This document shows, one piece after another, positions 1 through 64,000 of a stretch of DNA of 64,000 bases (position 1 is its first letter; each line of letters begins with the position of its first letter). Origin of the DNA: Spinactinospora alkalitolerans (lineage in GTDB: Bacteria > Actinomycetota > Actinomycetes > Streptosporangiales > Streptosporangiaceae); assembly GCF_013408795.1 (NCBI RefSeq), contig NZ_JACCCC010000001.1, positions 5,022,001 to 5,086,000 on the forward strand, in the 5' to 3' direction. The notes under the pieces were generated by a model. The model had not been told where the DNA came from, did no database searches, and was given only the letters and a program-made list of their open reading frames with translations. The translations under genes were made by a program, and so were the position numbers.

Positions 1-445
1 GCTCCAGCCGGATGCCGAAGGCGTCGACGGGGTGGTTGACGACGTCGAGGTGAGCGGTGAACGGGCCGATCCGCCGGGTGCCGGGGGTCAGCTCGTGGAA
101 GTCGAAGGTCTCGCGCATGCCGGGGTCGGGGTCGAGCCCGTAGGCCTCGGCCATGCGGTCGGCGACGCCGGGGGGACCGTAGACGGGGATGCGCGGCTTG
201 GGCCCGCCCGCGGGGTAGGTGCGGGCGACCCAGTAGGAGCACAGGTCGAAGCAGTGGTCGGCGTGCAGGTGGCTGAGGTAGACCGCGTCGATCGCGTAGA
301 TGTCGGCGTACCTCTGCAGGGCCCCCAGGGCGCCGTTGCCCAGGTCCAGCAGGACACGGAAGCCGTCGGCCTCCACGAGGTAACAGGACGCCGGACTGGC
401 CGGGCCGGGGAAGCTCCCCGATGAGCCGATGATGGTGAGTCGCAC
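1..445 (-). CDS. MBL-fold metallohydrolase, 3' end cut by window
   Basis: The first 148 residues are visible and the C-terminus runs off the window. The metallo-beta-lactamase zinc motif S-H-L-H-A-D-H lies at residues 58-64, after an N-terminal strand VRLTIIGSSGSFPG typical of the RNase Z / phosphodiesterase branch. GTG at 443-445 is the start that gives this canonical N-terminus. In Mycobacterium the gene at this place of the pncB-clps-mec-cysO-cysM block (Rv1339) has been described as an atypical cAMP phosphodiesterase, so a phosphodiesterase or tRNase Z-like role is inferred. Here about 5 kb of unrelated genes separate it from cysM. Confidence 0.85.
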   Translation of the reverse strand, partial: MRLTIIGSSGSFPGPASPASCYLVEADGFRVLLDLGNGALGALQRYADIYAIDAVYLSHLHADHCFDLCSYWVARTYPAGGPKPRIPVYGPPGVADRMAEAYGLDPDPGMRETFDFHELTPGTRRIGPFTAHLDVVNHPVDAFGIRLE

Positions 446-476
446 GTCGTAAAGCCTTTTCGGTGAGGTGCCTCCG

Positions 477-532
477 CGTAAGACCCCGCCGTATGCGCGG
501 GGCCGGGTCTTACGGATCACGGGTGTCCCGTG
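477..532. promoter_or_regulatory. two adjacent hairpin-forming palindromes
   Basis: CGTAAGACCC (477-486) pairs perfectly with GGGTCTTACG (505-514); CACGGG (518-523) pairs with CCCGTG (527-532). They lie 32-87 nt upstream of the GTG start of the MBL gene, in its promoter or 5' leader. No known riboswitch is recognised. Confidence 0.5.
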
Positions 533-590
533 TTACGGGTCTACCCCAATGACCGCTCCGGTGGTACCAAATGTGGCTCGCGTCTCAGGC

Positions 591-620
591 GGTGTGAATC
601 ACATGTGATGCCTTCACACC
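591..620. promoter_or_regulatory. nested inverted repeats with CRP-like half-sites
   Basis: GGTGTGAA (591-598) and TTCACACC (613-620) form a perfect 8-bp inverted repeat enclosing the palindrome TCACATGTGA (599-608). TGTGA and TCACA, the half-sites of the CRP/GlxR consensus, each occur twice, but spaced 5 or 1 nt instead of 6. Probable operator for the MBL gene; the binding protein is unknown. Confidence 0.45.
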
Positions 621-658
621 AGGCACCCCACCTTATTTTTGCTGCTCGGCGACTGTTT

Positions 659-1471
659 TCACGTTCCGACGCGTGCGAGTTGGCGGCTTTGGGCGACGAG
701 GCGGCCCTTGGTGTCCCACAGGTCGACGGTCTCGTCGAACCAGCCGTCGCTGACCAGGTCGGCCCTGGCGCGGAAGGCGAGCGGACCGGGGGCGGGGACG
801 GCGCGCATGTGCCAGGTGAGCTCGACGGTGGGGGCCCAGCGCCAGGAGTCGAGGACGGTGACGACGGGCGGCAGCGCGTCGACGGCCAGCGGCAGGAACC
901 GGGCGGGGTCCTCGCTGTGGCCGCCGTCGCCCTCGCTGAGCCGGATGTGGCCCCGCAGTCGCGGAGCGGCCCCGGCCGGGTCGGCGGTGCGGGCGAGCAT
1001 GGCGTAGGTCTCGCGGCTGTAGTACTGGTCGACGCGGTCGGGGAAGCCCATGCTCGCCGACCGGCCCTGGCGCGGGTCGTAGCGGTGGCACTGCTCGATC
1101 GGCGGGATCTCGGCGGGCGGCGCCTCGTAGACGGGGGCCGCCGACTCGTCGAGCGCCCCGCTGGCGATGAGGCCCGTGACCAGGGGTTTGCCGCCCTGGC
1201 GCAGGGTGACCTGGATGGTGCTGACGGTGCGGCCCGGCTTGAGGACCGCGACGTCGATGTCGGCGGGGCCCTCGCCGCCGGGCCGCAGGAAGTGGAAGGA
1301 GGAGGAGACGGCGTGGGGGTGCGCGGACTCGGCCAGGGCCGCCCGTTGCAGCACCGTCATGAGGTAGCCGCCGTTGAGGGCGCTGCCGATGAGGTAGCCG
1401 GGGTCGAGGTCGACGGTGTAGTGGCCGTCGCCGGCCTTGGTGACCGCGGTCGCTGAGTCGAATCGTGTCAT
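659..1471 (-). CDS. TesB-like acyl-CoA thioesterase (hotdog fold)
   Basis: A 270-residue protein from ATG 1469-1471. It shows the double-hotdog thioesterase pattern: an N-terminal helix region LNGGYLMTVLQRAAL near residues 33-47, a first hotdog with the strands STIQVTLRQGGKPLVTGL, and a second one ending WFDETVDLWDTKGRLVAQSRQ. The length fits the 4HBT_3/TesB-like family, which hydrolyses acyl-CoA to free acid and CoA in the cytosol. The substrate cannot be told. A longer reading of the frame reaches 1792, but that extension runs through a dispersed repeat and has non-coding composition, so it was rejected. No strong ribosome-binding site is seen. Confidence 0.75.
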   Translation of the reverse strand: MTRFDSATAVTKAGDGHYTVDLDPGYLIGSALNGGYLMTVLQRAALAESAHPHAVSSSFHFLRPGGEGPADIDVAVLKPGRTVSTIQVTLRQGGKPLVTGLIASGALDESAAPVYEAPPAEIPPIEQCHRYDPRQGRSASMGFPDRVDQYYSRETYAMLARTADPAGAAPRLRGHIRLSEGDGGHSEDPARFLPLAVDALPPVVTVLDSWRWAPTVELTWHMRAVPAPGPLAFRARADLVSDGWFDETVDLWDTKGRLVAQSRQLARVGT

Positions 1472-1651
1472 GAGGACATTGAACCGAACTGCGTTCTGAA
1501 AATGCCAGGCGGGATGGTCTTCAGCGACCGCGGCCGAGAGGACTGCGTCCGGGCGGTGACCACCCATCCACCGACGGGCAGCCGCACCGCTCCGCCGTCC
1601 TCGTAGCGCCGCAGCACCGTCGCCATCGCGTCTCGCGCCCGCGCCGCCGCC

Positions 1652-1733
1652 GCTGCGCCGCCGGCGGCCTGCGCGCACCGCGACAGCCGACCCCCCGTAC
1701 GGACCCGGTCGCCAGACACCGGCCATGCCCTCA
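1652..1733 (-). repeat. dispersed intergenic element, copy D
   Basis: On the minus strand it reads GGTGTCTGGCGACCGGGT, then GGCTGTCGCGGTGCGCGC, then a GCCGCCGGCGGCGCAGC tail: the same order of blocks as the copies at 11921, 13345, 31752 and 50628. It lies in the 341-bp gap between the lipase-like gene and the thioesterase gene, about 80 nt 3' of the lipase stop. Nothing else is recognised in that gap. Confidence 0.7.
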
Positions 1734-1812
1734 GGACCGCAGCGGCGCCACCCGATGACCTGAGCGCCCTCCCCCGGCACACCACGATTCACCGAAACAA
1801 CGACTCAGGACA

Positions 1813-3150
1813 CTAGGGGATGAAGCGCGCGTCGGGGTGCTCCGGGGATTCGGCGTCGAGGAGCGGCTGGGGCCGGTGCCGCAGGTGCTCGTCGAAGAAC
1901 GCCGCGACGTAGGCGCGCTGGGAGCGGTGCATCCGCGCGGGGTCGTCCACCGTGCCGATGGCGGGGGTGATGAGCGCCTCGTCCAGGTCGAACTCCTCCC
2001 TGATCCGGGGCAGGGCCACCAGGTGGTCGGTGAACGAGAAGTGCCGGGCCTCGGGGAAGTTCACGTCGAGTTTCCAGCCGGTGGAGTTGTCCCAGAGGGC
2101 TGCCCAGTCGTCGAACGTCTCATGGGTGTGCGCGGGGTCGGCGCCGGGGTTTTCGGGGTCCTTCTCGCCGCTGCCGCCCATGAGCATGAACGGCCGGTCC
2201 AGGCCGCGCTGGGCGACCGGGAAGCGCTCCTCGAAGTCGGCCCGCTGCTGCGAGCCCGGAGCGCCGAAGGAGATCGACCCGTCCATGTCGATGCCGGCGT
2301 CGACGCGCCGGTCCTCGTGCATGGTGTGGGCCGCGGCGGAGCCGCCCGCGGAGTGCCCGAACATCCCGATCTCGGACAGGTCGAGGATCCGGCCGAGGCC
2401 GGGCGGCAGCCTGCGGCCCTCGGCGTCGGGGTTGCCGCCGTCCTCGATGGTCTCGAGCTCGTCGAGCAGGAAGCGGGTGTCGCGCACGCGGGCGTCCATC
2501 AGGTCGCGGTACAAGTGGGGGTCCTCGGCGTCGTAGCGCACCCCCTCGACGCGCCCGCCGGGGAACTCCACCGGCGCCTCGCCGGTGTGGTCCACGGTCA
2601 CCACGACGTAGCCGCGGCTCGCCAGGTCCTGCACGAGGGCGGTGCCGAGGGTCCGGGAGACCCCGCCTCCCGGGGAGAACAGCACGACCGGCCGCTCGCC
2701 GAGGCGCCGGTCGGCGGGGACGCCGGTCCTGGCCGCGGTCCGCACGCCCGCGATGTCGAGGTCGCCCGGTTCCAGCCCGAGCTGCGGGGCGACCTCCGCG
2801 TCGAGCGCGGCGGCCGTCCCCGAAGGCGCGTACCGGGCGCGCTCGTGGCCGCGGCCGCCCTTGGCCGGGTACCAGATGCTCACCATGAGCTCCCTGGCCC
2901 GCTCGGGGTTCCACGGGTCGGCGCGGTCCTCGTCGACCAGGTGGAGCTCGACCGTTCCGACGTCGTGGCGCCCGGTGGGTTCGGGGAGGGTGAAGCGGAA
3001 GCCCTCCCCGGGGGATTCGGGGATTGCGGCCGGTGCGGTGCCGGCGAGCGCCGGCGCGGTCGAGAGGGTCAGGGCGAGTCCGGCGGCGAGCGCGCCGGCG
3101 ACGATGCCCGGCCCTCGAAGGACCGCGGCGTTCTTCGGTTTTTTCGGCAT
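1813..3150 (-). CDS. secreted alpha/beta-hydrolase, PAF-acetylhydrolase/lipase-like
   Basis: A 445-residue protein with a signal peptide: basic MPKKPKNAAVLRGP, a hydrophobic stretch to about residue 33, and a likely cleavage after A-L-A near 36. The nucleophile elbow G-H-S-A-G is at 265-269 (Ser267), an oxyanion-type loop S-P-G-G-G is at 159-163, and the candidate acid and base are Asp290 and the His cluster at 370-376. This layout matches the platelet-activating-factor acetylhydrolase/dienelactone hydrolase-like secreted esterases of actinobacteria. It probably cleaves short or oxidised lipid esters outside the cell. It is transcribed alone toward the thioesterase gene, with a dispersed repeat between the two. 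Confidence 0.8.
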   Translation of the reverse strand: MPKKPKNAAVLRGPGIVAGALAAGLALTLSTAPALAGTAPAAIPESPGEGFRFTLPEPTGRHDVGTVELHLVDEDRADPWNPERARELMVSIWYPAKGGRGHERARYAPSGTAAALDAEVAPQLGLEPGDLDIAGVRTAARTGVPADRRLGERPVVLFSPGGGVSRTLGTALVQDLASRGYVVVTVDHTGEAPVEFPGGRVEGVRYDAEDPHLYRDLMDARVRDTRFLLDELETIEDGGNPDAEGRRLPPGLGRILDLSEIGMFGHSAGGSAAAHTMHEDRRVDAGIDMDGSISFGAPGSQQRADFEERFPVAQRGLDRPFMLMGGSGEKDPENPGADPAHTHETFDDWAALWDNSTGWKLDVNFPEARHFSFTDHLVALPRIREEFDLDEALITPAIGTVDDPARMHRSQRAYVAAFFDEHLRHRPQPLLDAESPEHPDARFIP

Positions 3151-3244
3151 GGCCGCACGCTAGGAGCCGGGGAGCCGCCGCGGCGACGGTGCTGCCACCC
3201 GAAGGCGGCGGGGTGCCTGCCACACGCCAGGGGTGGAAAACCCG

Positions 3245-4120
3245 ATGCCTTCGACCAGCACGGGATGGTGGGATCGGCCCATGAGCGATTCCGCGTTGGG
3301 CCCCGCGATCGACGCCCGCCCGCTGTTCACACGGGAGCAGGAGAGGCTGCTCGCTCTCCTCGACGGCCTGTCGGCGGAGCAGTGGCGGGCCCCGACGGCG
3401 TGCGCGGGGTGGAGCGTGCGCGACCTCGCACCGCACATCCTGGGCGACCACCTGGGGCGGCTGTCCGGCGGGCGGGACGGCCACGCCCGGTCGGCGCCGC
3501 GCGAGGGCGAGGCGTTCAACGCCTTCATCCACCGGGTCAACGACGAGTGGGTGCCGGCCGCCGCCAGGATCTCGCCGCGGCTGCTGGTCGAGATGCTGAC
3601 CGACGCCGCGGCGCGGATCGCCGCCTACTGGGAGTCGGTGGACCTGCACGCGACCGGCCTGCCCGTCTCCTGGGCCGGCCCCGAGGCGGCGCCCATGTGG
3701 CTGGACTGCGCGCGGGACTACACCGAGTACTGGGTGCACCAGCAGCAGATCAGGGAGGCCGTCGGCGCCCCGCGCCTGGACGAGCCGCGTTTCCGTGCCC
3801 CGGTCGTCGACGCGTTCATGCGCGCCCTGCCGCACGCGCTGCGCGACGTGCGGCCGCCCGAGGGCACCCGGGTGCGCTACGCGGTCACCGGCGACTCCGG
3901 CGGGGCCTGGACCGCGACGAGGAGCGCGGGCCGCTGGGCCCTGGAGCGCGGCGACGGCGGGGGGCAGGAGCCCGACGCCGCGCTGACGACGGACGCCGAC
4001 ACGTTCTGGCGGCTGTGCACCCGCGACACGGTGCCGGAGGAGGCCCGGCCGCTGGTGGTGCGCGAAGGCGACGAGGCGCTGACGGAGGCGGCCGCGCGGA
4101 TGGTCTCCATCATCGTCTGA
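3245..4120 (+). CDS. maleylpyruvate-isomerase-family, mycothiol-dependent DinB-like enzyme
   Basis: A 291-residue DinB/MDMPI four-helix protein (TIGR03083 type). The N-terminal helix FTREQERLLALLDGLSAEQW is followed by SVRDLAPHILGDH, which carries the first metal His, and by the second metal motif DYTEYWVHQQQ, giving Glu and His spaced three apart. The C-terminal part is the usual SCP2-like extension. Members use mycothiol, the actinobacterial thiol, to isomerise or detoxify electrophiles; the substrate is unknown. ATG 3245 is chosen because AGGGGTGG lies 8 nt upstream; GTG 3233 is in frame but overlaps that site. It is divergent from the lipase-like gene. Confidence 0.75.
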   Translation: MPSTSTGWWDRPMSDSALGPAIDARPLFTREQERLLALLDGLSAEQWRAPTACAGWSVRDLAPHILGDHLGRLSGGRDGHARSAPREGEAFNAFIHRVNDEWVPAAARISPRLLVEMLTDAAARIAAYWESVDLHATGLPVSWAGPEAAPMWLDCARDYTEYWVHQQQIREAVGAPRLDEPRFRAPVVDAFMRALPHALRDVRPPEGTRVRYAVTGDSGGAWTATRSAGRWALERGDGGGQEPDAALTTDADTFWRLCTRDTVPEEARPLVVREGDEALTEAAARMVSIIV

Positions 4121-4123
4121 CCC

Positions 4124-4142
4124 GCCCGGAGCCGCTCCGGGC
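4124..4142 (+). terminator. short hairpin terminator
   Basis: GCCCGGAG, loop CCG, CTCCGGGC begins 4 nt after the stop of the DinB-like gene. No T-tract follows. Confidence 0.5.
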
Positions 4143-4269
4143 GCCCCGCGCCGTCAGCGCCGTCAGCGCCCGGAAGCGGAAGCGGTGACGCAGGGATTTT
4201 CGCGCCGGTCCCGACCCTGTGGGGCCTGAACCGACGGCTTTTCAGGATCGGCGCGGAAGCAGGGCGTCC

Positions 4270-5277
4270 TCAGGTCAGCAGCAGGGTCTTTCCGAGGGTG
4301 CTGCGGGCCGCGATCGCGGCGTGGGCTTCGCTCGCCCGTTCCAGGTCGAAGGTCTGGCCGATGAACGGCCGGATCCGGCCCGCCGCCGCATGACCCAGCG
4401 CCTCTTCGACCAGCCGCCTCTTGCCCGCGGCGTCGAGGGATGGCAGGTCGAAGAGGGTCGTGACGTCCACCTCGCGGCTCTGCGACTCCTGAGGACCGAT
4501 CCCGGCGAACTCGCCGCCGGACGCGCCGTAGGCGATGAAACGGCCGCCGCGCGCCGTGACGTCGAACGCCGAACGGCCGAGCCGGCCGCCGGCGCCGTCC
4601 AGGGCCACCTCCGCCCCGTGGCCGTCGGTGAACTGCCGCACCCGATCGGTCCAGCCGGGTTCGGAGTAGTCGACCACGGCCTCGGCGCCCAGCTCGCGCG
4701 CCAGATCCAGCTTGCGCCGACCCCGGGCGGCACCGATGACCCGTGCGCCCGCGGCGCGCGCGAGCTGGACCAGCAGACCGCCCGCGCCCCCGGCCGCCGC
4801 TGCGACGAGCACCCGGTCATCGGGTTTGATCCGGGCCGCCTCGGCCAGCATCAGTGCGGTGGGACCGTCGTGCAGCAGCGCCACCGCCTCGCGCGGGCCC
4901 AGCCCGTCGGGCAGCCGGATGAGCCCGCTCGCCGGTACCGCGACCTGTTCGGCGTAGCCGTCCGTGGGGGCGACCGACAGTCCGGTCCCGGGATCGCGCC
5001 TGCCCGTCTCGGTGATGACGTCGGTGCCGATCCAGTCGGCGTCCACGCCTTCCCCGGCCGAGACCACCCTCCCCGCCACCCCGTTGCCGGGCACGTACGG
5101 CGGGCTCACGGCGAAGTACTCCCCGCCCCACCCGCTGCGTATCTGTGTGTCGAGGAACATGACGTCAGCGGCGAAGACGCCGACTACGGCCTGTCCCGGC
5201 CCGGCGACCGGATCCGGCATCCGGCCGGGCACCAGGACCTCGGGGCCGCCGAACCGCTCCACCTGCACCACGCGCAT
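4270..5277 (-). CDS. quinone oxidoreductase-like MDR-family NADPH reductase
   Basis: A 335-residue medium-chain dehydrogenase/reductase. The N-terminal GroES-like domain starts MRVVQVERFGGPEVL, and the Rossmann domain carries the NADPH loop AAAGGAGGLLVQLARAAGARVIGAA. No structural-zinc cysteine lobe is present, so it belongs to the zinc-free quinone oxidoreductase group, which reduces quinones or enones with NADPH. ATG 5275-5277 is chosen over the in-frame ATG at 5331 because AAGGAG lies 10 nt upstream and the family N-terminus begins here. A perfect MerR-type palindrome about 55 bp upstream suggests induction by redox or electrophile stress; no MerR gene is in the window. Confidence 0.85.
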   Translation of the reverse strand: MRVVQVERFGGPEVLVPGRMPDPVAGPGQAVVGVFAADVMFLDTQIRSGWGGEYFAVSPPYVPGNGVAGRVVSAGEGVDADWIGTDVITETGRRDPGTGLSVAPTDGYAEQVAVPASGLIRLPDGLGPREAVALLHDGPTALMLAEAARIKPDDRVLVAAAAGGAGGLLVQLARAAGARVIGAARGRRKLDLARELGAEAVVDYSEPGWTDRVRQFTDGHGAEVALDGAGGRLGRSAFDVTARGGRFIAYGASGGEFAGIGPQESQSREVDVTTLFDLPSLDAAGKRRLVEEALGHAAAGRIRPFIGQTFDLERASEAHAAIAARSTLGKTLLLT

Positions 5278-5331
5278 GGCGATCGCTCTCCTTGCTCCGC
5301 GTTTCTTCGGATCTACGCGAAGCAGTCTCAT

Positions 5332-5354
5332 ACCTCAACCTTGGTTGAGGTCAA
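5332..5354 (-). promoter_or_regulatory. MerR/SoxR-type operator over a -35 box
   Basis: ACCTCAACC (5332-5340), a TT centre, and GGTTGAGGT (5343-5351) form a perfect 9-bp dyad of the CCTCAA-N6-TTGAGG type used by SoxR and related MerR regulators. On the minus strand TTGACC (5349-5354) overlaps it as a -35 box. A 19-nt spacer, as at MerR promoters, would place the -10 at 5324-5329 (GAGACT). Confidence 0.75.
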
Positions 5355-5406
5355 CTGGTCGGCGGCGACCGCCGCGCGGAGCCGCGCCGGCCCGGGAGGT
5401 AACAGG

Positions 5407-5444
5407 CGAGGGGCCGCACCGAACGAGATCGGTGCGGCCCCTCG
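5407..5444 (-). terminator. terminator of the mec-cysO-cysM operon
   Basis: CGAGGGGCCGCACCGA (5407-5422), loop ACGAGA, then TCGGTGCGGCCCCTCG (5429-5444): a perfect 16-bp stem 18 nt after the cysM stop. Confidence 0.85.
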
Positions 5445-5461
5445 GGTCGTGCGTCGGGCGG

Positions 5462-7253
<1,792 letters not shown>

Positions 7254-7260
7254 GGCTCTC

Positions 7261-7266
7261 AGCGTA
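7261..7266 (-). promoter_or_regulatory. -10 box of leaderless mec mRNA
   Basis: TACGCT on the minus strand, 7 nt before the mec ATG, which places transcription start at or next to the start codon. Confidence 0.55.
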
Positions 7267-7352
7267 GCCGAGAAACTATTCCTACCCACTCACTGGGTAT
7301 GACTAATGCGAGGGATCTCCGCGGTCCGGCCCGGATCCTCCCCCGCCGCTGC

Positions 7353-7913
7353 TCACCCCGGATCGGTCCCGCCGCCGATCAGCGCCTGCAGCAGCGTCTC
7401 CTGGAGGCCGCCGAGCCAGTCGTAGATGTGCAGGGCCGCGGCGTCGGCGTCGTCCACCTGACCCTCGCCGCGCAGGTAGGCGTCGTAGGTCTCCTCCTCG
7501 ATCTCCAGGCGGGTGCCCAGGGCGAGGCGGACGTCGTTGAGCGCCTTGAGCCAGGCGTGCGCGTCGGCGAGGTCGAGCGTGACGCTGCCGCCGGCCTCGG
7601 GCAGGGCGACCAGCATCGCCTGGGCGTTGTCGCGCTTGTGCCGGCGCAGCTCGTCCTCGGTGTAGCGGCGGAAGTCCCCGGCCGACTCGGTGTCGTCGGA
7701 GTAGGCGTCGGGGAAGAGCCTGGCCAGCACCGGGTCCTCCGGCTTGGTGTCGCTGCCGCCGATGCCGACGAGTTCGGCGAGCCCGTCCTTCGGTTCGGGC
7801 GGCTCCACCAACTGCAGGATCAGGCCGGCCATGGAGCGCAGGACGGCGGCCTCGTCGAGGTCGAGGTCGATGGTGACGCCCCCTCGGGGCGCGGGGCGGA
7901 ATCCGTTGGTCAT
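7353..7913 (-). CDS. DUF2017 protein
   Basis: A 186-residue protein of the actinobacterial DUF2017 family, recognised from its start (FRPAPRGGVTIDLDLDEAAVLRSM), the region DPVLARLFPDAYSDD, and its place between clpS and mec. It is acidic and soluble with no membrane segment or signal. Function is unknown. The conserved pairing with clpS suggests a role near ClpS-mediated proteolysis, but nothing in the sequence proves it. It starts 25 nt after the clpS stop, so the two are probably cotranscribed, while mec seems to have its own promoter. Confidence 0.85.
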   Translation of the reverse strand: MTNGFRPAPRGGVTIDLDLDEAAVLRSMAGLILQLVEPPEPKDGLAELVGIGGSDTKPEDPVLARLFPDAYSDDTESAGDFRRYTEDELRRHKRDNAQAMLVALPEAGGSVTLDLADAHAWLKALNDVRLALGTRLEIEEETYDAYLRGEGQVDDADAAALHIYDWLGGLQETLLQALIGGGTDPG

Positions 7914-7938
7914 GGAGTCTCTCGCTGGGTCCGCGGGG

Positions 7939-8229
7939 CTACTTGTCCTGCTGGAGCGTCGCCCACAGCCCGTACTCGTGCAGGATGGAGACGTCGCGCT
8001 CCATCTCCTCCCGGGTGCCGCTGGAGACCACGGCCCGCCCCTTGTAGTGCACGTCGAGCATGAGCTTGTGGGCCTTGCGCTTGGAGTAGCCGAAGACGGT
8101 CTGGAAGACGTAGGTCACGTACGACATCAGGTTGACGGGGTCGTTCCAGACGATCGTCACCCAGGGGAGATCGGGCCGAACGTCCTCCTCGGTCTCCGGC
8201 CGCTCCAGCTCGACCGGCGCCGTCGTCAT
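7939..8229 (-). CDS. clpS: ClpS adaptor of the Clp protease
   Basis: A 96-residue ClpS. The N-end-rule pocket signature [11 protein letters not shown] is followed by [15 protein letters not shown] with the conserved His, and [23 protein letters not shown] closes the fold. It delivers substrates with destabilising N-terminal residues to ClpAP/ClpCP. ATG 8227-8229 has the site AAGGAG 9 nt upstream; longer in-frame readings run into non-coding DNA. It is divergent from pncB across 207 bp. Confidence 0.95.
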
Positions 8230-8367
8230 GGGTCCATCTCCTTCGTCGTCCGACCGTTGCCGGTCGTGGCGGTCCTGGCCGCCGGGGCCGGGCGCGGGCG
8301 CGGGGTGTGCGGACGCGCGCGGCACCTCCCCGGGCTTGCTTCCAACTCGTATTGTCCCATCCGTTCC

Positions 8368-8386
8368 CGGTGCGATTCGCGCACCG
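8368..8386. promoter_or_regulatory. inverted repeat between clpS and pncB
   Basis: CGGTGCG (8368-8374), spacer ATTCG, CGCACCG (8380-8386), about 37 bp before the pncB -10 box. Possible operator; no consensus is recognised. Confidence 0.35.
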
Positions 8387-8422
8387 CTGCACCACCCGAT
8401 TTTGCTCCCATGAGACACAAAC

Positions 8423-8428
8423 TAGGCT
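8423..8428 (+). promoter_or_regulatory. -10 box of leaderless pncB mRNA
   Basis: TAGGCT, 8 nt before the pncB ATG. No Shine-Dalgarno sequence lies in front of the gene, which favours a leaderless transcript. Confidence 0.55.
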
Positions 8429-8436
8429 TGGTGCTC

Positions 8437-9753
8437 ATGACCGATGGCTGGAGCAGTGCGCTGCTGACCGACCAGTACGAGCTGACCATGGTGCAGGGTG
8501 CGCTGCACAGCGGTGCGGCGCACCGGCGGACGGTGTTCGAGATGTTCGCGCGCCGGCTGCCCGAGACCCGCCGCTACGGCGTGGTCGCCGGCACCGGGCG
8601 CTTCCTCGAGGCCCTGGAGCGGTTCCGCTTCGACCCCGAGGCGCTGGACTACCTGTCCCGGGCCGGGATCGTCGACGACCTTACCCTGAAGTGGCTCGCG
8701 GACTACCGGTTCTCCGGGGACATCTGGGGCTACGCCGAGGGCGACTGCTACTTCCCCGGCTCCCCGATCCTGGTCGTCGAGGGCACGTTCGCCGAGGCCG
8801 TCATCCTGGAGACGCTGGCGCTGTCCGTCTACAACCACGACTGCGCGATCGCCTCGGCGGCCTCGCGGATGGTCACGGCCGCGGGCGAGCGGCCGCTGAT
8901 CGAGATGGGGTCGCGCCGCACCCACGAGATGGCCGCGGTCGCGGCGGCCCGCGCGGCCCACCTCGCCGGATTCGCCACCACCTCCAACCTGGAGGCGGGG
9001 CGGCGCTACGGCGTGCCGACGGCGGGCACCAGCGCGCACTCCTTCACCCTGCTGCACGACAGCGAGCGGCACGCCTTCTCCGCCCAACTGGAGGCGCTGG
9101 GCAACGGCACCACGCTCCTCGTCGACACCTACGACGTGGTGCGCGCCGTCAACTGCGGCATCGAGCTGGCAGGCACCGAGCTGGGCGGGGTGCGCATCGA
9201 CTCCGGCGACCTCGGCCCGCTGGCCGAGCGGGTGCGGCGGCTGCTGGACGAACAGGGGGCCGCCGACACCCGCATCGTCGTCACCGGCGACCTCGACGAG
9301 TACGCGATCCAGGCGCTGGCCATCGCGCCCGTGGACGGCTACGGGGTGGGCACCGCGCTGGTCACCGGCTCGGGAACGCCGACGGCGTCGCTGGTCTACA
9401 AGCTGGTGGCCCGCGCGCACGGCGACGACCCGGCCGAGCCGCTGGCGCCGGTCGCCAAGCGCTCGGTGGGCAAGCCCAGCCGGGGCGGCCGCAAATGGGG
9501 GGTGCGGCGCTTCGACGACGACGGAACCGCGTCGACCGAGCTGGTCTACGACCACGAACCCGAGCTCGGCCCGCTGGACCGGCCGCTGCTGCGGCGACTG
9601 GTCGCCGGGGGCGAGATCGTCGGCCGCGAGCCGCTGAGCGAGGCGCGCGAGCGGCACGCCCGGGCCGTCAAGGAACTGCCGATGGCCGCGCAGCGGATGT
9701 CGCGCGGCGAACCGGCGATCCCCACGTCTTTCGAACAGCGCGTCAACGCCTGA
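8437..9753 (+). CDS. pncB: nicotinate phosphoribosyltransferase
   Basis: A 438-residue NAPRTase that makes nicotinate mononucleotide from nicotinate and PRPP in the Preiss-Handler route to NAD. The N-terminal ALLTDQYELTMVQGAL and later EMGSRRTHEM, GTSAHSFTLLHD and RIDSGDL motifs are typical, and the length agrees with bacterial PncB. ATG 8437 is chosen because the family N-terminus MTDGWSSALLTDQYELTM begins there; an open frame reaches much further upstream but crosses the clpS-pncB promoter region. pncA follows 18 nt downstream and supplies its substrate. Confidence 0.95.
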   Translation: MTDGWSSALLTDQYELTMVQGALHSGAAHRRTVFEMFARRLPETRRYGVVAGTGRFLEALERFRFDPEALDYLSRAGIVDDLTLKWLADYRFSGDIWGYAEGDCYFPGSPILVVEGTFAEAVILETLALSVYNHDCAIASAASRMVTAAGERPLIEMGSRRTHEMAAVAAARAAHLAGFATTSNLEAGRRYGVPTAGTSAHSFTLLHDSERHAFSAQLEALGNGTTLLVDTYDVVRAVNCGIELAGTELGGVRIDSGDLGPLAERVRRLLDEQGAADTRIVVTGDLDEYAIQALAIAPVDGYGVGTALVTGSGTPTASLVYKLVARAHGDDPAEPLAPVAKRSVGKPSRGGRKWGVRRFDDDGTASTELVYDHEPELGPLDRPLLRRLVAGGEIVGREPLSEARERHARAVKELPMAAQRMSRGEPAIPTSFEQRVNA

Positions 9754-9771
9754 CGCGCGAAGGGACCTGAC

Positions 9772-10344
9772 ATGTTGGCACTGATCGTCGTCGACGTACA
9801 GAACGACTTCTGTGAGGGCGGCAGCCTCGCCGTGTCCGGGGGCACCGATGTCGCCTCGGCGGTCTCGGCGTTCATCGACGCGCGGCACGGCGACTACGTG
9901 CACGTGGTGGCCACCCGCGACTACCACGTCGACCCCGGCGCGCACTTCTCCGACTCCCCCGACTTCGTCGACTCCTGGCCCCCGCACTGCGTGGTGGGCA
10001 CCTCCGGCGCGGACTTCCACCCGCGCTTCGAGACCGACCGGGTGGATGCGGTGTTCAGCAAGGGCGCCCACACCGCCGCCTACAGCGGGTTCGAGGGGGC
10101 GACCGAGGACGGCGCGACGCTGTCGGCCTGGCTGCGCGAGCACGGCGTGACCTCGGTCGACGTGGTGGGCATCGCCACCGACCACTGCGTGCGCGCCACC
10201 GCCCTGGACGCGGTCCGGGCCGGGTTCGACACCCGGGTGCTGCTCAACCTGACCGCCGGCGTCGCCCAGGAGAGCGTGCACACGGCGCTGGAGGAGCTGC
10301 GCGGGGCCGGCGTCGCCCTGGAGGGCCAGCCGGTCGTGGCCTGA
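9772..10344 (+). CDS. pncA: nicotinamidase
   Basis: A 190-residue cysteine hydrolase of the isochorismatase fold, deamidating nicotinamide to nicotinate for PncB. The catalytic triad Asp8 (VVDVQNDF), Lys97 (FSKGAH) and Cys139 (ATDHCV) and the metal ligands Asp50, His52, His58 and His72 are all present and sit within one residue of the positions known for Mycobacterium PncA. GAAGGGA precedes ATG 9772. It forms an operon with pncB, closed by a strong terminator. By homology it would activate pyrazinamide. Confidence 0.95.
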   Translation: MLALIVVDVQNDFCEGGSLAVSGGTDVASAVSAFIDARHGDYVHVVATRDYHVDPGAHFSDSPDFVDSWPPHCVVGTSGADFHPRFETDRVDAVFSKGAHTAAYSGFEGATEDGATLSAWLREHGVTSVDVVGIATDHCVRATALDAVRAGFDTRVLLNLTAGVAQESVHTALEELRGAGVALEGQPVVA

Positions 10345-10453
10345 CCCGCCGGGCCCGGCCACCGGCCGCACCACCGGCGCAACGCCGGCCGCAGCGCCCC
10401 GGAACGCATTTGTCGCCGGGAGTAACAGAAACCAGGGGCCAACGGTCCTGGAC

Positions 10454-10499
10454 AAACCGGCGCTTTGTCACCTGCGTGACAAAGCGCCGGTTTCTTTTC
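10454..10499 (+). terminator. strong intrinsic terminator of pncB-pncA
   Basis: An 18-bp perfect stem (10454-10471 with 10476-10493), loop CTGC, followed by CTTTTC. Stem sequence begins AAACCGGCGCTTTGTCAC. Confidence 0.92.
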
Positions 10500-10502
10500 A
10501 TT

Positions 10503-10518
10503 GCCAGTGATCACTGGC
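10503..10518. promoter_or_regulatory. 16-bp perfect palindromic operator
   Basis: GCCAGTGATCACTGGC lies about 65 bp before the GTG of the PucR-type regulator and just after the pncA terminator. It is a good candidate for autoregulation by that regulator. Confidence 0.6.
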
Positions 10519-10583
10519 TCATTACAGGAATGTGACTAATGTAAAAGGAGCATCCCCTTTTTCCGGCCCGGCCGGAGGTAGTA

Positions 10584-11864
10584 GTGCACCAGAGACCCAC
10601 GGTCACCGGTCTGCGGGAGAATCCGCTGGCGACCATTCCCGCGGAGATCGCCGACCGGCTCCGCCCCGCCCTGGACTCGACGACCGACGAGATCGTCGCC
10701 GACATCCAGTCCCGCATCGCCGAGTACGCGCGCCCCCGCGACGCCAACTACCTGCGGGTCACCCGGGCCGCCGTCGAGCACGCGCTGCAGGCGTTCATGG
10801 AGCGGATGGGCGACCCGGACCCCCGCGCCGAGGAGCTGCACCAGAAGTTCCGGGCCATCGGGGCCGGAGAGGCGCACGAGGGACGCAACCTGGACAGCCT
10901 GCAGACGGCGATGCGCAGCGGAGCGGTGATCTCGTGGCGGCGCATCGCGGAGATGTCGGAGTCGACCGCCATCCCCCGGCACTACATCTCGCTGCTCGCC
11001 GAGGCGGCCTTCCTGTTCCTCGAAGAGATCGCCGGGGCCGCGGTGGAGGGCTACAGCCAGGCCAGGGCCAAGGCCGCGGGCGAGCTCCAGCGGCGCAGGG
11101 GACGGCTGATCAACCTGCTGCTCGCCGAGGAGCCCGCGGCCCCCGAGGCCATCGCCGACCTGGCGCGGGCCGCGCGGTGGCGGGTCCCCGCCTCGATCGC
11201 CGCGGTCACCCTGCACTACCGCGACCGGGAGCCGGTGAGCACCCCGACGCTGCCGCCCGACGTGCTCGTGGACTTCAACCGGCTGGACCCGTGCCTGCTG
11301 CTGCCCGACCCCGACGGCCCCGGGCGGCTGCAGTCGCTGGGCCGGGCGCTGCAGGGCTGGGACGCCGCGGTGGGACCCGCGATGGAGGTGGCCGACGCCG
11401 CGGCCTCCCTGAAACGCGCCCAGGACACGCTCGCGCTGGTGCGCAGCGGCCTCATCCCCGGTTCCGGGATCATCCGGTGGACCGAGCACCTGACGACCCT
11501 GATGCTGTTCGCCGACGAGGCGCTGCTGCACGCCATGGCCGAGGCCCGGCTGGCCCCCTTGGAGGAGCTGCGCCCGGCCCAACGCGACCGGATGGCCGAG
11601 ACCCTGCTGTCCTGGCTGCAGACCGGCTACAACGCCAACGAGGTGGCGGCGCGGCTGCACGTCCACCCCCAGACGGTCCGCTACCGCCTGCGCCGGCTGG
11701 AGGAGCTCTTCGGCGACCGGCTGCGCGACCCCGACCAGCGCTTCGAACTGGAGATGGTGCTACGGATGCGCGGCCTGAAATCCCGGGCCGGGCGGCGCCG
11801 CGAGCGCGAGGGCGGGGACGCGGCGAGCGTGATCGCGCTCCCCCGCCGCCGCGGCGAACGGTGA
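10584..11864 (+). CDS. PucR/CdaR-family transcriptional regulator
   Basis: A 426-residue regulator. The C-terminal helix-turn-helix, around residues 345-375 (WLQTGYNANEVAARLHVHPQTVRYRLRRL), is the PucR_4 type, preceded by a GGDEF-like CdaR linker. The N-terminal 170 residues are all-helical, of the RsbT co-antagonist-like sensor type often fused to this output. A basic tail of about 40 residues follows the HTH. GTG 10584 has GGAGG 5 nt upstream. Such proteins sense metabolites in purine, sugar-acid or amino-acid catabolism. The target here is unknown; NAD salvage next door is possible, though a terminator separates them. Confidence 0.85.
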   Translation: MHQRPTVTGLRENPLATIPAEIADRLRPALDSTTDEIVADIQSRIAEYARPRDANYLRVTRAAVEHALQAFMERMGDPDPRAEELHQKFRAIGAGEAHEGRNLDSLQTAMRSGAVISWRRIAEMSESTAIPRHYISLLAEAAFLFLEEIAGAAVEGYSQARAKAAGELQRRRGRLINLLLAEEPAAPEAIADLARAARWRVPASIAAVTLHYRDREPVSTPTLPPDVLVDFNRLDPCLLLPDPDGPGRLQSLGRALQGWDAAVGPAMEVADAAASLKRAQDTLALVRSGLIPGSGIIRWTEHLTTLMLFADEALLHAMAEARLAPLEELRPAQRDRMAETLLSWLQTGYNANEVAARLHVHPQTVRYRLRRLEELFGDRLRDPDQRFELEMVLRMRGLKSRAGRRREREGGDAASVIALPRRRGER

Positions 11865-11920
11865 GCGGAAAGGACCGCGGGGCGGGGGTTGGAGGAACTC
11901 GCACGGCGGGCGGCCTCACT

Positions 11921-12047
11921 GATGCTCGGCGATCGGATACGCACAGGGGGTGAGCTGTCGCAGTGCGCGCAGCGCCGGCGGCACAGCGGACCCGGTCCCT
12001 GAAAACCCCCACCTCATCCCGCGAACGCAGCGGTCAAGACCCGATCA
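11921..12047 (+). repeat. dispersed intergenic element, copy A
   Basis: Sense strand is plus: GATGCTCGGCGATCGG, GCACAGGGGGTGAGCTGT, CGCAGTGCGCGCAGCGCC, GGCGGCACAGCGGACCC, then CCTGAAAACCCCCACC and a 3' block ending AAGACCCGATCA. It follows the PucR-type gene and ends in the stop codon of the minus-strand acyl-AMP ligase remnant. It matches copy B (13345-13448) almost base for base in the middle 60 bp, in opposite orientation. Confidence 0.85.
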
Positions 12048-13193
12048 GGCCCACGCCGCGGCGGCGCTCCGCTCCGACCGGGCCCCGCGGCGGGCGGCCC
12101 CGCCGGTGCCGGAGTCCCTCACCCGGCCCGTCACGCACAGCTCGCCGCCGATGACGACACCGAGGTCCCCGGTGCGCAGCCACGGGGCGTCACCGGCCGG
12201 ATCCGCGCGCGGCGCGCCGAACATGGTCGCGCCGAAGACCTCGACGCTGCGCTCGGTGTCGCCCCAGTAGGCGTCGGCGACGTTGGGCCCCTGCACCCAG
12301 ATCTCCCCGACGGCCCCTTCGGGCACCTCGACCCCGTGCCGGGGGTCCACGACGGCCACCCGCTGCCCGACCGGCCTGCCGCAGGAGACCAGCTCGACCG
12401 CCGGCTCCTCGGACCCCGGGAGCTCGACGGCCACACCCATCGCCAGGGCGTCGCGGTCGACCTCGCGCACGCGCGGCGGGCGGCGCGCACCGTCCATGCT
12501 GACGTAGGCCGTCGCCTCGGCCGGCCCGTAGGCGGGGATCTGGGCCGCGGGGTCCAGGCCGCACGGCTCGAACGCCTCGGCGAACCGGCGGACCGTACGG
12601 CCGGCGCCGGAACGTCGGGGAGGTCGGCGCGCACGCCGGTGCCGAGGGGCGGCGCCGGAGGCGGTACCGGTATCGGGGGCGAACTCGTCGACGGCGATGA
12701 CCTCCCGCACGCCGCAGGCCCCGTCGGAGCCGATCAGCTCCCGCACGCCCGCGTGCGCCGACGCGGTGGTGAGCACGAGGGAGGGCCGGCAGTCGCGCAG
12801 CGCCCAGCGCAGGCGCTCGCCGCGGCCGGGCGGGTTGGACAGATCGGGCGGGCCGGGCGGGAACAGCGGCACCGCGACGGCGCGGGTGTGCAGGACGGCC
12901 AGGACGGCGACGACGTAGTCCAGCCCCTGCGGCGCCAGGATCGCGACCCGCCCCCCGCCTCGGTCGCCTCCTCGATCCCGGTGGCCAGGACGCGCACCCG
13001 GCGCGCGGTCTGCGCCCAGGTGAGCGTCCGCGTGACGCCCGCGGGGTCGGCGGAGTGGTCGGTGAAGGCGTAGGCGGGGGCGTCGCCCACGGCGCTCCCC
13101 CAGTGCGCGAGCCGGGTGGCGAGCGGCTCCGCGGCGTCGAAGGATGCCGGGGCCGGCACGTGGCCGTAGCGGGTCGGCGGCATGGTCCCTCCC
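12045..13193 (-). pseudogene. fatty acyl-AMP ligase remnant: frameshifted, internally deleted
   Basis: Translation from ATG 13191-13193 (GGGAGG 5 nt upstream) gives the adenylate-forming N-terminus: SFDAAEPLATRLAHWG, then AYAFTDHSADPAG. At a run of six C (12951-12956) the frame shifts to VAILAPQGLDYVVAVLAVLHTRAVAVPLFPP and SLVLTTASAH. Between about 12600 and 12670 the Thr/Ser/Gly-rich AMP loop and some 150 residues are missing. The text resumes with RRFAEAFEPCGLDPAAQIPAYG and AEATAYVSMDG, then GEIWVQGPNVADAYWG and WLRTGDLG, and ends early without the C-terminal lid. FAALs activate fatty acids for polyketide or siderophore-like products; no such cluster surrounds it. Dispersed repeat copies lie at both ends. 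Confidence 0.8.
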
Positions 13194-13276
13194 GGACACC
13201 GATCTGGTCTCCGGTGAAGGTACTGACGGCGCGCCCCCGGCGCTGCACACCCGAGGCCGAAGTCCCGCCCCGCTTT

Positions 13277-13292
13277 TGTCACTCCGGTGACA
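13277..13292. promoter_or_regulatory. inverted repeat upstream of the FAAL remnant
   Basis: TGTCAC, TCCG, GTGACA, 84 bp before the remnant's ATG. Possibly its former operator. Confidence 0.3.
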
Positions 13293-13344
13293 GTCCCGGG
13301 GACCCCGCCTCCGGCTCCCATCGAACTCTGGCTGATGCGTCCGT

Positions 13345-13448
13345 GGGGCGAAGTGGGATTTTCAGGACTCGGACCCGCTGTGCCGCCGGCGCTGCGCGCA
13401 CTGCGACAGCCCACCTCCCGTGCGAACGCGACCGTCGGACATCAGTCA
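13345..13448 (-). repeat. dispersed intergenic element, copy B
   Basis: Reads on the minus strand from the trpS stop codon: TGACTGATGTCCGACGGTCG, then GTTCGCACGGGAGGTGGG, CTGTCGCAGTGCGCGC, AGCGCCGGCGGCACAGC, GGGTCCGAGTCCTGAAAATC. It faces copy A across the FAAL remnant. Confidence 0.85.
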
Positions 13449-14456
13449 GTCGATGCCGATGGCGGCGCGGACTCGGGAGATGACGTGGCGGGCGCGTTCG
13501 CGGGCGCGGGCGGCACCGGCGGCGAGGATGTCGTCGAGCTCGGTCTCCGAGGCCATGAGCTCGTCGTAGCGCTCGCGCTTGGCGGCCACCTCGGTGTTGA
13601 TGGCCTCGAACAGCTCGTTCTTCAGCTCGCCCCACCCCATGCCGCCGGCCTCCAGGCGCTTGCGGGTGTCGGCGACCCGGTCGGCGTCGGCGAACTGGGT
13701 GAGCAGCTGGAAGACCACCGAGGTGTCGGGGTCCTTGGGGTCCTCCACCGGCGTGGAGTCGGTGGGGATGCGGCGGACCAGCTTCTTCAGCTTGTTCTCG
13801 GGCAGGAAGAGCGGGATGTGGTTGTCGTAGGACTTGCTCATCTTGCGGCCGTCGACGCCCGGCAGGATGCTCGCCTCGCCCTCGGGGTAGACGCCCTGCG
13901 GGATCGGGAAGCTGTAGCGGTCGCCGTAGACGTGGTTGAAGGAGCCGGCGATGTCGGCGGCGTACTCGATGTGCTGGGTCTGGTCACGGCCGACCGGGAC
14001 GAAGTCGGTCTCCATGATGAGGATGTCGGCGGCCATGAGGATGGGGTAGTTGAACAGCCCCATGTTCACGCCGGCGTCGAGGTCGGTGACGCCCGCCGCC
14101 TCGTTGCGGTCCCGCGCGGCCTTGTAGGCGTGGGCGCGGTTCATCAGGCCCTTGCCGGTGACCGTGGTGAGGATCGTGGTGAGCTCGAACACCTCGGGGA
14201 CGCTCGACTGGCGGTACAGGATGGTCCGCTCGGGGTCGAGCCCGCAGGCGAGCCAGGTGGCGGCGACCGACCGGATGTTGGCGCGGAGCCTCTGGGGGTC
14301 CTTGACGGTGTTGAGCGAGTGGTAGTCGGCGAGGAAGTACAGCGTGTCGTAGGAGCTCGCGGCGGCCAGCGCCGGCTTGATCGCTCCGATGTAGTTGCCG
14401 ATGTGCGGCTCGCCCGAGGTCTGGATCCCGGTGAGGTAGGTCTTGGTCGCTGCCAT
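13446..14456 (-). CDS. trpS: tryptophanyl-tRNA synthetase
   Basis: A 336-residue class I aminoacyl-tRNA synthetase of bacterial TrpRS length. The HIGH-type motif P-H-I-G-N-Y-I-G is near residues 17-24, the KMSKS loop G-R-K-M-S-K-S near 204, and LVGRDQTQHIEYAADIA-like text (PVGRDQTQHIEYA) marks the Trp pocket. It charges tRNA-Trp in the cytosol. ATG 14454-14456 lies 6 nt after a TAGGCT -10 box with no Shine-Dalgarno, so translation may be leaderless. Its stop codon is the first triplet of a dispersed repeat. Confidence 0.97.
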   Translation of the reverse strand: MAATKTYLTGIQTSGEPHIGNYIGAIKPALAAASSYDTLYFLADYHSLNTVKDPQRLRANIRSVAATWLACGLDPERTILYRQSSVPEVFELTTILTTVTGKGLMNRAHAYKAARDRNEAAGVTDLDAGVNMGLFNYPILMAADILIMETDFVPVGRDQTQHIEYAADIAGSFNHVYGDRYSFPIPQGVYPEGEASILPGVDGRKMSKSYDNHIPLFLPENKLKKLVRRIPTDSTPVEDPKDPDTSVVFQLLTQFADADRVADTRKRLEAGGMGWGELKNELFEAINTEVAAKRERYDELMASETELDDILAAGAARARERARHVISRVRAAIGID

Positions 14457-14462
14457 GCGCCA

Positions 14463-14468
14463 AGCCTA
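14463..14468 (-). promoter_or_regulatory. -10 box of leaderless trpS mRNA
   Basis: TAGGCT on the minus strand, 6 nt before the trpS ATG. Confidence 0.6.
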
Positions 14469-14471
14469 TCG

Positions 14472-14495
14472 GGCGGGAGGGCCGGACCTCCCGCC
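14472..14495 (-). terminator. hairpin after the membrane-protein gene
   Basis: GGCGGGAGG, loop GCCGGA, CCTCCCGCC, between the membrane-protein stop (14528) and trpS. It overlaps the trpS -35 region. Confidence 0.5.
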
Positions 14496-14527
14496 GCTCG
14501 GGCCTCCCCCGCCGCTCGGGCGGGCGC

Positions 14528-15547
14528 TCACTCGGGCACCCGCTCCCTGAACTCCGTCCGCTCCGCCTGCGTCGCGGGCCGGACCCGCTCCGCGAGGTCG
14601 GCCAGCTCTTCGCCGGAGAAGGTGCCGCGCGGCGCCGAGATCCGCACATGGGCCTCGTCGTACTGGACGAGGGCGTTCGTGGGCTCCTCCACCCGGGTCC
14701 ACGGGTCGGTGTCCTCCCCGGAGGCCGAGGGGGCGGGCTCCCGGTCCCAGTCCTTCTCCAGCAGCACGGCGTCCCCGCGCCTCTCGCAGTAGGTGTGGGG
14801 CTCGCGGCAGGCGTCCTCGACGCCTTCGCCGTCGTCCCGGTAGGTCACCACCGAGATGTCCTGGCTTCCGGGCTCGCTGTGCTCGTAGTAGACCTCGAAG
14901 TCCCCCAGCCCGTGGACGGTCGTGTACACCGGCTCCCACGCGTCGCCGTCCAGCACGCCGATCACCGGCACGGCGTCGAACTCCGCCAGGGCACCGGTGT
15001 GCTCCCGCCAGACGTCCCAGGCCCAGGCCGCGCAGACGTGCGCGACCAGCGCGACGACACCGATGGCGACGAGCGGGCGCAGCGAACCGCCCCGCGCGGC
15101 GCGGCGGACCCCCGCGGCCAGCAGCAGCGGGGCGAAGAGGAGGCAGAGGGCCCAGGGCACGACGGGGTCGGACGGGTCCAGCAGGAGGAGGGCGGTCAGG
15201 TCGGCGAGCGAGACGGCCAGGCCGATCGACACCACCGCGGCCGCGCGGGCGACACCGGCGGCGCGCATCCCTCTCGCCACCAGCGCCGCGGTCAGCGCCA
15301 GCAGCACGAGGGCCAGCCCGATGGTGGGCGGGTCCTGCCCGTCGCCCATGATGCCGTGCTCGCCCCCGAGCACCAGATTCGTGGCGAGCATCGCCACCAG
15401 CCAGAGGAAGAGGACGACGGGACCCCACAGCAGGCCGACGACGACGGCGAAGACGGTGTCGCCGGTCCTGCCCCGGAGTGCGGGACTCCCGGCGCGCTCC
15501 TTCTCGGCCGTCCCCCCGCCCGGCCCGGCGCGGTCGTTGAAGGGCAT
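14528..15547 (-). CDS. five-helix membrane protein with extracytoplasmic domain
   Basis: A 339-residue protein of no family I recognise. After a polar N-terminus of about 30 residues come five hydrophobic segments (for example VFAVVVGLLWGPVVLFLWLV, TIGLALVLLALTAALVA and LVAIGVVALVAHVCAAWAW), then about 150 polar residues with two cysteines (DACREPHTYCERRG) that are probably outside the cell. ATG 15545-15547 is preferred over GTG/ATG positions further upstream because GGAAAGG precedes it. It lies 3' of the Ser/Thr kinase gene, separated by 184 bp without a recognisable feature, and might be a partner or target of it. Confidence 0.65.
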   Translation of the reverse strand: MPFNDRAGPGGGTAEKERAGSPALRGRTGDTVFAVVVGLLWGPVVLFLWLVAMLATNLVLGGEHGIMGDGQDPPTIGLALVLLALTAALVARGMRAAGVARAAAVVSIGLAVSLADLTALLLLDPSDPVVPWALCLLFAPLLLAAGVRRAARGGSLRPLVAIGVVALVAHVCAAWAWDVWREHTGALAEFDAVPVIGVLDGDAWEPVYTTVHGLGDFEVYYEHSEPGSQDISVVTYRDDGEGVEDACREPHTYCERRGDAVLLEKDWDREPAPSASGEDTDPWTRVEEPTNALVQYDEAHVRISAPRGTFSGEELADLAERVRPATQAERTEFRERVPE

Positions 15548-15731
15548 CGCAAGCCTTTCCGTGTCCGTGTGCGCATCGACCGCCGGTGTGACGGCGGCCG
15601 GGTCGACGTTACCGACCACGGGAGACCCGCTCCAGAGCCGGATGACTCAGTCGCCTCTGCGTACTCGGTACTCGGTGCTTTCGCGATGCCACGAACGCGC
15701 CGCGCCTGACGACCACCGCGTCCCACAGATG

Positions 15732-18272
15732 TCAGGCGGGGAGTTCGGAGTCGGCGAGGATCTCGCCGAGGCCCCCGGTGCGGTGGTTGTCCACGACGAG
15801 GATCTCCGACTCCGGCAGCAGCCAGAGGCGCTGCTCGTAGTAGACCGTGGGGCCGTCGACACCGACCCTGTCGCCCGAGGCATCGGTGCAGCTCACGTAC
15901 CACACCTGGTAACGGGCGCGCCGCTCGCCGATGTCGGCGAGTCCGTCCTCCTCGGGTTCGAGGGGGCTTGTGGGCTCGGGGGCCGTGGTGTCGTAGGCGG
16001 GATCGCAGTTGTAGGGCTCGGCGGCCGGGTAGAACGGATTGGTCCCGTCCACGGGGCCGAGCGCGTACCCGGTCCGGACGCCGCCGGACCCGAACACCCT
16101 GATGTTCGGACACTCGTAATGACCGCCCCACCATTCCGGTTCCCGGCATTCGACGTCGGGGTCGGTCCGGATCAGCAGCCACTCGCCCTGGACCGTGCCG
16201 ACCTCCATTTCGCTGAACTCCGCCTCCCGGCGCTCCACCTCCCACTCCCCCGGAAGCTCCAGGGTCATGTTGCGGAACTCCACGCTCCGGGTGGCCCGCT
16301 CGGACCGCTCGCCGAACTCGGCGGCGGCGAGGATGTCGTCGAACTCCTCGATGTCCCAGTTGTCGACGATCAGGATCTCCGACTCCGGCAGCAGCCAGGA
16401 GCGCTGGTCGTGGTAGCCCCAGATCTGCACGCCATCGGGGCTGGTCCCGGCATCGCGGTCGTAGCAGCCGGCCGGGACCTCGCGGTAGAGGGCCTCGCGG
16501 TCACCGGCGGGCCGCAGCTCGCTGACCTTGGGCCCCTGGGAGAAGGACGGGTCGTCCTGCCTGTAGATCTCCAGGGTGGTCGGGCACAGCGGCGGGTCGG
16601 TGTAGGGCGCGAAGAGCGCCGCGCCGTCCGCTTCGCTGATCGGGCCGTATCCGGCCCCGCCGAACTCGATCCCGCCGGGACCGAGCACCTTCAGGTGACG
16701 GCAGCCGTCGGGGTTGGAGGCCCAGTGCCAGTCGAAGCCCTCACACGCCTCCTGGCCTTCGGGGAGCAGCAGCAGCCACTCTTCGCGGATCTCGTCGCCG
16801 TCCGGGGGCGAGGACAGCGGGAAGAACTCGCCCTCGAACGTCTGCGCCTCCCAGTCCTCGGGGATCCGCAGCGTCATCCCCCGGAACTCGATCTCCTGGC
16901 CGGGCGGCTCGCTGGACGCCGGACTCGCCTCCGCTGCCAGGCCGGGGATGACGGGCTGGTCGGTGGCGACCCGCCCGGCGACCCAGCCGCCGCTCACGAC
17001 GGTGGTCGCCGTCGCCCCGGCGGCGATCAGAGCGGTGGCCTTGCTCACCCCCGCGATCGTGCCCGCGCCCGCCGCCGTCGTCGCGGCGCCGCCCGCGACG
17101 CTTCCGGCGGCGACGCCTCCGGTCGCGGCACCTCCGGCCGCCGACCCGGTACCGGCCGCACCCGCGGCGCTCAGGGTGGCCGCGCCCATGCCCACGCCCG
17201 CCTGGGCGGCCATGCCCGTGGCGACCATGGCCGCTCCCCCTGCGGCGAGCCAGCTCTCGGGGCGGTGCCCGGCGGCGCTGAAGCCGCGCCAGGCGGAGTG
17301 CAGGAGTGAGCGCAGGTGCTCGCGCGGCGCACCGGCGGCGTGTTCCCCGTTCCGGACGCCCTGCCCGCTCAGCGCGAGGACGGCGGTGAACGCCTCCTCG
17401 GCGCCGGGACGCGCGGCCGGGTCGGCCGACAGCGCGCGCTCGACCAGCTCGCGCAGGTCGTCGGGGACCCCGTCGGTGCTGGTTTCAGCCGCACGCATGC
17501 GGGCGAGCAGCGTTTCGGTGTCACCGGTGCCGTAGGGGCCGCTGCCGGTGGCGGCGAAGACGACGAGGCCGCCCCAGGCGAACATGTCGGAGGCCGCGGA
17601 GGCGGCGACACCGGCCACCTGCTCGGGCGCCAGCCAGCCGGGCGTGCCGAAGACGCCCGGCTCCGCCGTGCGGTCGTCGGCGGCGCGGGCGATCCCGAAG
17701 TCGAGCACCCGGGGGCCCTCCGGGGAGAGCATGACGTTGCCCGGCTTGATGTCGCGGTGCAGCACGCCGGCGGCGTGGATCGCGGCGAGGGCCTCGGCGG
17801 TACCGGCGGCGAACGCCGACAGCTCGTCGCCGGTCAGCGGACCGAACTCGCGCACGTGGGCGCGCAGGGTGCGGCCGGGGACGAACTCGGTGGCCAGCCA
17901 TGGCGTGGCGGCGTGCGGGTCGGCGCCGAGGAAGGCGGGCGCGCACTCGGCGTCGATGCGCCGGACGAGGTCGACCTCCTGGGCGAACCGCTCCCGGTAG
18001 TCGGTCCGGGCCGCGTAGCGCGTGTGGACGACCTTGACCGCCACGCACCGGCCGCCGCCGTCGAGCGCGCCGTAGACCGCGCCCATGCCGCCCTCCCCCA
18101 GGCGCCCGACCACCTGGAACGGTCCGATGCGCGCGGGATCGCCCGCGCGGAGAGGGGAGAGTTCCGGCGGCAGCGCGGGCGTTCCGGGACCGCCCGGGGG
18201 ATCCGGAGGGCCTGGAGGAACGGAAGGACCTGAGGAACCAGGAGGACCGGGAGGACCTTCGGCGGGGGACAT
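15732..18272 (-). CDS. Ser/Thr protein kinase with duplicated C-terminal sensor-like domain
   Basis: 846 residues. A Pro/Gly-rich N-terminus (1-45) precedes a Hanks-type kinase: Gly loop GEGGMGAVYG at 59-68, Lys80, HRDIKPGNV at 172-180, DFG at 191-193 and GTPGWLAPEQ for the activation loop. Residues 340-435 are Gly/Ala-rich, mildly hydrophobic and repetitive, likely the membrane passage. Two copies of an unknown domain follow: 461-651, from IEFRGMTLRIPEDWE to RSWLLPESEILIVDN, and 664-842, from VEFRNMTLELPGEWE to RLWLLPESEILVVDN. Each holds a few conserved cysteines. PASTA repeats, usual in PknB, are absent. The duplicated domain is probably outside the cell and binds an unknown signal. Confidence 0.88.
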   Translation of the reverse strand: MSPAEGPPGPPGSSGPSVPPGPPDPPGGPGTPALPPELSPLRAGDPARIGPFQVVGRLGEGGMGAVYGALDGGGRCVAVKVVHTRYAARTDYRERFAQEVDLVRRIDAECAPAFLGADPHAATPWLATEFVPGRTLRAHVREFGPLTGDELSAFAAGTAEALAAIHAAGVLHRDIKPGNVMLSPEGPRVLDFGIARAADDRTAEPGVFGTPGWLAPEQVAGVAASAASDMFAWGGLVVFAATGSGPYGTGDTETLLARMRAAETSTDGVPDDLRELVERALSADPAARPGAEEAFTAVLALSGQGVRNGEHAAGAPREHLRSLLHSAWRGFSAAGHRPESWLAAGGAAMVATGMAAQAGVGMGAATLSAAGAAGTGSAAGGAATGGVAAGSVAGGAATTAAGAGTIAGVSKATALIAAGATATTVVSGGWVAGRVATDQPVIPGLAAEASPASSEPPGQEIEFRGMTLRIPEDWEAQTFEGEFFPLSSPPDGDEIREEWLLLLPEGQEACEGFDWHWASNPDGCRHLKVLGPGGIEFGGAGYGPISEADGAALFAPYTDPPLCPTTLEIYRQDDPSFSQGPKVSELRPAGDREALYREVPAGCYDRDAGTSPDGVQIWGYHDQRSWLLPESEILIVDNWDIEEFDDILAAAEFGERSERATRSVEFRNMTLELPGEWEVERREAEFSEMEVGTVQGEWLLIRTDPDVECREPEWWGGHYECPNIRVFGSGGVRTGYALGPVDGTNPFYPAAEPYNCDPAYDTTAPEPTSPLEPEEDGLADIGERRARYQVWYVSCTDASGDRVGVDGPTVYYEQRLWLLPESEILVVDNHRTGGLGEILADSELPA

Positions 18273-18385
18273 GCTTCTCCAGTTGTGCGGCGTATACGGC
18301 TTTTCGTGAGGCTCCTCACCAGACTAGAGAGCCTCGAAAGCGCAAGATCACCACACAACTGACCTGAAGCGGCCACCGAGCGCTT

Positions 18386-18631
18386 CTAGAGGCGCTGCTC
18401 CTTGACGGCGGTGAGGAACGCCGACCACTCGGCGGCCGGAAGGGAGAGATGCCCATGGGAGGGGTTCTGCGAGTCCCGCAGGGCGATGAAGGTGGGAAGC
18501 GGGGCGCACTCGACGCAGTCGGCGTTCCCGTGGCTGTGGCTGGACTTCGTCCAGGCGACGCTGGCGCACTCGACGCAGTTGGCGTTACCAGCGCTGTAGC
18601 TCGATTTCCGCCACGGTGCGTGCGGGCTCAC
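18386..18631 (-). CDS. DUF397 small regulatory protein
   Basis: An 81-residue protein with two successive DUF397 signatures: WRKSSYSAGNANCVECA and then WTKSSHSHGNADCVECA, followed by the usual ending FIALRDSQNP and WSAFLTAVKEQRL. Most members carry one signature, so this looks like an internal duplication. Its GTG start overlaps the stop of the XRE-family gene by the GTGA arrangement, so the pair is translationally coupled. In Streptomyces such proteins pair with WhiJ/AbaA-like XRE regulators and modulate them in development or antibiotic production. No DNA-binding motif is seen in it. Confidence 0.9.
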   Translation of the reverse strand: MSPHAPWRKSSYSAGNANCVECASVAWTKSSHSHGNADCVECAPLPTFIALRDSQNPSHGHLSLPAAEWSAFLTAVKEQRL

Positions 18632-19476
18632 TGTAGCTCCTTGCTCACGCGGTCGATAAGCTCGACCGATTCTGATGGATCTAACGCTACCTGGAGCAGC
18701 CTTTTTGCCGCATCTTGATAAGCGGCAACTTCGTGAGGCTCTTCGAGGAAGAGATCAGCTGTCTTCCCTTCCAGAAGGACGATGGCAGGGTCCTCACCGA
18801 ACTCGTGAAGAACGAAAGAGCCCTCAGCACTGGCATGTTGACCAGCTGAGAAAGGGATAAGCCGAACAGTGATGTTCGGACGAGAGGCTGCATCAACAAG
18901 CTGGCGTAGTTGACGCGCCATGATCTGAGCTTCACGGAAGCGATGTAGCGCAGCTTCGTCAAGGATCACCTGCAACTCAGGAGCACTGGGACGCGTCAGC
19001 ACAGATTGCCTAGCCATACGAGCCGCCACCTTGGCCTCGACATCGCGCGGCTGATCACTGAAGTTACTGGTCCGAATGATGTCTCGGGCATACTCAGCCG
19101 TCTGCAAGAGGCCTGGGACAAGCACCACTTCGAAGTTGGTGATCCTCGTAGCCTCTTCTTCCAACGCGATCTCGGTCTGTGTCGCGTCGGTGATCTGCCC
19201 TGCGTACGCCTGCCACCAGCCGAGTTCGTTGGCGCGTTCGGCCAGGTCCAGGAGTTCCCGTTGGCGGGTCAAGGGCACGTCGTAGAGATCGAGCAGGCGC
19301 TCGGTCTCGTCCACGCTGACACCGCGCTTGCCGCTCTCGATCCGACTGATGGTCGGACCGGACATCCCGGCGCGCTCACCGGCTTGGTCCGTGCTCAGGC
19401 CGGTCGCGTTGCGCAGTTGCTTCAGCTCCCTGCGCAGGCGCCGGGCGCGGACCGTCGATCCCAGCTTCCGAGACAT
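18628..19476 (-). CDS. XRE-family regulator with DUF5753 (WhiJ/AbaA-like)
   Basis: A 282-residue regulator. An N-terminal helix-turn-helix, about residues 13-60 (LRNATGLSTDQAGERAGMSG and TISRIESGKRGV), is followed by a DUF5753 ligand or partner domain (FEVVLVPGLLQTAEYARDII; ITVRLIPFSAGQHASAEGSF). ATG 19474-19476 is chosen because AAGGAGGAG lies 9 nt upstream; the in-frame GTG at 19497 lies on that site. It is cotranscribed with the DUF397 gene and divergent from a small protein and an anti-sigma-like ATPase, with a GCGCTTCA multi-half-site operator between. Base composition is less GC-rich than its neighbours. Confidence 0.9.
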   Translation of the reverse strand: MSRKLGSTVRARRLRRELKQLRNATGLSTDQAGERAGMSGPTISRIESGKRGVSVDETERLLDLYDVPLTRQRELLDLAERANELGWWQAYAGQITDATQTEIALEEEATRITNFEVVLVPGLLQTAEYARDIIRTSNFSDQPRDVEAKVAARMARQSVLTRPSAPELQVILDEAALHRFREAQIMARQLRQLVDAASRPNITVRLIPFSAGQHASAEGSFVLHEFGEDPAIVLLEGKTADLFLEEPHEVAAYQDAAKRLLQVALDPSESVELIDRVSKELQ

Positions 19477-19552
19477 TCGTGCATCTCCTCCTTGCACTGA
19501 GACCTTAGTTGGCTCCCAAGGCGCCCTTGGCCACCCCTCCGGACAGAAACAG

Positions 19553-19579
19553 GCGCTTCAATATTCTTGAAGCGCTTCA
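19553..19579. promoter_or_regulatory. triple half-site operator for the XRE regulator
   Basis: GCGCTTCAA (19553-19561) and TTGAAGCGC (19567-19575) form a perfect dyad around TATTC, and the second arm is itself part of the 12-bp palindrome TGAAGCGCTTCA (19568-19579). The three half-sites overlap the -35 box of the plus-strand promoter. Confidence 0.65.
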
Positions 19580-19604
19580 CAAATTACATGACTTCTTCTA
19601 ATCT
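19576..19604 (+). promoter_or_regulatory. promoter of the small protein/ATPase pair
   Basis: -35 TTCACA (19576-19581), 17-nt spacer, -10 TAATCT (19599-19604). The -35 lies in the third operator half-site, so binding there would repress. Confidence 0.55.
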
Positions 19605-19681
19605 GACGCTACGGGTTCACCTTGCGTCATGCGGCGATAACCCGAAAATCCCTGTTGGCGCCCAACCACATAGGAGTCCTC

Positions 19682-20020
19682 ATGCCCACCGACATCACCC
19701 TCGGCGGTCGCCCGCCCACTCCCTGCGAGGTCAAGCGGCGGCTCCTGGCCGCCCTTTCCGAGGAGGTGAACCTTCGGGGTGGTCGCGCCCTTCTCTCCCT
19801 CGCGCACGACGGGGGTCCCCTGCTCTACGTGCGAGCCCACTCCGGGACCGTGATCGTCGTGGCGGCCGAGACTCCTCGCGGCTGGGCGTTCGTCTGGCCC
19901 GGCGGGCAGAGCGACGCCGCGGACCCCCGCCTCTCCGCCCGGCACCTCACCGCGCCCCGCCGGATGCCGCGTCCCCCGTTTCGGCCCGCCCGGCGTGCGC
20001 ACCTGAAGGCGGTGGCCTGA
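19682..20020 (+). CDS. small conserved-type protein of the DUF397/XRE locus
   Basis: A 112-residue protein I do not recognise. It has an alpha/beta-looking N-terminal part (EVKRRLLAALSEEVNLRGG; PLLYVRAHSGTVIVVAA) and a basic, proline-rich C-terminus (APRRMPRPPFRPARRAH). TAGGAG lies 7 nt before ATG 19682. It ends 2 nt before the ATPase start, so the two form one operon. Small proteins of unknown function are common companions of XRE/DUF397/ATPase loci in actinobacteria. Confidence 0.7.
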   Translation: MPTDITLGGRPPTPCEVKRRLLAALSEEVNLRGGRALLSLAHDGGPLLYVRAHSGTVIVVAAETPRGWAFVWPGGQSDAADPRLSARHLTAPRRMPRPPFRPARRAHLKAVA

Positions 20021-20022
20021 CG

Positions 20023-20475
20023 ATGACCGGGCACTCCGCCTTCGCCGTCAACACCGAGCGCTCCTTCCCCGGCACCTGCCAGGGCCTGCGCCGCTCCCGC
20101 CGCTTCCTGCGATGGGGAATCGCGGAGGTCTACCCGCGCCAGGTCGACGACGCCGAACTCTGCCTCTCCGAGGCCTTCACCAACGCCGTCAAGCACACCC
20201 TCAGCGGCCGCCCCGGCGGCCGGGTCACCGTCCGCGCCTACGCCCTCACCTGCGGCCCGCTCTACGTCGACGTCCTCGACCAGGGGCCCGTCAACGGCAC
20301 CGACCGCCCGGCCGTCGATCCCAGGGCGTGCGACCTCGACGCCGAGCACGGCCGCGGCCTCCACCTCATCCACGAACTGACGCGCTACTGGACCTACCTG
20401 CCCGGCCGCGCCCACGGCTGCCTGTGCCTGACCTTCGACGTCCCGGCCCTCCCCCGAAGAACCGCCGCCGCGTGA
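20023..20475 (+). CDS. RsbW/SpoIIAB-like anti-sigma-type ATPase
   Basis: A 150-residue HATPase_c_2 protein. The N box reads ELCLSEAFTNAVKHT, the G1-like box VDVLDQGP, and the G2 region AEHGRGLHLIHELT; together they form the GHKL ATP pocket. Such single-domain kinases sequester sigma factors or phosphorylate anti-anti-sigma proteins. No sigma factor is adjacent, so a partner in trans or the XRE/DUF397 switch is likely. A 14-bp terminator hairpin follows. Confidence 0.85.
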   Translation: MTGHSAFAVNTERSFPGTCQGLRRSRRFLRWGIAEVYPRQVDDAELCLSEAFTNAVKHTLSGRPGGRVTVRAYALTCGPLYVDVLDQGPVNGTDRPAVDPRACDLDAEHGRGLHLIHELTRYWTYLPGRAHGCLCLTFDVPALPRRTAAA

Positions 20476-20510
20476 GCGGACCCATCGACGCCCACGGCCA
20501 CGCAACGAGC

Positions 20511-20541
20511 CCGGCCCCGCCTCCGGAGGAGGCGGGGCCGG
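20511..20541. terminator. bidirectional terminator hairpin
   Basis: CCGGCCCCGCCTCC, loop GGA, GGAGGCGGGGCCGG, between convergent genes (the ATPase on plus, the M43 protease on minus). Confidence 0.75.
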
Positions 20542-20580
20542 AGCCGCGGAACTGAACCGGGCCGACGGGGCGTCCACGTC

Positions 20581-21552
20581 TCACGTGCGGAAGGCGGCCC
20601 AGCTCTTGGCCATGCGTTCGGCCTGGCCCTCGGTGAACTCGAAGAGGCACTTGTCGTCGCTGTAGTTCATGAAGTTGTGGATGGGGTCCTCGCCCGGGCG
20701 TTCGGTGCAGGTGTCGCGGCCCTCGGGGCAGCCCGACGACTGCTCCCGCTCGTAGGGGGTGTCGTCGACGTAGTCGCCCGGCTCCTCGCAGCCGTTCTGG
20801 AAGGTGTGGAACAGGCCCAGCCAGTGCCCGGTCTCATGCGTGCCGGTGTGGCCGAGGTCGAACTTGTCCCGGCCGCCCCCGGGCACCGTGCGGTAGTCGA
20901 TGACGACGCCGTCGCTGCGCGAATTGGACTCGTAGTCCTGCGGGAACGTCGACCGGCCGAGCAGTCCCTGCCCCATGTCGATGGAGTAGAGGTTGAGGAC
21001 ACCGGCGTCGCCCTGGCGCAGCTCGCGCTTGATGGCCTGCTCGTTGGCGCCGAAGTCGCCGAACCACGCGTCGTTGGCCGTGCGGGTGACCTTGGCCAGT
21101 TCGAACCGGAACCCGGTGTCGACGCCGCCGTAGTCACCGCCGAACCCGCGGTTCATCACGGCGATCTGCTCGCCGATCGTGGCGTTGTCGATGTCGCCGG
21201 TGCCGTCCTCGGCGGAGACCACGTGGAACACGACCGGGATCGTCTCGGGCTGCCCGGAATCGGGCGTCCGCTGCGCGATGGGGGCCGCGTTCAACTGCCG
21301 GTCGAGCTCGGCGGCCTCCTGCGAGGTGAGCGCGCTGGGATCGTGGGCTTCGGGGTCGGCCAGCCGGGCCGCGCTCGTCCCGGGTTCGCACAATCGGTCA
21401 GCCGGGAAGGCCCCGGATGCGCGTTCCGACTGCACCGGTGGAGCCTGCGCCGCGGTGGTCGCGACCGCTCCGGCCAGCGCCGCCGCGCCGACCAGCAGAC
21501 CGCCCCAAGTGCCGATGTTTCGACGGCTTCGCCCGCTTTCCCCGATATACAT
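20581..21552 (-). CDS. secreted M43-type zinc metalloprotease
   Basis: 323 residues with a signal segment (basic RSRRN, hydrophobic core about 17-35). The extended zinc site H-E-T-G-H-W-L-G-L-F-H is at 239-249, and N-F-M-N-Y-S near 300 supplies the Met-turn. Cysteines around 253-292 fit the disulfides of pappalysin/cytophagalysin-like M43B proteases. It probably digests extracellular protein. The 254 bp upstream of it hold no gene I can support. Confidence 0.9.
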   Translation of the reverse strand: MYIGESGRSRRNIGTWGGLLVGAAALAGAVATTAAQAPPVQSERASGAFPADRLCEPGTSAARLADPEAHDPSALTSQEAAELDRQLNAAPIAQRTPDSGQPETIPVVFHVVSAEDGTGDIDNATIGEQIAVMNRGFGGDYGGVDTGFRFELAKVTRTANDAWFGDFGANEQAIKRELRQGDAGVLNLYSIDMGQGLLGRSTFPQDYESNSRSDGVVIDYRTVPGGGRDKFDLGHTGTHETGHWLGLFHTFQNGCEEPGDYVDDTPYEREQSSGCPEGRDTCTERPGEDPIHNFMNYSDDKCLFEFTEGQAERMAKSWAAFRT

Positions 21553-21806
21553 AGCAACAGCATGTAGTCATCCGGTAACCCATGGCTAGATCCCGCGCGT
21601 CCTAATCGTGCAGTATTTACGGTGTTCTTGCGGTGATGCGCACGATTTTGTCAACCTCTGCACCCTTGGGGAGGTGCCCGGTTCCGGATTGCGGGTAGTG
21701 CTCCTCGCGGTCGCAGCGCCACCCCGCGGCCGTCAGCACCGAGTCACCGACCGCCGGACTCCGACCACCGGTCACGAGACTCCGGCTCCGGCCGCAGGCC
21801 GCCGGT

Positions 21807-23525
21807 TCACCGTCCCCCGGTGGCCCAGCTCCGGAGTTTGGCGATGCGCTTGCGCACCTGCTCGGCGGTGGCCTGGGCGATCGGCGGCCCCCCGCAGGCG
21901 CGGCGCAGCTCGTTGTGGATCATGCCGTGCGGCTGGCCGGTCCGGTGGTGCCAGGCGCCGACGAGGCCGTTCAGCTCCTTGCGCAGGTCGGCCATCACCT
22001 CGTGCTCCGGGGCCTGCTTCGGCTCCTCCTTGGGAGCCTTGCGCTCACCGGCCCGCTGCTCGGCGTTGCGCTTGTTCAGCAGCTTCGCCACCTGCTCCGG
22101 CTCCAGCAGGCCGGGCAGCCCGAGGAAGTCCTCCTCCTCGGGCGAACCCGGCGCGCCGCCGCCGAACTCGCCGCCGTCGTAGAGCGCGCGGTCGAACTCG
22201 GCCGAGGCCTCCATCGTCTCGAAGGGCAACTCCTCCCCGGCGTCGGGGGTGTCGCGCTTCTTGCGGGCCTCGTCGACGAGGTCCTGCTCGGGGTTGAACT
22301 CCCCCTCCTTGATGGGGCGGTCCAGCGCGTGGTCGCGCTCGCGCTCCATCTCCCCCGCGTACTCCAGCAGCGTGGGCACCGACGGCAGGAACACCGACGC
22401 CATCTCGCCGCGCCGGCGCACCCGCACGAAGCGGCCGACCACCTGGGCGAAGAACAGCGCGGTGCTGGTCGAGGTGGCGTAGACCCCGACCATGAGCCGG
22501 GGCACGTCGACGCCCTCCGACACCATCCGCACCGCGACCATCCAGCGGTCCTCGGACTCGGCGAACCGCTTGATCTTGCGGCTCGCCGTGGGGTCGTCGG
22601 ACAGCACGACGGTGGCGCCCCGCCCGGTGATCTGGCGCAGGATGCGCGCGTAGGCGCGGGCGTTCTCGTGGTCGCTGGCGATGACCAGCCCACCGGCGTC
22701 GGGGCTGGTGCTGCGGACCTGGGTGAGCCTGCGGTCGGCCGCTGCCAGCACCTTCTTGATCCAGTCGCCCTTGGGGTCCAGCGCGGCCCGCCACGCCTGC
22801 GCCAGGGCGTCCTGGGTGAGCGGTTCACCGAGCCGGGCGGCGAGCTCGTCGCCGGCCTTGGTGCGCCAGCGCATCTCACCGGAGTAGGCCATGAAGATGA
22901 CCGGCCGCACCACGCCGTCGGCCAGCGCGGGCGCGTAGCCGTAGCTGTAGTCCCAGGAGCAGCGACGCACGCCGTTGTGGTCCTGGACGTAGTCGACGAA
23001 CGGGATCGGGTTGACGTCGGAGCGGAACGGGGTGCCGGTCAGCGCCAGCCGGCGGGCCGCGGGGTCGAACGCCTCGCGGACCGCCTCGCCCCACGACAGC
23101 GCGTCGCCGGCGTGGTGGACCTCGTCGAAGACGACCAGCGTGCGGCGGGCCTCGGTGCGGTTGCGGTGCAGCATCGGGTGCGCCGCGACCTGGGCGTAGG
23201 TGACCGCGGCGCCGATGAACTGCTTGCCCAGCGCGCCCTGGCCGTTCTTGAACTCCGGGTCGAGCGGGATGCCGAACCGGGCCGCGGCGTCGGCCCACTG
23301 CTTCTTCAGGTGCTCGGTGGGGCAGACCACGGTGATCGAGCGGATCACGTGCCGGGCCAGCAGCTCACTGGCGAGCGTCAGCGCGAACGTGGTCTTGCCG
23401 GCCCCGGGGGTGGCCACCGCCAGGAAGTCGCGCGGCTCGCGCCGGAAGTACTCCTCAAAAGCCTCGCGCTGCCACGCGCGCAGACCCCGAAGCCGTTCAC
23501 CCGTGTTGTTCTCGACAAGCGTCAT
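21807..23525 (-). CDS. SF2 DEAD/DEAH-box helicase
   Basis: A 572-residue superfamily 2 helicase. Q-like region AWQREAFEEYF; Walker A T-P-G-A-G-K-T at 39-45; motif II D-E-V-H-H at 134-138; motif III LTGTPFRSD; motifs V-VI VSEGVDVPRLMVGVYATSTS and AQVVGRFVRVR. After the two RecA lobes comes a charged linker, and the C-terminus (about 490-572) contains a small helical domain, AWHHRTGQPHGMIHNELRR. ATG 23523-23525 is the start consistent with family proteins; the longer frame reads through the neighbouring gene in another phase. Role in DNA repair or RNA remodelling is unknown. Confidence 0.92.
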   Translation of the reverse strand: MTLVENNTGERLRGLRAWQREAFEEYFRREPRDFLAVATPGAGKTTFALTLASELLARHVIRSITVVCPTEHLKKQWADAAARFGIPLDPEFKNGQGALGKQFIGAAVTYAQVAAHPMLHRNRTEARRTLVVFDEVHHAGDALSWGEAVREAFDPAARRLALTGTPFRSDVNPIPFVDYVQDHNGVRRCSWDYSYGYAPALADGVVRPVIFMAYSGEMRWRTKAGDELAARLGEPLTQDALAQAWRAALDPKGDWIKKVLAAADRRLTQVRSTSPDAGGLVIASDHENARAYARILRQITGRGATVVLSDDPTASRKIKRFAESEDRWMVAVRMVSEGVDVPRLMVGVYATSTSTALFFAQVVGRFVRVRRRGEMASVFLPSVPTLLEYAGEMERERDHALDRPIKEGEFNPEQDLVDEARKKRDTPDAGEELPFETMEASAEFDRALYDGGEFGGGAPGSPEEEDFLGLPGLLEPEQVAKLLNKRNAEQRAGERKAPKEEPKQAPEHEVMADLRKELNGLVGAWHHRTGQPHGMIHNELRRACGGPPIAQATAEQVRKRIAKLRSWATGGR

Positions 23526-23623
23526 CGCGTGAATCCCCAGATGCTCACTTGGACGAGGGTATCCGGATCCGGAGACCGGCGCGGCGCCCGGCCGGTGCGT
23601 CCGGCCGGGCCCGTCCCTTCCGG

Positions 23624-23911
23624 CTACTGCCCCTCGCCGGGCAGCCCTTCGGAGCCGTCGGCGCCGTCGGCCGGGGCGCCGCCGCTCTCGGCGGTGCCCT
23701 CCTCGCCGCCCTCCGAGGGCGCGGGAGCCCCGCCGCCGTCGGCGGGCGCGCCCTCGACCTCCACGGCGCCGTCGTTGAAGGGCATGTAGGGGTCGACCCA
23801 CGGGAAGGCCACGTACCACAGGAGCGCGGCCGCGCCCGCGACGAGCGCCAGCGACAGGACGAACTTCACAAATCCCGGGCCGGGCAGGATGCGCCAGATC
23901 AGGCCGTACAC
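23624..23911 (-). CDS. small single-pass membrane protein beside sortase
   Basis: A 95-residue protein. One transmembrane helix (FVKFVLSLALVAGAAALLWYVAF, about 15-37) is followed by WVDPYMPFNDGAVEVE and a low-complexity acidic Gly/Ala/Pro tail. It starts 7 nt after the sortase stop and is surely cotranscribed with it. The core MYGLIWR...PWVDPYMPF is a pattern seen next to actinobacterial class E sortases. Function unknown; an accessory role to the sortase is inferred from position. Confidence 0.75.
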   Translation of the reverse strand: MYGLIWRILPGPGFVKFVLSLALVAGAAALLWYVAFPWVDPYMPFNDGAVEVEGAPADGGGAPAPSEGGEEGTAESGGAPADGADGSEGLPGEGQ

Positions 23912-23918
23912 GTCTACC

Positions 23919-24704
23919 TCACTCCTGCCCGGCGTTCTCGGGGGCCATGTCGGCGATGCTCTCGGGCATGCCCTCGTCCTTGGGACGGGTGTCGGTCAGC
24001 TCCGCGTGGACGATCAGCCGGTGCGTGTTGTTCAACTTCGGAGCGCAGGTGGTCAGCGTCAGCAGGGTACGCGTCGGGTCCTCGTTGTCGGGGTCGAAGG
24101 GGTCGGGGTCGACCACCTCCACCTGGTCCGGGGTGACGGTGTGGGACTCGATGACCTCGTAGGTGTAGAAGTTCTCCCGGTCCTCCACCACGATCTCGTC
24201 GCCGTCGGCGAGCAGGTCCAGGTCCCAGAAGATGCCGGGGGTGCGGTGCCCGGCGACCGCGTAGTTTCCGACCTGGCCCGCCGCGGCGTTATCGGTGTAG
24301 TGGCCTGGGCTGTAGCGGATGTCCTCCTGGCTGACTCCGTTGACGACGACCCAGTTCATGTCGAGGTCGGGAATGTACATCCGGCTGTTGGCCGCACCGG
24401 GCAGCGGCTCGGAGTCGGGGCCCGGGGGCGTCTCCCACTGCTCCTCCAGGCCCTGCGCCAACTGGGTCTGCTCGCGGTCGGTCTCGAACTGCTTGCCGTA
24501 GACCTGGTAGGCGGCGAAGAACAGCATGATCAGGCCCGCGGTGAACAGCAGTTCACCGAAGGTCCTGAAGACGCCGCGCACGACGTCGCCGCCGGTGAGC
24601 CGCCCGCGCGGGGCCGGTTCGGGTCGGCGGCGCCGACCGCGCGTGCCCCGTCGGCGCCGACCGCCCCGACTGCTCGACCGGCGTTCGTCGGTTGTGGAAA
24701 CCAT
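23919..24704 (-). CDS. class E-type sortase
   Basis: A 261-residue transpeptidase. An Arg-rich cytosolic N-terminus (to about 47) precedes one membrane helix (ELLFTAGLIMLFFAAYQVY, 51-69) and the sortase barrel with His153 (AVAGHRT), Cys220 (LTLTTC) and Arg229 (NNTHRL), the complete catalytic triad. TLTTC with a following A-P-K fits class E, which in filamentous actinobacteria anchors LAXTG proteins such as chaplins. No LAXTG substrate is encoded in the window. The 341 bp upstream contain only a terminator belonging to the next gene and probably this gene's promoter. Confidence 0.92.
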   Translation of the reverse strand: MVSTTDERRSSSRGGRRRRGTRGRRRRPEPAPRGRLTGGDVVRGVFRTFGELLFTAGLIMLFFAAYQVYGKQFETDREQTQLAQGLEEQWETPPGPDSEPLPGAANSRMYIPDLDMNWVVVNGVSQEDIRYSPGHYTDNAAAGQVGNYAVAGHRTPGIFWDLDLLADGDEIVVEDRENFYTYEVIESHTVTPDQVEVVDPDPFDPDNEDPTRTLLTLTTCAPKLNNTHRLIVHAELTDTRPKDEGMPESIADMAPENAGQE

Positions 24705-24989
24705 GTGACCTACCCGTGAATTCGACCCGCCGTCCGAACGTGGTCACCTCGGGGGGCTGGGACCGGTGCGAGTCCGGACGAGCGGGTGCGACAGGAATCG
24801 ACCTCGTGATCAGTGGACGGCGCTTGGGCAATGCGGGCGGTGCCGCAGGGCGTTCCCCCGCGAGTGGGCCATATGCCGCGATCCGTCCAAGGGAGGGTAC
24901 CGCGACGGAGCGGTCTCCAGCAGCCACCCGGCGCAAATTGTGGATCGATCCCCCGCGGGGTGGCCGGTTCCGGACGGTCCCGGTGGCAC

Positions 24990-25026
24990 GAGGGGCGCGG
25001 ACGACCGGTGGTCGTCCGCGCCCCTC
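24990..25026 (-). terminator. terminator of the DUF3039 gene
   Basis: A perfect 17-bp stem (24990-25006 with 25010-25026), loop GGT, 20 nt after the stop. Confidence 0.8.
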
Positions 25027-25045
25027 ACACAGGCGAGAGCGCCGC

Positions 25046-25291
25046 TCAGGCGGCCATCATCTCCTCGTAGATCTTCTTGCACTCCGGGCAGACCGGGAAC
25101 TTCTTGGGGTCGCGGTTGGGCACCCACACCTTGCCGCACAGCGCGATCACCGGGGCGCCGCTGACGGCGCTCTCGGTGATCTTGTCCTTCTGCACGTAGT
25201 GCGCGAAGCGCTCGCGGTCCCCGTCGTCGTGCGACGTGTCGGGCCGGGTCTCGCTCTCCGGAAGCACCTTGTTGAAAACGTCCATCACCAT
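25046..25291 (-). CDS. DUF3039 zinc-ribbon-like protein
   Basis: An 81-residue protein of the actinobacterial DUF3039 family: an acidic N-terminus, DRERFAHYVQKDKITESAV, then ALCGKVWVPNRDPKKFPVCPECKKIYEEM. The single Cys plus C-P-E-C pattern suggests a small zinc-binding site. ATG 25289-25291 follows an AGGAGGTGTGAGGG region; ATG 25285 is an in-frame alternative. Function unknown. Confidence 0.85.
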   Translation of the reverse strand: MVMDVFNKVLPESETRPDTSHDDGDRERFAHYVQKDKITESAVSGAPVIALCGKVWVPNRDPKKFPVCPECKKIYEEMMAA

Positions 25292-25347
25292 CGTGTCCCT
25301 CACACCTCCTGCGTCACCGTCCACGGTATCCGGACCGACGCTCGCGT

Positions 25348-25932
25348 TCAGTTCAACGTGGGATCGTCGGGGAAGGTCGATACCAAGGCGAGATCCCCGC
25401 CCTGCCTGCGCAGCACACCGGCCCACAGCGCGTCGGGATCGGCGCAGAAGACGTCCTCGACGGTCGCCGGGAGCACGTACCAGGCGCCCTCCTCGATCTC
25501 CGCCGACAACTGGCCCTCGCCCCAGCCCGCGTAGCCGGCGAAGACCCGCAGCCGGCCCAGCGCGGTGCCGAGGATCTCCGCCGGGGCGTCCAGGTCAACG
25601 GTGCCCATGCCCGAGACCCCCGAGTCGGCGTCCACGTTCTCCAGCGGACGCCAGCCCAACGGCGCCTCCGCGGCCTCCGGCACCGCCAGGGCCAGCCCGG
25701 CGCCCGTGCCGACCGGGCCGCCCGCGAACATCACCGCGGGGTCGCTGGCGTAGTCGCCCCAGTCCTCCAGCACCTCGGATACCGGCAGCTCCAGGGGACG
25801 GTTCACGACCACGCCCAGAGCGCCCTCGGCGTCGTGGTCATCGATCATGAAGACGACCGCGCGCCGGAAGTTGGGGTCGTCCAGCAACGGGGTGGCCACC
25901 AGCAGGTGCCCGGTCAGGCTCGGCTGATCCAT
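25348..25932 (-). CDS. YqgE/AlgH family protein
   Basis: A 194-residue protein with the family start SLTGHLLVATPLLDDPNFRRAVVFM, the core GALGVVVNRPLELPVSEVL, and VFAGYAGWGEGQLSAEIEEGAWYVLP. AGGGAT lies upstream of ATG 25930-25932. The family is broadly conserved and its molecular role is still unclear despite the AlgH name. It lies between the DUF3039 gene and the malic enzyme, all on the minus strand, but a dispersed-repeat remnant and a duplication separate it from the malic enzyme. Confidence 0.92.
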   Translation of the reverse strand: MDQPSLTGHLLVATPLLDDPNFRRAVVFMIDDHDAEGALGVVVNRPLELPVSEVLEDWGDYASDPAVMFAGGPVGTGAGLALAVPEAAEAPLGWRPLENVDADSGVSGMGTVDLDAPAEILGTALGRLRVFAGYAGWGEGQLSAEIEEGAWYVLPATVEDVFCADPDALWAGVLRRQGGDLALVSTFPDDPTLN

Positions 25933-26034
25933 GCCCCCATCCCTACCCGAGGTCGCCCACCGCCATCCCCGCGGCCCTGACTCCTCCCGCACCGCGGTCT
26001 CGTGGACCGGACGAGCCGCCAAGGTGCGGACGAC

Positions 26035-26076
26035 CACGCGCCGCCGGCACTACGCGCACCGCGACAGCCGACCCCC
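26035..26076 (-). repeat. dispersed intergenic element, truncated copy F
   Basis: The minus strand reads GGGGGTCGGCTGTCGCGG, TGCGCGTAGTGCCGGCGGC: the core of the element, without the flanking blocks. Its GGGGGTCGGC end coincides with the border of the 95-bp direct repeat beginning at 26067. Confidence 0.6.
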
Positions 26077-26272
26077 TTCGACCCCCGCGACGCACCGCCT
26101 ACTGCTCCCGCACCGCCACCTCGCGCACCGCCGTCGCCACCTGCTGCGACAGGTCGGAGTGCAGCACCACCCAGGGGGCCGACCCCCTTCGACCCCCGCG
26201 ACGCACCGCCTACTGCTCCCGCACCGCCACCTCGCGCACCGCCGTCGCCACCTGCTGCGACAGGTCGGAGTG
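26067..26272. repeat. perfect 95-bp tandem duplication of the malic enzyme 3' end
   Basis: 26067-26161 and 26178-26272 are identical over 95 bp, with a 16-bp spacer (26162-26177). The right copy contains the last 21 codons and stop of the malic enzyme plus 32 bp of 3' flank; the left copy repeats them downstream as non-coding DNA. The absence of any mismatch implies a recent event or ongoing homogenisation. Confidence 0.95.
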
Positions 26273-27601
26273 GAAGACGCTGGGGATGATGTAGTGCGGG
26301 CCGAGCTCGTCCTCGGTGACGACCGCGGCGAGCGCCTCGGCCGCCGCCACCATCATGTCGGAGCTCACCTTGTGGCTCTGGGCGTCGAGCAGGCCGCGGA
26401 AGACGCCGGGGAAGACCAGGACGTTGTTGATCTGGTTGGGGTAGTCGCTGCGGCCGGTCGCCACGACGGCGGCGTGCAGGTGCGCGATCTCGGGGTCGAC
26501 CTCGGGGTCGGGGTTGGCCAGCGCGAAGATGATCGAGTCGTCGTTCATCTCGGCGATGTCCTCGCCGCCGAGGAGGTCGGGCGCCGAGACCCCGACGAAG
26601 ACGTCGGCTCCGCGGACCGCGCCCTTGAGGTCGCCCGCGTAGCCCTCGGGGTTGGTGTTGTCGGCGATCCACCCCAGGTTGGCGTCCAGGTTCTCGCGGC
26701 CCTTGTGGACGGCGCCGTGGATGTCGCAGACGATGACGTCCTTGGCCCCGGCGTGCATCAGCAGCTTCAGGATGGCGGTGCCCGCCGCGCCCGCGCCCGA
26801 CATCACGACGCGGACCTCGGCGAGGTCCTTGCCGACGACCCGCAGCGCGTTCTTCAGCGCCGCGAGGACGACGATCGCGGTGCCGTGCTGGTCGTCGTGG
26901 AAGACCGGGATGTCCAGCAGATCGCGCAGCCGGGCCTCGACCTCGAAGCAGCGCGGCGCGGAGATGTCCTCCAGGTTGATGCCGCCGAAGCCGGGCGCGA
27001 TGACCTGCACGGTGCGCACGATCTCGTCGACGTCCTGGGTGTCCAGCGCGATCGGCCAGGCGTCGATGTCGGCGAAGCGTTTGAACAGGGCGGCCTTGCC
27101 CTCCATGACCGGCATGGAGGCCTCGGGGCCGATGTTGCCCAGGCCCAGGACCGCGGAACCGTCGGTGACCACGGCCACGCTGTTGCGCTTGATGGTCAGC
27201 CGGCGCGCGTCGTCGGGGTTGGCGGCGATGGCCGAGGACACCCGTGCCACGCCCGGCGTGTAGGCCATGGACAGCTCGTCGCGGTTGCGCAGCGGCACCT
27301 TCGACTTGATCTCGATCTTGCCGCCGAGGTGCATCAGGAAGGTCCGGTCGCTGACCTTGTGGACGGTGACGCCCTCGATGCCGCCGAGCGCGTCCACGAT
27401 GGCCTGCGCGTGGTCGGTGTCGCGGGCCGCGCAGGTGACGTCGATGCGGATCCGCTCATGGCCGGCCGCGGTCACGTCGAGAGCCGTGACGATGCCCCCC
27501 ACGTGCTCGACTGCGTTGGTCAGGCTGCTGACCGCGCTGCCGTGTCCGTCGAGCTCCAGACGGACCGTGATCGAGTAGGAAACACTGGGAAGGGTGGCCA
27601 C
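26210..27601 (-). CDS. NAD-dependent malic enzyme with N-terminal ACT domain
   Basis: 463 residues. An ACT-like regulatory domain (about 1-75: SYSITVRLELDGHGSAVSSL) precedes the malic domain (RNRDELSMAYTPGVARV, catalytic Lys in LFKRFADIDAWPI, metal site FEVEARLRD and VFHDDQHGTAIV) and a Rossmann domain (MSGAGAAGTAILKLL). It oxidatively decarboxylates malate to pyruvate. Glu/Asp metal ligands are intact, and VCDIHG suggests NAD rather than NADP. GTG 27599-27601 is preferred to GTG 27622 because GAGGAG lies 6 nt before it. Its 3' end is duplicated just downstream. Confidence 0.93.
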   Translation of the reverse strand: MATLPSVSYSITVRLELDGHGSAVSSLTNAVEHVGGIVTALDVTAAGHERIRIDVTCAARDTDHAQAIVDALGGIEGVTVHKVSDRTFLMHLGGKIEIKSKVPLRNRDELSMAYTPGVARVSSAIAANPDDARRLTIKRNSVAVVTDGSAVLGLGNIGPEASMPVMEGKAALFKRFADIDAWPIALDTQDVDEIVRTVQVIAPGFGGINLEDISAPRCFEVEARLRDLLDIPVFHDDQHGTAIVVLAALKNALRVVGKDLAEVRVVMSGAGAAGTAILKLLMHAGAKDVIVCDIHGAVHKGRENLDANLGWIADNTNPEGYAGDLKGAVRGADVFVGVSAPDLLGGEDIAEMNDDSIIFALANPDPEVDPEIAHLHAAVVATGRSDYPNQINNVLVFPGVFRGLLDAQSHKVSSDMMVAAAEALAAVVTEDELGPHYIIPSVFHSDLSQQVATAVREVAVREQ

Positions 27602-27646
27602 GTAAAGCTCCTCGTTATTCACTAAAGTTGCAGCGCTCGGCTCAGC

Positions 27647-27664
27647 GGCACCACCAATGGTGCC
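27647..27664. promoter_or_regulatory. palindrome upstream of the malic enzyme
   Basis: GGCACCA, CCAA, TGGTGCC, 45 bp before the malic enzyme start. Operator candidate. Confidence 0.4.
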
Positions 27665-27710
27665 ATTGTCCGCGTTTGGCCTGCGCGCGACCGGGCGCAG
27701 TGGGCCCGCG

Positions 27711-27732
27711 GCAGGGGGCCGCGGCCCCCTGC
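27711..27732 (-). terminator. 22-bp perfect palindrome, terminator-like
   Basis: GCAGGGGGCCG followed directly by CGGCCCCCTGC, about 70 nt past the stop of the cytidylate-kinase-like gene. There is no T-tract. Confidence 0.5.
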
Positions 27733-27802
27733 CTGCGTCGCGCTTCGGGGATCCCCGGCGCGGCGGCGGTCCGGCGGAGTGAGAACCCCCACAGCGGAGC
27801 GC

Positions 27803-28510
27803 TCAGGCCTCCCCCGCGCGCTCGCGCGCAAGACGCTCAATGATATCGACGCAGGTCGACAGCTCGAAGGCGGTGCTGTCGAGCACCAGGTGGTAGAAGC
27901 GGGGGTTCGCGGAGTCGACCCGGTAGAAGCGGCGCACGTAGGCGGCGCGGGCGCGGTCGTTGTCCTCCAGCTCCCGCATGGTGGGCGGCCGCCACTGCGC
28001 GTCGACCGCCTCCTCGCTCTCCCCGAGCATGAGCGCCTCGTTGCGCCCGGCCTCGCGCAGGGACACGGCCTGGTCGAGCCGCCGGTCCTTGGGGGCGTCC
28101 AGGCGGACGTGCAGGGCGTTGGCCCGGTCGGCCAGGACCACGGCGGCGGCGCGCCCCAGGATGACGCCGCCGCTGGAGCCGACCTTGCTGATCACGCGCT
28201 CGGTGTGCTCGACGAACTCCTGGTCGTAGAGGAGCCGCCCTTCCGCGTCGGTGGCGCCGATGAACGTGGTGTCGATGCTGCCGAGCGTGACGCTGGGCAG
28301 CCGGGCCGCGCTGGCCAGCAGCCGCTCGAAGCCGGTGGGCGCGCGGTCGTCGTGCTCAAGGGCGTCTTCGAGCGAGCAGCCGATCCGCTTGGCCACCGCC
28401 CCGGGGATGGCGCGGTCCAGGAACGGCACTCCCAGGCGCCGGGCGACGGCCGGGCCGACCAGACTGCCGCCGGCCCCATAGGTCGCGGAAATGGTCACCA
28501 CGTGCTTCAT
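27803..28510 (-). CDS. cytidylate-kinase-like P-loop protein
   Basis: A 235-residue member of the cytidylate kinase-like family (Cytidylate_kin2). The P-loop is degenerate: S-A-T-Y-G-A-G-G-S-L near residues 8-17, where classical NMP kinases have GxxGxGKS. FLDRAIPGAVAKRIG and an arginine-rich lid region (RLDAPKDRRLDQAVSLREAGRNEALML) follow. ATG 28508-28510 fits the family N-terminus MKHVVTISATYG. Substrate is unknown; the essential cmk is expected elsewhere. The 365 bp upstream (28511-28875) contain only GC-rich imperfect repeats and the next gene's terminator. Confidence 0.8.
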   Translation of the reverse strand: MKHVVTISATYGAGGSLVGPAVARRLGVPFLDRAIPGAVAKRIGCSLEDALEHDDRAPTGFERLLASAARLPSVTLGSIDTTFIGATDAEGRLLYDQEFVEHTERVISKVGSSGGVILGRAAAVVLADRANALHVRLDAPKDRRLDQAVSLREAGRNEALMLGESEEAVDAQWRPPTMRELEDNDRARAAYVRRFYRVDSANPRFYHLVLDSTAFELSTCVDIIERLARERAGEA

Positions 28511-28763
28511 CGGGGCACCACCTGGTCGTGAACACCGTTCGTACAGCCCAGGTCTTACCCCTGTCGGGGTGGTGTTAGCCGGAGGTCCGCCGATCGGGCC
28601 CCCGACGTCCGACGCGAACGGTCGACGGCGTTCTTCGGCCGAGACACACCGAACCAACGGCTCGCAGTCCCCGGATCGCCGATGGGAGTGGGGGCTGTGG
28701 CCGCGGTCCTCCGTGCACCACCGCATGACCTGGGGAGGCCGCCGTCAGCGCGCCGGCGCCTGA

Positions 28764-28860
28764 CAACAGCCTCATCAGGTCACCACGGGCCCGGCCAAGG
28801 GCTGGAGACAACCCCCACCAGACCACCACGGGTCGGCGGGGCCTGGAAACAGTCCCCGCC
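28764..28860. repeat. imperfect tandem repeats in intergenic DNA
   Basis: Two related units of about 43 bp share CACCACGGG, then GGCTGGA/GCCTGGA, then ACA and a CCCC run: 28776-28819 and 28822-28862. Part of a 365-bp gap with no gene I can support. Confidence 0.35.
28835..28860 (-). terminator. hairpin after the thioredoxin/TPR gene
   Basis: GGCGGGG, 12-nt loop, CCCCGCC, 16 nt past the stop. Confidence 0.5.
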
Positions 28861-28875
28861 TTCCCCGTCGACGAT

Positions 28876-29832
28876 CTAGAACAGGGCCGAGGTCAGTCCG
28901 CGGCGTGCCTTGGCGATCCGGGGGTCGCCCGGCGGCAGCACCTCGAACAGCCCGAGCAGGTGCTTGCGCACCCGGTCGCGGGGCTCGTCGCGGGTGCGGC
29001 GCACGGTGGCGATGAGCCGGTCGAAGGCGTCCTCGAACTTGCCGCCGTACATGTCGATGTCGGCGACCTTGCACTGGGCGTCGACGTCCTCGGGGTCGTC
29101 GGCCGCGGCCTGGCGGACCGCCGCGGCGTCGAGGTCGCGGACCCGGGAGACCAGCCGCACCTGGGCCAGCCTCGCCTTGAGCTCCTCGTCGCCGGGGTTG
29201 GCCTCCAGCGCCTTGACGTAGACGGCCTCCGCCGCGGCGTAGTCGCCGTTCTCGAGCGCGGCGGCGGCCTCGGCCTGCACGGGGTCCTGCGCCTGCTGCG
29301 CCTGCTGCTCCGGCTGGTCCTGCTCCTCCTGCCCGCCCTCGGCCGGGCCCAGGCCGGTGTAGTCCTCGGGCAGGACGCCCTGCTCGCGCAGCGCGCCGAA
29401 GACCTGGGTGAGCAGCTCGCGCACCTGCTCCTCGTTCATCGCCCCGGCGGCGATCGGCTGGATCTGGCCGCCGAGGGCGAGGTAGAGGGCCGGGACGCCC
29501 TGGGCGCGCAGGGCCTGGGCGAGCTGCGGGCTGGCCTCGGCGTCGACCTTGGCCAGCAGCCATTGCCCGCCCGCCCCGATGGCGAGGCGGTCCAGCACCT
29601 GCTCGACCTGTTTGGCCTCGCCGGACCAGTTCGCCAGCAAGACCAGGATGACCGGGATTTGAAGGGAACGTTCGAGGACGTCGCTCTGGAGGTTCTCCTC
29701 GGTGACGTCGACCGCGTACGGGTTGGCGGTGCCTGAGGCCGCCTCGGCCTGCCGCTTGGCCTCGCGTTCCAAGGCCGCCTTGCGAGCTCCGAGGTCGACC
29801 GCGCTCTGCATGGAGAAGTCCGAAGGCTGCAT
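28876..29832 (-). CDS. thioredoxin-domain/TPR co-chaperone, CnoX/YbbN-like
   Basis: 318 residues. N-terminal region MQPSDFSMQSAVDLGARKAALE, then a thioredoxin fold (VILVLLANWSGEAKQVEQVLDR; LAKVDAEASPQLAQALRAQGVPALYL), a Gln/Glu-rich linker and C-terminal TPR helices (AALENGDYAAAEAVYVKALEANPGDEELKARLAQVRL). The redox site C-x-x-C is replaced by W-S-G-E, so it cannot act as an oxidoreductase. E. coli YbbN/CnoX is likewise a holdase with a modified motif. ATG 29830-29832 matches the family start; ATG 29841 is 3 codons upstream. It lies 3' of icmA on the same strand. Confidence 0.88.
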   Translation of the reverse strand: MQPSDFSMQSAVDLGARKAALEREAKRQAEAASGTANPYAVDVTEENLQSDVLERSLQIPVILVLLANWSGEAKQVEQVLDRLAIGAGGQWLLAKVDAEASPQLAQALRAQGVPALYLALGGQIQPIAAGAMNEEQVRELLTQVFGALREQGVLPEDYTGLGPAEGGQEEQDQPEQQAQQAQDPVQAEAAAALENGDYAAAEAVYVKALEANPGDEELKARLAQVRLVSRVRDLDAAAVRQAAADDPEDVDAQCKVADIDMYGGKFEDAFDRLIATVRRTRDEPRDRVRKHLLGLFEVLPPGDPRIAKARRGLTSALF

Positions 29833-29909
29833 ACCCTCCATCCTGCCGCATCCGACGCGAACACGGTCAACGCCGGGCGCGGCGACACGGCCGGCGGCCA
29901 CCGATCACG

Positions 29910-31613
29910 TCAGAACCGCGGGTCCTCGGTGTAGGTGCCGAACTCCTCGCCCATCGCCCCGCAGATCTCGCCGAGGGTGGCCTCCGCGCGCACCGCGTCC
30001 ATGATCAGCGGGATGAGGTTGCGCTCGGCCGGGTCGCGCACGGCGGCCGTCAGCGCGGCCAGCGCGGACCCGGTGACGGCCGGGTCGCGGTCGGCGCGGC
30101 GCCGCGCCAGCGCCCGCTTCTGCTCGCGCTCCACCTCGTGGCCGACCCGCAGGATCTCCAGCTCCCCGGAGACGGTGCCGGTGTGGCAGTTGACGCCGAC
30201 GATGCGCTTCTCGCCCTTCTCCAGCGCCTGCTGGTACTGGAACGCCGACTCGGCGATCTCGGAGCTGAACCACCCGTTGTCGATGCCGGCGAGGATGCCC
30301 GAGGTCATCGGCCCGATGGGGTGCTCGGCCGCACCCGAGTCCCCGCCGCCCATGTGCAGGATCCGCTCGAAGATCCGCTCGGCCTCGGCCTCGATCTGGT
30401 CGGTGAGCGCCTCGACGTAGTAGGAGCCGCCGAGGGGGTCGGCGACGTTGACGACGCCGGTCTCCTCCATCAGGACCTGCTGGGTGCGCAGCGCGATCTC
30501 GGCGGACTGCTCGGTGGGCAGCGCGAGCGTCTCGTCCAGCGCGTTGGTGTGCAGCGAGTTCGTGCCGCCCATGATCGCAGAGAGCGCCTCGACCGCGGTG
30601 CGCACCACGTTGTTGTAGGGCTGCTGCGCGGTCAGCGAGACCCCGGCGGTCTGGGTGTGGAAGCGCAGCCACTGGGCCTTCTCGCTGGTGGCGCCGTAGC
30701 GGTCGCGCATCCAGCGGGCCCAGATGCGGCGGGCCGCGCGGAACTTCGCGATCTCCTCGAAGAAGTCGATGTGGGCGTCGAAGAAGAACGACAGGCCCGG
30801 CGCGAACCGGTCGACGTCCAGGCCCCGCGACAGGCCGAGCTCAACGTAGCCGAAGCCGTCGGCCAGCGTGAAAGCGAGCTCCTGGGCGGCGGTGGCCCCG
30901 GCCTCGCGGATGTGGTAGCCCGACACCGACAGCGGCTTGAACGCCGGGACGTTCTCGGCGCAGTACTCCATGAGGTCGCCGATGAGGCGCAGGTGCGGCT
31001 CGGGCGGGTAGAGCCACTCCTTCTGCGCGATGTACTCCTTGAAGATGTCGGTCTGCAGCGTGCCGTTGAGGGTGCCGGTGTCGACGCCCTGGCGTTCGGC
31101 CGCCACCAGGTACATGCAGAACATCGGGACGGCGGGGCCGCTGATCGTCATCGAGGTGGTGATGTCGCCCAGCGGGATGCCGTCGAAGAGGACCTCCATG
31201 TCGGCCACCGAGTCGACGGCCACGCCGCAGTGGCCCACCTCGCCCAGCGCCTGGGGGTCGTCGGAGTCGCGGCCCATGAGCGTGGGCATGTCGAAGGCCA
31301 CCGAAAGCCCTCCGCCGCCGGAGGCGAGGATCATCTTGTAGCGCTCGTTGGTCTGCACCGCGTTGCCGAAGCCGGCGAACTGCCGGATGGTCCAGGTGCG
31401 GCCGCGGTAGCCGGTGGGGTACAGGCCGCGGGTGAACGGGAACTCCCCCGGCCAGCCGATGCGTTCGAATCCGGGGGTCTCGGTCCCTTTCCTCGGCCCG
31501 TAGACCGGGTCGACCTGCTGCCCGGAGAGCGTCGTGAAGTCGGCGTCGCGCTTGCGCGCCGCGTCGTAGCGCGCCTGCCAGCGGGCGCGCCCCGCCTCGA
31601 TGTCCTCAGCCAT
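29910..31613 (-). CDS. icmA: acyl-CoA mutase large subunit, isobutyryl-CoA mutase-like
   Basis: A 567-residue B12-dependent mutase TIM-barrel subunit without the C-terminal cobalamin-binding domain (no DxHxxG), so it needs a separate small subunit, absent here. LYPTGYRGRTWTIRQFAGFG and LSVAFDMPTLMGRDSDDP are the ICM/MCM core. Phe79 (IRQF) and Gln197 (AQKEW) occupy the positions where isobutyryl-CoA mutase has Phe80 and Gln198, and methylmalonyl-CoA mutase has Tyr and Arg. Isobutyryl-CoA/n-butyryl-CoA interconversion is therefore the best call. ATG 31611-31613 lies 6 nt after a TACTAT -10 box inside a palindrome. Confidence 0.85.
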   Translation of the reverse strand: MAEDIEAGRARWQARYDAARKRDADFTTLSGQQVDPVYGPRKGTETPGFERIGWPGEFPFTRGLYPTGYRGRTWTIRQFAGFGNAVQTNERYKMILASGGGGLSVAFDMPTLMGRDSDDPQALGEVGHCGVAVDSVADMEVLFDGIPLGDITTSMTISGPAVPMFCMYLVAAERQGVDTGTLNGTLQTDIFKEYIAQKEWLYPPEPHLRLIGDLMEYCAENVPAFKPLSVSGYHIREAGATAAQELAFTLADGFGYVELGLSRGLDVDRFAPGLSFFFDAHIDFFEEIAKFRAARRIWARWMRDRYGATSEKAQWLRFHTQTAGVSLTAQQPYNNVVRTAVEALSAIMGGTNSLHTNALDETLALPTEQSAEIALRTQQVLMEETGVVNVADPLGGSYYVEALTDQIEAEAERIFERILHMGGGDSGAAEHPIGPMTSGILAGIDNGWFSSEIAESAFQYQQALEKGEKRIVGVNCHTGTVSGELEILRVGHEVEREQKRALARRRADRDPAVTGSALAALTAAVRDPAERNLIPLIMDAVRAEATLGEICGAMGEEFGTYTEDPRF

Positions 31614-31619
31614 ACCTTG

Positions 31620-31625
31620 ATAGTA
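31620..31625 (-). promoter_or_regulatory. -10 box of leaderless icmA mRNA
   Basis: TACTAT on the minus strand, 6 nt before the icmA ATG. Confidence 0.6.
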
Positions 31626-31638
31626 GGACTTCCAACTA
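31621..31638. promoter_or_regulatory. 18-bp operator dyad over the icmA -10 box
   Basis: TAGTAGGACTTCCAACTA: arms TAGTnGGA and TCCnACTA are perfectly complementary. A protein bound here would block RNA polymerase. The MarR gene upstream is one candidate; a TetR-type fatty-acid repressor is another. Confidence 0.55.
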
Positions 31639-31751
31639 AATTTGGGTAGTGAGGGGCCGCCCTTCCGCCGGTCCCGGACCCGCCGGCCTCAAACCGCCTG
31701 GAACGAGGCCGGTGGCCTCATCGAGGTCTGACCAGCGCGGCCACGAGGTGG

Positions 31752-31849
31752 GCGGGGTCTCCAGGGGTCGGACCTGCTGCGCCGCCGACGGCTTGCGCGC
31801 ACTGCGACAGCCGCCCCCCTGCGCGGACCCGACCGTCAGACACCGGTCA
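31752..31849 (-). repeat. dispersed intergenic element, copy E
   Basis: The minus strand reads from the MarR stop codon: TGACCGGTGTCTGACGGTCG, GGTCCGCGCAGGGGGGCGG, CTGTCGCAGTGCGCGC, AAGCCGTCGGCGGCGCAGC, AGGTCCGACCCCTGGAGACC. Same block order as copy B. Confidence 0.8.
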
Positions 31850-32374
31850 GGACCGGCGGGAGGAGTCCTCGTCGGGGAAGTCGCCGAAGCTCACGCGCAG
31901 GTTCTTGAAGAGCGCGTGGAGCTGCCAGAGCTCGTCGTCGGAGTAGCAGTCGAGGCCGAAGTCCATGGCCAGCAGGTCGTGCGTCGCGTGCTCGACGACC
32001 TCGCGGCCGGAGTCGGTGATCTCGGCGAGCGTGCCCCGGCCGTCGCTGGGGTTGGGCAGGCGCCGGACGAACCCCTGGCGCTCCAGTCGGTCGATGGTGT
32101 TGGTGACGCTGGTGGGGTGCACCATCAGCCGTTCGCCGATCTTGCCCAGCGGGAGCGCGCCGGTGGAGCTGAAGGTGAGCAGGACCAGCGCCTCGTAGCG
32201 CGCGAACGTCAGCTCGTAGGGTTTCAGGGTCGCGTCGAGCTGGCCGATGAGGATCTGCTGCGCCCGCATGACCGAGGTGACCGCGGCCATCGCGGGCGAG
32301 GCGCCCCACCGGTTCGTCCAGTTCTCATGGGCGCGCTCGATGGGGTCGAACGGAAGGTTCAGCGGGTTTCCCAC
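31847..32374 (-). CDS. MarR-family transcriptional regulator
   Basis: A 175-residue winged-helix protein. The wHTH spans about residues 60-115 (FARYEALVLLTFSSTGALPLG; KIGERLMVHPTSVTNTIDRLE; RQGFVRRLPNPSDGRGTLAEIT, whose D-x-R wing is intact). It lies upstream of icmA on the same strand and probably controls acyl-CoA metabolism. GTG 32374 is preferred to GTG 32380 because a TAAAGT -10 box ends 6 nt before it, making the mRNA leaderless. Its stop codon is the first triplet of repeat copy E. Confidence 0.88.
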   Translation of the reverse strand: MGNPLNLPFDPIERAHENWTNRWGASPAMAAVTSVMRAQQILIGQLDATLKPYELTFARYEALVLLTFSSTGALPLGKIGERLMVHPTSVTNTIDRLERQGFVRRLPNPSDGRGTLAEITDSGREVVEHATHDLLAMDFGLDCYSDDELWQLHALFKNLRVSFGDFPDEDSSRRS

Positions 32375-32380
32375 ACGCAC

Positions 32381-32386
32381 ACTTTA
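32381..32386 (-). promoter_or_regulatory. -10 box of leaderless marR-type mRNA
   Basis: TAAAGT on the minus strand, 6 nt before GTG 32374. Confidence 0.5.
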
Positions 32387-32566
32387 GCGACCCACCCGCG
32401 TAAAGCACGGAAACCCCCGACCGTCAAGAGAGACGCGCTGGCCGACTTCGGCCACAATCGCCCCCGGCAACGCCCCGGAGCCGGAAATCCCAGCTCGCGC
32501 GGGCTCACCGGATGTGTCCGGCATCTCACTCAAAGCGGCGCGGCACAGAAAAGGACCGGAGTGTCG

Positions 32567-32599
32567 TTGACCCCTCGGGAAACTAATAGTTAAGTTTCC
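32567..32599 (+). promoter_or_regulatory. chitinase promoter with nested palindromes
   Basis: -35 TTGACC (32567-32572), 17-nt spacer, -10 TTAAGT (32590-32595). Over it lie GGAAACT (32578-32584)/AGTTTCC (32593-32599) and, inside, AACTA-A-TAGTT (32581-32591). A 220-nt leader follows before the chitinase start. The rest of the 447-bp gap shows nothing else. Confidence 0.65.
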
Positions 32600-32827
32600 T
32601 AAAAATTAGAAAGAGCCGGTCAGAACGGCACCCATACATGGAATGTCCACGGACCGGCCCGATTCCGCACGCTCGCGGGCCGCCTGCTCCCCGCCCATCC
32701 CCCGCCTCCCCGCTGACTCCACCGACCGACCTCCGGGTCGTCACACGTCACCGTCCGATCCGATCCGCCGCCCCGCGCGGCGGCGCTCGATCCCCCGCCC
32801 TGCTGATGAAGTAGGAGACGCAAGAAC

Positions 32828-34813
32828 GTGAGAACACTCCGCAGACCCCGCAGAGCCCGCGGACACGGATGGTCCGCAGCGGCCGTCCTCGCCCTCCTGG
32901 CCGCCCCGCTCGCCCTCCTGACGCCCACCACCGCCTCCGCCGACGCCGCCGACGTCACCGTCGTCTACAGCGAGGGCGCGCGCTGGGACACCGGCTACAG
33001 CGGCCAGTTCACCATCGACAACGGCTCCTCGGCCCCGCTGACCGACTGGACCATCGAGTTCACCCTGCCCGAAGGCGCCAGTGTCGGGAGCCTCTGGAAC
33101 GCCACCATGGAGCGCTCCGGCGACACCTACACGCTGACCCCGCCCTCCTGGGGCGCGAGCGTCCCGGCCGGCGGCCAGTACGGGATCGGCTTCAACGGGG
33201 TCTTCTCCGGCGGCGAGACCCAGCCGGTGAGCTGCACCCTCAACGGCGCACCGTGCGCCGGCGGCCCCTCCGAGGACGACACCGAGCCCCCGTCGGTCCC
33301 GACCGGCGTGACCGAGGCCGGGGTGACCGGCAACGCCGTCACGCTGAACTGGACCGGCTCCGAGGACAACGTGGGCGTCGCCGGCTACGAGGTCCTGCTC
33401 GGCGGGGAGGTCGCGCGCTCCGTCGTCGGAGACACCACCTCGGCCACCGTCGGCGGGCTCGACCCCGACACCGAGTACACCTTCACCGTGCGGGCCTACG
33501 ACGCCGCGGGCAACCGCTCCGAACCCAGCGCCCCCGTCACCGTGCGCACGGCCGAGGGCGACGACGGCGGCGGCCCCGGCCCCGGCGGTGACCGCAGGGT
33601 CGGCTACTTCACCCAGTGGGGCATCTACGACCGCGGCTACCTCGTCCAGGACATCGACACCAGCGGCACCGCGGCGAAGCTGACCCACATCAACTACGCC
33701 TTCGCCAATATCAACACCAACGGCCAGTGCTTCCAGGCCAACCAGCTCGGCCAGGGCGACGCCTGGGCCGACTACGGCCGGTCCTTCCGCGCCGACGAGA
33801 GCGTCGACGGCGTGGCCGACACCTGGGACCAGGACCTGCGCGGCAACTTCAACCAGCTCCGCAAGCTGAAGGAGGAGCACCCGCATCTGAGGGTCAACCT
33901 GTCCATCGGCGGCTGGACCTGGTCCAAGAACATCTCCGACGCGGTCCGCACCCAGGAGTCGCGGGAGCGCATGGTCAGCTCGTGCATCGACATGTTCCTG
34001 CGCGGGAACCTGCCGGTCTTCGACGGCGCGGGCGGCCCGGGATCGGCCTACGGCGTCTTCGACGGCATCGACCTGGACTGGGAGTGGCCCGGCTCCGAAG
34101 GCCACCCGGACAACACGTTCCGCCCCGAGGACAAGGAGAACTACACCGCGCTCGTCGCCGAGTTCAGGGAGCAGATGGACGCGCTGGAGGCCGAGACCGG
34201 GCGGACCTTCGAGCTGACCTCGTTCATGCCGGCCGACCCGGAGAAGGTCGACGCGGGCTTCGAGGTCGCCGAGATCATGCCCGACTTCGACTTCGTCACG
34301 GTGCAGGGCTACGACTTCCACGGCGGCTGGGAGGACACCGCCAACCACCAGTCCAACCTGACGCTGGTCGAGGGCGACCCCGGACCGCGCGCCTTCAGCG
34401 CCGAGATCGCGATCGAGGCGTGGATCGACCGCGGCGCCGATCCCGAGGACCTCGTGCTCGGGGTGCCCTTCTACGGCCGCGGCTGGACCGGCGTCCCGGC
34501 CGGCCCCAACGGCGACGGCCTGTTCCAGCAGGCCACCGGGCCCGCTCCCGGCCCCTATGAGGACGGGATCGACGACTGGAAGAACCTCAAGGACCTCCAG
34601 GGCTACACGCTGCACCGCGACGACGCGGCCGGCACCGCCTGGCTGTACGACGGCAGCACGTTCTGGACCTACGACGACGAGGTCTCGATGCGCCAGAAGG
34701 TCGAGTGGGCGCAGGACCGCGGCCTCGGCGGGATCATGGCGTGGTCGCTGGACGGCGACGACGCCCAAGGGTCGCTGATGACGGCCGTCGACGGGGCCCT
34801 GGACGGCTCCTGA
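32828..34813 (+). CDS. secreted GH18 chitinase: CBM2 - FnIII - GH18
   Basis: 661 residues. The signal peptide has an Arg-rich start and ends near ASA-DA (37). A family 2 carbohydrate-binding module covers about 40-145 (WDTGYSGQFTIDNGSSAPLT; WGASVPAGGQYGIGFNG), fibronectin III about 155-245, and the GH18 barrel about 258-661. The catalytic motif D-G-I-D-L-D-W-E is at 412-419 with acid/base Glu419, and VQGYDFHG and GVPFYGRGWTG form the substrate cleft. It hydrolyses chitin outside the cell. GTG 32828 follows GTAGGAG. A paralogue lies 466 bp downstream; this copy alone has FnIII. Confidence 0.95.
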   Translation: MRTLRRPRRARGHGWSAAAVLALLAAPLALLTPTTASADAADVTVVYSEGARWDTGYSGQFTIDNGSSAPLTDWTIEFTLPEGASVGSLWNATMERSGDTYTLTPPSWGASVPAGGQYGIGFNGVFSGGETQPVSCTLNGAPCAGGPSEDDTEPPSVPTGVTEAGVTGNAVTLNWTGSEDNVGVAGYEVLLGGEVARSVVGDTTSATVGGLDPDTEYTFTVRAYDAAGNRSEPSAPVTVRTAEGDDGGGPGPGGDRRVGYFTQWGIYDRGYLVQDIDTSGTAAKLTHINYAFANINTNGQCFQANQLGQGDAWADYGRSFRADESVDGVADTWDQDLRGNFNQLRKLKEEHPHLRVNLSIGGWTWSKNISDAVRTQESRERMVSSCIDMFLRGNLPVFDGAGGPGSAYGVFDGIDLDWEWPGSEGHPDNTFRPEDKENYTALVAEFREQMDALEAETGRTFELTSFMPADPEKVDAGFEVAEIMPDFDFVTVQGYDFHGGWEDTANHQSNLTLVEGDPGPRAFSAEIAIEAWIDRGADPEDLVLGVPFYGRGWTGVPAGPNGDGLFQQATGPAPGPYEDGIDDWKNLKDLQGYTLHRDDAAGTAWLYDGSTFWTYDDEVSMRQKVEWAQDRGLGGIMAWSLDGDDAQGSLMTAVDGALDGS

Positions 34814-34829
34814 CCGACGGTGGACCAAC

Positions 34830-34864
34830 GGGTCCGGGGAGATCCTCTCCTCTCCCCCGGACCC
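34830..34864 (+). terminator. terminator of the first chitinase gene
   Basis: GGGTCCGGGG (34830-34839) pairs with CCCCGGACCC (34855-34864). Confidence 0.65.
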
Positions 34865-34917
34865 CTCCCCCGCGGCGGCGGGTTCGGGTACGGCGGGCCC
34901 GCCGTCGCACCAAGTGC

Positions 34918-34954
34918 GCCGCGCCGGACCGCACACGACGCGGTCCGGCGCGGC
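34918..34954. repeat. long perfect inverted repeat between the chitinases
   Basis: GCCGCGCCGGACCGC, loop ACACGAC, GCGGTCCGGCGCGGC: a 15-bp stem. The second of four hairpins in this gap. Confidence 0.75.
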
Positions 34955-35030
34955 GCCCCAACCGAAGTGGACGGCAGAACGGCACGGTCGGCCTCCCGCG
35001 GCGCGAGGCCGGACCGTGAAAAGGACGGGA

Positions 35031-35099
35031 GCCGGAGGGGAACGCCTCTTCCCCCTCCGGCCTCCCCGGCGGCGGACCCGGTGCGGCGGGTCCGCCGCC
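35031..35099. repeat. two further hairpins between the chitinases
   Basis: GCCGGAGGGG (35031-35040) with CCCCTCCGGC (35052-35061), then GGCGGCGGACCC (35068-35079) with GGGTCCGCCGCC (35088-35099). No gene lies in the 466-bp gap. Confidence 0.7.
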
Positions 35100-35279
35100 G
35101 CTCACTCTTCCGCACGGCCCGCTCCAGGCCGCCCCGGACACACGTCCGCCACGAGGGGGCGGTGACCGACACCGGACGCCGCGCGCCGCGGCGCTCCCGG
35201 GTCATCCATCCGACCGCGAAAAGCCAGCAGCAGAGTTCCCCGACAGCCAGTTCCCCGTCAGGACGGAGACGACCGCAGC

Positions 35280-36965
35280 ATGCCCATCGCCCGCCCCACC
35301 CGATCCCCCGCACGGTTCGCCACGGCGGCCGCAGCGCTCGTGCTCATCCCCCTCGCTCCCCTCGCCCATGCCGAAACGGCCGGCGCCGACACCGGGGACG
35401 GACGGGTCACGGTCACCCAGACCGAGAACGCGCGCTGGCCCAGCGGCTACCAGGCCGAGATCACCGTCACCAACGACACCGGCGCCCCACTGGAGGACTG
35501 GACCATCGAGTTCGCGCTCCCCGAGGGCGCGAAGGTCCACCAGATGTGGAACGCGACCCTGGAGCCGGACTCCGGCGGCTACACCGCGACCCCGCCGCGC
35601 TGGGGCGCCACCGTCCCGGCCGGTGAGAGCTACACGTTCGGCTACAACGGCGTCTTCTCCGGCGGCGAGACCGGCTTCACCGAGTGCACCGTCAACGGCG
35701 ACCCCTGCCAGGGGACGCCGGAGGAGCCCGAGTACCGCCAGGTCGGCTACTTCACCCAATGGGGCGCCGCAGACCGCGGCTACCCGGTCAAGGACCTCGT
35801 CGAGAGCGGCCAGGCCGAACGCCTCACCAACCTCAACTACGCGTTCGCCAACCTGGACGAGAACGGCCGCTGCTTCATGACCGACGAGGACGGCCAGGGC
35901 GACGCGCACGCCGACTACGGGCGGGTCTACGGCGCGGCCGACTCCGTCGACGGCGTCGCCGACGACCCCGACCAGCCGCTGCGCGGGACCTTCAACCAGC
36001 TCCGCGAGCTGAAGGAGGCCAACCCCGGTCTGCGCGTGAGCATCGCCATCGGCGGCTGGGCGTGGTCGGACCACTTCTCCGACGCGGCGCTGCCCGAGAA
36101 CCGCGAAGCCGCCGTGGAGTCGTGCATCGACCTGTACCTGCGCGGGAACCTCCCCGAACTCAACGGCGCCGGCGGCGACGGGGCCGCAGCGGGCCTCTTC
36201 GACGGCATCGACCTCGACTGGGAGTGGCCGGGCACCCCGGGCGAGCCCGGCAACGTGATCCGGCCCGAGGACAAGGAGAACTTCACCGCGCTCGTCCGGG
36301 AGTTCCGCGACCAGCTCGACGCGCTGGAGAAGGAGGAGGGCCGCGAGTTCGACCTGACGGCCTTCGTCCCGGCCGACACCGGCGCCATCGACGCCGGATA
36401 CGAGGTCGACGAGCTCGTCGAGGAGTTCGACTTCATGAACGTCCAGGGCTACGACTTCTCCGGCGCCTGGGCCCCGATCGCCGGGCACCAGTCCAACGTC
36501 CGGGTGCCCGAGGGCGACCCGGCCGCGACCCCGCGCAGCTACGAGACCGTCGTCCAGGCCTACCTGGACCGCGGCGCCGAACCCGAGGACCTGGTCATGG
36601 GCGTCCCGTTCTACGGCCGCGGCTGGACCGGCGTCGAACCCGGCCCGCAGGGCAACGGCCTGTGGGGCGACGCCGCGGGCGCCGCGCCCGGCGTGTGGGA
36701 GGCCGGCTTCAACGACTACAAGGTCCTCAAGGAGTACGTGGGTCGGGACGGCTTCGAGCTGTACCGCGACGAGCACGCGGGCACCGCCTGGCTCTACGAC
36801 GGCACCGAGTTCTGGAACTTCGACGATCCGACGGCCATCGCGCAGAAGGCCGCCTGGGCGCGCGAAGCCGGCCTCGCCGGCGTCATGACCTGGTCGCTGG
36901 ACGGCGACGACGAGCAGGGCAGCCTGGTCAGGGCGTTCGACGAAGAACTGAACGGACGCGGGTGA
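35280..36965 (+). CDS. secreted GH18 chitinase: CBM2 - GH18
   Basis: 561 residues, paralogous along its whole length to the upstream chitinase but lacking the FnIII linker. Signal peptide to about 35 (ALVLIPLAPLAHAETAGA); CBM2 about 40-143 (ENARWPSGYQAEITVTNDTG; WGATVPAGESYTFGYNGVFS); GH18 from about 155 (YRQVGYFTQWGAADRGYPV). The catalytic D-G-I-D-L-D-W-E is at 308-315 with Glu315. ATG 35280 has CGGAG 12 nt upstream. The TTGACC/GGAAACT promoter of its neighbour is not repeated before it, so regulation may differ. Confidence 0.95.
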   Translation: MPIARPTRSPARFATAAAALVLIPLAPLAHAETAGADTGDGRVTVTQTENARWPSGYQAEITVTNDTGAPLEDWTIEFALPEGAKVHQMWNATLEPDSGGYTATPPRWGATVPAGESYTFGYNGVFSGGETGFTECTVNGDPCQGTPEEPEYRQVGYFTQWGAADRGYPVKDLVESGQAERLTNLNYAFANLDENGRCFMTDEDGQGDAHADYGRVYGAADSVDGVADDPDQPLRGTFNQLRELKEANPGLRVSIAIGGWAWSDHFSDAALPENREAAVESCIDLYLRGNLPELNGAGGDGAAAGLFDGIDLDWEWPGTPGEPGNVIRPEDKENFTALVREFRDQLDALEKEEGREFDLTAFVPADTGAIDAGYEVDELVEEFDFMNVQGYDFSGAWAPIAGHQSNVRVPEGDPAATPRSYETVVQAYLDRGAEPEDLVMGVPFYGRGWTGVEPGPQGNGLWGDAAGAAPGVWEAGFNDYKVLKEYVGRDGFELYRDEHAGTAWLYDGTEFWNFDDPTAIAQKAAWAREAGLAGVMTWSLDGDDEQGSLVRAFDEELNGRG

Positions 36966-36991
36966 CCCGCACCGGCCCGCCGTGAGACATC

Positions 36992-37032
36992 AACGGGGGA
37001 GGCGGCACGGATTCCGCGCCGCCTCCCCCGTT
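36992..37032 (+). terminator. terminator of the second chitinase gene
   Basis: A perfect 15-bp stem (36992-37006 with 37018-37032) ending CCCCCGTT, 27 nt after the stop. The remaining gap to 37292 shows no gene. Confidence 0.82.
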
Positions 37033-37292
37033 GCCGTCCGATCGGCCGCCCCGCCTGCAACGGCTCAGGACCGGCCCCAATGCCGTGAAGTCAAGGAATG
37101 GGCGGGGTGGGTCGTCGAGGGGCGTTGCGGGTCCGGTGGCCGGGCTCTGGCGCGTAAAGAGCTGGGCGAGACCTCTCGCGCGGCCACCGCCGGCGCGCTG
37201 ACCGCGGTCTTGCCGGCCTTGCTCGACCACAGGGAGACCTGTGGGGCACCGGTCGGCACCGGCTCCCCAGGCTCAACCACCCGGCATCGGGA

Positions 37293-38237
37293 CTAGCCCA
37301 ATGCCTTGAGGATCTCGTCGGCCGCCGTGTAGGGGTCGAGGCCGCCCGCAGCGACCCGCGTGCCGAGCAGGTCGAGGTCGGCCCGGCCACCGAGGTCGTC
37401 GGTCCGGGCGCGCAGCTCGGCCAGGACGATCCCGACGACCTCCTCCCTGGCCCGGGCGTGCCTGCGCCGCTCGCGCTCCCCGGTCGCGCGCAGGTGCCGG
37501 TCGTGCTCGTCCAGCCGCTCCAGCAGCTCCCCGACGCCCTCCCCCTTGGCCGCCACGGTGCTCACGATCGGCGGCTTCCACTCCTCGGGGGTCCGGTCGA
37601 CCTGGGCCACCATCTGGCGCAGCTCCCGCACGGTCACGTGCGCGCCCTCGCGGTCGGCCTTGTTCACCACGAAGACGTCGGCGATCTCCAGCACGCCGGC
37701 CTTGGCCGCCTGCACGCTGTCGCCCATGCCGGGAGCGCACAGCACGAGCGTGGTGTCGGCGTGCCCGGCGATGTCGACCTCCGCCTGGCCGACCCCGACC
37801 GTCTCGACGAGGACCGTGTCGAAGCCCGCGGCGTCCAGGACCCGCAGCGCGTGCGGCGTCGCCCACGACAGCCCGCCGAGGTGGCCCCGGCTGGCCATGG
37901 ACCGGATGAAGACCCCGCTGTCGGCCGCGTGCTCCTGCATGCGGATCCGGTCGCCGAGCAGCGCGCCGCCGGTGAACGGCGAGGACGGGTCGACGGCGAG
38001 CACGCCCACGCTCTCCCCGCGTCCCCGCAGCGCCGCGACGAGGGCGTTGGTGGAGGTGGACTTGCCGACGCCGGGTGATCCGGTCAGCCCGATGACGCGC
38101 GCCCGCCCGGTGTGCGCGGCGAGGCCGGCCATGATGCCGCGCAGCTCCGGTGAGGCGTTCTCCACCAGGGTGATGGCGCGCGCGACGGCGCGGCGGTCGC
38201 CCCGCAACGTGCGCTCGACGAGTTCGGAGACGTTCAT
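37293..38237 (-). CDS. meaB: MeaB, GTPase chaperone of B12-dependent mutase
   Basis: A 314-residue G3E GTPase of the MeaB/ArgK type. P-loop G-S-P-G-V-G-K-S at 53-60, VDPSSPFTGGALLGDRIRM for the base-specific family motif, ETVGVGQAEVDIAG for switch II, and NKAD for guanine specificity. It loads and protects adenosylcobalamin in methylmalonyl- or isobutyryl-CoA mutase. ATG 38235-38237 gives the family start MNVSELVERTLRGD. Its partner icmA lies 6 kb away beyond the chitinases; the DinB-like and thiolase genes are upstream on the same strand. Confidence 0.95.
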   Translation of the reverse strand: MNVSELVERTLRGDRRAVARAITLVENASPELRGIMAGLAAHTGRARVIGLTGSPGVGKSTSTNALVAALRGRGESVGVLAVDPSSPFTGGALLGDRIRMQEHAADSGVFIRSMASRGHLGGLSWATPHALRVLDAAGFDTVLVETVGVGQAEVDIAGHADTTLVLCAPGMGDSVQAAKAGVLEIADVFVVNKADREGAHVTVRELRQMVAQVDRTPEEWKPPIVSTVAAKGEGVGELLERLDEHDRHLRATGERERRRHARAREEVVGIVLAELRARTDDLGGRADLDLLGTRVAAGGLDPYTAADEILKALG

Positions 38238-38301
38238 GGGAGCCGAGTATCGCAAGCGGCCGGTCCCCGCGCACGCCGAGGTGGCGCGTCGGCCTCCCCG
38301 G

Positions 38302-38850
38302 TCACGTGGACGTGGAGCCGTCGATCTGCTCGCGGAGGATCTCGGCGTGCCCGACGTGGCGACCGGTCTCCTCGATCATGTGCGCGTAGATCCAGCGCAG
38401 CGATACCTCGCCCAGCTCGGCGTGCGGGACGACGCGGTCGAGGTCGAATCGGGCCGCCGTCGCGCGCGAGCGCTCGCACTCCCGCTCGTAGGCCGCCGTC
38501 AGCGACGCCACCGTGTCGTCCTCGGCCGGCTCCCAGGTCAGGTCCTCGCCCTCGGCGGTGATGTCGCCCTCGTCGCGCGGCAGCCCGGCGAGGTGGTGCT
38601 GGAACCAGTTGCGCTCCACCGCCGCGAGATGGCGGAGCAGGGCGGCCGGGGTGGTCTTCGACGGGACCAGGCGGCGCCGGACGTCCTCTTCGGACAGCCC
38701 CGCGACCCTGCCGACGACGGCGGAGCGGAGGTAGTCGAGGAAGGCCTCCATGACGTCCCGCTCGGAGGCGGTGCGGGCGAGCACCACCGCGCGTTCGGCG
38801 GCGTTGAGGGACCGTTCGGGGAGGGGCTCGGGACTCGGTGTCGTCGTCAT
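38302..38850 (-). CDS. DinB-family DUF664 protein
   Basis: A 182-residue four-helix DinB-like protein. Histidines in LLRHLAAVERNWFQHHL and in WIYAHMIEETGRHVGHAEILREQ fit the three-His metal site of DUF664, a group of mycothiol- or bacillithiol-linked enzymes of unknown substrate. ATG 38848-38850 lies 7 nt after a TAGCGT -10 box, suggesting a leaderless mRNA. It sits between the thiolase and meaB. Confidence 0.82.
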   Translation of the reverse strand: MTTTPSPEPLPERSLNAAERAVVLARTASERDVMEAFLDYLRSAVVGRVAGLSEEDVRRRLVPSKTTPAALLRHLAAVERNWFQHHLAGLPRDEGDITAEGEDLTWEPAEDDTVASLTAAYERECERSRATAARFDLDRVVPHAELGEVSLRWIYAHMIEETGRHVGHAEILREQIDGSTST

Positions 38851-38857
38851 CACCGTG

Positions 38858-38863
38858 ACGCTA
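38858..38863 (-). promoter_or_regulatory. -10 box of leaderless DUF664 mRNA
   Basis: TAGCGT on the minus strand, 7 nt before ATG 38850. Confidence 0.5.
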
Positions 38864-38913
38864 GCGCCCCGGGCGCCGGGCGGGAAGCCGGACGTCCGGG
38901 GCCGGTCACGGGA

Positions 38914-40101
38914 CTACTGCGCCGGGACCCGGAACAGCAGCGCGTCGCCCTGGCCGCCGCCGCCGCACAGCGCGGCCGCGCCCAGCCCGCCGCCCCTGCG
39001 GCGCAGCTCGTGGACGAGGTGCAGCGCGATGCGGGCGCCCGAGGCGCCGATCGGGTGGCCCAGCGCGATGGCGCCGCCGTCGACGTTGACGATGTCCTCC
39101 GACACCGCCAGGTCGCGCACGGACTGCACCGCGACGCTGGCGAACGCCTCGTTGATCTCGATCAGGTCGAGATCGGCCACCTGCAGCCCGGCCCTGCCCA
39201 GCGCGTGCTTGATCGCGTTGGAGGGCTGGGACTGCAGCGAGTTGTCGGGACCGGCGACGTTGCCGTGCGCGCCGATCTCGGCGAGGATCTCGCAGCCCAG
39301 CTCCTCGGCCTTGGCCCGGCTCATCACGACGACCGCGCAGGCGCCGTCGGAGATCTGGGAGGAGGAGCCGGCGGTGATGGTGCCGTCCTCGGCGAAGGCC
39401 GGGCGCAGCCGGGCCAGCGACTCGGGCGTGGTGTCGGCGCGCACGCCCTCGTCCTCGTCGAAGACCCTGGGCTCGCCCTTGCGCTGCGGGATGTCGACCG
39501 GGGTGATCTCGGCGTCGAAGCGGCCGTCCTTGATCGCGGCGGCGGCCCGCTGGTGGGAGCGCGCGGCGAAGGCGTCCTGCTGCTCGCGGGTGATGTTCAA
39601 TCGGGCGTTGTGGCGCTCGGTCGAAGCGCCCATGGAGTCACCTTCGAAGGCGTCGGTGAGGCCGTCGTGCGCGGTCGCGTCGAGCACCTCGATCGAGCCG
39701 TACTTGTAGCCGTGCCTGGACTTGGGCAGCAGGTGCGGGGCGTTGGTCATCGACTCCATGCCGCCGGCGACGACCACGTCGAACTCGCCCGCGGCGATCA
39801 ACTGGTCGGCCAGCGCGATCGCGTCCAGGCCCGACAGGCACACCTTGTTGACGGTCAGCGACGGGACGCTCATCGGGATGCCGGCCTTGACGGCGGCCTG
39901 CCGGGAGGGGATCTGGCCCTGGCCGGCCTGCAGGACCTGACCCATGATCACGTAGTCGACCTGCTCACCGGTGACCCCGCCGCGCTCCAGCGCGGCGCGG
40001 ATGGCGGTCGCGCCGAGGTCCACGGCCTCAAAGCCGGCCAGTGATCCGAGCAGCCGCCCCGTGGGCGTCCGGGCTCCACTGACGATGACAGAACCGGGCA
40101 T
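38914..40101 (-). CDS. acetyl-CoA C-acetyltransferase (thiolase)
   Basis: A 395-residue thiolase. The acyl-accepting Cys88 is in [10 protein letters not shown], and the C-terminal catalytic block is [15 protein letters not shown] followed by the second Cys in [23 protein letters not shown] and [16 protein letters not shown] are typical of degradative/biosynthetic acetoacetyl-CoA thiolases. GGAGG lies 8 nt before ATG 40099-40101. It is divergent from the epimerase gene. Together with the 3-hydroxyacyl-CoA dehydrogenase at 43.7 kb it could feed a butyryl-CoA / ethylmalonyl-type route, an inference from content. Confidence 0.95.
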
Positions 40102-40120
40102 TGGCGGGTCCTCCGTACGT

Positions 40121-40184
40121 GTGTCCGACCTGATCTGCCACCATACATATACGCCTTTTCCTCGCCTTCCAGGAGGTCGGACAC
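40121..40184. promoter_or_regulatory. 11-bp inverted repeats spanning the divergent promoter
   Basis: GTGTCCGACCT (40121-40131) and AGGTCGGACAC (40174-40184) enclose the A/T-rich CATACATATACG. The right arm overlaps the AGGAGGT ribosome-binding site of the epimerase gene and ends 1 nt before its GTG. Confidence 0.6.
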
Positions 40185-40185
40185 C

Positions 40186-40635
40186 GTGTTCACCCGTATT
40201 GACCACGTCGGCATCGCCTGCCGCGATCTGGACGCGACCGCGGAGTTCTACCGCACGGCCTTCGGCTTCGAGGTGGCGCACGAAGAGGTCAACGAGGAGC
40301 AGGGCGTGCGCGAGGCGATGCTGCGGGTCAACGGCACCGACGACGGCGGCGCCAGCTACCTCCAACTGCTGGAGCCGACGCGGGAGGACTCCCCCGTCGC
40401 CAAGTTCCTCGCCAAGAACGGCGAGGGCGTGCACCACGTCGCGTTCGGCACCTCCGATGTGGCCGGCGCCGCGGGGGCGATCGGCGGGCGCGGGGTGCGC
40501 GTCCTCGACGCCGAGCCGCGGCACGGGACGATGGACTCCCTGATCACCTTCCTGCACCCCAAGGACTGCGGCGGCGTGCTCACCGAACTGGTGCAGGCGC
40601 GCGGGGCGACCGGCGGCGACGGCGGGGAGCGCTGA
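40186..40635 (+). CDS. mce: methylmalonyl-CoA epimerase
   Basis: A 149-residue vicinal-oxygen-chelate protein with two beta-alpha-beta modules. Metal ligands His7 (RIDHVGIA), Gln60 (SYLQLLEP), His84 (GVHHVAFG) and Glu134 (LTELVQ) match the epimerase that converts S- to R-methylmalonyl-CoA. GTG 40186 follows AGGAGGT, spaced 8 nt. It neighbours thiolase and meaB, and links propionyl-CoA carboxylation to the B12 mutases. Confidence 0.92.
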
Positions 40636-40812
40636 GCCGACGGGCGGACGGCGGACGAACCGCGGATGACGACGGCAGGAAGAAATGTGTAACTGAACCG
40701 TCACAATTTCATGTTCGTGCACGTCTCGGCGCACCCGAAGAGACCGAAATCCCAGCTTCCGTCCGCAAAAACCCTTCCATGCCGCCAGTGGCTTGATAAA
40801 GTCTGCTAGCTG

Positions 40813-40838
40813 CCAAGTTGCGTCCAGGACGCACTTGG
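40813..40838. promoter_or_regulatory. inverted repeat in the long leader of the Scy/FilP-like gene
   Basis: CCAAGTTGCGTCC and GGACGCACTTGG are complementary apart from one extra T. It lies in a 466-bp gap (40636-41101) of lower GC content, which also carries TTGATA (40796-40801) and TAATGT (41072) promoter-like boxes but no gene. Confidence 0.4.
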
Positions 40839-41101
40839 ACGCAGCCCCTGTCCCCCCGCCGGTTCAGGCCCATCGATTCGGGTTGGCCGTGAAGCACGTC
40901 CCCGTCCGAGAGTCGACGCTCCGTATCAATGGAGCGAACTGCACCACGCGATTCGATGTCCCGGAGTACCCTCCCAGGGAGTAATCGCCGGATTGAGGCG
41001 TGAGTCATGACCTCAGCCGGACGCTGTGACGCCCGCGCCCTAACTCGAAACGAACACATCCGTAATGTAGCCGTCTCGTAACCTGTTCAGGATTCCGCCA
41101 C

Positions 41102-42436
41102 ATGCCGTCCGATATTGACGCCCAGCTCAGCAACTTCTTCGAGGAAAGCCCTCAACCGACCGAGTTCGACACGGTTCTGCGCGGCTACGACCGGCAGCAG
41201 GTCGACACCTTCATCGAGAGCCTCAAGGGATCTCTGCGCAAGTCCAAGGAAGAGACGCAGCAGTCCCAGAACAACCTCACCGAGGTCAAGCGCCAGCTGC
41301 AGGAGCAGGAGCGCCCCACCTACTCCGGCCTGGGCGCCCGCATCGAGCAGCTGCTGAGGCTGGCCGAGGAGCAGGCGACCGAGCTCGTGCAGGCCGCCCG
41401 CACCGACGCCAACGAGTTCAAGGCCGCGGCCAAGATCGAGGCGGCGGAGATGCGCGCCGCCGCCGAGAACGAGGCCACCGACCTGCGCACCTCCGCCCAG
41501 CGCGACGCCGACGAGATGCGCTCCTCGGCCGAGGGCGAGGCCGAGGAGATCCGGACCACCGCCCGCCGCGAGGCCGACGACCTCACCTCCACCACCGAGC
41601 GCGAGGTCCAGAAGAAGCGCTCCACGGTCGACCACGAGATCGCCGAGAAGCGCGCCACGTTCGAGGGTGAGATCGCCAAGCTGCGCACCACCACCGAGCG
41701 CGAGTGCGCCCAGGCCCGCGCCTCCGCCAAGCGTGAGCGCGACGAGACGCTGCAGGCCGCCAAGCGCCAGGCCGACGAGCTGCGCGCCCAGGCCCAGCGG
41801 CTGGTCGAGGAGAGCGAGGCCAAGCGGGCCCAGGACGAGGCCGAGTTCGAGATCCAGCTCGCCAGCCGCCGCGAGGAGGCCGAGCGCCAGGACGCCGAAC
41901 GCCTCGCCGCAGCCCAGGCCGCGACGCAGAAGCTGGTCGCCGAGGCCGAGGAGCGGGCCGCCAGCGCCGAGCAGCGGGCCACCAAGGCCAGCTCCCAGGC
42001 CGAGCAGACCCGCCGCGACGCCGAGCAGCATGCCAAGCAGCTCGTGGCCAACGCCAAGAAGAACGCCGAGCAGATCAGCGGCGAGGCCAAGTCCAAGGCC
42101 GAGCACCTGGTCAACGACGCCAGGTCCGAGGCCGACCGGATCATGACCAGCGCGCAGCAGCAGGTGGACGAGCTCACCCGCCAGCGCGACAGCATCCAGT
42201 CGCACCTGCAGCAGCTCCGTCAGCTGCTGGGCGGTGGCGGCGGTGGCGGCGGCGACTTCTCCGCCGCGCCCGCCCCGCAGGCGGCCCCCGCCGCCGAGGA
42301 GCCGGCCGCGATCGAGGCCAACGGCAACAACGGCAACGGCGCCCCGAAGCAGCAGGGCAACGGCGGCGGCCAGAAGCAGCCCGTGGCCGCCAAGTCCGGC
42401 AAGGCCGCCGACGACGAGGACTGGTGGCAGGAGTAG
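41102..42436 (+). CDS. Scy/FilP-like coiled-coil protein with DivIVA-like N-terminus
   Basis: 444 residues. The DivIVA-type motif FDTVLRGYDRQQVDTFIESL (about 20-39) is followed by GLGARIEQLLRLAEEQATELV, the hallmark of Streptomyces Scy and FilP, and a nearly unbroken Ala/Glu/Arg coiled coil to about 378. The C-terminus is a glycine run, then disordered AAPAPQAAP and NGNNGNGAPKQQ, ending in acidic DDEDWWQE. Scy organises the tip polarisome; FilP forms a cytoskeletal network. At this length, between Scy (much longer) and FilP (shorter), it may do both. The neighbouring mce and thiolase recall the scy/filP neighbourhood of Streptomyces. Confidence 0.85.
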   Translation: MPSDIDAQLSNFFEESPQPTEFDTVLRGYDRQQVDTFIESLKGSLRKSKEETQQSQNNLTEVKRQLQEQERPTYSGLGARIEQLLRLAEEQATELVQAARTDANEFKAAAKIEAAEMRAAAENEATDLRTSAQRDADEMRSSAEGEAEEIRTTARREADDLTSTTEREVQKKRSTVDHEIAEKRATFEGEIAKLRTTTERECAQARASAKRERDETLQAAKRQADELRAQAQRLVEESEAKRAQDEAEFEIQLASRREEAERQDAERLAAAQAATQKLVAEAEERAASAEQRATKASSQAEQTRRDAEQHAKQLVANAKKNAEQISGEAKSKAEHLVNDARSEADRIMTSAQQQVDELTRQRDSIQSHLQQLRQLLGGGGGGGGDFSAAPAPQAAPAAEEPAAIEANGNNGNGAPKQQGNGGGQKQPVAAKSGKAADDEDWWQE

Positions 42437-42470
42437 ATCCTCCGGACCACCGTCGAGAGTAGCGAAAGCG

Positions 42471-42504
42471 AAGGGGCCCGATCCGATGCGGATCGGGCCC
42501 CTTT
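42471..42504. terminator. bidirectional intrinsic terminator
   Basis: AAGGGGCCCGATCC, loop GATGC, GGATCGGGCCCCTT, with T runs on both strands, between convergent genes. Confidence 0.92.
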
Positions 42505-42560
42505 CCCGCCTACTCCATCCCGGGGCCGAGGTTGAAACCCAAGGTCAAGATCGGCGGCGG

Positions 42561-43292
42561 TCAGAGGGTGTCGCGCTCGTACTCGCCCTCCCACTCGGTG
42601 GGCAGCGGGTGGGCCTCCGGGGCCACGCGCCTGACCACCTCGTTGAGGACGGTGCGCACGTAGGGTTCGCCGACCCACAGGTGCTTGGCGTCGTCGACGC
42701 CGACGACCTCGGCCCGAGGGACGCGGGCGAAGCGCTCCTCGGCCTCGGCGGGGCGCAGGTAGTCGTCGAACTCCGGAACCAGCGCGACCAGCGGCTTGCC
42801 GGAGGCGGCCCACACGTCCAGGTCGGCGTCGCCCGCGCGGCGCAGGGGCGGCGACAGCAGGATCGCCCCCTCCACCTCGGGGTCGCACCCCCACTTCAGG
42901 GCCAGCTCGGTGCCGAACGACCAGCCCAGCAGCCACGGCCGGGGCAGCCCCTCGAACTCGACGAACTCGATCGCCGAGGCGACGTCGTAGCGCTCGGTCT
43001 CGCCGTCGCCGAACTCCCCCTGGCTGGTGCCGTGCCGGGAGGTCGTGCCGCGGGTGTTGAAGCGCAGGACCGCGACGCCGGCCAGCGCCGGCAGCCGGAA
43101 GGACGCCTTGCGCAGAACGTGGCTGTCCATCATGCCCTCGGCCGTGGGCAGCGGGTGCAGGCAGACCAGGGTCGCCACCGGAGCGGTCCCGGCGGGCAGG
43201 GCGAGTTCGCCGACGAGCTCCAGGCCGTCGGCGGTGTGCAGGGTGACGGGGCGGCGCTCGGCCGGCAGCACCGTACTGGCGCGGATGTCCAT
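42561..43292 (-). CDS. alpha/beta-hydrolase
   Basis: A 243-residue cytosolic hydrolase. The nucleophile elbow is G-W-S-F-G (near residue 124), the oxyanion region CLHPLPTAEGMMDSHVLRK, and the late His lies in DDAKHLWVGEP. It resembles the small dienelactone-hydrolase/acyl-peptidase-like hydrolases of actinobacteria. Substrate is unknown. It starts 28 nt after the zinc-ribbon gene's stop and is probably cotranscribed. Confidence 0.85.
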   Translation of the reverse strand: MDIRASTVLPAERRPVTLHTADGLELVGELALPAGTAPVATLVCLHPLPTAEGMMDSHVLRKASFRLPALAGVAVLRFNTRGTTSRHGTSQGEFGDGETERYDVASAIEFVEFEGLPRPWLLGWSFGTELALKWGCDPEVEGAILLSPPLRRAGDADLDVWAASGKPLVALVPEFDDYLRPAEAEERFARVPRAEVVGVDDAKHLWVGEPYVRTVLNEVVRRVAPEAHPLPTEWEGEYERDTL

Positions 43293-43320
43293 GGCTCCTC
43301 GTGGGGTCGTGATCGGTCGG

Positions 43321-43638
43321 CTAGCGCCGCGGGTGGCGGACCGAGCGGTGGGCCCGCCTGTCCCAGCAGGAGGAGTGCCAGTGGCGGCGGTCGTCGCCCT
43401 TGCTGTGCGAGGGCCAGGCCACGACGTGCGGCATGCCCGGCGGGATCTCCTGGTGGCAGCCGGGGCAGCGGTAGTGCTTGATCGCCGCGGCGCCGCTGAT
43501 GCGGCGGAGCACCCATTCGCCGTCGGGGCCGGTCTCCCGCCGCTCGCCCCCGGTGATCCGGGCGATGAACGACTCCTCGTCGTCGCCGTACTGCTTGCGG
43601 GCCCCTTTGCGGCGAGGGACGTTGCGGCGCGGACTCAC
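43321..43638 (-). CDS. small zinc-ribbon-like actinobacterial protein
   Basis: 105 residues, very basic at both ends (SPRRNVPRRKGARKQ; RRAHRSVRHPRR). The centre has Y-R-C-P-G-C-H-Q-E-I and R-R-H-W-H-S-S-C-W, a likely CxxC...HxxC zinc site. Homologues are often labelled ATP/GTP-binding, without a P-loop here to support it. GTG 43636-43638 lies 7 nt after a TACCCT -10 box. A nucleic-acid-binding role is plausible from charge and zinc. Confidence 0.78.
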   Translation of the reverse strand: MSPRRNVPRRKGARKQYGDDEESFIARITGGERRETGPDGEWVLRRISGAAAIKHYRCPGCHQEIPPGMPHVVAWPSHSKGDDRRHWHSSCWDRRAHRSVRHPRR

Positions 43639-43645
43639 GTCCCCC

Positions 43646-43651
43646 AGGGTA
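43646..43651 (-). promoter_or_regulatory. -10 box of leaderless zinc-ribbon gene mRNA
   Basis: TACCCT on the minus strand, 7 nt before GTG 43638. Confidence 0.5.
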
Positions 43652-43725
43652 CGAGGGATCGCGAGGTGCCCCGAATCCGAGTGCCGGTGAGCGGGCGGTT
43701 GCGGTGCCGAACCCCCGCCCGCGGG

Positions 43726-44931
43726 TCAGGAGTCGCCGCGCAGGGTCTCCCTGCCGTCGCGCAGCAGCTTGGCCAGCAGCGGAGCGGGGGCGTAGCCCGG
43801 GCTCAGCGCCGCGTTGGCCAGACCGCCGAGGACGTCGGCCACCGAACCGGCGCCGCGCTCGTCGAGGAGTTCGATCGGGCCCTTGGGGTAGCCGCAGCCC
43901 AGGCGCATCGCGGTGTCGACGTCGTCGGCCGTCGCGTAGCCGTCGCCGATCATGCGCACGGCGTCGTCGATGTGCGGGGCCAGCAGCATGTCGGCCAGGT
44001 CGAAGTCGTGCTCCTTGTCGCGCACCGACTGCGCGATCGGTCCGACCGGGAGCTGCTCGGCCGGGTCGTCGGAGCCGGAGTGGTCGTAGAACCCGCGGCC
44101 GGTCTTTCGGCCGAGCAGGCCGGCCGCGACCATGCGGCGCAGCAGCGGGGCCGCGGCGTAGCGCGGGTCGCGGAACTCCGCCCACAGCACGTCCATGACC
44201 GCCAGGGACACGTCCAGCCCTACGAGGTCGAGCAGGGTCAGCGGCCCCATGGGGAACCCGGCGCTCTTGGTGATGGCGGTGTCGATCTCCTCGCGGGAGG
44301 CGACCCCGCGCTCGTACAGCGACACCGCGTGGTTCAGGTAGGGCACCAGCAGCGCGTTGGCGACGAAGCCGGCCCGGTCGGTGACGGCGACCGGGGTCTT
44401 GCCCAGGCGCTTGGCGACCTCGGTCGCCACGTCGAGGACACCGGGCTCGGTGATGACGGTGCCCACCACCTCGACGAGCTTCATGACCGGGGCCGGGTTG
44501 AAGAAGTGCAGGCCGATGACCTTGCCGGGGCGCTGGGTGAGTGCGGCGACCTCGGTGACCGACAGCGAGGAGGTGTTGGTGGCCAGGATGGTGCCCGGCG
44601 GGCAGATCCGGTCCAGGTCGACGAAGACGTCGCGCTTGATGTCGACGCGCTCGGGGACCGCCTCGACCACGAAGTCGGCGTCGGAGAGGTCCTCGCGCGA
44701 GGTGGAGAACGTGACGCGCCCCAGGATCGAGCTCTGGTCCTCCTCGCTGAGCCTGCCCCGGTCCACCGCCTTGGCCAGCGACCTCTCCAGGTGGGCCCGG
44801 CCGCGCCGCAGCGCCTCTTCGTCGATCTCGACGCCGGTGACCTCGAAACCGGCGCCCGCGAACACCTCGACGATGCCGGCGCCCATGGTTCCGAGTCCGA
44901 CCACTCCGACCTTGTCAAATTCCTGCACCAT
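43726..44931 (-). CDS. 3-hydroxyacyl-CoA dehydrogenase with two C-terminal domains
   Basis: 401 residues. The NAD-binding Rossmann domain opens [18 protein letters not shown] with G-L-G-T-M-G at 12-17; [11 protein letters not shown] and [17 protein letters not shown] form the active-site region with the catalytic His. Two consecutive 3HCDH_C domains follow (about 185-280 and 310-390), as in PaaH/FadB2-type enzymes. It oxidises 3-hydroxyacyl-CoA to 3-ketoacyl-CoA, or acts in reverse after thiolase. ATG 44929-44931 is the family start; longer readings run into the divergent oxidoreductase gene. Confidence 0.93.
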
Positions 44932-45099
44932 GGGACCCAACCCTAAACGGTGTCCCTCGGCCCGTCCGCTGCCGGGTGGCCGCGCCGCACGGCCCGCGGG
45001 AGGTGCTGTCGCGGGCCGGCGCCCCGCCCGCGCAGGACGGGTCCGCCGTTTCCGCCGTTTTCTCGGGCGGCGCGGGCGCGAGGCGAACACAATGTGAAC

Positions 45100-46131
45100 A
45101 TGAAAATCGGAGCCTTCCTGCTGGCCGCCCAGTTCCCGGGGCGGGACCACACCTCGGTACTGGAGTCGACGCTGGCGGCCGCCGTGGCCGCGGAGTCCGC
45201 GGGGTTCGACGACGTCTGGCTGGCCGAGCACCACTTCATGTCCTACGGCGTGTGCCCCTCCGCGGTCACGATGGCCGGCTTCGTCCTGGGCCGCACCCGG
45301 CGGATCGGCGTGGGCACCGCGGTCAGCGTGCTCAGCACACAGCACCCGGTGGCACTGGCCGAGCAGGCGAACCTGCTGGACCAGCTCTCCGGCGGCCGGT
45401 TCCGGCTGGGGGTCGGGCGCGGCGGGCCGTGGGTGGACCTGGAGGTGTTCGGCACCGGCCTGGAACGCTACGAGCGGGACTTCCCCGAGGCGCTGGAGGT
45501 GCTGCTGGGGGCGCTGCGCGGCGGGCGGATACGCGCCGACGGCACCACGTTCGGGTTCCGCGAGGTCGAGGTCGTGCCCGGTCCGCGCACCCGCCCGCAC
45601 CCGCCCGTGGTGGTCGCGGCCTCCTCGGCGCCGACCCTCGAACTGGCCGCGCGACTGGGCCTGCCGCTGCTGCTGGGGATGGACCGGGTGCCGGCCGAGC
45701 AGGCCGCGAGGATCGCCGAGTACGCCGAGCTCGCCGGAGACCGCGCCGCCCGCGGCCACGTGGTGACGGGGCTGGCCCACGTCGCCGATTCGCGGGAGCG
45801 GGCGCGCGAGGCGGTGCTGGGGGCGATGCCGGAGTGGCTGGGTCCGGGGCTGGCCGGCTACGTGACGGTGGACGGGCGGCCGCGCCGGCGCAAGGACCCC
45901 GAGGAGTACGCGCGGTTCCTGTGCGACACGCACGCGGTGGGCTCGCCGGAGGACTGCGCCGAGCGGCTGGTGGCGCACGCCCGCGCGACCGGGGCGGCCG
46001 AGATCATCCTCATGGTCGAGGCCGCCGGCGATCCCGGAGCCGTCCTCGACAACATCGCCCGGCTCGGCGCCGAGGTCCTGCCGAGGGTGCGCGCGGCCCT
46101 GTGGCGCGGAAGAAGGAGGGATCCGCGGTGA
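45100..46131 (+). CDS. luciferase-like (LLM) flavin-dependent oxidoreductase
   Basis: A 343-residue TIM-barrel protein. [36 protein letters not shown] (the LLM E-H-H signature), and [17 protein letters not shown] are typical of bacterial luciferase-family monooxygenases using reduced FMN or F420. ATG 45100 is used; GTG 45094 is in frame. No reductase partner is adjacent, and the substrate is unknown. It is divergent from the hydroxyacyl-CoA dehydrogenase gene. Confidence 0.85.
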
Positions 46132-46133
46132 CC

Positions 46134-46326
46134 GGGCGATCCTCTCGTGTGGCCGAAGGTCCCGCGGGGATCGACCCGGAGCCGCGCCACCCATGCCGTC
46201 TGCTTGGGCGCCAGGTCGAAACCATGGTGTCGGTATGCACCGAAGGTGGCGGGTCCGCTTCGCGCGCGGGTGGGCGATTTCTCCGTCCACGGGCCTGACG
46301 GCCACGCGAGAGAATCGCCCACCCGC
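46134..46326. repeat. large nested palindrome between convergent genes
   Basis: GCGGGTGGGCGATT (46266-46279) pairs perfectly with AATCGCCCACCCGC (46313-46326). The segment GGGCGATCCTCTCG at 46134 and its TGTGGCCG continuation also match, in inverted form, 46299-46320 with two mismatches. So the same 22-bp word can pair in two ways. It may be a bidirectional terminator or an unclassified repeat; no gene lies in 46132-46401. Confidence 0.65.
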
Positions 46327-46401
46327 ACGCCACTTTCATCTTGGGTCGAGGTTAGAGCTCAAGTCCGGACCTCGGCCCGGCCGGCTCCGCGCAACGGGAA
46401 C

Positions 46402-46788
46402 TCAGCAGTCCACCAGCTCCGGGGACTGGTTGAGCAGTTGGGCACGGGGCGTGACGAACTGCTCGTACGCCGCGTCGGCGCCGGGCTTGAACAGTGCCAC
46501 CTTGTGGCAGTTCTGGAAGGCGAGCCGCATCCCGAAGTGGCGCTCCACTGCGTCGCGCATCGCGTCACTGGCGAGCAGGCGCAGCAACTGGCCCCGTTCG
46601 GCCTCGCCCGGCGGAGGCACCTCGTTGGCCTCGTAGTCGGCGTCCGACGCCCGCGCCTCATCGGCCAGACCGCTCACGACGCCCCAGGCGTAGGGCAGGG
46701 ATTCGCGGATGCAGGCGATGAAGTCGGCGTCCTCGACCGGCCCCTGCCGGGCTTTTTCGAGGAGTTCGGGGGAAACCGTCAACGACAT
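46402..46788 (-). CDS. SCO5389-family conserved protein
   Basis: A 128-residue protein recognised as the SCO5389 family of actinomycetes by its start SLTVSPELLEKARQGPVED, DADFIACIRESLPYAWGVV, and the end HFGMRLAFQNCHKVALF...RAQLLNQSPELVDC. It is soluble, with conserved Cys and His residues and no known function. GGAAGGG lies 6 nt before ATG 46786-46788; a longer frame upstream is not supported. A Fur/Zur-like box lies 151 bp upstream, shared with nucS on the other strand. Confidence 0.85.
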   Translation of the reverse strand: MSLTVSPELLEKARQGPVEDADFIACIRESLPYAWGVVSGLADEARASDADYEANEVPPPGEAERGQLLRLLASDAMRDAVERHFGMRLAFQNCHKVALFKPGADAAYEQFVTPRAQLLNQSPELVDC

Positions 46789-46933
46789 GTAAGTCCCTTC
46801 CAAAAGTGGCCGGTGGCAGCGGGACGGGCCGCGACGCCGTTGTCGGCGGTGGGCCCCGCGCACCTGTTGCGACGTTAGATCCCGTTCTGCGACGCGTCAC
46901 GGGACGCGGAGGCCACACATGGCTACCCTCCGC

Positions 46934-46955
46934 GTTATATGAAAATAGTTTTCAT
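46934..46955 (-). promoter_or_regulatory. Fur/Zur-like palindrome next to a -10 box
   Basis: ATGAAAATAGTTTTCAT (46939-46955): 7-bp arms around TAG, very close to the actinobacterial Zur consensus TGAAAATGATTTTCA. On the minus strand TATAAC (46939-46934) follows at once as a -10 box, so binding would repress transcription toward the SCO5389-type gene. Confidence 0.55.
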
Positions 46956-47069
46956 TTTCGTCGCACGTCAGCGAAACGCCGAAACTCCCTCGCCCCCGCG
47001 ACTGTGACGCGCACCACCCCCGCCTCCGCCCGCCCGGCCGCACGATGTGAACCGGCGGGCCGCAACCGG

Positions 47070-47075
47070 TAGCGT
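47070..47075 (+). promoter_or_regulatory. -10 box of leaderless nucS mRNA
   Basis: TAGCGT, 8 nt before the nucS GTG; no Shine-Dalgarno sequence. Confidence 0.55.
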
Positions 47076-47083
47076 GGCCTCCC

Positions 47084-47761
47084 GTGCGCCTCGTTATCGC
47101 CCGCTGCAGCGTCGACTACGTCGGCCGGCTGACCGCCCACCTGCCCATGGCCCCGCGGCTGATCCTGATGAAGGCCGACGGCTCGGTGTCCATCCACGCC
47201 GACGACCGCGCCTTCAAGCCGCTGAACTGGATGAACCCGCCGTGCACGGTCCGCGAGGCCGAGGGCGAGGACGGCGGGGCGGTCTGGACGGTCACCCACG
47301 GCAAGTCCGGGGAGAAGCTCGTGCTGACGATCGAGGAGGTCCAGCACGACAGCTCCCACGAACTCGGCGTGGACCCCGGCCTGCAGAAGGACGGCGTCGA
47401 GGCCCACCTGCAGGAGCTGCTGGCCGAGCACATCACGACGCTGGGCGACGGCTACGTCCTGGTCCGCCGCGAGTTCCCCACGGCGATCGGCCCGGTGGAC
47501 ATCCTGTGCCGCGACGGCGACGGCGGCGCCGTGGCGGTGGAGATCAAGCGCCGCGGGGAGATCGACGGCGTCGAGCAGCTCACCCGCTACCTGGAACTGC
47601 TCAACCGCGACCCCGCGCTGAAGCCGGTACGCGGCGTCTTCGCCGCCCAGGAGATCAAGCCGCAGGCGCGGGTGCTCGCCACCGACCGGGGCATCTCCTG
47701 CGTCACCCTGGACTACGACGCCCTCCGCGGCATCGAGCCGGACATCCCCAGACTGTTCTGA
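47084..47761 (+). CDS. nucS: mismatch-specific endonuclease NucS/EndoMS
   Basis: 225 residues. An N-terminal DNA-binding/dimerisation domain ([20 protein letters not shown]) and a C-terminal RecB-like nuclease domain with Asp139 (GPVDILCRD), Glu153 and Lys155 (AVEIKRRG) and [12 protein letters not shown]. In actinobacteria, which lack MutS/MutL, NucS cuts both strands at mismatches and keeps the mutation rate low. The usual C-terminal beta-clamp motif is replaced here by IPRLF at the end. GTG 47084 is the only sensible start; the transcript looks leaderless. Confidence 0.95.
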
Positions 47762-47835
47762 ACCGGCCCGTATCAGGGAGGATTCAGGGTCGTTCCCGGA
47801 TTGCCGGGAGCTTAGACGCGGCCAGACTCGGGGCT

Positions 47836-48537
47836 ATGGTCGATACCGTGAACGATTCCCCCGCGCCCGGCCCGGGCGAGATGCGCGCCTCCGACACCGA
47901 CCGCGACCAGGTGGCCGCGCGGCTGCGCGACGCCCTGGCCGAGGGCCGGATCAGCCCCGACGAGCACTCCGAGCGCCTGGACGCCGTCTACAGCTCCAAG
48001 ACTCTGGGGGAACTGGTGCCCATCACCAGCGACCTGCCGGACGCCTCGGCCGGGAGCGCGCCGCCCGCCGACCCCGCCGCGTCCTTCGCGTCCCCGCGAC
48101 CGGTGTACGGCAGCGATCGGGTCGTGGACGCCCCGCCGAGCGGCCACTTCTCCCTGGCCATCATGGGCGGCGCCGAGCGCAGCGGGAACTGGGTGGTGCC
48201 GGGCACCTACCACGCCTTCGCGGTGATGGGCGGAATCGAGATCGACCTGCGCGAGGCCCGCTTCGTCCGGCGAGAGGTCACCATCATCGCCAACGTGATC
48301 ATGGGCGGCATGGAGATCGTCGTCCCCGACGACATCGAGGTGCGGGTCAACGGGGTGGGCATCATGGGCGCCTACGGCACCGACGGCAAGCCGAGCAGCG
48401 TCGTCGAGCCCGGGGCGCCCGTCGTGCACGTCGTGGGGATCGCGCTCATGGGCGGCATCGGTGTCACCCGAAAGCCCCGCAAGCACCAGAAGCAGGCCAA
48501 GGACAAGAAGCCCAAGGAACTCGATTCGGGCGACTGA
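47836..48537 (+). CDS. DUF1707 protein with LiaF-like C-terminal domain
   Basis: A 233-residue protein. DUF1707, about residues 16-68 (MRASDTDRDQVAARLRDALAEG; SERLDAVYSSKTLGEL), is followed by a Pro/Ala linker and a beta-helical domain with repeated I-M-G-G / V-M-G-G turns (about 108-212), as in LiaF/YvqF cell-wall stress proteins. No membrane helix is visible. A role in sensing envelope stress is inferred from the fold. It lies 74 bp after nucS on the same strand. Confidence 0.85.
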   Translation: MVDTVNDSPAPGPGEMRASDTDRDQVAARLRDALAEGRISPDEHSERLDAVYSSKTLGELVPITSDLPDASAGSAPPADPAASFASPRPVYGSDRVVDAPPSGHFSLAIMGGAERSGNWVVPGTYHAFAVMGGIEIDLREARFVRREVTIIANVIMGGMEIVVPDDIEVRVNGVGIMGAYGTDGKPSSVVEPGAPVVHVVGIALMGGIGVTRKPRKHQKQAKDKKPKELDSGD

Positions 48538-48739
48538 TTCCGAAGATCCCGATTCGCCGGAAATCCTCCATCACACCACACGGTCCGGTGATCGCGTAAG
48601 GCTTTGGCTGATTGTGGCAACCGCGCACGCCCTTTCTTGCTCATGGCCATCACCGGGTGACAAGCTGCACTCCGACCTCGCACATTTCGCGTCCGTCCCA
48701 TCACCCCAGGTAGGCGGGCGCCCGTCAGGAGGGACGATC

Positions 48740-50266
48740 GTGCGCACAGCATCTGGACGATCCCCGCGACCTGCCCACAAGGCGAAGCGAAGACTGGCCG
48801 TCGGCCTCGCCGCGGCCATGGCGTTCGGCGTCGGTTTCGCACCCGCGGCCCAGGCGGACGACGGCCGGCTGCCCCGGCTGGTGAAGACCGACAACATCCG
48901 CGCCCACATGGAGAACCTCCAGACGATCGCGGACTACAACGGCGGCAACCGCGCCCACGGCACCCCGGGCTACGACGTGGCCGCGATGTACGTCATCGAC
49001 CAGCTCGAGCGCGCCGGGTACGAACCGGTCAAGAACACCTACGAGTTCGACGCCTGGGTCGAGAACAGCACGGCCGAACTCGCCCAGACCGCGCCCGAGG
49101 CGCGCGACTTCGCGCACGGGGACGACTTCATCACGATGTCGTACTCCGGGGCCGGCGACGTCACCGCTCCGGGCGTCCCGGTGGACGCCGACAGCGCCGA
49201 CAGCGGCTGCGAGCCGGGCGACTTCGCCGACTTCCCCGACGGCGCGATCGCCGTCGTCCAGCGGGGCACCTGCACGTTCGAGCAGAAGGCCGTCAACGCG
49301 GCCGACGCGGGCGCCGCGGCGGTCGTGATCTTCAACCACGGCGCGACCGAGGGCGACACCGGCCCCATCAACGGCACCGTGGCCAACCTGAGCGCGATCC
49401 CGGTCGTGGGCGCCTCCGTGGCGGTGGGAGAGGCCCTGACCTCGGCGGGCGATGACCTGGAGCTGCACGTCAAGGTCGACTCCGAGGTGCGCACCGAGTC
49501 CTCCTACAACATCATCGCCGAGACCCGGCACGGCAGGGACGACAACGTGGTCGTCGTCGGCGCCCACCTCGACAGCGTCGAGGAGGGCTCGGGCATGAAC
49601 GACAACGCGAGCGGCTCGGCGGCGGTCCTGGAGACCGCCAAGCAGATGCGCAAGCTCGGCAGGATCAACAACACGGTGCGCTTCGCGTTCTGGGGCACCG
49701 AGGAACAGGGCCTCATCGGCTCCACCGAGTACGTGGAGGGCCTGAGCGAGGCCGAGCGGGACGAGATCGCGCTCTACCTGAACTTCGACATGATCGGCTC
49801 GCCCAACTTCGGCCGGTTCGTCTACGACGGCCGCGGGGAGCTGCCCGGGTCCATCGCCCCGCCGTCGGGCTCCGGCGCGATCCAGAAGGTGTTCGAGGAC
49901 CACTTCGCCGGACGGGGCCTGGTCAGCGAGCCCACCGAGTTCAGCGGGCGGTCCGACTACAGCGCCTTCATGGAGGCCGGCATCGCCTCGGGCGGCCTGT
50001 TCAGCGGTGGCGACGGAACCAAGACCGAGGAGCAGGTCGAGTACTACGGCGGTACCGCCGGTGAGGACTACGACCCGAATTACCACACCGCCGCCGACGA
50101 CCTCGACAACATCAACTGGGACAGCGTGGACCAATTGTCCGACGCCATGGCCCACTCGGTGGAGACCTTCGCCGACAGCACGCTGCCCGTGAACGGCGTG
50201 CTGCGGACCCAGGAGGCCCAGCAGGAGATCGCGTTCGACCGCCAGGCCGATCGCTGGCTGCGGTAA
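48740..50266 (+). CDS. secreted M28 aminopeptidase with PA domain
   Basis: 508 residues. The signal peptide (KAKRRLAVGLAAAMAFGVG, cleavage near AQA-DD, about 37) is followed by a protease-associated domain inside the catalytic region (about 130-245: AVVQRGTCTFEQKAVNAADAG) and the M28 core: His276 and Asp278 (GAHLDSVEEGSG), Asp288 (MNDNASG), the E-E pair in FWGTEEQGL, and a late His in NYHTAADDL. It resembles Streptomyces aminopeptidase S and yeast aminopeptidase Y. GTG 48740 follows AGGAGG at 6 nt. The 200-bp leader has an 8-bp long-range inverted repeat but no riboswitch I recognise. Confidence 0.92.
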   Translation: MRTASGRSPRPAHKAKRRLAVGLAAAMAFGVGFAPAAQADDGRLPRLVKTDNIRAHMENLQTIADYNGGNRAHGTPGYDVAAMYVIDQLERAGYEPVKNTYEFDAWVENSTAELAQTAPEARDFAHGDDFITMSYSGAGDVTAPGVPVDADSADSGCEPGDFADFPDGAIAVVQRGTCTFEQKAVNAADAGAAAVVIFNHGATEGDTGPINGTVANLSAIPVVGASVAVGEALTSAGDDLELHVKVDSEVRTESSYNIIAETRHGRDDNVVVVGAHLDSVEEGSGMNDNASGSAAVLETAKQMRKLGRINNTVRFAFWGTEEQGLIGSTEYVEGLSEAERDEIALYLNFDMIGSPNFGRFVYDGRGELPGSIAPPSGSGAIQKVFEDHFAGRGLVSEPTEFSGRSDYSAFMEAGIASGGLFSGGDGTKTEEQVEYYGGTAGEDYDPNYHTAADDLDNINWDSVDQLSDAMAHSVETFADSTLPVNGVLRTQEAQQEIAFDRQADRWLR

Positions 50267-50281
50267 CCGTCCTACCGCATC

Positions 50282-50318
50282 CGGTGCCCCGCGGCGGTCC
50301 GCCCGCCGCGGGGCACCG
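50282..50318 (+). terminator. terminator of the aminopeptidase gene
   Basis: A perfect 16-bp stem (50282-50297 with 50303-50318), loop TCCGC, 16 nt after the stop. Confidence 0.85.
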
Positions 50319-50346
50319 TCGTGTCCGGCGGCGGACGGCACCCGGA

Positions 50347-50376
50347 CTGCCTGGATTGCCTGGATTGCCTGGCTTC
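50347..50376. repeat. short tandem repeat
   Basis: TGCCTGGAT-type 9-bp unit repeated three times (TGCCTGGAT, TGCCTGGAT, TGCCTGGCT). It lies in a 480-bp gap (50267-50746) that otherwise holds a terminator and element copy C. Confidence 0.6.
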
Positions 50377-50627
50377 CCAGAATTTCCAGGGATCTCGTTG
50401 CGCATCACGGCTGAACCGGCTTCACCGCGCTGCTACTCTAAGGAGTCAGCGAGCTACGAACTGTTGTGGTCGGGCCACATGCCGTCGGTGCTCCGGGTGC
50501 AGCATCGGGGGCCATCCGAAGTTCGACGTGCGAAAGCGGGCGGATCTCCACGGCATTCTCACGGCCGCCGGGGTGGATGACACGGGGTGCAACCGACGTC
50601 GTCCACCCCTTGCCGTGCGGGCTCACC

Positions 50628-50749
50628 GATGTTCGACGACCGGGTTCGCACAGGGGGCGGCCGTCGCAGTGCGCGCACGCCGCCGGCGGCACAGCGGGTC
50701 CGGGCCGGAAAAGTCCCGCCCCGCGAACGCGGCGGTCACGACCCGATCA
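50628..50749 (+). repeat. dispersed intergenic element, copy C
   Basis: Sense strand plus: GATGTTCGACGACCGGGT, TCGCACAGGGGGCGGCC, GTCGCAGTGCGCGCACGCC, GCCGGCGGCACAGCGGGT, then CCGGAAAAGTCCC and a 3' block ACGCGGCGGTCACGACCC ending GATCA. Its last triplet is the stop codon of the minus-strand GntR gene. The 3' block is shared with copy A. Confidence 0.85.
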
Positions 50750-51448
50750 GTCCTGCAGGGACTCGACGTCGGAGACCAGCAGCAGGTGGGACCGCATCGC
50801 GTCGGCGGCGCGCCGGGGGTCCTCGGACCGAATCGCCTCGGCGATGCGTTCGTGGCCGGCCAGCGACGCGGCCGGCCGGCCCGGCTGCGACAGCGACTCC
50901 ACCCGGGTCTCGGCGATCATCGGGGAGATCTCCGCCATCATCCGCGCCAGCAGCCGCGACCGCGCGGCCTGGGTGATCGCCGCGTGGAAGCGCTCGTCGC
51001 CCAGCACGCCGCGCTCCCCCGCCGCCACCTCCGAACGCATGACCGACAGCGCGGCGTCGATCTCGGCCAGGTCGTCGCGGTCCCGGCGCTGGGCGGCGAG
51101 TTCGGCGAGCTTGACCTCCAGGGCCTGGCGCGCCTCGATGATCTCGGCCCGCCGGTTGCGCCGGTCCCGCAGCAGCGCCAGCACCTGTTCCTCGGCCACG
51201 GTCCGCCGGACGATGGCGCCGTCCCCGTGCCGCACGTCGATGACGCCCTGGACCTCCAGCGCCACCAGGGCCTGACTCAGCGAGGCCCGGCTCACCCCGA
51301 GCGTGGCGGACAGCTCCCGCTCGGGCGGCAGCCGGTCGCCCGGTGCCAGCCCGGCTTCGCGGACGTACTCGCAGAGCCGCTCGACCAACTGTTCGTAGAG
51401 GCGGGGGCGGGCGATCGGGCGGGGACGGGCGCTGCGTTTCGTGGGCAT
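50747..51448 (-). CDS. GntR/FadR-family regulator
   Basis: A 233-residue regulator. Winged HTH about 18-75 (RLCEYVREAGLAPGDRLPPE; LSATLGVSRASLSQALVALE; GVIDVRHGDGAIVRR) and a helical FCD effector domain (RAEIIEARQALEVKLAELAAQ; DERFHAAITQAARSRLLA) with the metal-binding His/Asp pattern. AAGGAG lies 4 nt before ATG 51446-51448. It is divergent from the MatC-like carrier gene, an arrangement like MatR of rhizobial malonate operons. An inverted repeat between the two is its likely operator. Confidence 0.9.
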   Translation of the reverse strand: MPTKRSARPRPIARPRLYEQLVERLCEYVREAGLAPGDRLPPERELSATLGVSRASLSQALVALEVQGVIDVRHGDGAIVRRTVAEEQVLALLRDRRNRRAEIIEARQALEVKLAELAAQRRDRDDLAEIDAALSVMRSEVAAGERGVLGDERFHAAITQAARSRLLARMMAEISPMIAETRVESLSQPGRPAASLAGHERIAEAIRSEDPRRAADAMRSHLLLVSDVESLQD

Positions 51449-51499
51449 GGGCTCCTTCAGGGGGGCGGTGCGTCTTGACAAAGAGGACGAATGGCATAT

Positions 51500-51520
51500 T
51501 GGCTAGGCCACTGAGCCAAT
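51500..51520. promoter_or_regulatory. operator between GntR and carrier genes
   Basis: TTGGCT (51500-51505), 9 nt, AGCCAA (51515-51520), with an inner near-palindrome TGGCTAGGCCA. The size fits a GntR/FadR site. Confidence 0.55.
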
Positions 51521-51579
51521 TGACCTACCTCACATGATCACGGCTCATCCCCATTATCTCGTCATTGATCGGTCCCTCT

Positions 51580-52914
51580 ATGTCACCGGAGATCATCACC
51601 ATTCTGGCGCTGGTGGCCATGTTCGTGGTTGCCACGGTATTGCCCGTGAACATGGGTGCGCTAGCGTTCGTCGCCGCGTTCCTGGTCGGCACGCTGGCCG
51701 TGGGAATGGACGCGGACGGCATCCTCGGCGCCTTCCCCGGCGGTCTGTTCCTGACCCTGGTGGGCATCACCTACCTGTTCGCGATCGCGCAGAACAACGG
51801 AACCGTCGACCTGCTCGTCCGCGGCGCGGTGCGGCTGGTCGGCGGCCGGGTGGCGGCCATCCCCTGGATCATGTTCGCCATCACCGCCCTGCTCACCGCC
51901 ATGGGCGCCCTCTCCCCCGCCGCCGTCGCCATCATCGCCCCCATCGCCCTGGGCTTCGCCGCCCGCTACGGGATCAACCCCCTGCTCATGGGCATGATGG
52001 TGGTGCACGGAGCGCAGGGAGGAGGCTTCTCGCCCATCAGCGTCTACGGGGTCACGGTCAACGGCATCGTCGGCGGCACCGACCTGGAGAGCAGCCCGGC
52101 CACGCTGTTCCTCGCCACCCTGCTGTTCAACCTGGGCATCAGCGTGCTGCTGTTCATCGCGCTGGGCGGCCGCTCCCTGCTCGGCAAGAGGGCCGACGAC
52201 CGCGAGAAGGTGAAGGTCGGCGAGCACGAGGAGAACGCCGAGCGGCTGGCGGTGCGCGGCCACGGCTCCTCGGCCTACAGCGCCGACCAGCCGGGCAGCG
52301 AGGAGCCGCCCCGCGGGTTCCGCTTCGACCAGGCGGCCACCATCGTCGGCCTGCTGGCGCTGGGCGTGCTGGCGCTGGGCTTCGACCTCGACGTCGGCTT
52401 CGTCTCCATCAGCATCGCCGTGCTGCTCGCCCTGCTCAGCCCCAAGGCGCAGAAGGGCGCGGTCAACAAGATCAGCTGGTCCACGGTCCTGCTGCTGGGC
52501 GGCGTGCTGACCTTCGTCGGCGTCATGGAGGAGGCCGGCACGATCGAGTACGTGGGCGACGCCGTCGCCGGGCTCGGGATCCCGCTGCTCGTCGCGCTGC
52601 TGCTCTGCTACATCGGCGCGGTCGTCTCGGCGTTCGCCTCGTCGACGGCCATTCTCGGCGTCACCATCCCCCTGGCCGTCCCGTTCCTGCTCGCCGGGGA
52701 CATCGGCGCGGTCGGCATGATCGCCGCGCTCTCGGTCGCCTCGACCGTCGTCGACGTCAGCCCGTTCTCCACCAACGGCGCGCTGGTGCTCGCCAACGCC
52801 AAGGACGTCGACCCCGACCGCTTCTACAAGCAGATGCTCGCCTACAGCGGCCTGGTCGTCCTCCTCGGCCCGCTGCTGGCCTGGGGCGTGCTGGTCGTGC
52901 CGAACTGGCTGTAG
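51580..52914 (+). CDS. MatC-like dicarboxylate (malonate-type) carrier
   Basis: A 444-residue integral membrane protein with about 11-12 hydrophobic segments in two halves, split by a charged loop (about 210-260: KRADDREKVKVGEHEENAE). The N-terminal half (MSPEIITILALVAMFVVATVL; LPVNMGALAFVAAFLVGTL; GGLFLTLVGITYLFAIAQNNG) is that of the MatC_N family, and the C-terminal half (VVDVSPFSTNGALVLANAK) is of the ion-transporter superfamily. It would import malonate or another dicarboxylate. ATG 51580 is used; TTG 51565 is in frame. The neighbouring carboxyltransferase suggests the imported acid meets CoA metabolism. Confidence 0.82.
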   Translation: MSPEIITILALVAMFVVATVLPVNMGALAFVAAFLVGTLAVGMDADGILGAFPGGLFLTLVGITYLFAIAQNNGTVDLLVRGAVRLVGGRVAAIPWIMFAITALLTAMGALSPAAVAIIAPIALGFAARYGINPLLMGMMVVHGAQGGGFSPISVYGVTVNGIVGGTDLESSPATLFLATLLFNLGISVLLFIALGGRSLLGKRADDREKVKVGEHEENAERLAVRGHGSSAYSADQPGSEEPPRGFRFDQAATIVGLLALGVLALGFDLDVGFVSISIAVLLALLSPKAQKGAVNKISWSTVLLLGGVLTFVGVMEEAGTIEYVGDAVAGLGIPLLVALLLCYIGAVVSAFASSTAILGVTIPLAVPFLLAGDIGAVGMIAALSVASTVVDVSPFSTNGALVLANAKDVDPDRFYKQMLAYSGLVVLLGPLLAWGVLVVPNWL

Positions 52915-52949
52915 CCGACCGAGAAGACCACGAGGAAGGGAGCCCGCCC

Positions 52950-54446
52950 GTGAACCGCCGCCCCAGCGCCCGCGAACTGCTGGACCGCACCCTTGACACC
53001 GGATCGTTCGCCTCCTGGGACACCCCGCCGGTCGACGTGCGGCCAGATCCCGGCTACGCGGCCGACCTGGCCGCCGCACGGGAGCGCAGCGGCTGCGACG
53101 AAGCGGTGATCACCGGTGAGGGCCTGCTGCGCGGGCGCCGGGTGGCCATCATCGCGTGCGAGTTCTCCTTCCTGGCCGGATCGATCGGGGTGGCCGCCGC
53201 CGAGCGGCTGGTCGTCGCGATCGAGCGGGCCACGGCCGAGCGGCTGCCGCTGCTGGCCGCACCCGCCTCGGGCGGCACCCGCATGCAGGAGGGCACCGTG
53301 GCGTTCCTGGCCATGGTGAAGATCTCCGCCGCGATCGCCGCGCACAAGGCCGCGGGTCTGCCCTACCTCGTCTACCTGCGCCACCCCACGACCGGGGGCG
53401 TGCTGGCCTCCTGGGGGTCGCAGGGCCACGTCACCGTCGCCGAGCCCGGCGCGCTCATCGGCTTCCTCGGCCCCCGGGTCTACGAGGCGCTCTACGACCG
53501 GCCGTTCCCCGAAGGCGTGCAGGTCGCCGAGAACCTGCACCGCAGCGGGCTGATCGACGCCGTGCTGCAGCCCGAGGACGTCCCCGCCATCGCCGAGCGC
53601 GCGTTCAACGTGCTGCTGGCGCGGGCCGAAGGCCTGCCCGAAGGGCCGGAGCCGGTCGACGAGCCGATCCCCGACGTCCCCGCGTGGGACTCCATCGTCT
53701 GCTCCCGGCGGCCGGGGCGTCCGGGCGTGCGCGCCCTGCTGCGCCACGCGGCCACCGACGTCGTCCCCCTCAACGGCACCGGCGAGGGGGAGTCCGATCC
53801 GGGGCTGCTGCTGGCGCTCGCCCGGTTCGGCGGGGCCCCGTGCGTGCTGCTGGGCCAGGACCGCGACCGCCAGAGCGTGGAGCGCCCACTGGGGCCGGCC
53901 GCGCTGCGCGAGGCTCGGCGGGGCATGCGGATCGCGAGAGAGCTACGGTTGCCGCTGGTCACGGTCATCGACACCCCCGGGGCCGCGCTGTCCAAGGAGG
54001 CCGAAGAGCGCGGGATGGCCGGCCAGATCGCGCGCTGCCTGGCCGAACTGGTGACCCTGGAGGCCCCGACCGTGTCGGTGCTGCTGGGCCAGGGCACCGG
54101 CGGCGGCGCGCTCGCCCTGGTCCCGGCCGACCGGGTGATCAGCGCCCAGCACGGGTGGCTGTCCCCGCTGCCGCCCGAGGGCGCGAGCGCGATCGTGCAC
54201 CGCACCGTGGACCGGGCGCCCGAGCTCGCCGCGCAGCAGGGCGTGCGCTCGACCGAGCTGCGCGACAACGGGATCGTGGACCGGATCGTCGCCGAGCACG
54301 CCGACGCCTCCGACGAGCCCGAGGCGTTCTGCCGCCGCATGGGCGCGGTCCTGCGCCACGAGCTCACCGACCTGCTGCACACCGACCCCGCCGTGCGCGT
54401 CGCCGCCCGGCACGACCGCTACCGGAGGCTGGGGCTGCCGGGGTGA
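52950..54446 (+). CDS. fused carboxyltransferase (AccD-AccA-like)
   Basis: A 498-residue two-domain carboxyltransferase. The N-terminal half resembles AccD (EAVITGEGLLRGRRVAIIAC; LLAAPASGGTRMQEGTVAFL; GVLASWGSQGHVTVAEPGALIGF) and the C-terminal half AccA (RGMRIARELRLPLVTVIDTPGA; GQGTGGGALALVPADRVI). The zinc ribbon of E. coli AccD is absent. No biotin carrier or biotin carboxylase is nearby. With a MatC-like carrier and GntR it may belong to malonate or malonyl-CoA handling rather than housekeeping acetyl-CoA carboxylase. GTG 52950 follows GGGAG at 7 nt, and starts 35 nt after the carrier stop. Confidence 0.85.
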   Translation: MNRRPSARELLDRTLDTGSFASWDTPPVDVRPDPGYAADLAAARERSGCDEAVITGEGLLRGRRVAIIACEFSFLAGSIGVAAAERLVVAIERATAERLPLLAAPASGGTRMQEGTVAFLAMVKISAAIAAHKAAGLPYLVYLRHPTTGGVLASWGSQGHVTVAEPGALIGFLGPRVYEALYDRPFPEGVQVAENLHRSGLIDAVLQPEDVPAIAERAFNVLLARAEGLPEGPEPVDEPIPDVPAWDSIVCSRRPGRPGVRALLRHAATDVVPLNGTGEGESDPGLLLALARFGGAPCVLLGQDRDRQSVERPLGPAALREARRGMRIARELRLPLVTVIDTPGAALSKEAEERGMAGQIARCLAELVTLEAPTVSVLLGQGTGGGALALVPADRVISAQHGWLSPLPPEGASAIVHRTVDRAPELAAQQGVRSTELRDNGIVDRIVAEHADASDEPEAFCRRMGAVLRHELTDLLHTDPAVRVAARHDRYRRLGLPG

Positions 54447-54468
54447 GGGCGCCCGCGCCGCCGCCTCG

Positions 54469-54474
54469 TAGGGT
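54469..54474 (+). promoter_or_regulatory. -10 box of leaderless adenosyltransferase mRNA
   Basis: TAGGGT, 6 nt before ATG 54481. Confidence 0.55.
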
Positions 54475-54480
54475 GGGCCC

Positions 54481-55077
54481 ATGACGAAACGGGATACCGA
54501 CAAGCCGGTCGTGCTGTCCAAGATCTACACCCGCACCGGGGACGCCGGCGCGACCGCGCTCGGCGACATGAGCCGCACGTCCAAGACCGACCCGCGGCTC
54601 GTGGCCTACGCCGACGCCGAAGAGGCCAACGCCGCGATCGGGGTGGCCCTGGCGCTGGGCGAGGTGCCCGACGACGTCCGCGCCCTGCTCGTGCGGATCC
54701 AGAACGAGCTGTTCGACCTCGGCGCCGACCTGAGCTGCCCGGTCGTGCCGGACCCCGAGTTCCCGCCGCTGCGGATCGAGGCCGACTACATCGACCGCCT
54801 GGAGGAGGCCTGCGACGCCTACAACGCCGACCTCCCGAAGCTGCGCAGCTTCATCCTGCCCGGCGGCACCCCGGCCGCGGCGCTGCTGCACACCGCCCGG
54901 GTGGTGGTCCGCCGCGCCGAGCGCAGCGCCTGGAGCGCGATCGAGGCGCACGGCGACTCGGTCAACCCGCTGACCGCGCGCTACCTCAACCGGCTCTCAG
55001 ACCTGCTGTTCATCCTCTGCCGCACGCTCAGCCAGGCGACCGGAGAGGTCCTCTGGAAGCCGGGCGGAGAGCGCTGA
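54481..55077 (+). CDS. PduO-type cob(I)alamin adenosyltransferase
   Basis: A 198-residue trimeric-type adenosyltransferase. The ATP loop is KIYTRTGDAGATALGDMSRTSKTDPR, and the helical core has QNELFDLGADLSCP, FILPGGTPAAALLHTARVVVRRAER and YLNRLSDLLFILCR. It converts cob(I)alamin to adenosylcobalamin, the cofactor of the mutase encoded at 29.9 kb. Key motif residues of the family (Arg in VVRRAER, Asn in LNRLSD) are intact. The transcript appears leaderless. It lies 34 bp after the carboxyltransferase stop. Confidence 0.95.
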   Translation: MTKRDTDKPVVLSKIYTRTGDAGATALGDMSRTSKTDPRLVAYADAEEANAAIGVALALGEVPDDVRALLVRIQNELFDLGADLSCPVVPDPEFPPLRIEADYIDRLEEACDAYNADLPKLRSFILPGGTPAAALLHTARVVVRRAERSAWSAIEAHGDSVNPLTARYLNRLSDLLFILCRTLSQATGEVLWKPGGER

Positions 55078-55104
55078 GCCGCCTCTTCTGCGCCGGACGC
55101 GGCC

Positions 55105-55398
55105 TCAGCCGCCCAATTCGCGTTCGACGGCTTCGACCTTGCGGGTGAGGCCGTCGGTCATCCCTTCGCGGATATCGGCCTTCAGCACCAGGCCGACCCG
55201 CGAGGCGCCCTCGCCCGCGGCCTCGACGGCGCGCTTGACGACGGCCATGACCTCGTCCCACTCGCCCTCGACGCTGGTGAACATCGCGTCGGTGCGGTTG
55301 GGCAGCCCGCTCTCCCGCACGACGCGCACGGCCCGGGCCACGGCCGGTGCGACGGATTCGCCCTTGCCCTCTGGACTCACTGAGAATGCAACGATCAT
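55105..55398 (-). CDS. MTH1187-family thiamine-binding protein
   Basis: A 97-residue ferredoxin-like protein of the MTH1187/YkoF type: [43 protein letters not shown], and [27 protein letters not shown]. Family members bind thiamine or its precursor and may buffer it. ATG 55396-55398 lies 6 nt after a TAGGCT -10 box. It sits 9 nt before the DUF2550 stop region, on the same strand as the ATP synthase operon, at its end. Confidence 0.85.
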
Positions 55399-55404
55399 GG
55401 GAAA

Positions 55405-55410
55405 AGCCTA
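55405..55410 (-). promoter_or_regulatory. -10 box of leaderless thiamine-binding protein mRNA
   Basis: TAGGCT on the minus strand, 6 nt before ATG 55398, inside the end of the DUF2550 gene. Confidence 0.55.
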
Positions 55411-55890
55411 CGACGGCCAGTGGGTTCCCGGCGGCATCGACTCCAGCCACGACAGGAATCCGGTCAGCGCGCCCTCGCTCATGGCCAGCTCGTAGACCGG
55501 TTCCTTGGGGTCGGAGCCGTCCGCGGCGAGCCATCCCACCTCGACCACAATGAGGTCGCCGGTGAGCTCCCTGAGGTCGTCACCCGCCGGAGCACGCCGC
55601 CCCATAACGACGAGACCGCGGCGCGACAGCTCTGCTGTCGGCCGCGGCCACAGGGAGAAGATGCGGTACCAGCGCAGTTCCTCCGTGCCGTAGCGCCCGC
55701 ATCCGATGCGCCAGGGGCGCCGCCCGCCCGCGCCGGGGCGCAGGTAGCACTCGACGGCGCCGCCCCCGCGCTCCAGGACGAACCGGCGCACGGTCACGGC
55801 GATGAGGGCCAGCAGGATCAGGGCGAGCAGCATGAAGAACACCCATTCGGCGATCTGCAATCCGGTGCCGCTGCTCAGATGCTCCCCCAC
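55408..55890 (-). CDS. DUF2550 membrane protein at end of the atp operon
   Basis: 160 residues. One N-terminal membrane helix (IAEWVFFMLLALILLALIAVTV) is followed by a cytosolic-looking domain: RRFVLERGGGAVECYLRP, WRIGCGRYGTEELRWYRIFSL, RRGLVVMGRR. DUF2550 follows atpC in many actinobacteria; function unknown. GTG 55888-55890 is chosen to keep the membrane helix near the N-terminus; there is no clear ribosome-binding site. It begins 35 nt after the atpC stop. Confidence 0.8.
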   Translation of the reverse strand: MGEHLSSGTGLQIAEWVFFMLLALILLALIAVTVRRFVLERGGGAVECYLRPGAGGRRPWRIGCGRYGTEELRWYRIFSLWPRPTAELSRRGLVVMGRRAPAGDDLRELTGDLIVVEVGWLAADGSDPKEPVYELAMSEGALTGFLSWLESMPPGTHWPS

Positions 55891-55925
55891 TCTGCTGTCG
55901 TCCCCCGCCCGGTCCGCTGTGCGTC

Positions 55926-56336
55926 CTAGGCGGCCTCTCCGGCCGCCCGGAGCCGGCCGCGCGCACGCGCCAGGCGCTGCACGTCCTCCTCGTTCTCGAT
56001 GGTCGCGCCGGCGGCGAGGGTCTCCTCCAGCACGCCGCGGGCGCGCTGGACGTCGATGTCCTCGGCCAGCTCGGCGATCTCGGCGAGGATCGAGATCCGG
56101 TCCTCGGCGACGGAGACGAAGCCGCCGTGCGCCGCCACCCGGACCTCCCCGTTCTCCCTGCCGCCGAGGATCCGCACGACCGCGCCCGGCGCCAGCAGCG
56201 CGAGCACCGGGACGTGCCCGGGCTGGATACCGATCTCGCCGTCGACGGTCTTGGCGATGACCATGTCGCCCTCGCCCGACCACAGTTCGCGCTCGGGCGA
56301 GACGATCTCGACGAAAAGCTTCTTCGACACTGCCAT
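55926..56336 (-). CDS. atpC: ATP synthase epsilon subunit
   Basis: A 136-residue epsilon subunit. The N-terminal beta-sandwich (KLFVEIVSPERELWSGEGDMV; TVDGEIGIQPGHVPVLALL) and two C-terminal helices (IDVQRARGVLEETLAAGATIE; DVQRLARARGRLRAAGEA) are complete. It couples rotation and inhibits ATP hydrolysis in F1. It is the last atp gene, separated from atpD by 81 bp with a hairpin. Confidence 0.95.
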   Translation of the reverse strand: MAVSKKLFVEIVSPERELWSGEGDMVIAKTVDGEIGIQPGHVPVLALLAPGAVVRILGGRENGEVRVAAHGGFVSVAEDRISILAEIAELAEDIDVQRARGVLEETLAAGATIENEEDVQRLARARGRLRAAGEAA

Positions 56337-56375
56337 GAACTCCTCTGGTAACGGGCCCGATCCCCGAAACCGGGC

Positions 56376-56398
56376 GCCGGCCCCGCGGCGGGGCCGGC
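56376..56398 (-). promoter_or_regulatory. hairpin between atpD and atpC
   Basis: GCCGGCCCCGC, G, GCGGGGCCGGC: an 11-bp stem with a minimal loop and no T-tract. It could attenuate or stabilise the message. Confidence 0.45.
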
Positions 56399-56417
56399 CA
56401 CCCGGTCTCAGCGAAGA

Positions 56418-58783
<2,366 letters not shown>

Positions 58784-58786
58784 GGG

Positions 58787-60430
58787 CTACTTCCCGGCGC
58801 TCTTGGCGACCTTGATGGTTTCCTGGCCGACCCGGTCCTCCTCCAGCGCCTCGGCCTCCTCCTCGTTGCCGAGGATGGTGCCGGCGCTGGTCTGGAAGGA
58901 CTGCTTGAACTGTGTGACGGCGTCCTTGAGCGTGTCGGCGGTCTCGTCCTCGAACTTGCCGCTCTCACGGATGTTGTCGAGGACCTTGGAGTGCTCGCGG
59001 CCCAGGTAGTCCAGGAAGTCGGTCTCGAAGCGGCGGACGTCCTCGACGGGCACGTCGTCCAGCTGGCCGGTGGTGCCCGCCCAGATCGAGACGACCTCCT
59101 GCTCCATGGGGAACGGGGAGTACTGGCCCTGCTTGAGCAGCTCCATGAGCCGCCCACCGCGCTCTAGCTGCGCCTTGGACACCGCGTCCAGGTCGGAGCC
59201 GAAGGCGGCGAACGCCTCCAGTTCGCGGTACTGGGCCAGGCCCAGCCGCAGGGTACCCGAGACCTTCTTCATCGCCTTGGTCTGCGCGGCGCTGCCGACA
59301 CGGGACACCGACACACCGACGTTGATGGCCGGGCGCTGCCCCTGGTTGAACAGGTCGGCCTCCAGGAAGACCTGGCCGTCGGTGATGGAGATGACGTTGG
59401 TCGGGATGTAGGCCGAGACGTCGCCGGCCTTGGTCTCGATGATCGGCAGGGCGGTCATCGACCCGCCGCCCATCTCGTCGGAGAGCTTCGCGCAACGCTC
59501 CAGCAGCCGGGAGTGGAGGTAGAAGACGTCACCGGGGTAGGCCTCGCGGCCCGGGGGACGGCGCAGCAGCAGCGACACCGCACGGTAGGCCTCGGCCTGC
59601 TTCGACAGGTCGTCGAAGACGACCAGGACGTGCTTGCCCTCGTACATCCAGTGCTGGCCGATGGCCGAACCGGTGTAGGGGGCGAGGTACTTGAAGCCGG
59701 CCGGGTCGGAGGCGGGAGCGGCCACGATGGTGGTGTACTCCATCGCGCCGGCCTCTTCGAGGGCGCCGCGCACGCTCGCGATGGTCGAGCCCTTCTGGCC
59801 CACCGCGACGTAGATGCAGCGCACCTGCTTGTCGGGGTCGCCGGACTCCCAGTTGGTCTTCTGGTTGATGATCGTGTCGAGGCAGACCGCGGTCTTGCCG
59901 GTCTGCCGGTCGCCGATGATCAGCTGGCGCTGGCCCCGGCCGATCGCGGTCATCGAGTCGATCGCCTTGATGCCGGTCTGCATCGGCTCGCCGACCGGCT
60001 GGCGCTGCATGACGGTGGGGGCCTGCAGTTCGAGCTCGCGGCGCTGGGAGGTCTCGATGTCGCCCTGCCCGTCGATCGCGCGGCCGAGGGGGTCGACCAC
60101 GCGGCCCAGGTAGGCGTCGCCCACCGGAACCGAGAGCACCTGACCGGTGCGGCGCACCGGCTGGCCCTCTTCGATGCCGGTGAATTCACCGAGGACGACG
60201 GCACCGATCTCGCCGACCTCGAGGTTCTGGGCCAGGCCCAGCGTGCCGTCTTCGAATTCGAGCAGCTCGTTCGCCATCGCCGAGGGAAGGCCACCGACGC
60301 GGGCGATGCCGTCACCGGAGTAGGTGACGGTCCCGACCTCTTCGCGTGCGGCGGCGTCAGGCTCGTACGACTGGACGAAGCGCTGCAGCGCGTCCCGGAT
60401 TTCCTCCGGCCGGATCGTCAGCTCCGCCAT
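58787..60430 (-). CDS. atpA: ATP synthase alpha subunit
   Basis: A 547-residue non-catalytic head subunit. Walker A G-D-R-Q-T-G-K-T at 173-180, [16 protein letters not shown] for Walker B, and the arginine finger region [14 protein letters not shown] are intact. A C-terminal extension of about 40 residues ([20 protein letters not shown] and KVAKSAGK) is longer than in E. coli, as usual in actinobacteria. In mycobacteria such an extension suppresses ATP hydrolysis. ATG 60428-60430 is the family start. Confidence 0.98.
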
Positions 60431-60504
60431 CTCACGTATGTCCTTGCTCTCGTAGGCGCCGCGTTGCCCGGCGCCGTGCGTCTTGCGTTGCGTGAATCGT
60501 CGCG

Positions 60505-61314
60505 TCAACCGGCCAGGCGTCGCCGGACCTCGGCGATTCGCCCGGCGACGGTGCCGTCGATGACCTCGTCGCCTACGCGGATGGAGAGGCCACCCACGAT
60601 CTCCGGAGCGACTTCGATGTTCAGGTGGATGGCCCGCCCGTAGACCTGGGTGAGCACGTTGCGCAGCCGCTCCTGCTGAGCCCCGCTCAGCGGGACGGCC
60701 GTGCGGACCACGGCCACGTAGCGCTGGGCCCGCTCGGCCACCAGTCGACCGAAGTGGTCGATCCCCTGCTCCAGGGTACGTCCCCTGGGACGGGTCACGA
60801 CCTGGCTGATCAGCGCGAGCGTCGCCGAGCCGGCCTTGCCCGACAGCAGGTTCTCCACCAGGGTCCGCTTGTGCTCGGCGGCGACGCCCTCGCGGGTGAG
60901 CGCCGAGCGCAGCCCGGGCTCGGCGGCGACGATCCGGCCGAACCGGAAGAGCTCGTCCTCCAGTTCGCCGAGGCGCTGCTCGCCCTCGACGCCGGCGACC
61001 GTGGCGAACACGGCCGCCTGCTCGACCGCGTCGACCAGGTCGCGGGTGCCGGACCACTTGGCCTGGACGATGTCGCTGACCACGATGATCGTGGCCGGCG
61101 ACACCTTCGACTCCAGCAGGTGGCCGATCAGCCCGGACTTGCTCTCAGCGGGGTTGGCCTGGTCGGCCAGCCACCGGCGCAGGGAGTGCTCCTGCTCCAG
61201 GAGCGACACGACCTCGAAGAGCTCGTGTCCCAGCGTGGCGGCGTTGGCCGATTCCAGGACGGCGTCGAGACGCCGCGTCACCTCTTCCAGCGAAGCTCGG
61301 CTGACACCCCGCAT
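60505..61314 (-). CDS. atpH: ATP synthase delta subunit
   Basis: A 269-residue delta (OSCP) subunit, longer than the 175-180 residues of E. coli, which is typical of actinobacteria. N-terminal helices [20 protein letters not shown] and the C-terminal [40 protein letters not shown] are the family landmarks. Its ATG overlaps the atpF stop by one base (TGATG), so translation is coupled. It fixes F1 to the peripheral stalk. Confidence 0.95.
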
Positions 61315-61856
61315 CAGCGCACCTCGGCCTGGCTCTGCACGCCCTCGCTCTGCTCCAGCTCCGTCAGGAACCGGTCGATGACGCGGCTCTGCGCGGCGCT
61401 GTCGCTGAGCGTCTCACCGACGATGCGGGAGGCCAGGTCGCTGGAGAGCGTCCCGATCTCGCTGCGCAGCTGGTGCAGGGCGTGCTGGCGGTCGGCCTCG
61501 ATCTGGGCGTGCGCCGCCTCGACGATGCGGCGCGCCTCGACCTGGGCCTCTTCGCGCGCCTCCGCGATGATGGCGGCGCGCTGCTCCTTGGCCTTCTCCA
61601 GCTCCTGGGAGTACTGGCGATGGGCCTCTTCGAGCTTCTCTCGGTACTGCTGGCGGATCTCCTCCGCCTCGGCCTCAGCCTTCCTGGCGCGCTCGATGCC
61701 ACCCTCGATCTGGTTGGCACGCTCGTCGAGCGCCTGCGACATCTTCGGCCACATCTTGGCGACGATGCCGAGGATGATGAGGAAGGCGATGAGACCGAAA
61801 GTGAACTCATCCCAGTGGATACGCAGGATGTTCTCTGATTCGGCTGCCATGATCAT
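61314..61856 (-). CDS. atpF: ATP synthase b subunit
   Basis: 180 residues. A single membrane helix (FTFGLIAFLIILGIVAKMW) is followed by a long charged coiled coil (DERANQIEGGIERARKAEAEAEEIR and onward), the peripheral stalk. ATG 61854-61856 has AAGGGA about 8 nt upstream; the in-frame ATG 61865 directly abuts that site, and ATG 61850 is a third option. Confidence 0.95.
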   Translation of the reverse strand: MIMAAESENILRIHWDEFTFGLIAFLIILGIVAKMWPKMSQALDERANQIEGGIERARKAEAEAEEIRQQYREKLEEAHRQYSQELEKAKEQRAAIIAEAREEAQVEARRIVEAAHAQIEADRQHALHQLRSEIGTLSSDLASRIVGETLSDSAAQSRVIDRFLTELEQSEGVQSQAEVR

Positions 61857-61903
61857 GGCCGGCATCCCTTCGCGCTCTTGACCGACGACTCAGTTGACCG
61901 AAA

Positions 61904-62191
<288 letters not shown>

Positions 62192-62218
62192 TTACCGGAC
62201 TGGGGTCAGGGGGTGCGA

Positions 62219-63082
62219 CTAGTGCGCACCCTCGATGGCCTCACCGATGTAGAAGGAGGCCAGTAGGACGAACACGTATGCCTGCAGTCCCATGATGAAC
62301 AACTCGAAGCCGGTGAAGACCAGGAAGCCCAGGAGGGCGAACCCGGAGTAGCCGACCGAGAGGACACCGAGGAACCCGCCGGCGTCCGGGTTGAACAGGT
62401 AGAACCCGGCGGCGGCGAAGACGGCGAGCAGCATGTGGCCCGCGAACATCGTCGCGAAGAGTCGGATCGCGTGCGTGACGGGGCGGAAGACGAAGTTGGA
62501 GATGAACTCGATCGGGACCAGGACCGGCAGGATCCAGACGGGGGCGCCGCTGGGGACCAGCTTGCCCTTGACGTGGCCGCCGAACCCGTGTTCCCTGATT
62601 CCGATGTAGTTCCACAGCACGTACATGCTGATGGCCAGCACCGCGGGGAACGCCAGGTTGCTGGTGACCGGGAGCTGGGCGCCCGGAATGATGCCCATCA
62701 CGTTCATCACCAGGATGAACAGGAAGATGGCCACCATCATGGGCAGGTACTTGTCGCCCTTCTTGCCCATGCCCGGACGGGTCATCTGGTCCCGGACGAA
62801 CGTGATCAGCAGCTCGGCGATGCTCTGCCCGCGACCGGGGACGACCTTGGCCCTGCGCATGGTGAAGAACCAGAAGGCGGCCACGAGGAGCACCGACAGC
62901 ACCAGCAGCGCCGTGTACTTCGTGATCCCCGAGGTGGCGGGGAGGCCGAACTCGAGCCACGGCGTGGGGAAGAAAAGGCTGGTGGTAGGGGCCTCGAAGC
63001 CGCATCCGTAATCATTGAAAATGTGCGGATCCTGGCAGCCTTCTCCCGCCGCGGCGAGCGTAGTGCGCACGTCAGCACTCAC
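62219..63082 (-). CDS. atpB: ATP synthase a subunit
   Basis: A 287-residue membrane stator with about five to six helices. The essential Arg of the proton channel is in THAIRLFATMFAGH, and the late helix FELFIMGLQAYVFVLLASFYIGEA is conserved. GTG 63080-63082 is preferred because AAAGGG lies 9 nt upstream and the family protein begins about here; an upstream GTG/ATG frame adds an unlikely basic leader. Confidence 0.96.
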   Translation of the reverse strand: MSADVRTTLAAAGEGCQDPHIFNDYGCGFEAPTTSLFFPTPWLEFGLPATSGITKYTALLVLSVLLVAAFWFFTMRRAKVVPGRGQSIAELLITFVRDQMTRPGMGKKGDKYLPMMVAIFLFILVMNVMGIIPGAQLPVTSNLAFPAVLAISMYVLWNYIGIREHGFGGHVKGKLVPSGAPVWILPVLVPIEFISNFVFRPVTHAIRLFATMFAGHMLLAVFAAAGFYLFNPDAGGFLGVLSVGYSGFALLGFLVFTGFELFIMGLQAYVFVLLASFYIGEAIEGAH

Positions 63083-63185
63083 GGCGAACCCTTTCGTCGT
63101 GACGCAACTCAATCCTCGATGTTGTAGAGCGGTACCGCGGCGGTTCCGGGGCTTCCGGAGTGCCACGTGTTACCGGGGCGGACGG

Positions 63186-63401
63186 TCAGGACCGGCCGTA
63201 CTGGGTGACGATCAGATAGATCGCGCCGACCAGCCCCAGGATCAGGCCGATGGGCAGGAAGAGCGTCGTGAACCCGAATGCCCAGTCCGCCAACCAGCCC
63301 ACGCCTCCCCAGAAGGCCAGGCCTCCCAGCAGGTACGAGACGACCGTCATTCCATCGGCGCGCGGCTCCTTCTCGGACCCGTCGCCCGGACGATCGTTCA
63401 T
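63186..63401 (-). CDS. AtpZ/AtpI-type small ATP synthase-associated protein
   Basis: 71 residues with two membrane helices (VVSYLLGGLAFWGGVGWLADWA; FLPIGLILGLVGAIYLIVT) and a G-G-V-G-W-x-x-D turn characteristic of the AtpZ/AtpI group linked to cation supply or c-ring assembly. GGAG lies 6 nt before ATG 63399-63401. First or second gene of the atp operon. Confidence 0.85.
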   Translation of the reverse strand: MNDRPGDGSEKEPRADGMTVVSYLLGGLAFWGGVGWLADWAFGFTTLFLPIGLILGLVGAIYLIVTQYGRS

Positions 63402-63461
63402 CTCGCTCCGGAAGATAGCAGTAAGCGAATGCTCTTCGCGCGTCACCCCACGTGGGCGCAC

Positions 63462-63887
63462 TCACGTCCTCTCCTCCGCGCGCTCGTCGTCGGTGGCGGG
63501 TTCGACGTAGAGCCGCCGCACCTTCATGCTCCCGACGGAGTGCCCGATGAGCCAGGTGACGACGCACGCGGCGGCGGTCAGCGCGAACGCCGTCCCGTCG
63601 AAGGCGGTCGTCCCCCCGAAGAGGACGAGGACGATGCCCAGCGCCACGACCTTGATCGTGTAGGTGGCGAGGCTCGCCATGAGGACGAGCTCCGGCCACT
63701 TCTTGCCCACCCAGGCCAGGACCAGCGCGGACACGGCGAAGAAGGCGATGACGAGCAGCGTCCCGACGATGGCGCCGATCAGCCCGTCGGAGCCCTTCAG
63801 GGCGAACGCCGCAACCGCGGCGATCACACCGACGACGGCGGTCGGAATCGCGGCGCCGAGAAGGATCCGGGCGTCGTGTTCCTGCAT
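63462..63887 (-). CDS. ATP synthase protein I-like membrane protein
   Basis: A 141-residue protein with four membrane helices (ILLGAAIPTAVVGVIAAVAAF; GLIGAIVGTLLVIAFFAVSALVLAWV; LVLMASLATYTIKVVALGIVLVL; FALTAAACVVTWLIGHSVG). Position and topology fit the actinobacterial AtpI-like protein preceding atpB. GGAG lies 8 nt before ATG 63885-63887. The last 113 bp of the window upstream presumably carry the operon promoter; I cannot define it. Confidence 0.8.
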   Translation of the reverse strand: MQEHDARILLGAAIPTAVVGVIAAVAAFALKGSDGLIGAIVGTLLVIAFFAVSALVLAWVGKKWPELVLMASLATYTIKVVALGIVLVLFGGTTAFDGTAFALTAAACVVTWLIGHSVGSMKVRRLYVEPATDDERAEERT

Positions 63888-64000
63888 GAAGATGCTCCGG
63901 GGTGGCTGTTCAGTGGGGTGCTTGCTCGTGAAAGCTATCACAAGGATTTCGGCCCCGGATTCGGGGGCGTCCTTATGCAGACCACAACCGGCTAACGAAT

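Follow-up and report, generated by a model that had tools for sequence, protein, structure and literature searches.

The question raised by this locus is why a short dispersed repeat should begin or end exactly in the stop codons of the genes beside it. In the 64,000-nucleotide stretch of Spinactinospora alkalitolerans DNA that was analyzed (the window), the initial annotation described six copies of such an element, took the stop TGA to be the first or last triplet of the element, concluded that four of the six copies thus supply a stop codon, and read this as a sign of insertion targeted to gene ends, of selection there, or of a conserved function in the 3' UTR. A profile search of the window likewise found six copies, the next match scoring only 10 bits, and the same four of the six touched a stop; all four named stops were at the places given for them. 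For the copy from which the question arose, the end at 31849 was correct, but the start at 31752 was not, and the copy begins at 31718. The coordinates are collected in Table 1, with window gene families assigned by Pfam (MarR, GntR/FCD, and AMP-binding).

Table 1. Element copies in the window, their flanking triplets, and the stop codons that they adjoin.
Feature	Positions	Strand	Remarks
Element copy of the finding	31718-31849	-	Both target-site duplications included; inner element 31721-31846 (126 bp)
Gene-side duplication of that copy	31847-31849	-	TGA; stop of the MarR-family gene 31847-32380
Gene-distal duplication of that copy	31718-31720	-	TGA on the - strand
Element copy adjoining trpS	13318-13448	-	Duplication 13446-13448 is the trpS stop TGA
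Far triplet of the trpS-side copy	13318-13320		Reads TGG
Element copy	11916-12047	+	TCA/TCA duplication; far triplet 11916-11918 TCA
Stop of the AMP-binding (acyl-AMP ligase) remnant	12045-12047	-	TGA when read on the - strand
Element copy	50623-50749	+	TCA/TCA duplication; far triplet 50623-50625 TCA
Stop of the GntR/FCD-family gene 50747-51481	50747-50749	-	TGA when read on the - strand
Truncated element copy	1622-1724	-	50 bits; away from any called stop
Degenerate element copy	25990-26084	-	28.7 bits; away from any called stop

Other features of the window were recorded beside these copies. At 11916-13448, the partial AMP-binding (acyl-AMP ligase) gene lies between two inverted element copies 1.3 kb apart; the pair may once have bounded a composite unit or been a hot spot for deletions. 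An exact direct repeat of 95 bases, with a spacing of 111 bases, surrounds the 3' end of a gene at 26067-26272 and starts within the degenerate copy. At 32828-37000, two adjoining stretches of ~2 kb are about 75% identical in DNA; by eye, a secreted glycoside hydrolase gene seems to have been duplicated in tandem here.

Genome-wide, the repeat was found to be a non-coding element of ~125 bp with about 150 copies, as judged by a profile search that used sequence only. The profile was built from 30 genomic copies, and the genome searched was a single contig of 6.68 Mb. At least 150 copies were among the genome-wide matches listed. Sampling 1.98 Mb of the genome as 99 tiles of 20 kb at even spacing gave 45 copies, which scales to ~152 for the genome and indicates that the genome-wide list is nearly complete; two of the 47 rows obtained were not counted, one (18.1 bits) being a fragment at a tile edge and the other (17.1 bits) a copy already counted, matched again on the reverse strand. 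The 150 listed matches and the degenerate window copy gave a set of 151 copies. Both ends were well located in 117 of them, using the inner element sequence only, and the 34 with a poorly located end were dropped. The inner element of the 117 copies was 115-140 bp long (122-127 bp in 95 of them), averaged 73% G+C, and carried no gene, and its terminal inverted repeats were imperfect and ~24 bp long (consensus CCGATGTCCGACGATCGGGTTCGC versus TCGAGCTTTGACCGCTGCGTTCGC). Scanning the genome with the left-end pattern gave 102 matches, of which the first 100 were inspected. Two solo left ends, at G000:1772839 and G000:266892, each lie directly after a TGA stop; no right end was found near either of them, and both are outside the 150 copies and the set of 117. 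Five copies (G000 positions 1056030, 2853810, 4070830, 6069721, and 2661279) are embedded in a larger composite repeat, a cluster of 15 similar flanks, and the left flank of the truncated window copy appeared similar to this cluster by eye.

The stop triplet proved not to be the element's own first or last triplet. It is one half of a target-site duplication, whose other half lies at the far end of the copy. Among the copies flanked by TSA at both ends, the two triplets were TGA/TGA in 38 and TCA/TCA in 24, and only two pairs were discordant (Fisher p = 2.4e-15), so that the duplication has the constant length of 3 bp expected of a miniature inverted-repeat transposable element (MITE). Over the full set, the triplets adjoining the two ends matched each other in 65 of 117 copies. 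Shuffling the pairings 2000 times gave 33 such matches on average and never more than 49, and triplets taken at nine offsets farther from the element agreed in just 0-6 of the 117. The duplication was preceded by C in 101 of 117 copies and followed by G in 101 of 117. Together with the duplicated TSA, these flanking bases define the target as C-TSA-G.

Empty sites agreed with this target. Nine copies gave paralogous empty-site candidates; of the four displayed, two were clear and carried the target once, and in the other two no single TSA was readable. In the first clear case, copy G000:364770 sits in a repeat of which another member has CTCAG once, and in the second, the copy at 4505076 sits in a repeat of which a member has CTGAG once; further members of these host repeats had diverged at the site. 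In two relatives of trpS and one of GntR, the orthologous stop likewise reads CTGAG, the empty target. The duplication, the target motif, and the empty sites together argue that the element is a transposed, MITE-like unit, and it is likewise short, non-coding, dispersed, and multi-copy. The window itself contains, at 37127-37244, a 74% identical relative of the third dispersed repeat that hosts copy G000:364770.

Since the gene-side triplet keeps the original frame, a gene that is hit at its TGA ends where it did before. Insertion at a stop would thus neither truncate nor extend the protein, as the orthologues of three genes showed and as the geometry implies for the others. All 12 relatives compared end at the residue position where TrpS ends, and the GntR protein ended within one residue of its orthologues in 5 of 7 close cases, the five being the readable ones. 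The MarR protein has 177 residues; among the 55 of 80 orthologue loci that were read, 52 proteins had 170-183 residues, two had 191 and 193, and one was broken at 133. The element profile matched none of the 80 MarR loci, the closest of which in the protein search belonged to Marinitenerispora, Actinorugispora, Nocardiopsis, and Streptomonospora, in a search that may omit the organism's own records; these neighbors suggest a place among the Nocardiopsaceae. The comparison of C-termini proposed in the initial annotation therefore revealed no truncation or extension in TrpS, MarR, or GntR, and the view that the copies supply stop codons is not supported: insertion took place at the TGA that the gene already had, and duplicated it.

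The frequency of such insertions was assessed over the 117 copies with genes from a custom codon-usage caller (80% coding) in place of curated annotation. A called stop lay exactly at the gene-side triplet in 62 of the 117 copies, and every one of these stops was TGA; TAG or TAA accounts for 617 of 2192 called stops. The stop-sited copies comprised 39 in tandem and 23 in convergent arrangement. None of the 117 copies was inside a called gene, yet 1322 of 2121 sampled CTSAG sites are coding. An element with a C-TSA-G target in a TGA-rich genome would meet some stops by chance alone. Outside the copies (99 tiles plus the window), 176 CTSAG sites fell at stops, 623 were intergenic, and 1322 were within coding sequence, so 22% of insertions (176 of 799 permissible, non-coding sites) would be expected at stops without any preference. 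In fact, 53% of the copies were at stops (p = 2.8e-13). A permissive coding mask raised the expectation to 25% (p = 1.4e-10), and when the 34 dropped copies were all counted as misses, 62 of 151 still exceeded 22% (p = 1.8e-7) and 25% (p = 2.0e-5), even though the well-located end of 7 of these 34 is on a stop. The tiles alone gave 23 of 35 copies at stops, and 59 of 101 were at stops without the 16 copies that have repeated flanks. The availability of CTSAG sites therefore explains a part of the pattern, 22-25%, and a 2-3-fold excess remains, making it very improbable that coincidence is the whole explanation. The copies do not mostly sit at random distances from stops, the outcome by which the annotated association was to have failed.

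Two further counts were made on these copies. The left end of the element faces the stop in 40 of the 62 stop-sited copies (p = 0.03), for which we offer no explanation. Forty-six of the 62 copies whose two flanking TSA triplets agree are at stops, a figure that we did not count as evidence because a stop preserves its triplet.

These results are best accounted for by a non-autonomous, MITE-like DNA transposon that duplicates the TGA it hits and leaves the protein unchanged, with the excess at stops most likely due to selection; we assign this reading a probability of roughly 0.88. On this reading, the element inserted by a staggered cut at C-TSA-G, leaving TSA on both sides of the copy, and where the target was C-TGA-G at a gene end, the gene keeps its own TGA and a second TGA lies beyond the element. 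The TNA-like target suggests that the mobilizing enzyme was perhaps of the IS5/PIF-Harbinger type. The stop would be the point at which an insertion of ~128 bp can part the reading frame from the downstream signals without breaking either, and the downstream DNA would be shifted as a block, so that the gene, its terminator, and the next promoter would stay whole.

We rank purifying selection first, as the most likely source of the excess, and targeting second. Selection predicts a gradient with distance as well as absence from genes. Copies per target site, in relative units because genome-wide copies were divided by sites in 2.04 Mb, fell from 0.39 at the stop to 0.25 at 1-24 nt and then to 0.22, 0.12, 0.10, and 0.08 with increasing distance; the value was 0.025 at >400 nt downstream of a stop and 0.065 in divergent regions. 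The same gradient away from 3' ends would arise if supercoiling, R-loops close to the site of termination, or a similar cue actively attracted the machinery to where expressed genes end, with C-TSA-G then fixing the exact base. Targeting of this kind could also explain why the exact stop is in excess over sites 1-99 nt downstream (62:29 versus 159:157, odds ratio 2.1, p = 0.003). The excess persists in convergent regions (23 at the stop and 12 within 399 nt, versus 66 and 86, p = 0.02), and no age trend was observed, stop-sited copies making up 22, 21, and 19 of 39 by identity tertile (Mann-Whitney p = 0.80); these two results fit targeting equally well. However, the conditioned excess is just 2-3-fold, and selection predicts the gradient too. 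We therefore consider active targeting unlikely, and slightly less likely again that the transposition machinery truly prefers stop codons beyond C-TSA-G, sensing the 3' ends of expressed genes and landing there harmlessly.

A second dispersed repeat served as a control and also weighs against targeting. This family is ~280 bp long, has CTAGATCG at its ends, is apparently flanked by duplications of TA or TNA, and gave 42 matches in 2.59 Mb. Among the 37 copies for which an end could be located, 14 adjoin a stop (TAG in most cases), which is about as often as non-coding CTAG sites do (143 at stops and 311 intergenic, 143 of 454; p = 0.46), in a comparison that is rough because element copies were left unmasked. 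A stop-like target alone can thus put repeats on stops, and the first family shows something more. One copy of the second family, in two overlapping pieces, lies in the window at 28671-28880, and its end falls on a TAG, the stop codon of the gene at 28876-29841 (- strand). In sum, the annotated proposal of targeted insertion or selection at gene ends stands as far as insertion at stops is concerned, given the duplication, the target, the empty sites, and the excess; between its two branches, selection is favored over targeting.

The remaining proposal was that the element is a conserved 3'-UTR feature, such as a terminator, an RNA stabilizer, or a protein-binding site, that selection has retained at gene ends. 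The position of 62 of 117 copies directly after a gene fits such a role, as does a run of central columns that are mostly 94-100% conserved, but almost all highly conserved columns are G/C, and in the duplications, too, the G/C position had changed in just 2 of 62. In the gene-distal duplication of stop-sited copies, T had changed in 7 of 62 and A in 9 of 62 (11% and 15%), and in the element, 32 of 33 A/T columns vary in at least 9% of copies. Many A/T columns are far more variable than the duplications, perhaps owing to several source lineages. Weak constraint on the G/C core is possible, the G/C comparison having little power with 62 duplications. Column 46 of the element (the T of GCAGTGCGCGCA) is the sole A/T column kept in 98% of the 117 copies. 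Predicted RNA structure also spoke against the role: the mean folding z was +0.21 and -0.02 on the two strands relative to shuffles (60 of 117 copies), only 3 of 29 predicted pairs in the consensus of 30 copies had double-sided changes, and Rfam gave no match at the gathering score in the window. An intrinsic terminator or structured RNA was rejected as a candidate, folding being no stronger than in shuffled sequence in these 60 copies. No copy of the element was found in relatives. The absence of excess structure, the lack of an Rfam match in the window, and the neutral-looking decay make a conserved 3'-UTR function improbable.

No full-length parent was found among the own-genome transposase loci of PF13340 (5), PF13359 (3), and PF01609 (9) that were scanned for the element's ends; their end scores were at most 14.7 bits, with 4 of 17 above 8, compared with 32-38 for the genuine solo ends. 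The end pattern likewise revealed no autonomous partner in the organism's own genome, and such a partner may have been lost from it. The element was found in 0 of 20 other genomes in a search with the own genome as positive control, in 0 of 20 named near genomes in a search run without that control, and, under stricter filters (E up to 1e-6), in 0 of 249 other genomes of the family from 67 other genera. No blastn match to the element was obtained in plasmid or phage records. Eight IMG/VR stretches with the 19-base core pattern were set aside, their profile scores of at most 10.6 bits marking them as chance matches.

Several known systems resemble the element in part. In the IS1031 and IS427 groups of the IS5 family, insertion duplicates TNA or TA, and the element shares this type of duplication, its triplet being a TNA and mostly TSA. 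No inverted repeats shared with an IS5-family element were found among the IS5/IS4-type loci of the own genome, so we did not file the element under IS5 or the PIF/Harbinger-IS5-like group (PHIS). The MIRUs of mycobacteria insert at overlapping stop and start codons with a TGA-containing target. Like the element, they are short repeats dispersed in an actinobacterium, as far as this general likeness goes. For the terms tried, the literature matches listed mentioned neither this element nor bacterial MITEs that insert at stop codons, and MIRU insertion was likewise absent from them.

Judged by its sequence features, the element probably works like a MITE, with the reservation that no partner with the same ends was found in three transposase families. 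Bacterial MITEs such as RUP (107 bp, 108 copies), Correia/NEMIS, and ERIC-like elements are described in one review as shorter than 200 bp, non-coding, mostly intergenic, and equipped with inverted repeats and a duplication, and most of them as A+T-rich with TA ends (PMC2229807). The element differs from these in its 73% G+C, its TSA duplication, and the location of 62 of 117 copies on stop codons. MITEAba12 of Acinetobacter is likewise a MITE with duplications, 111-114 bp long, but it has a 9-bp duplication and a known partner IS, and the available portion of that paper mentions no stop-codon preference (PMC6382973). The NuwaII group of PHIS has the target C-TNA-G and a probable 3-bp TNA duplication, which resembles that of the element; NuwaII families are eukaryotic, whereas the element is bacterial, has mostly C-TSA-G, and is without a transposase found (PMC4482050). 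REP and BIME sequences are extragenic, often lie between convergent genes in what were argued to be low-harm insertion places, and consist, for REPs, of 21-65-base palindromes that are targets of IS elements (PMC1525189). The element is ~125 bp long, carries duplications, and folds no better than shuffled sequence, and so is not a short palindrome of that kind.

The apparent puzzle of an element that supplies stop codons is thereby turned into a measurable rule, in which a C-TSA-G element duplicates the stop on which it lands and the protein stays unchanged. Annotators are also cautioned that the boundary of a repeat can fall on a stop codon without any regulatory significance. The ~150 mapped insertions in one chromosome provide a natural test of selection versus targeting for harmless placement.
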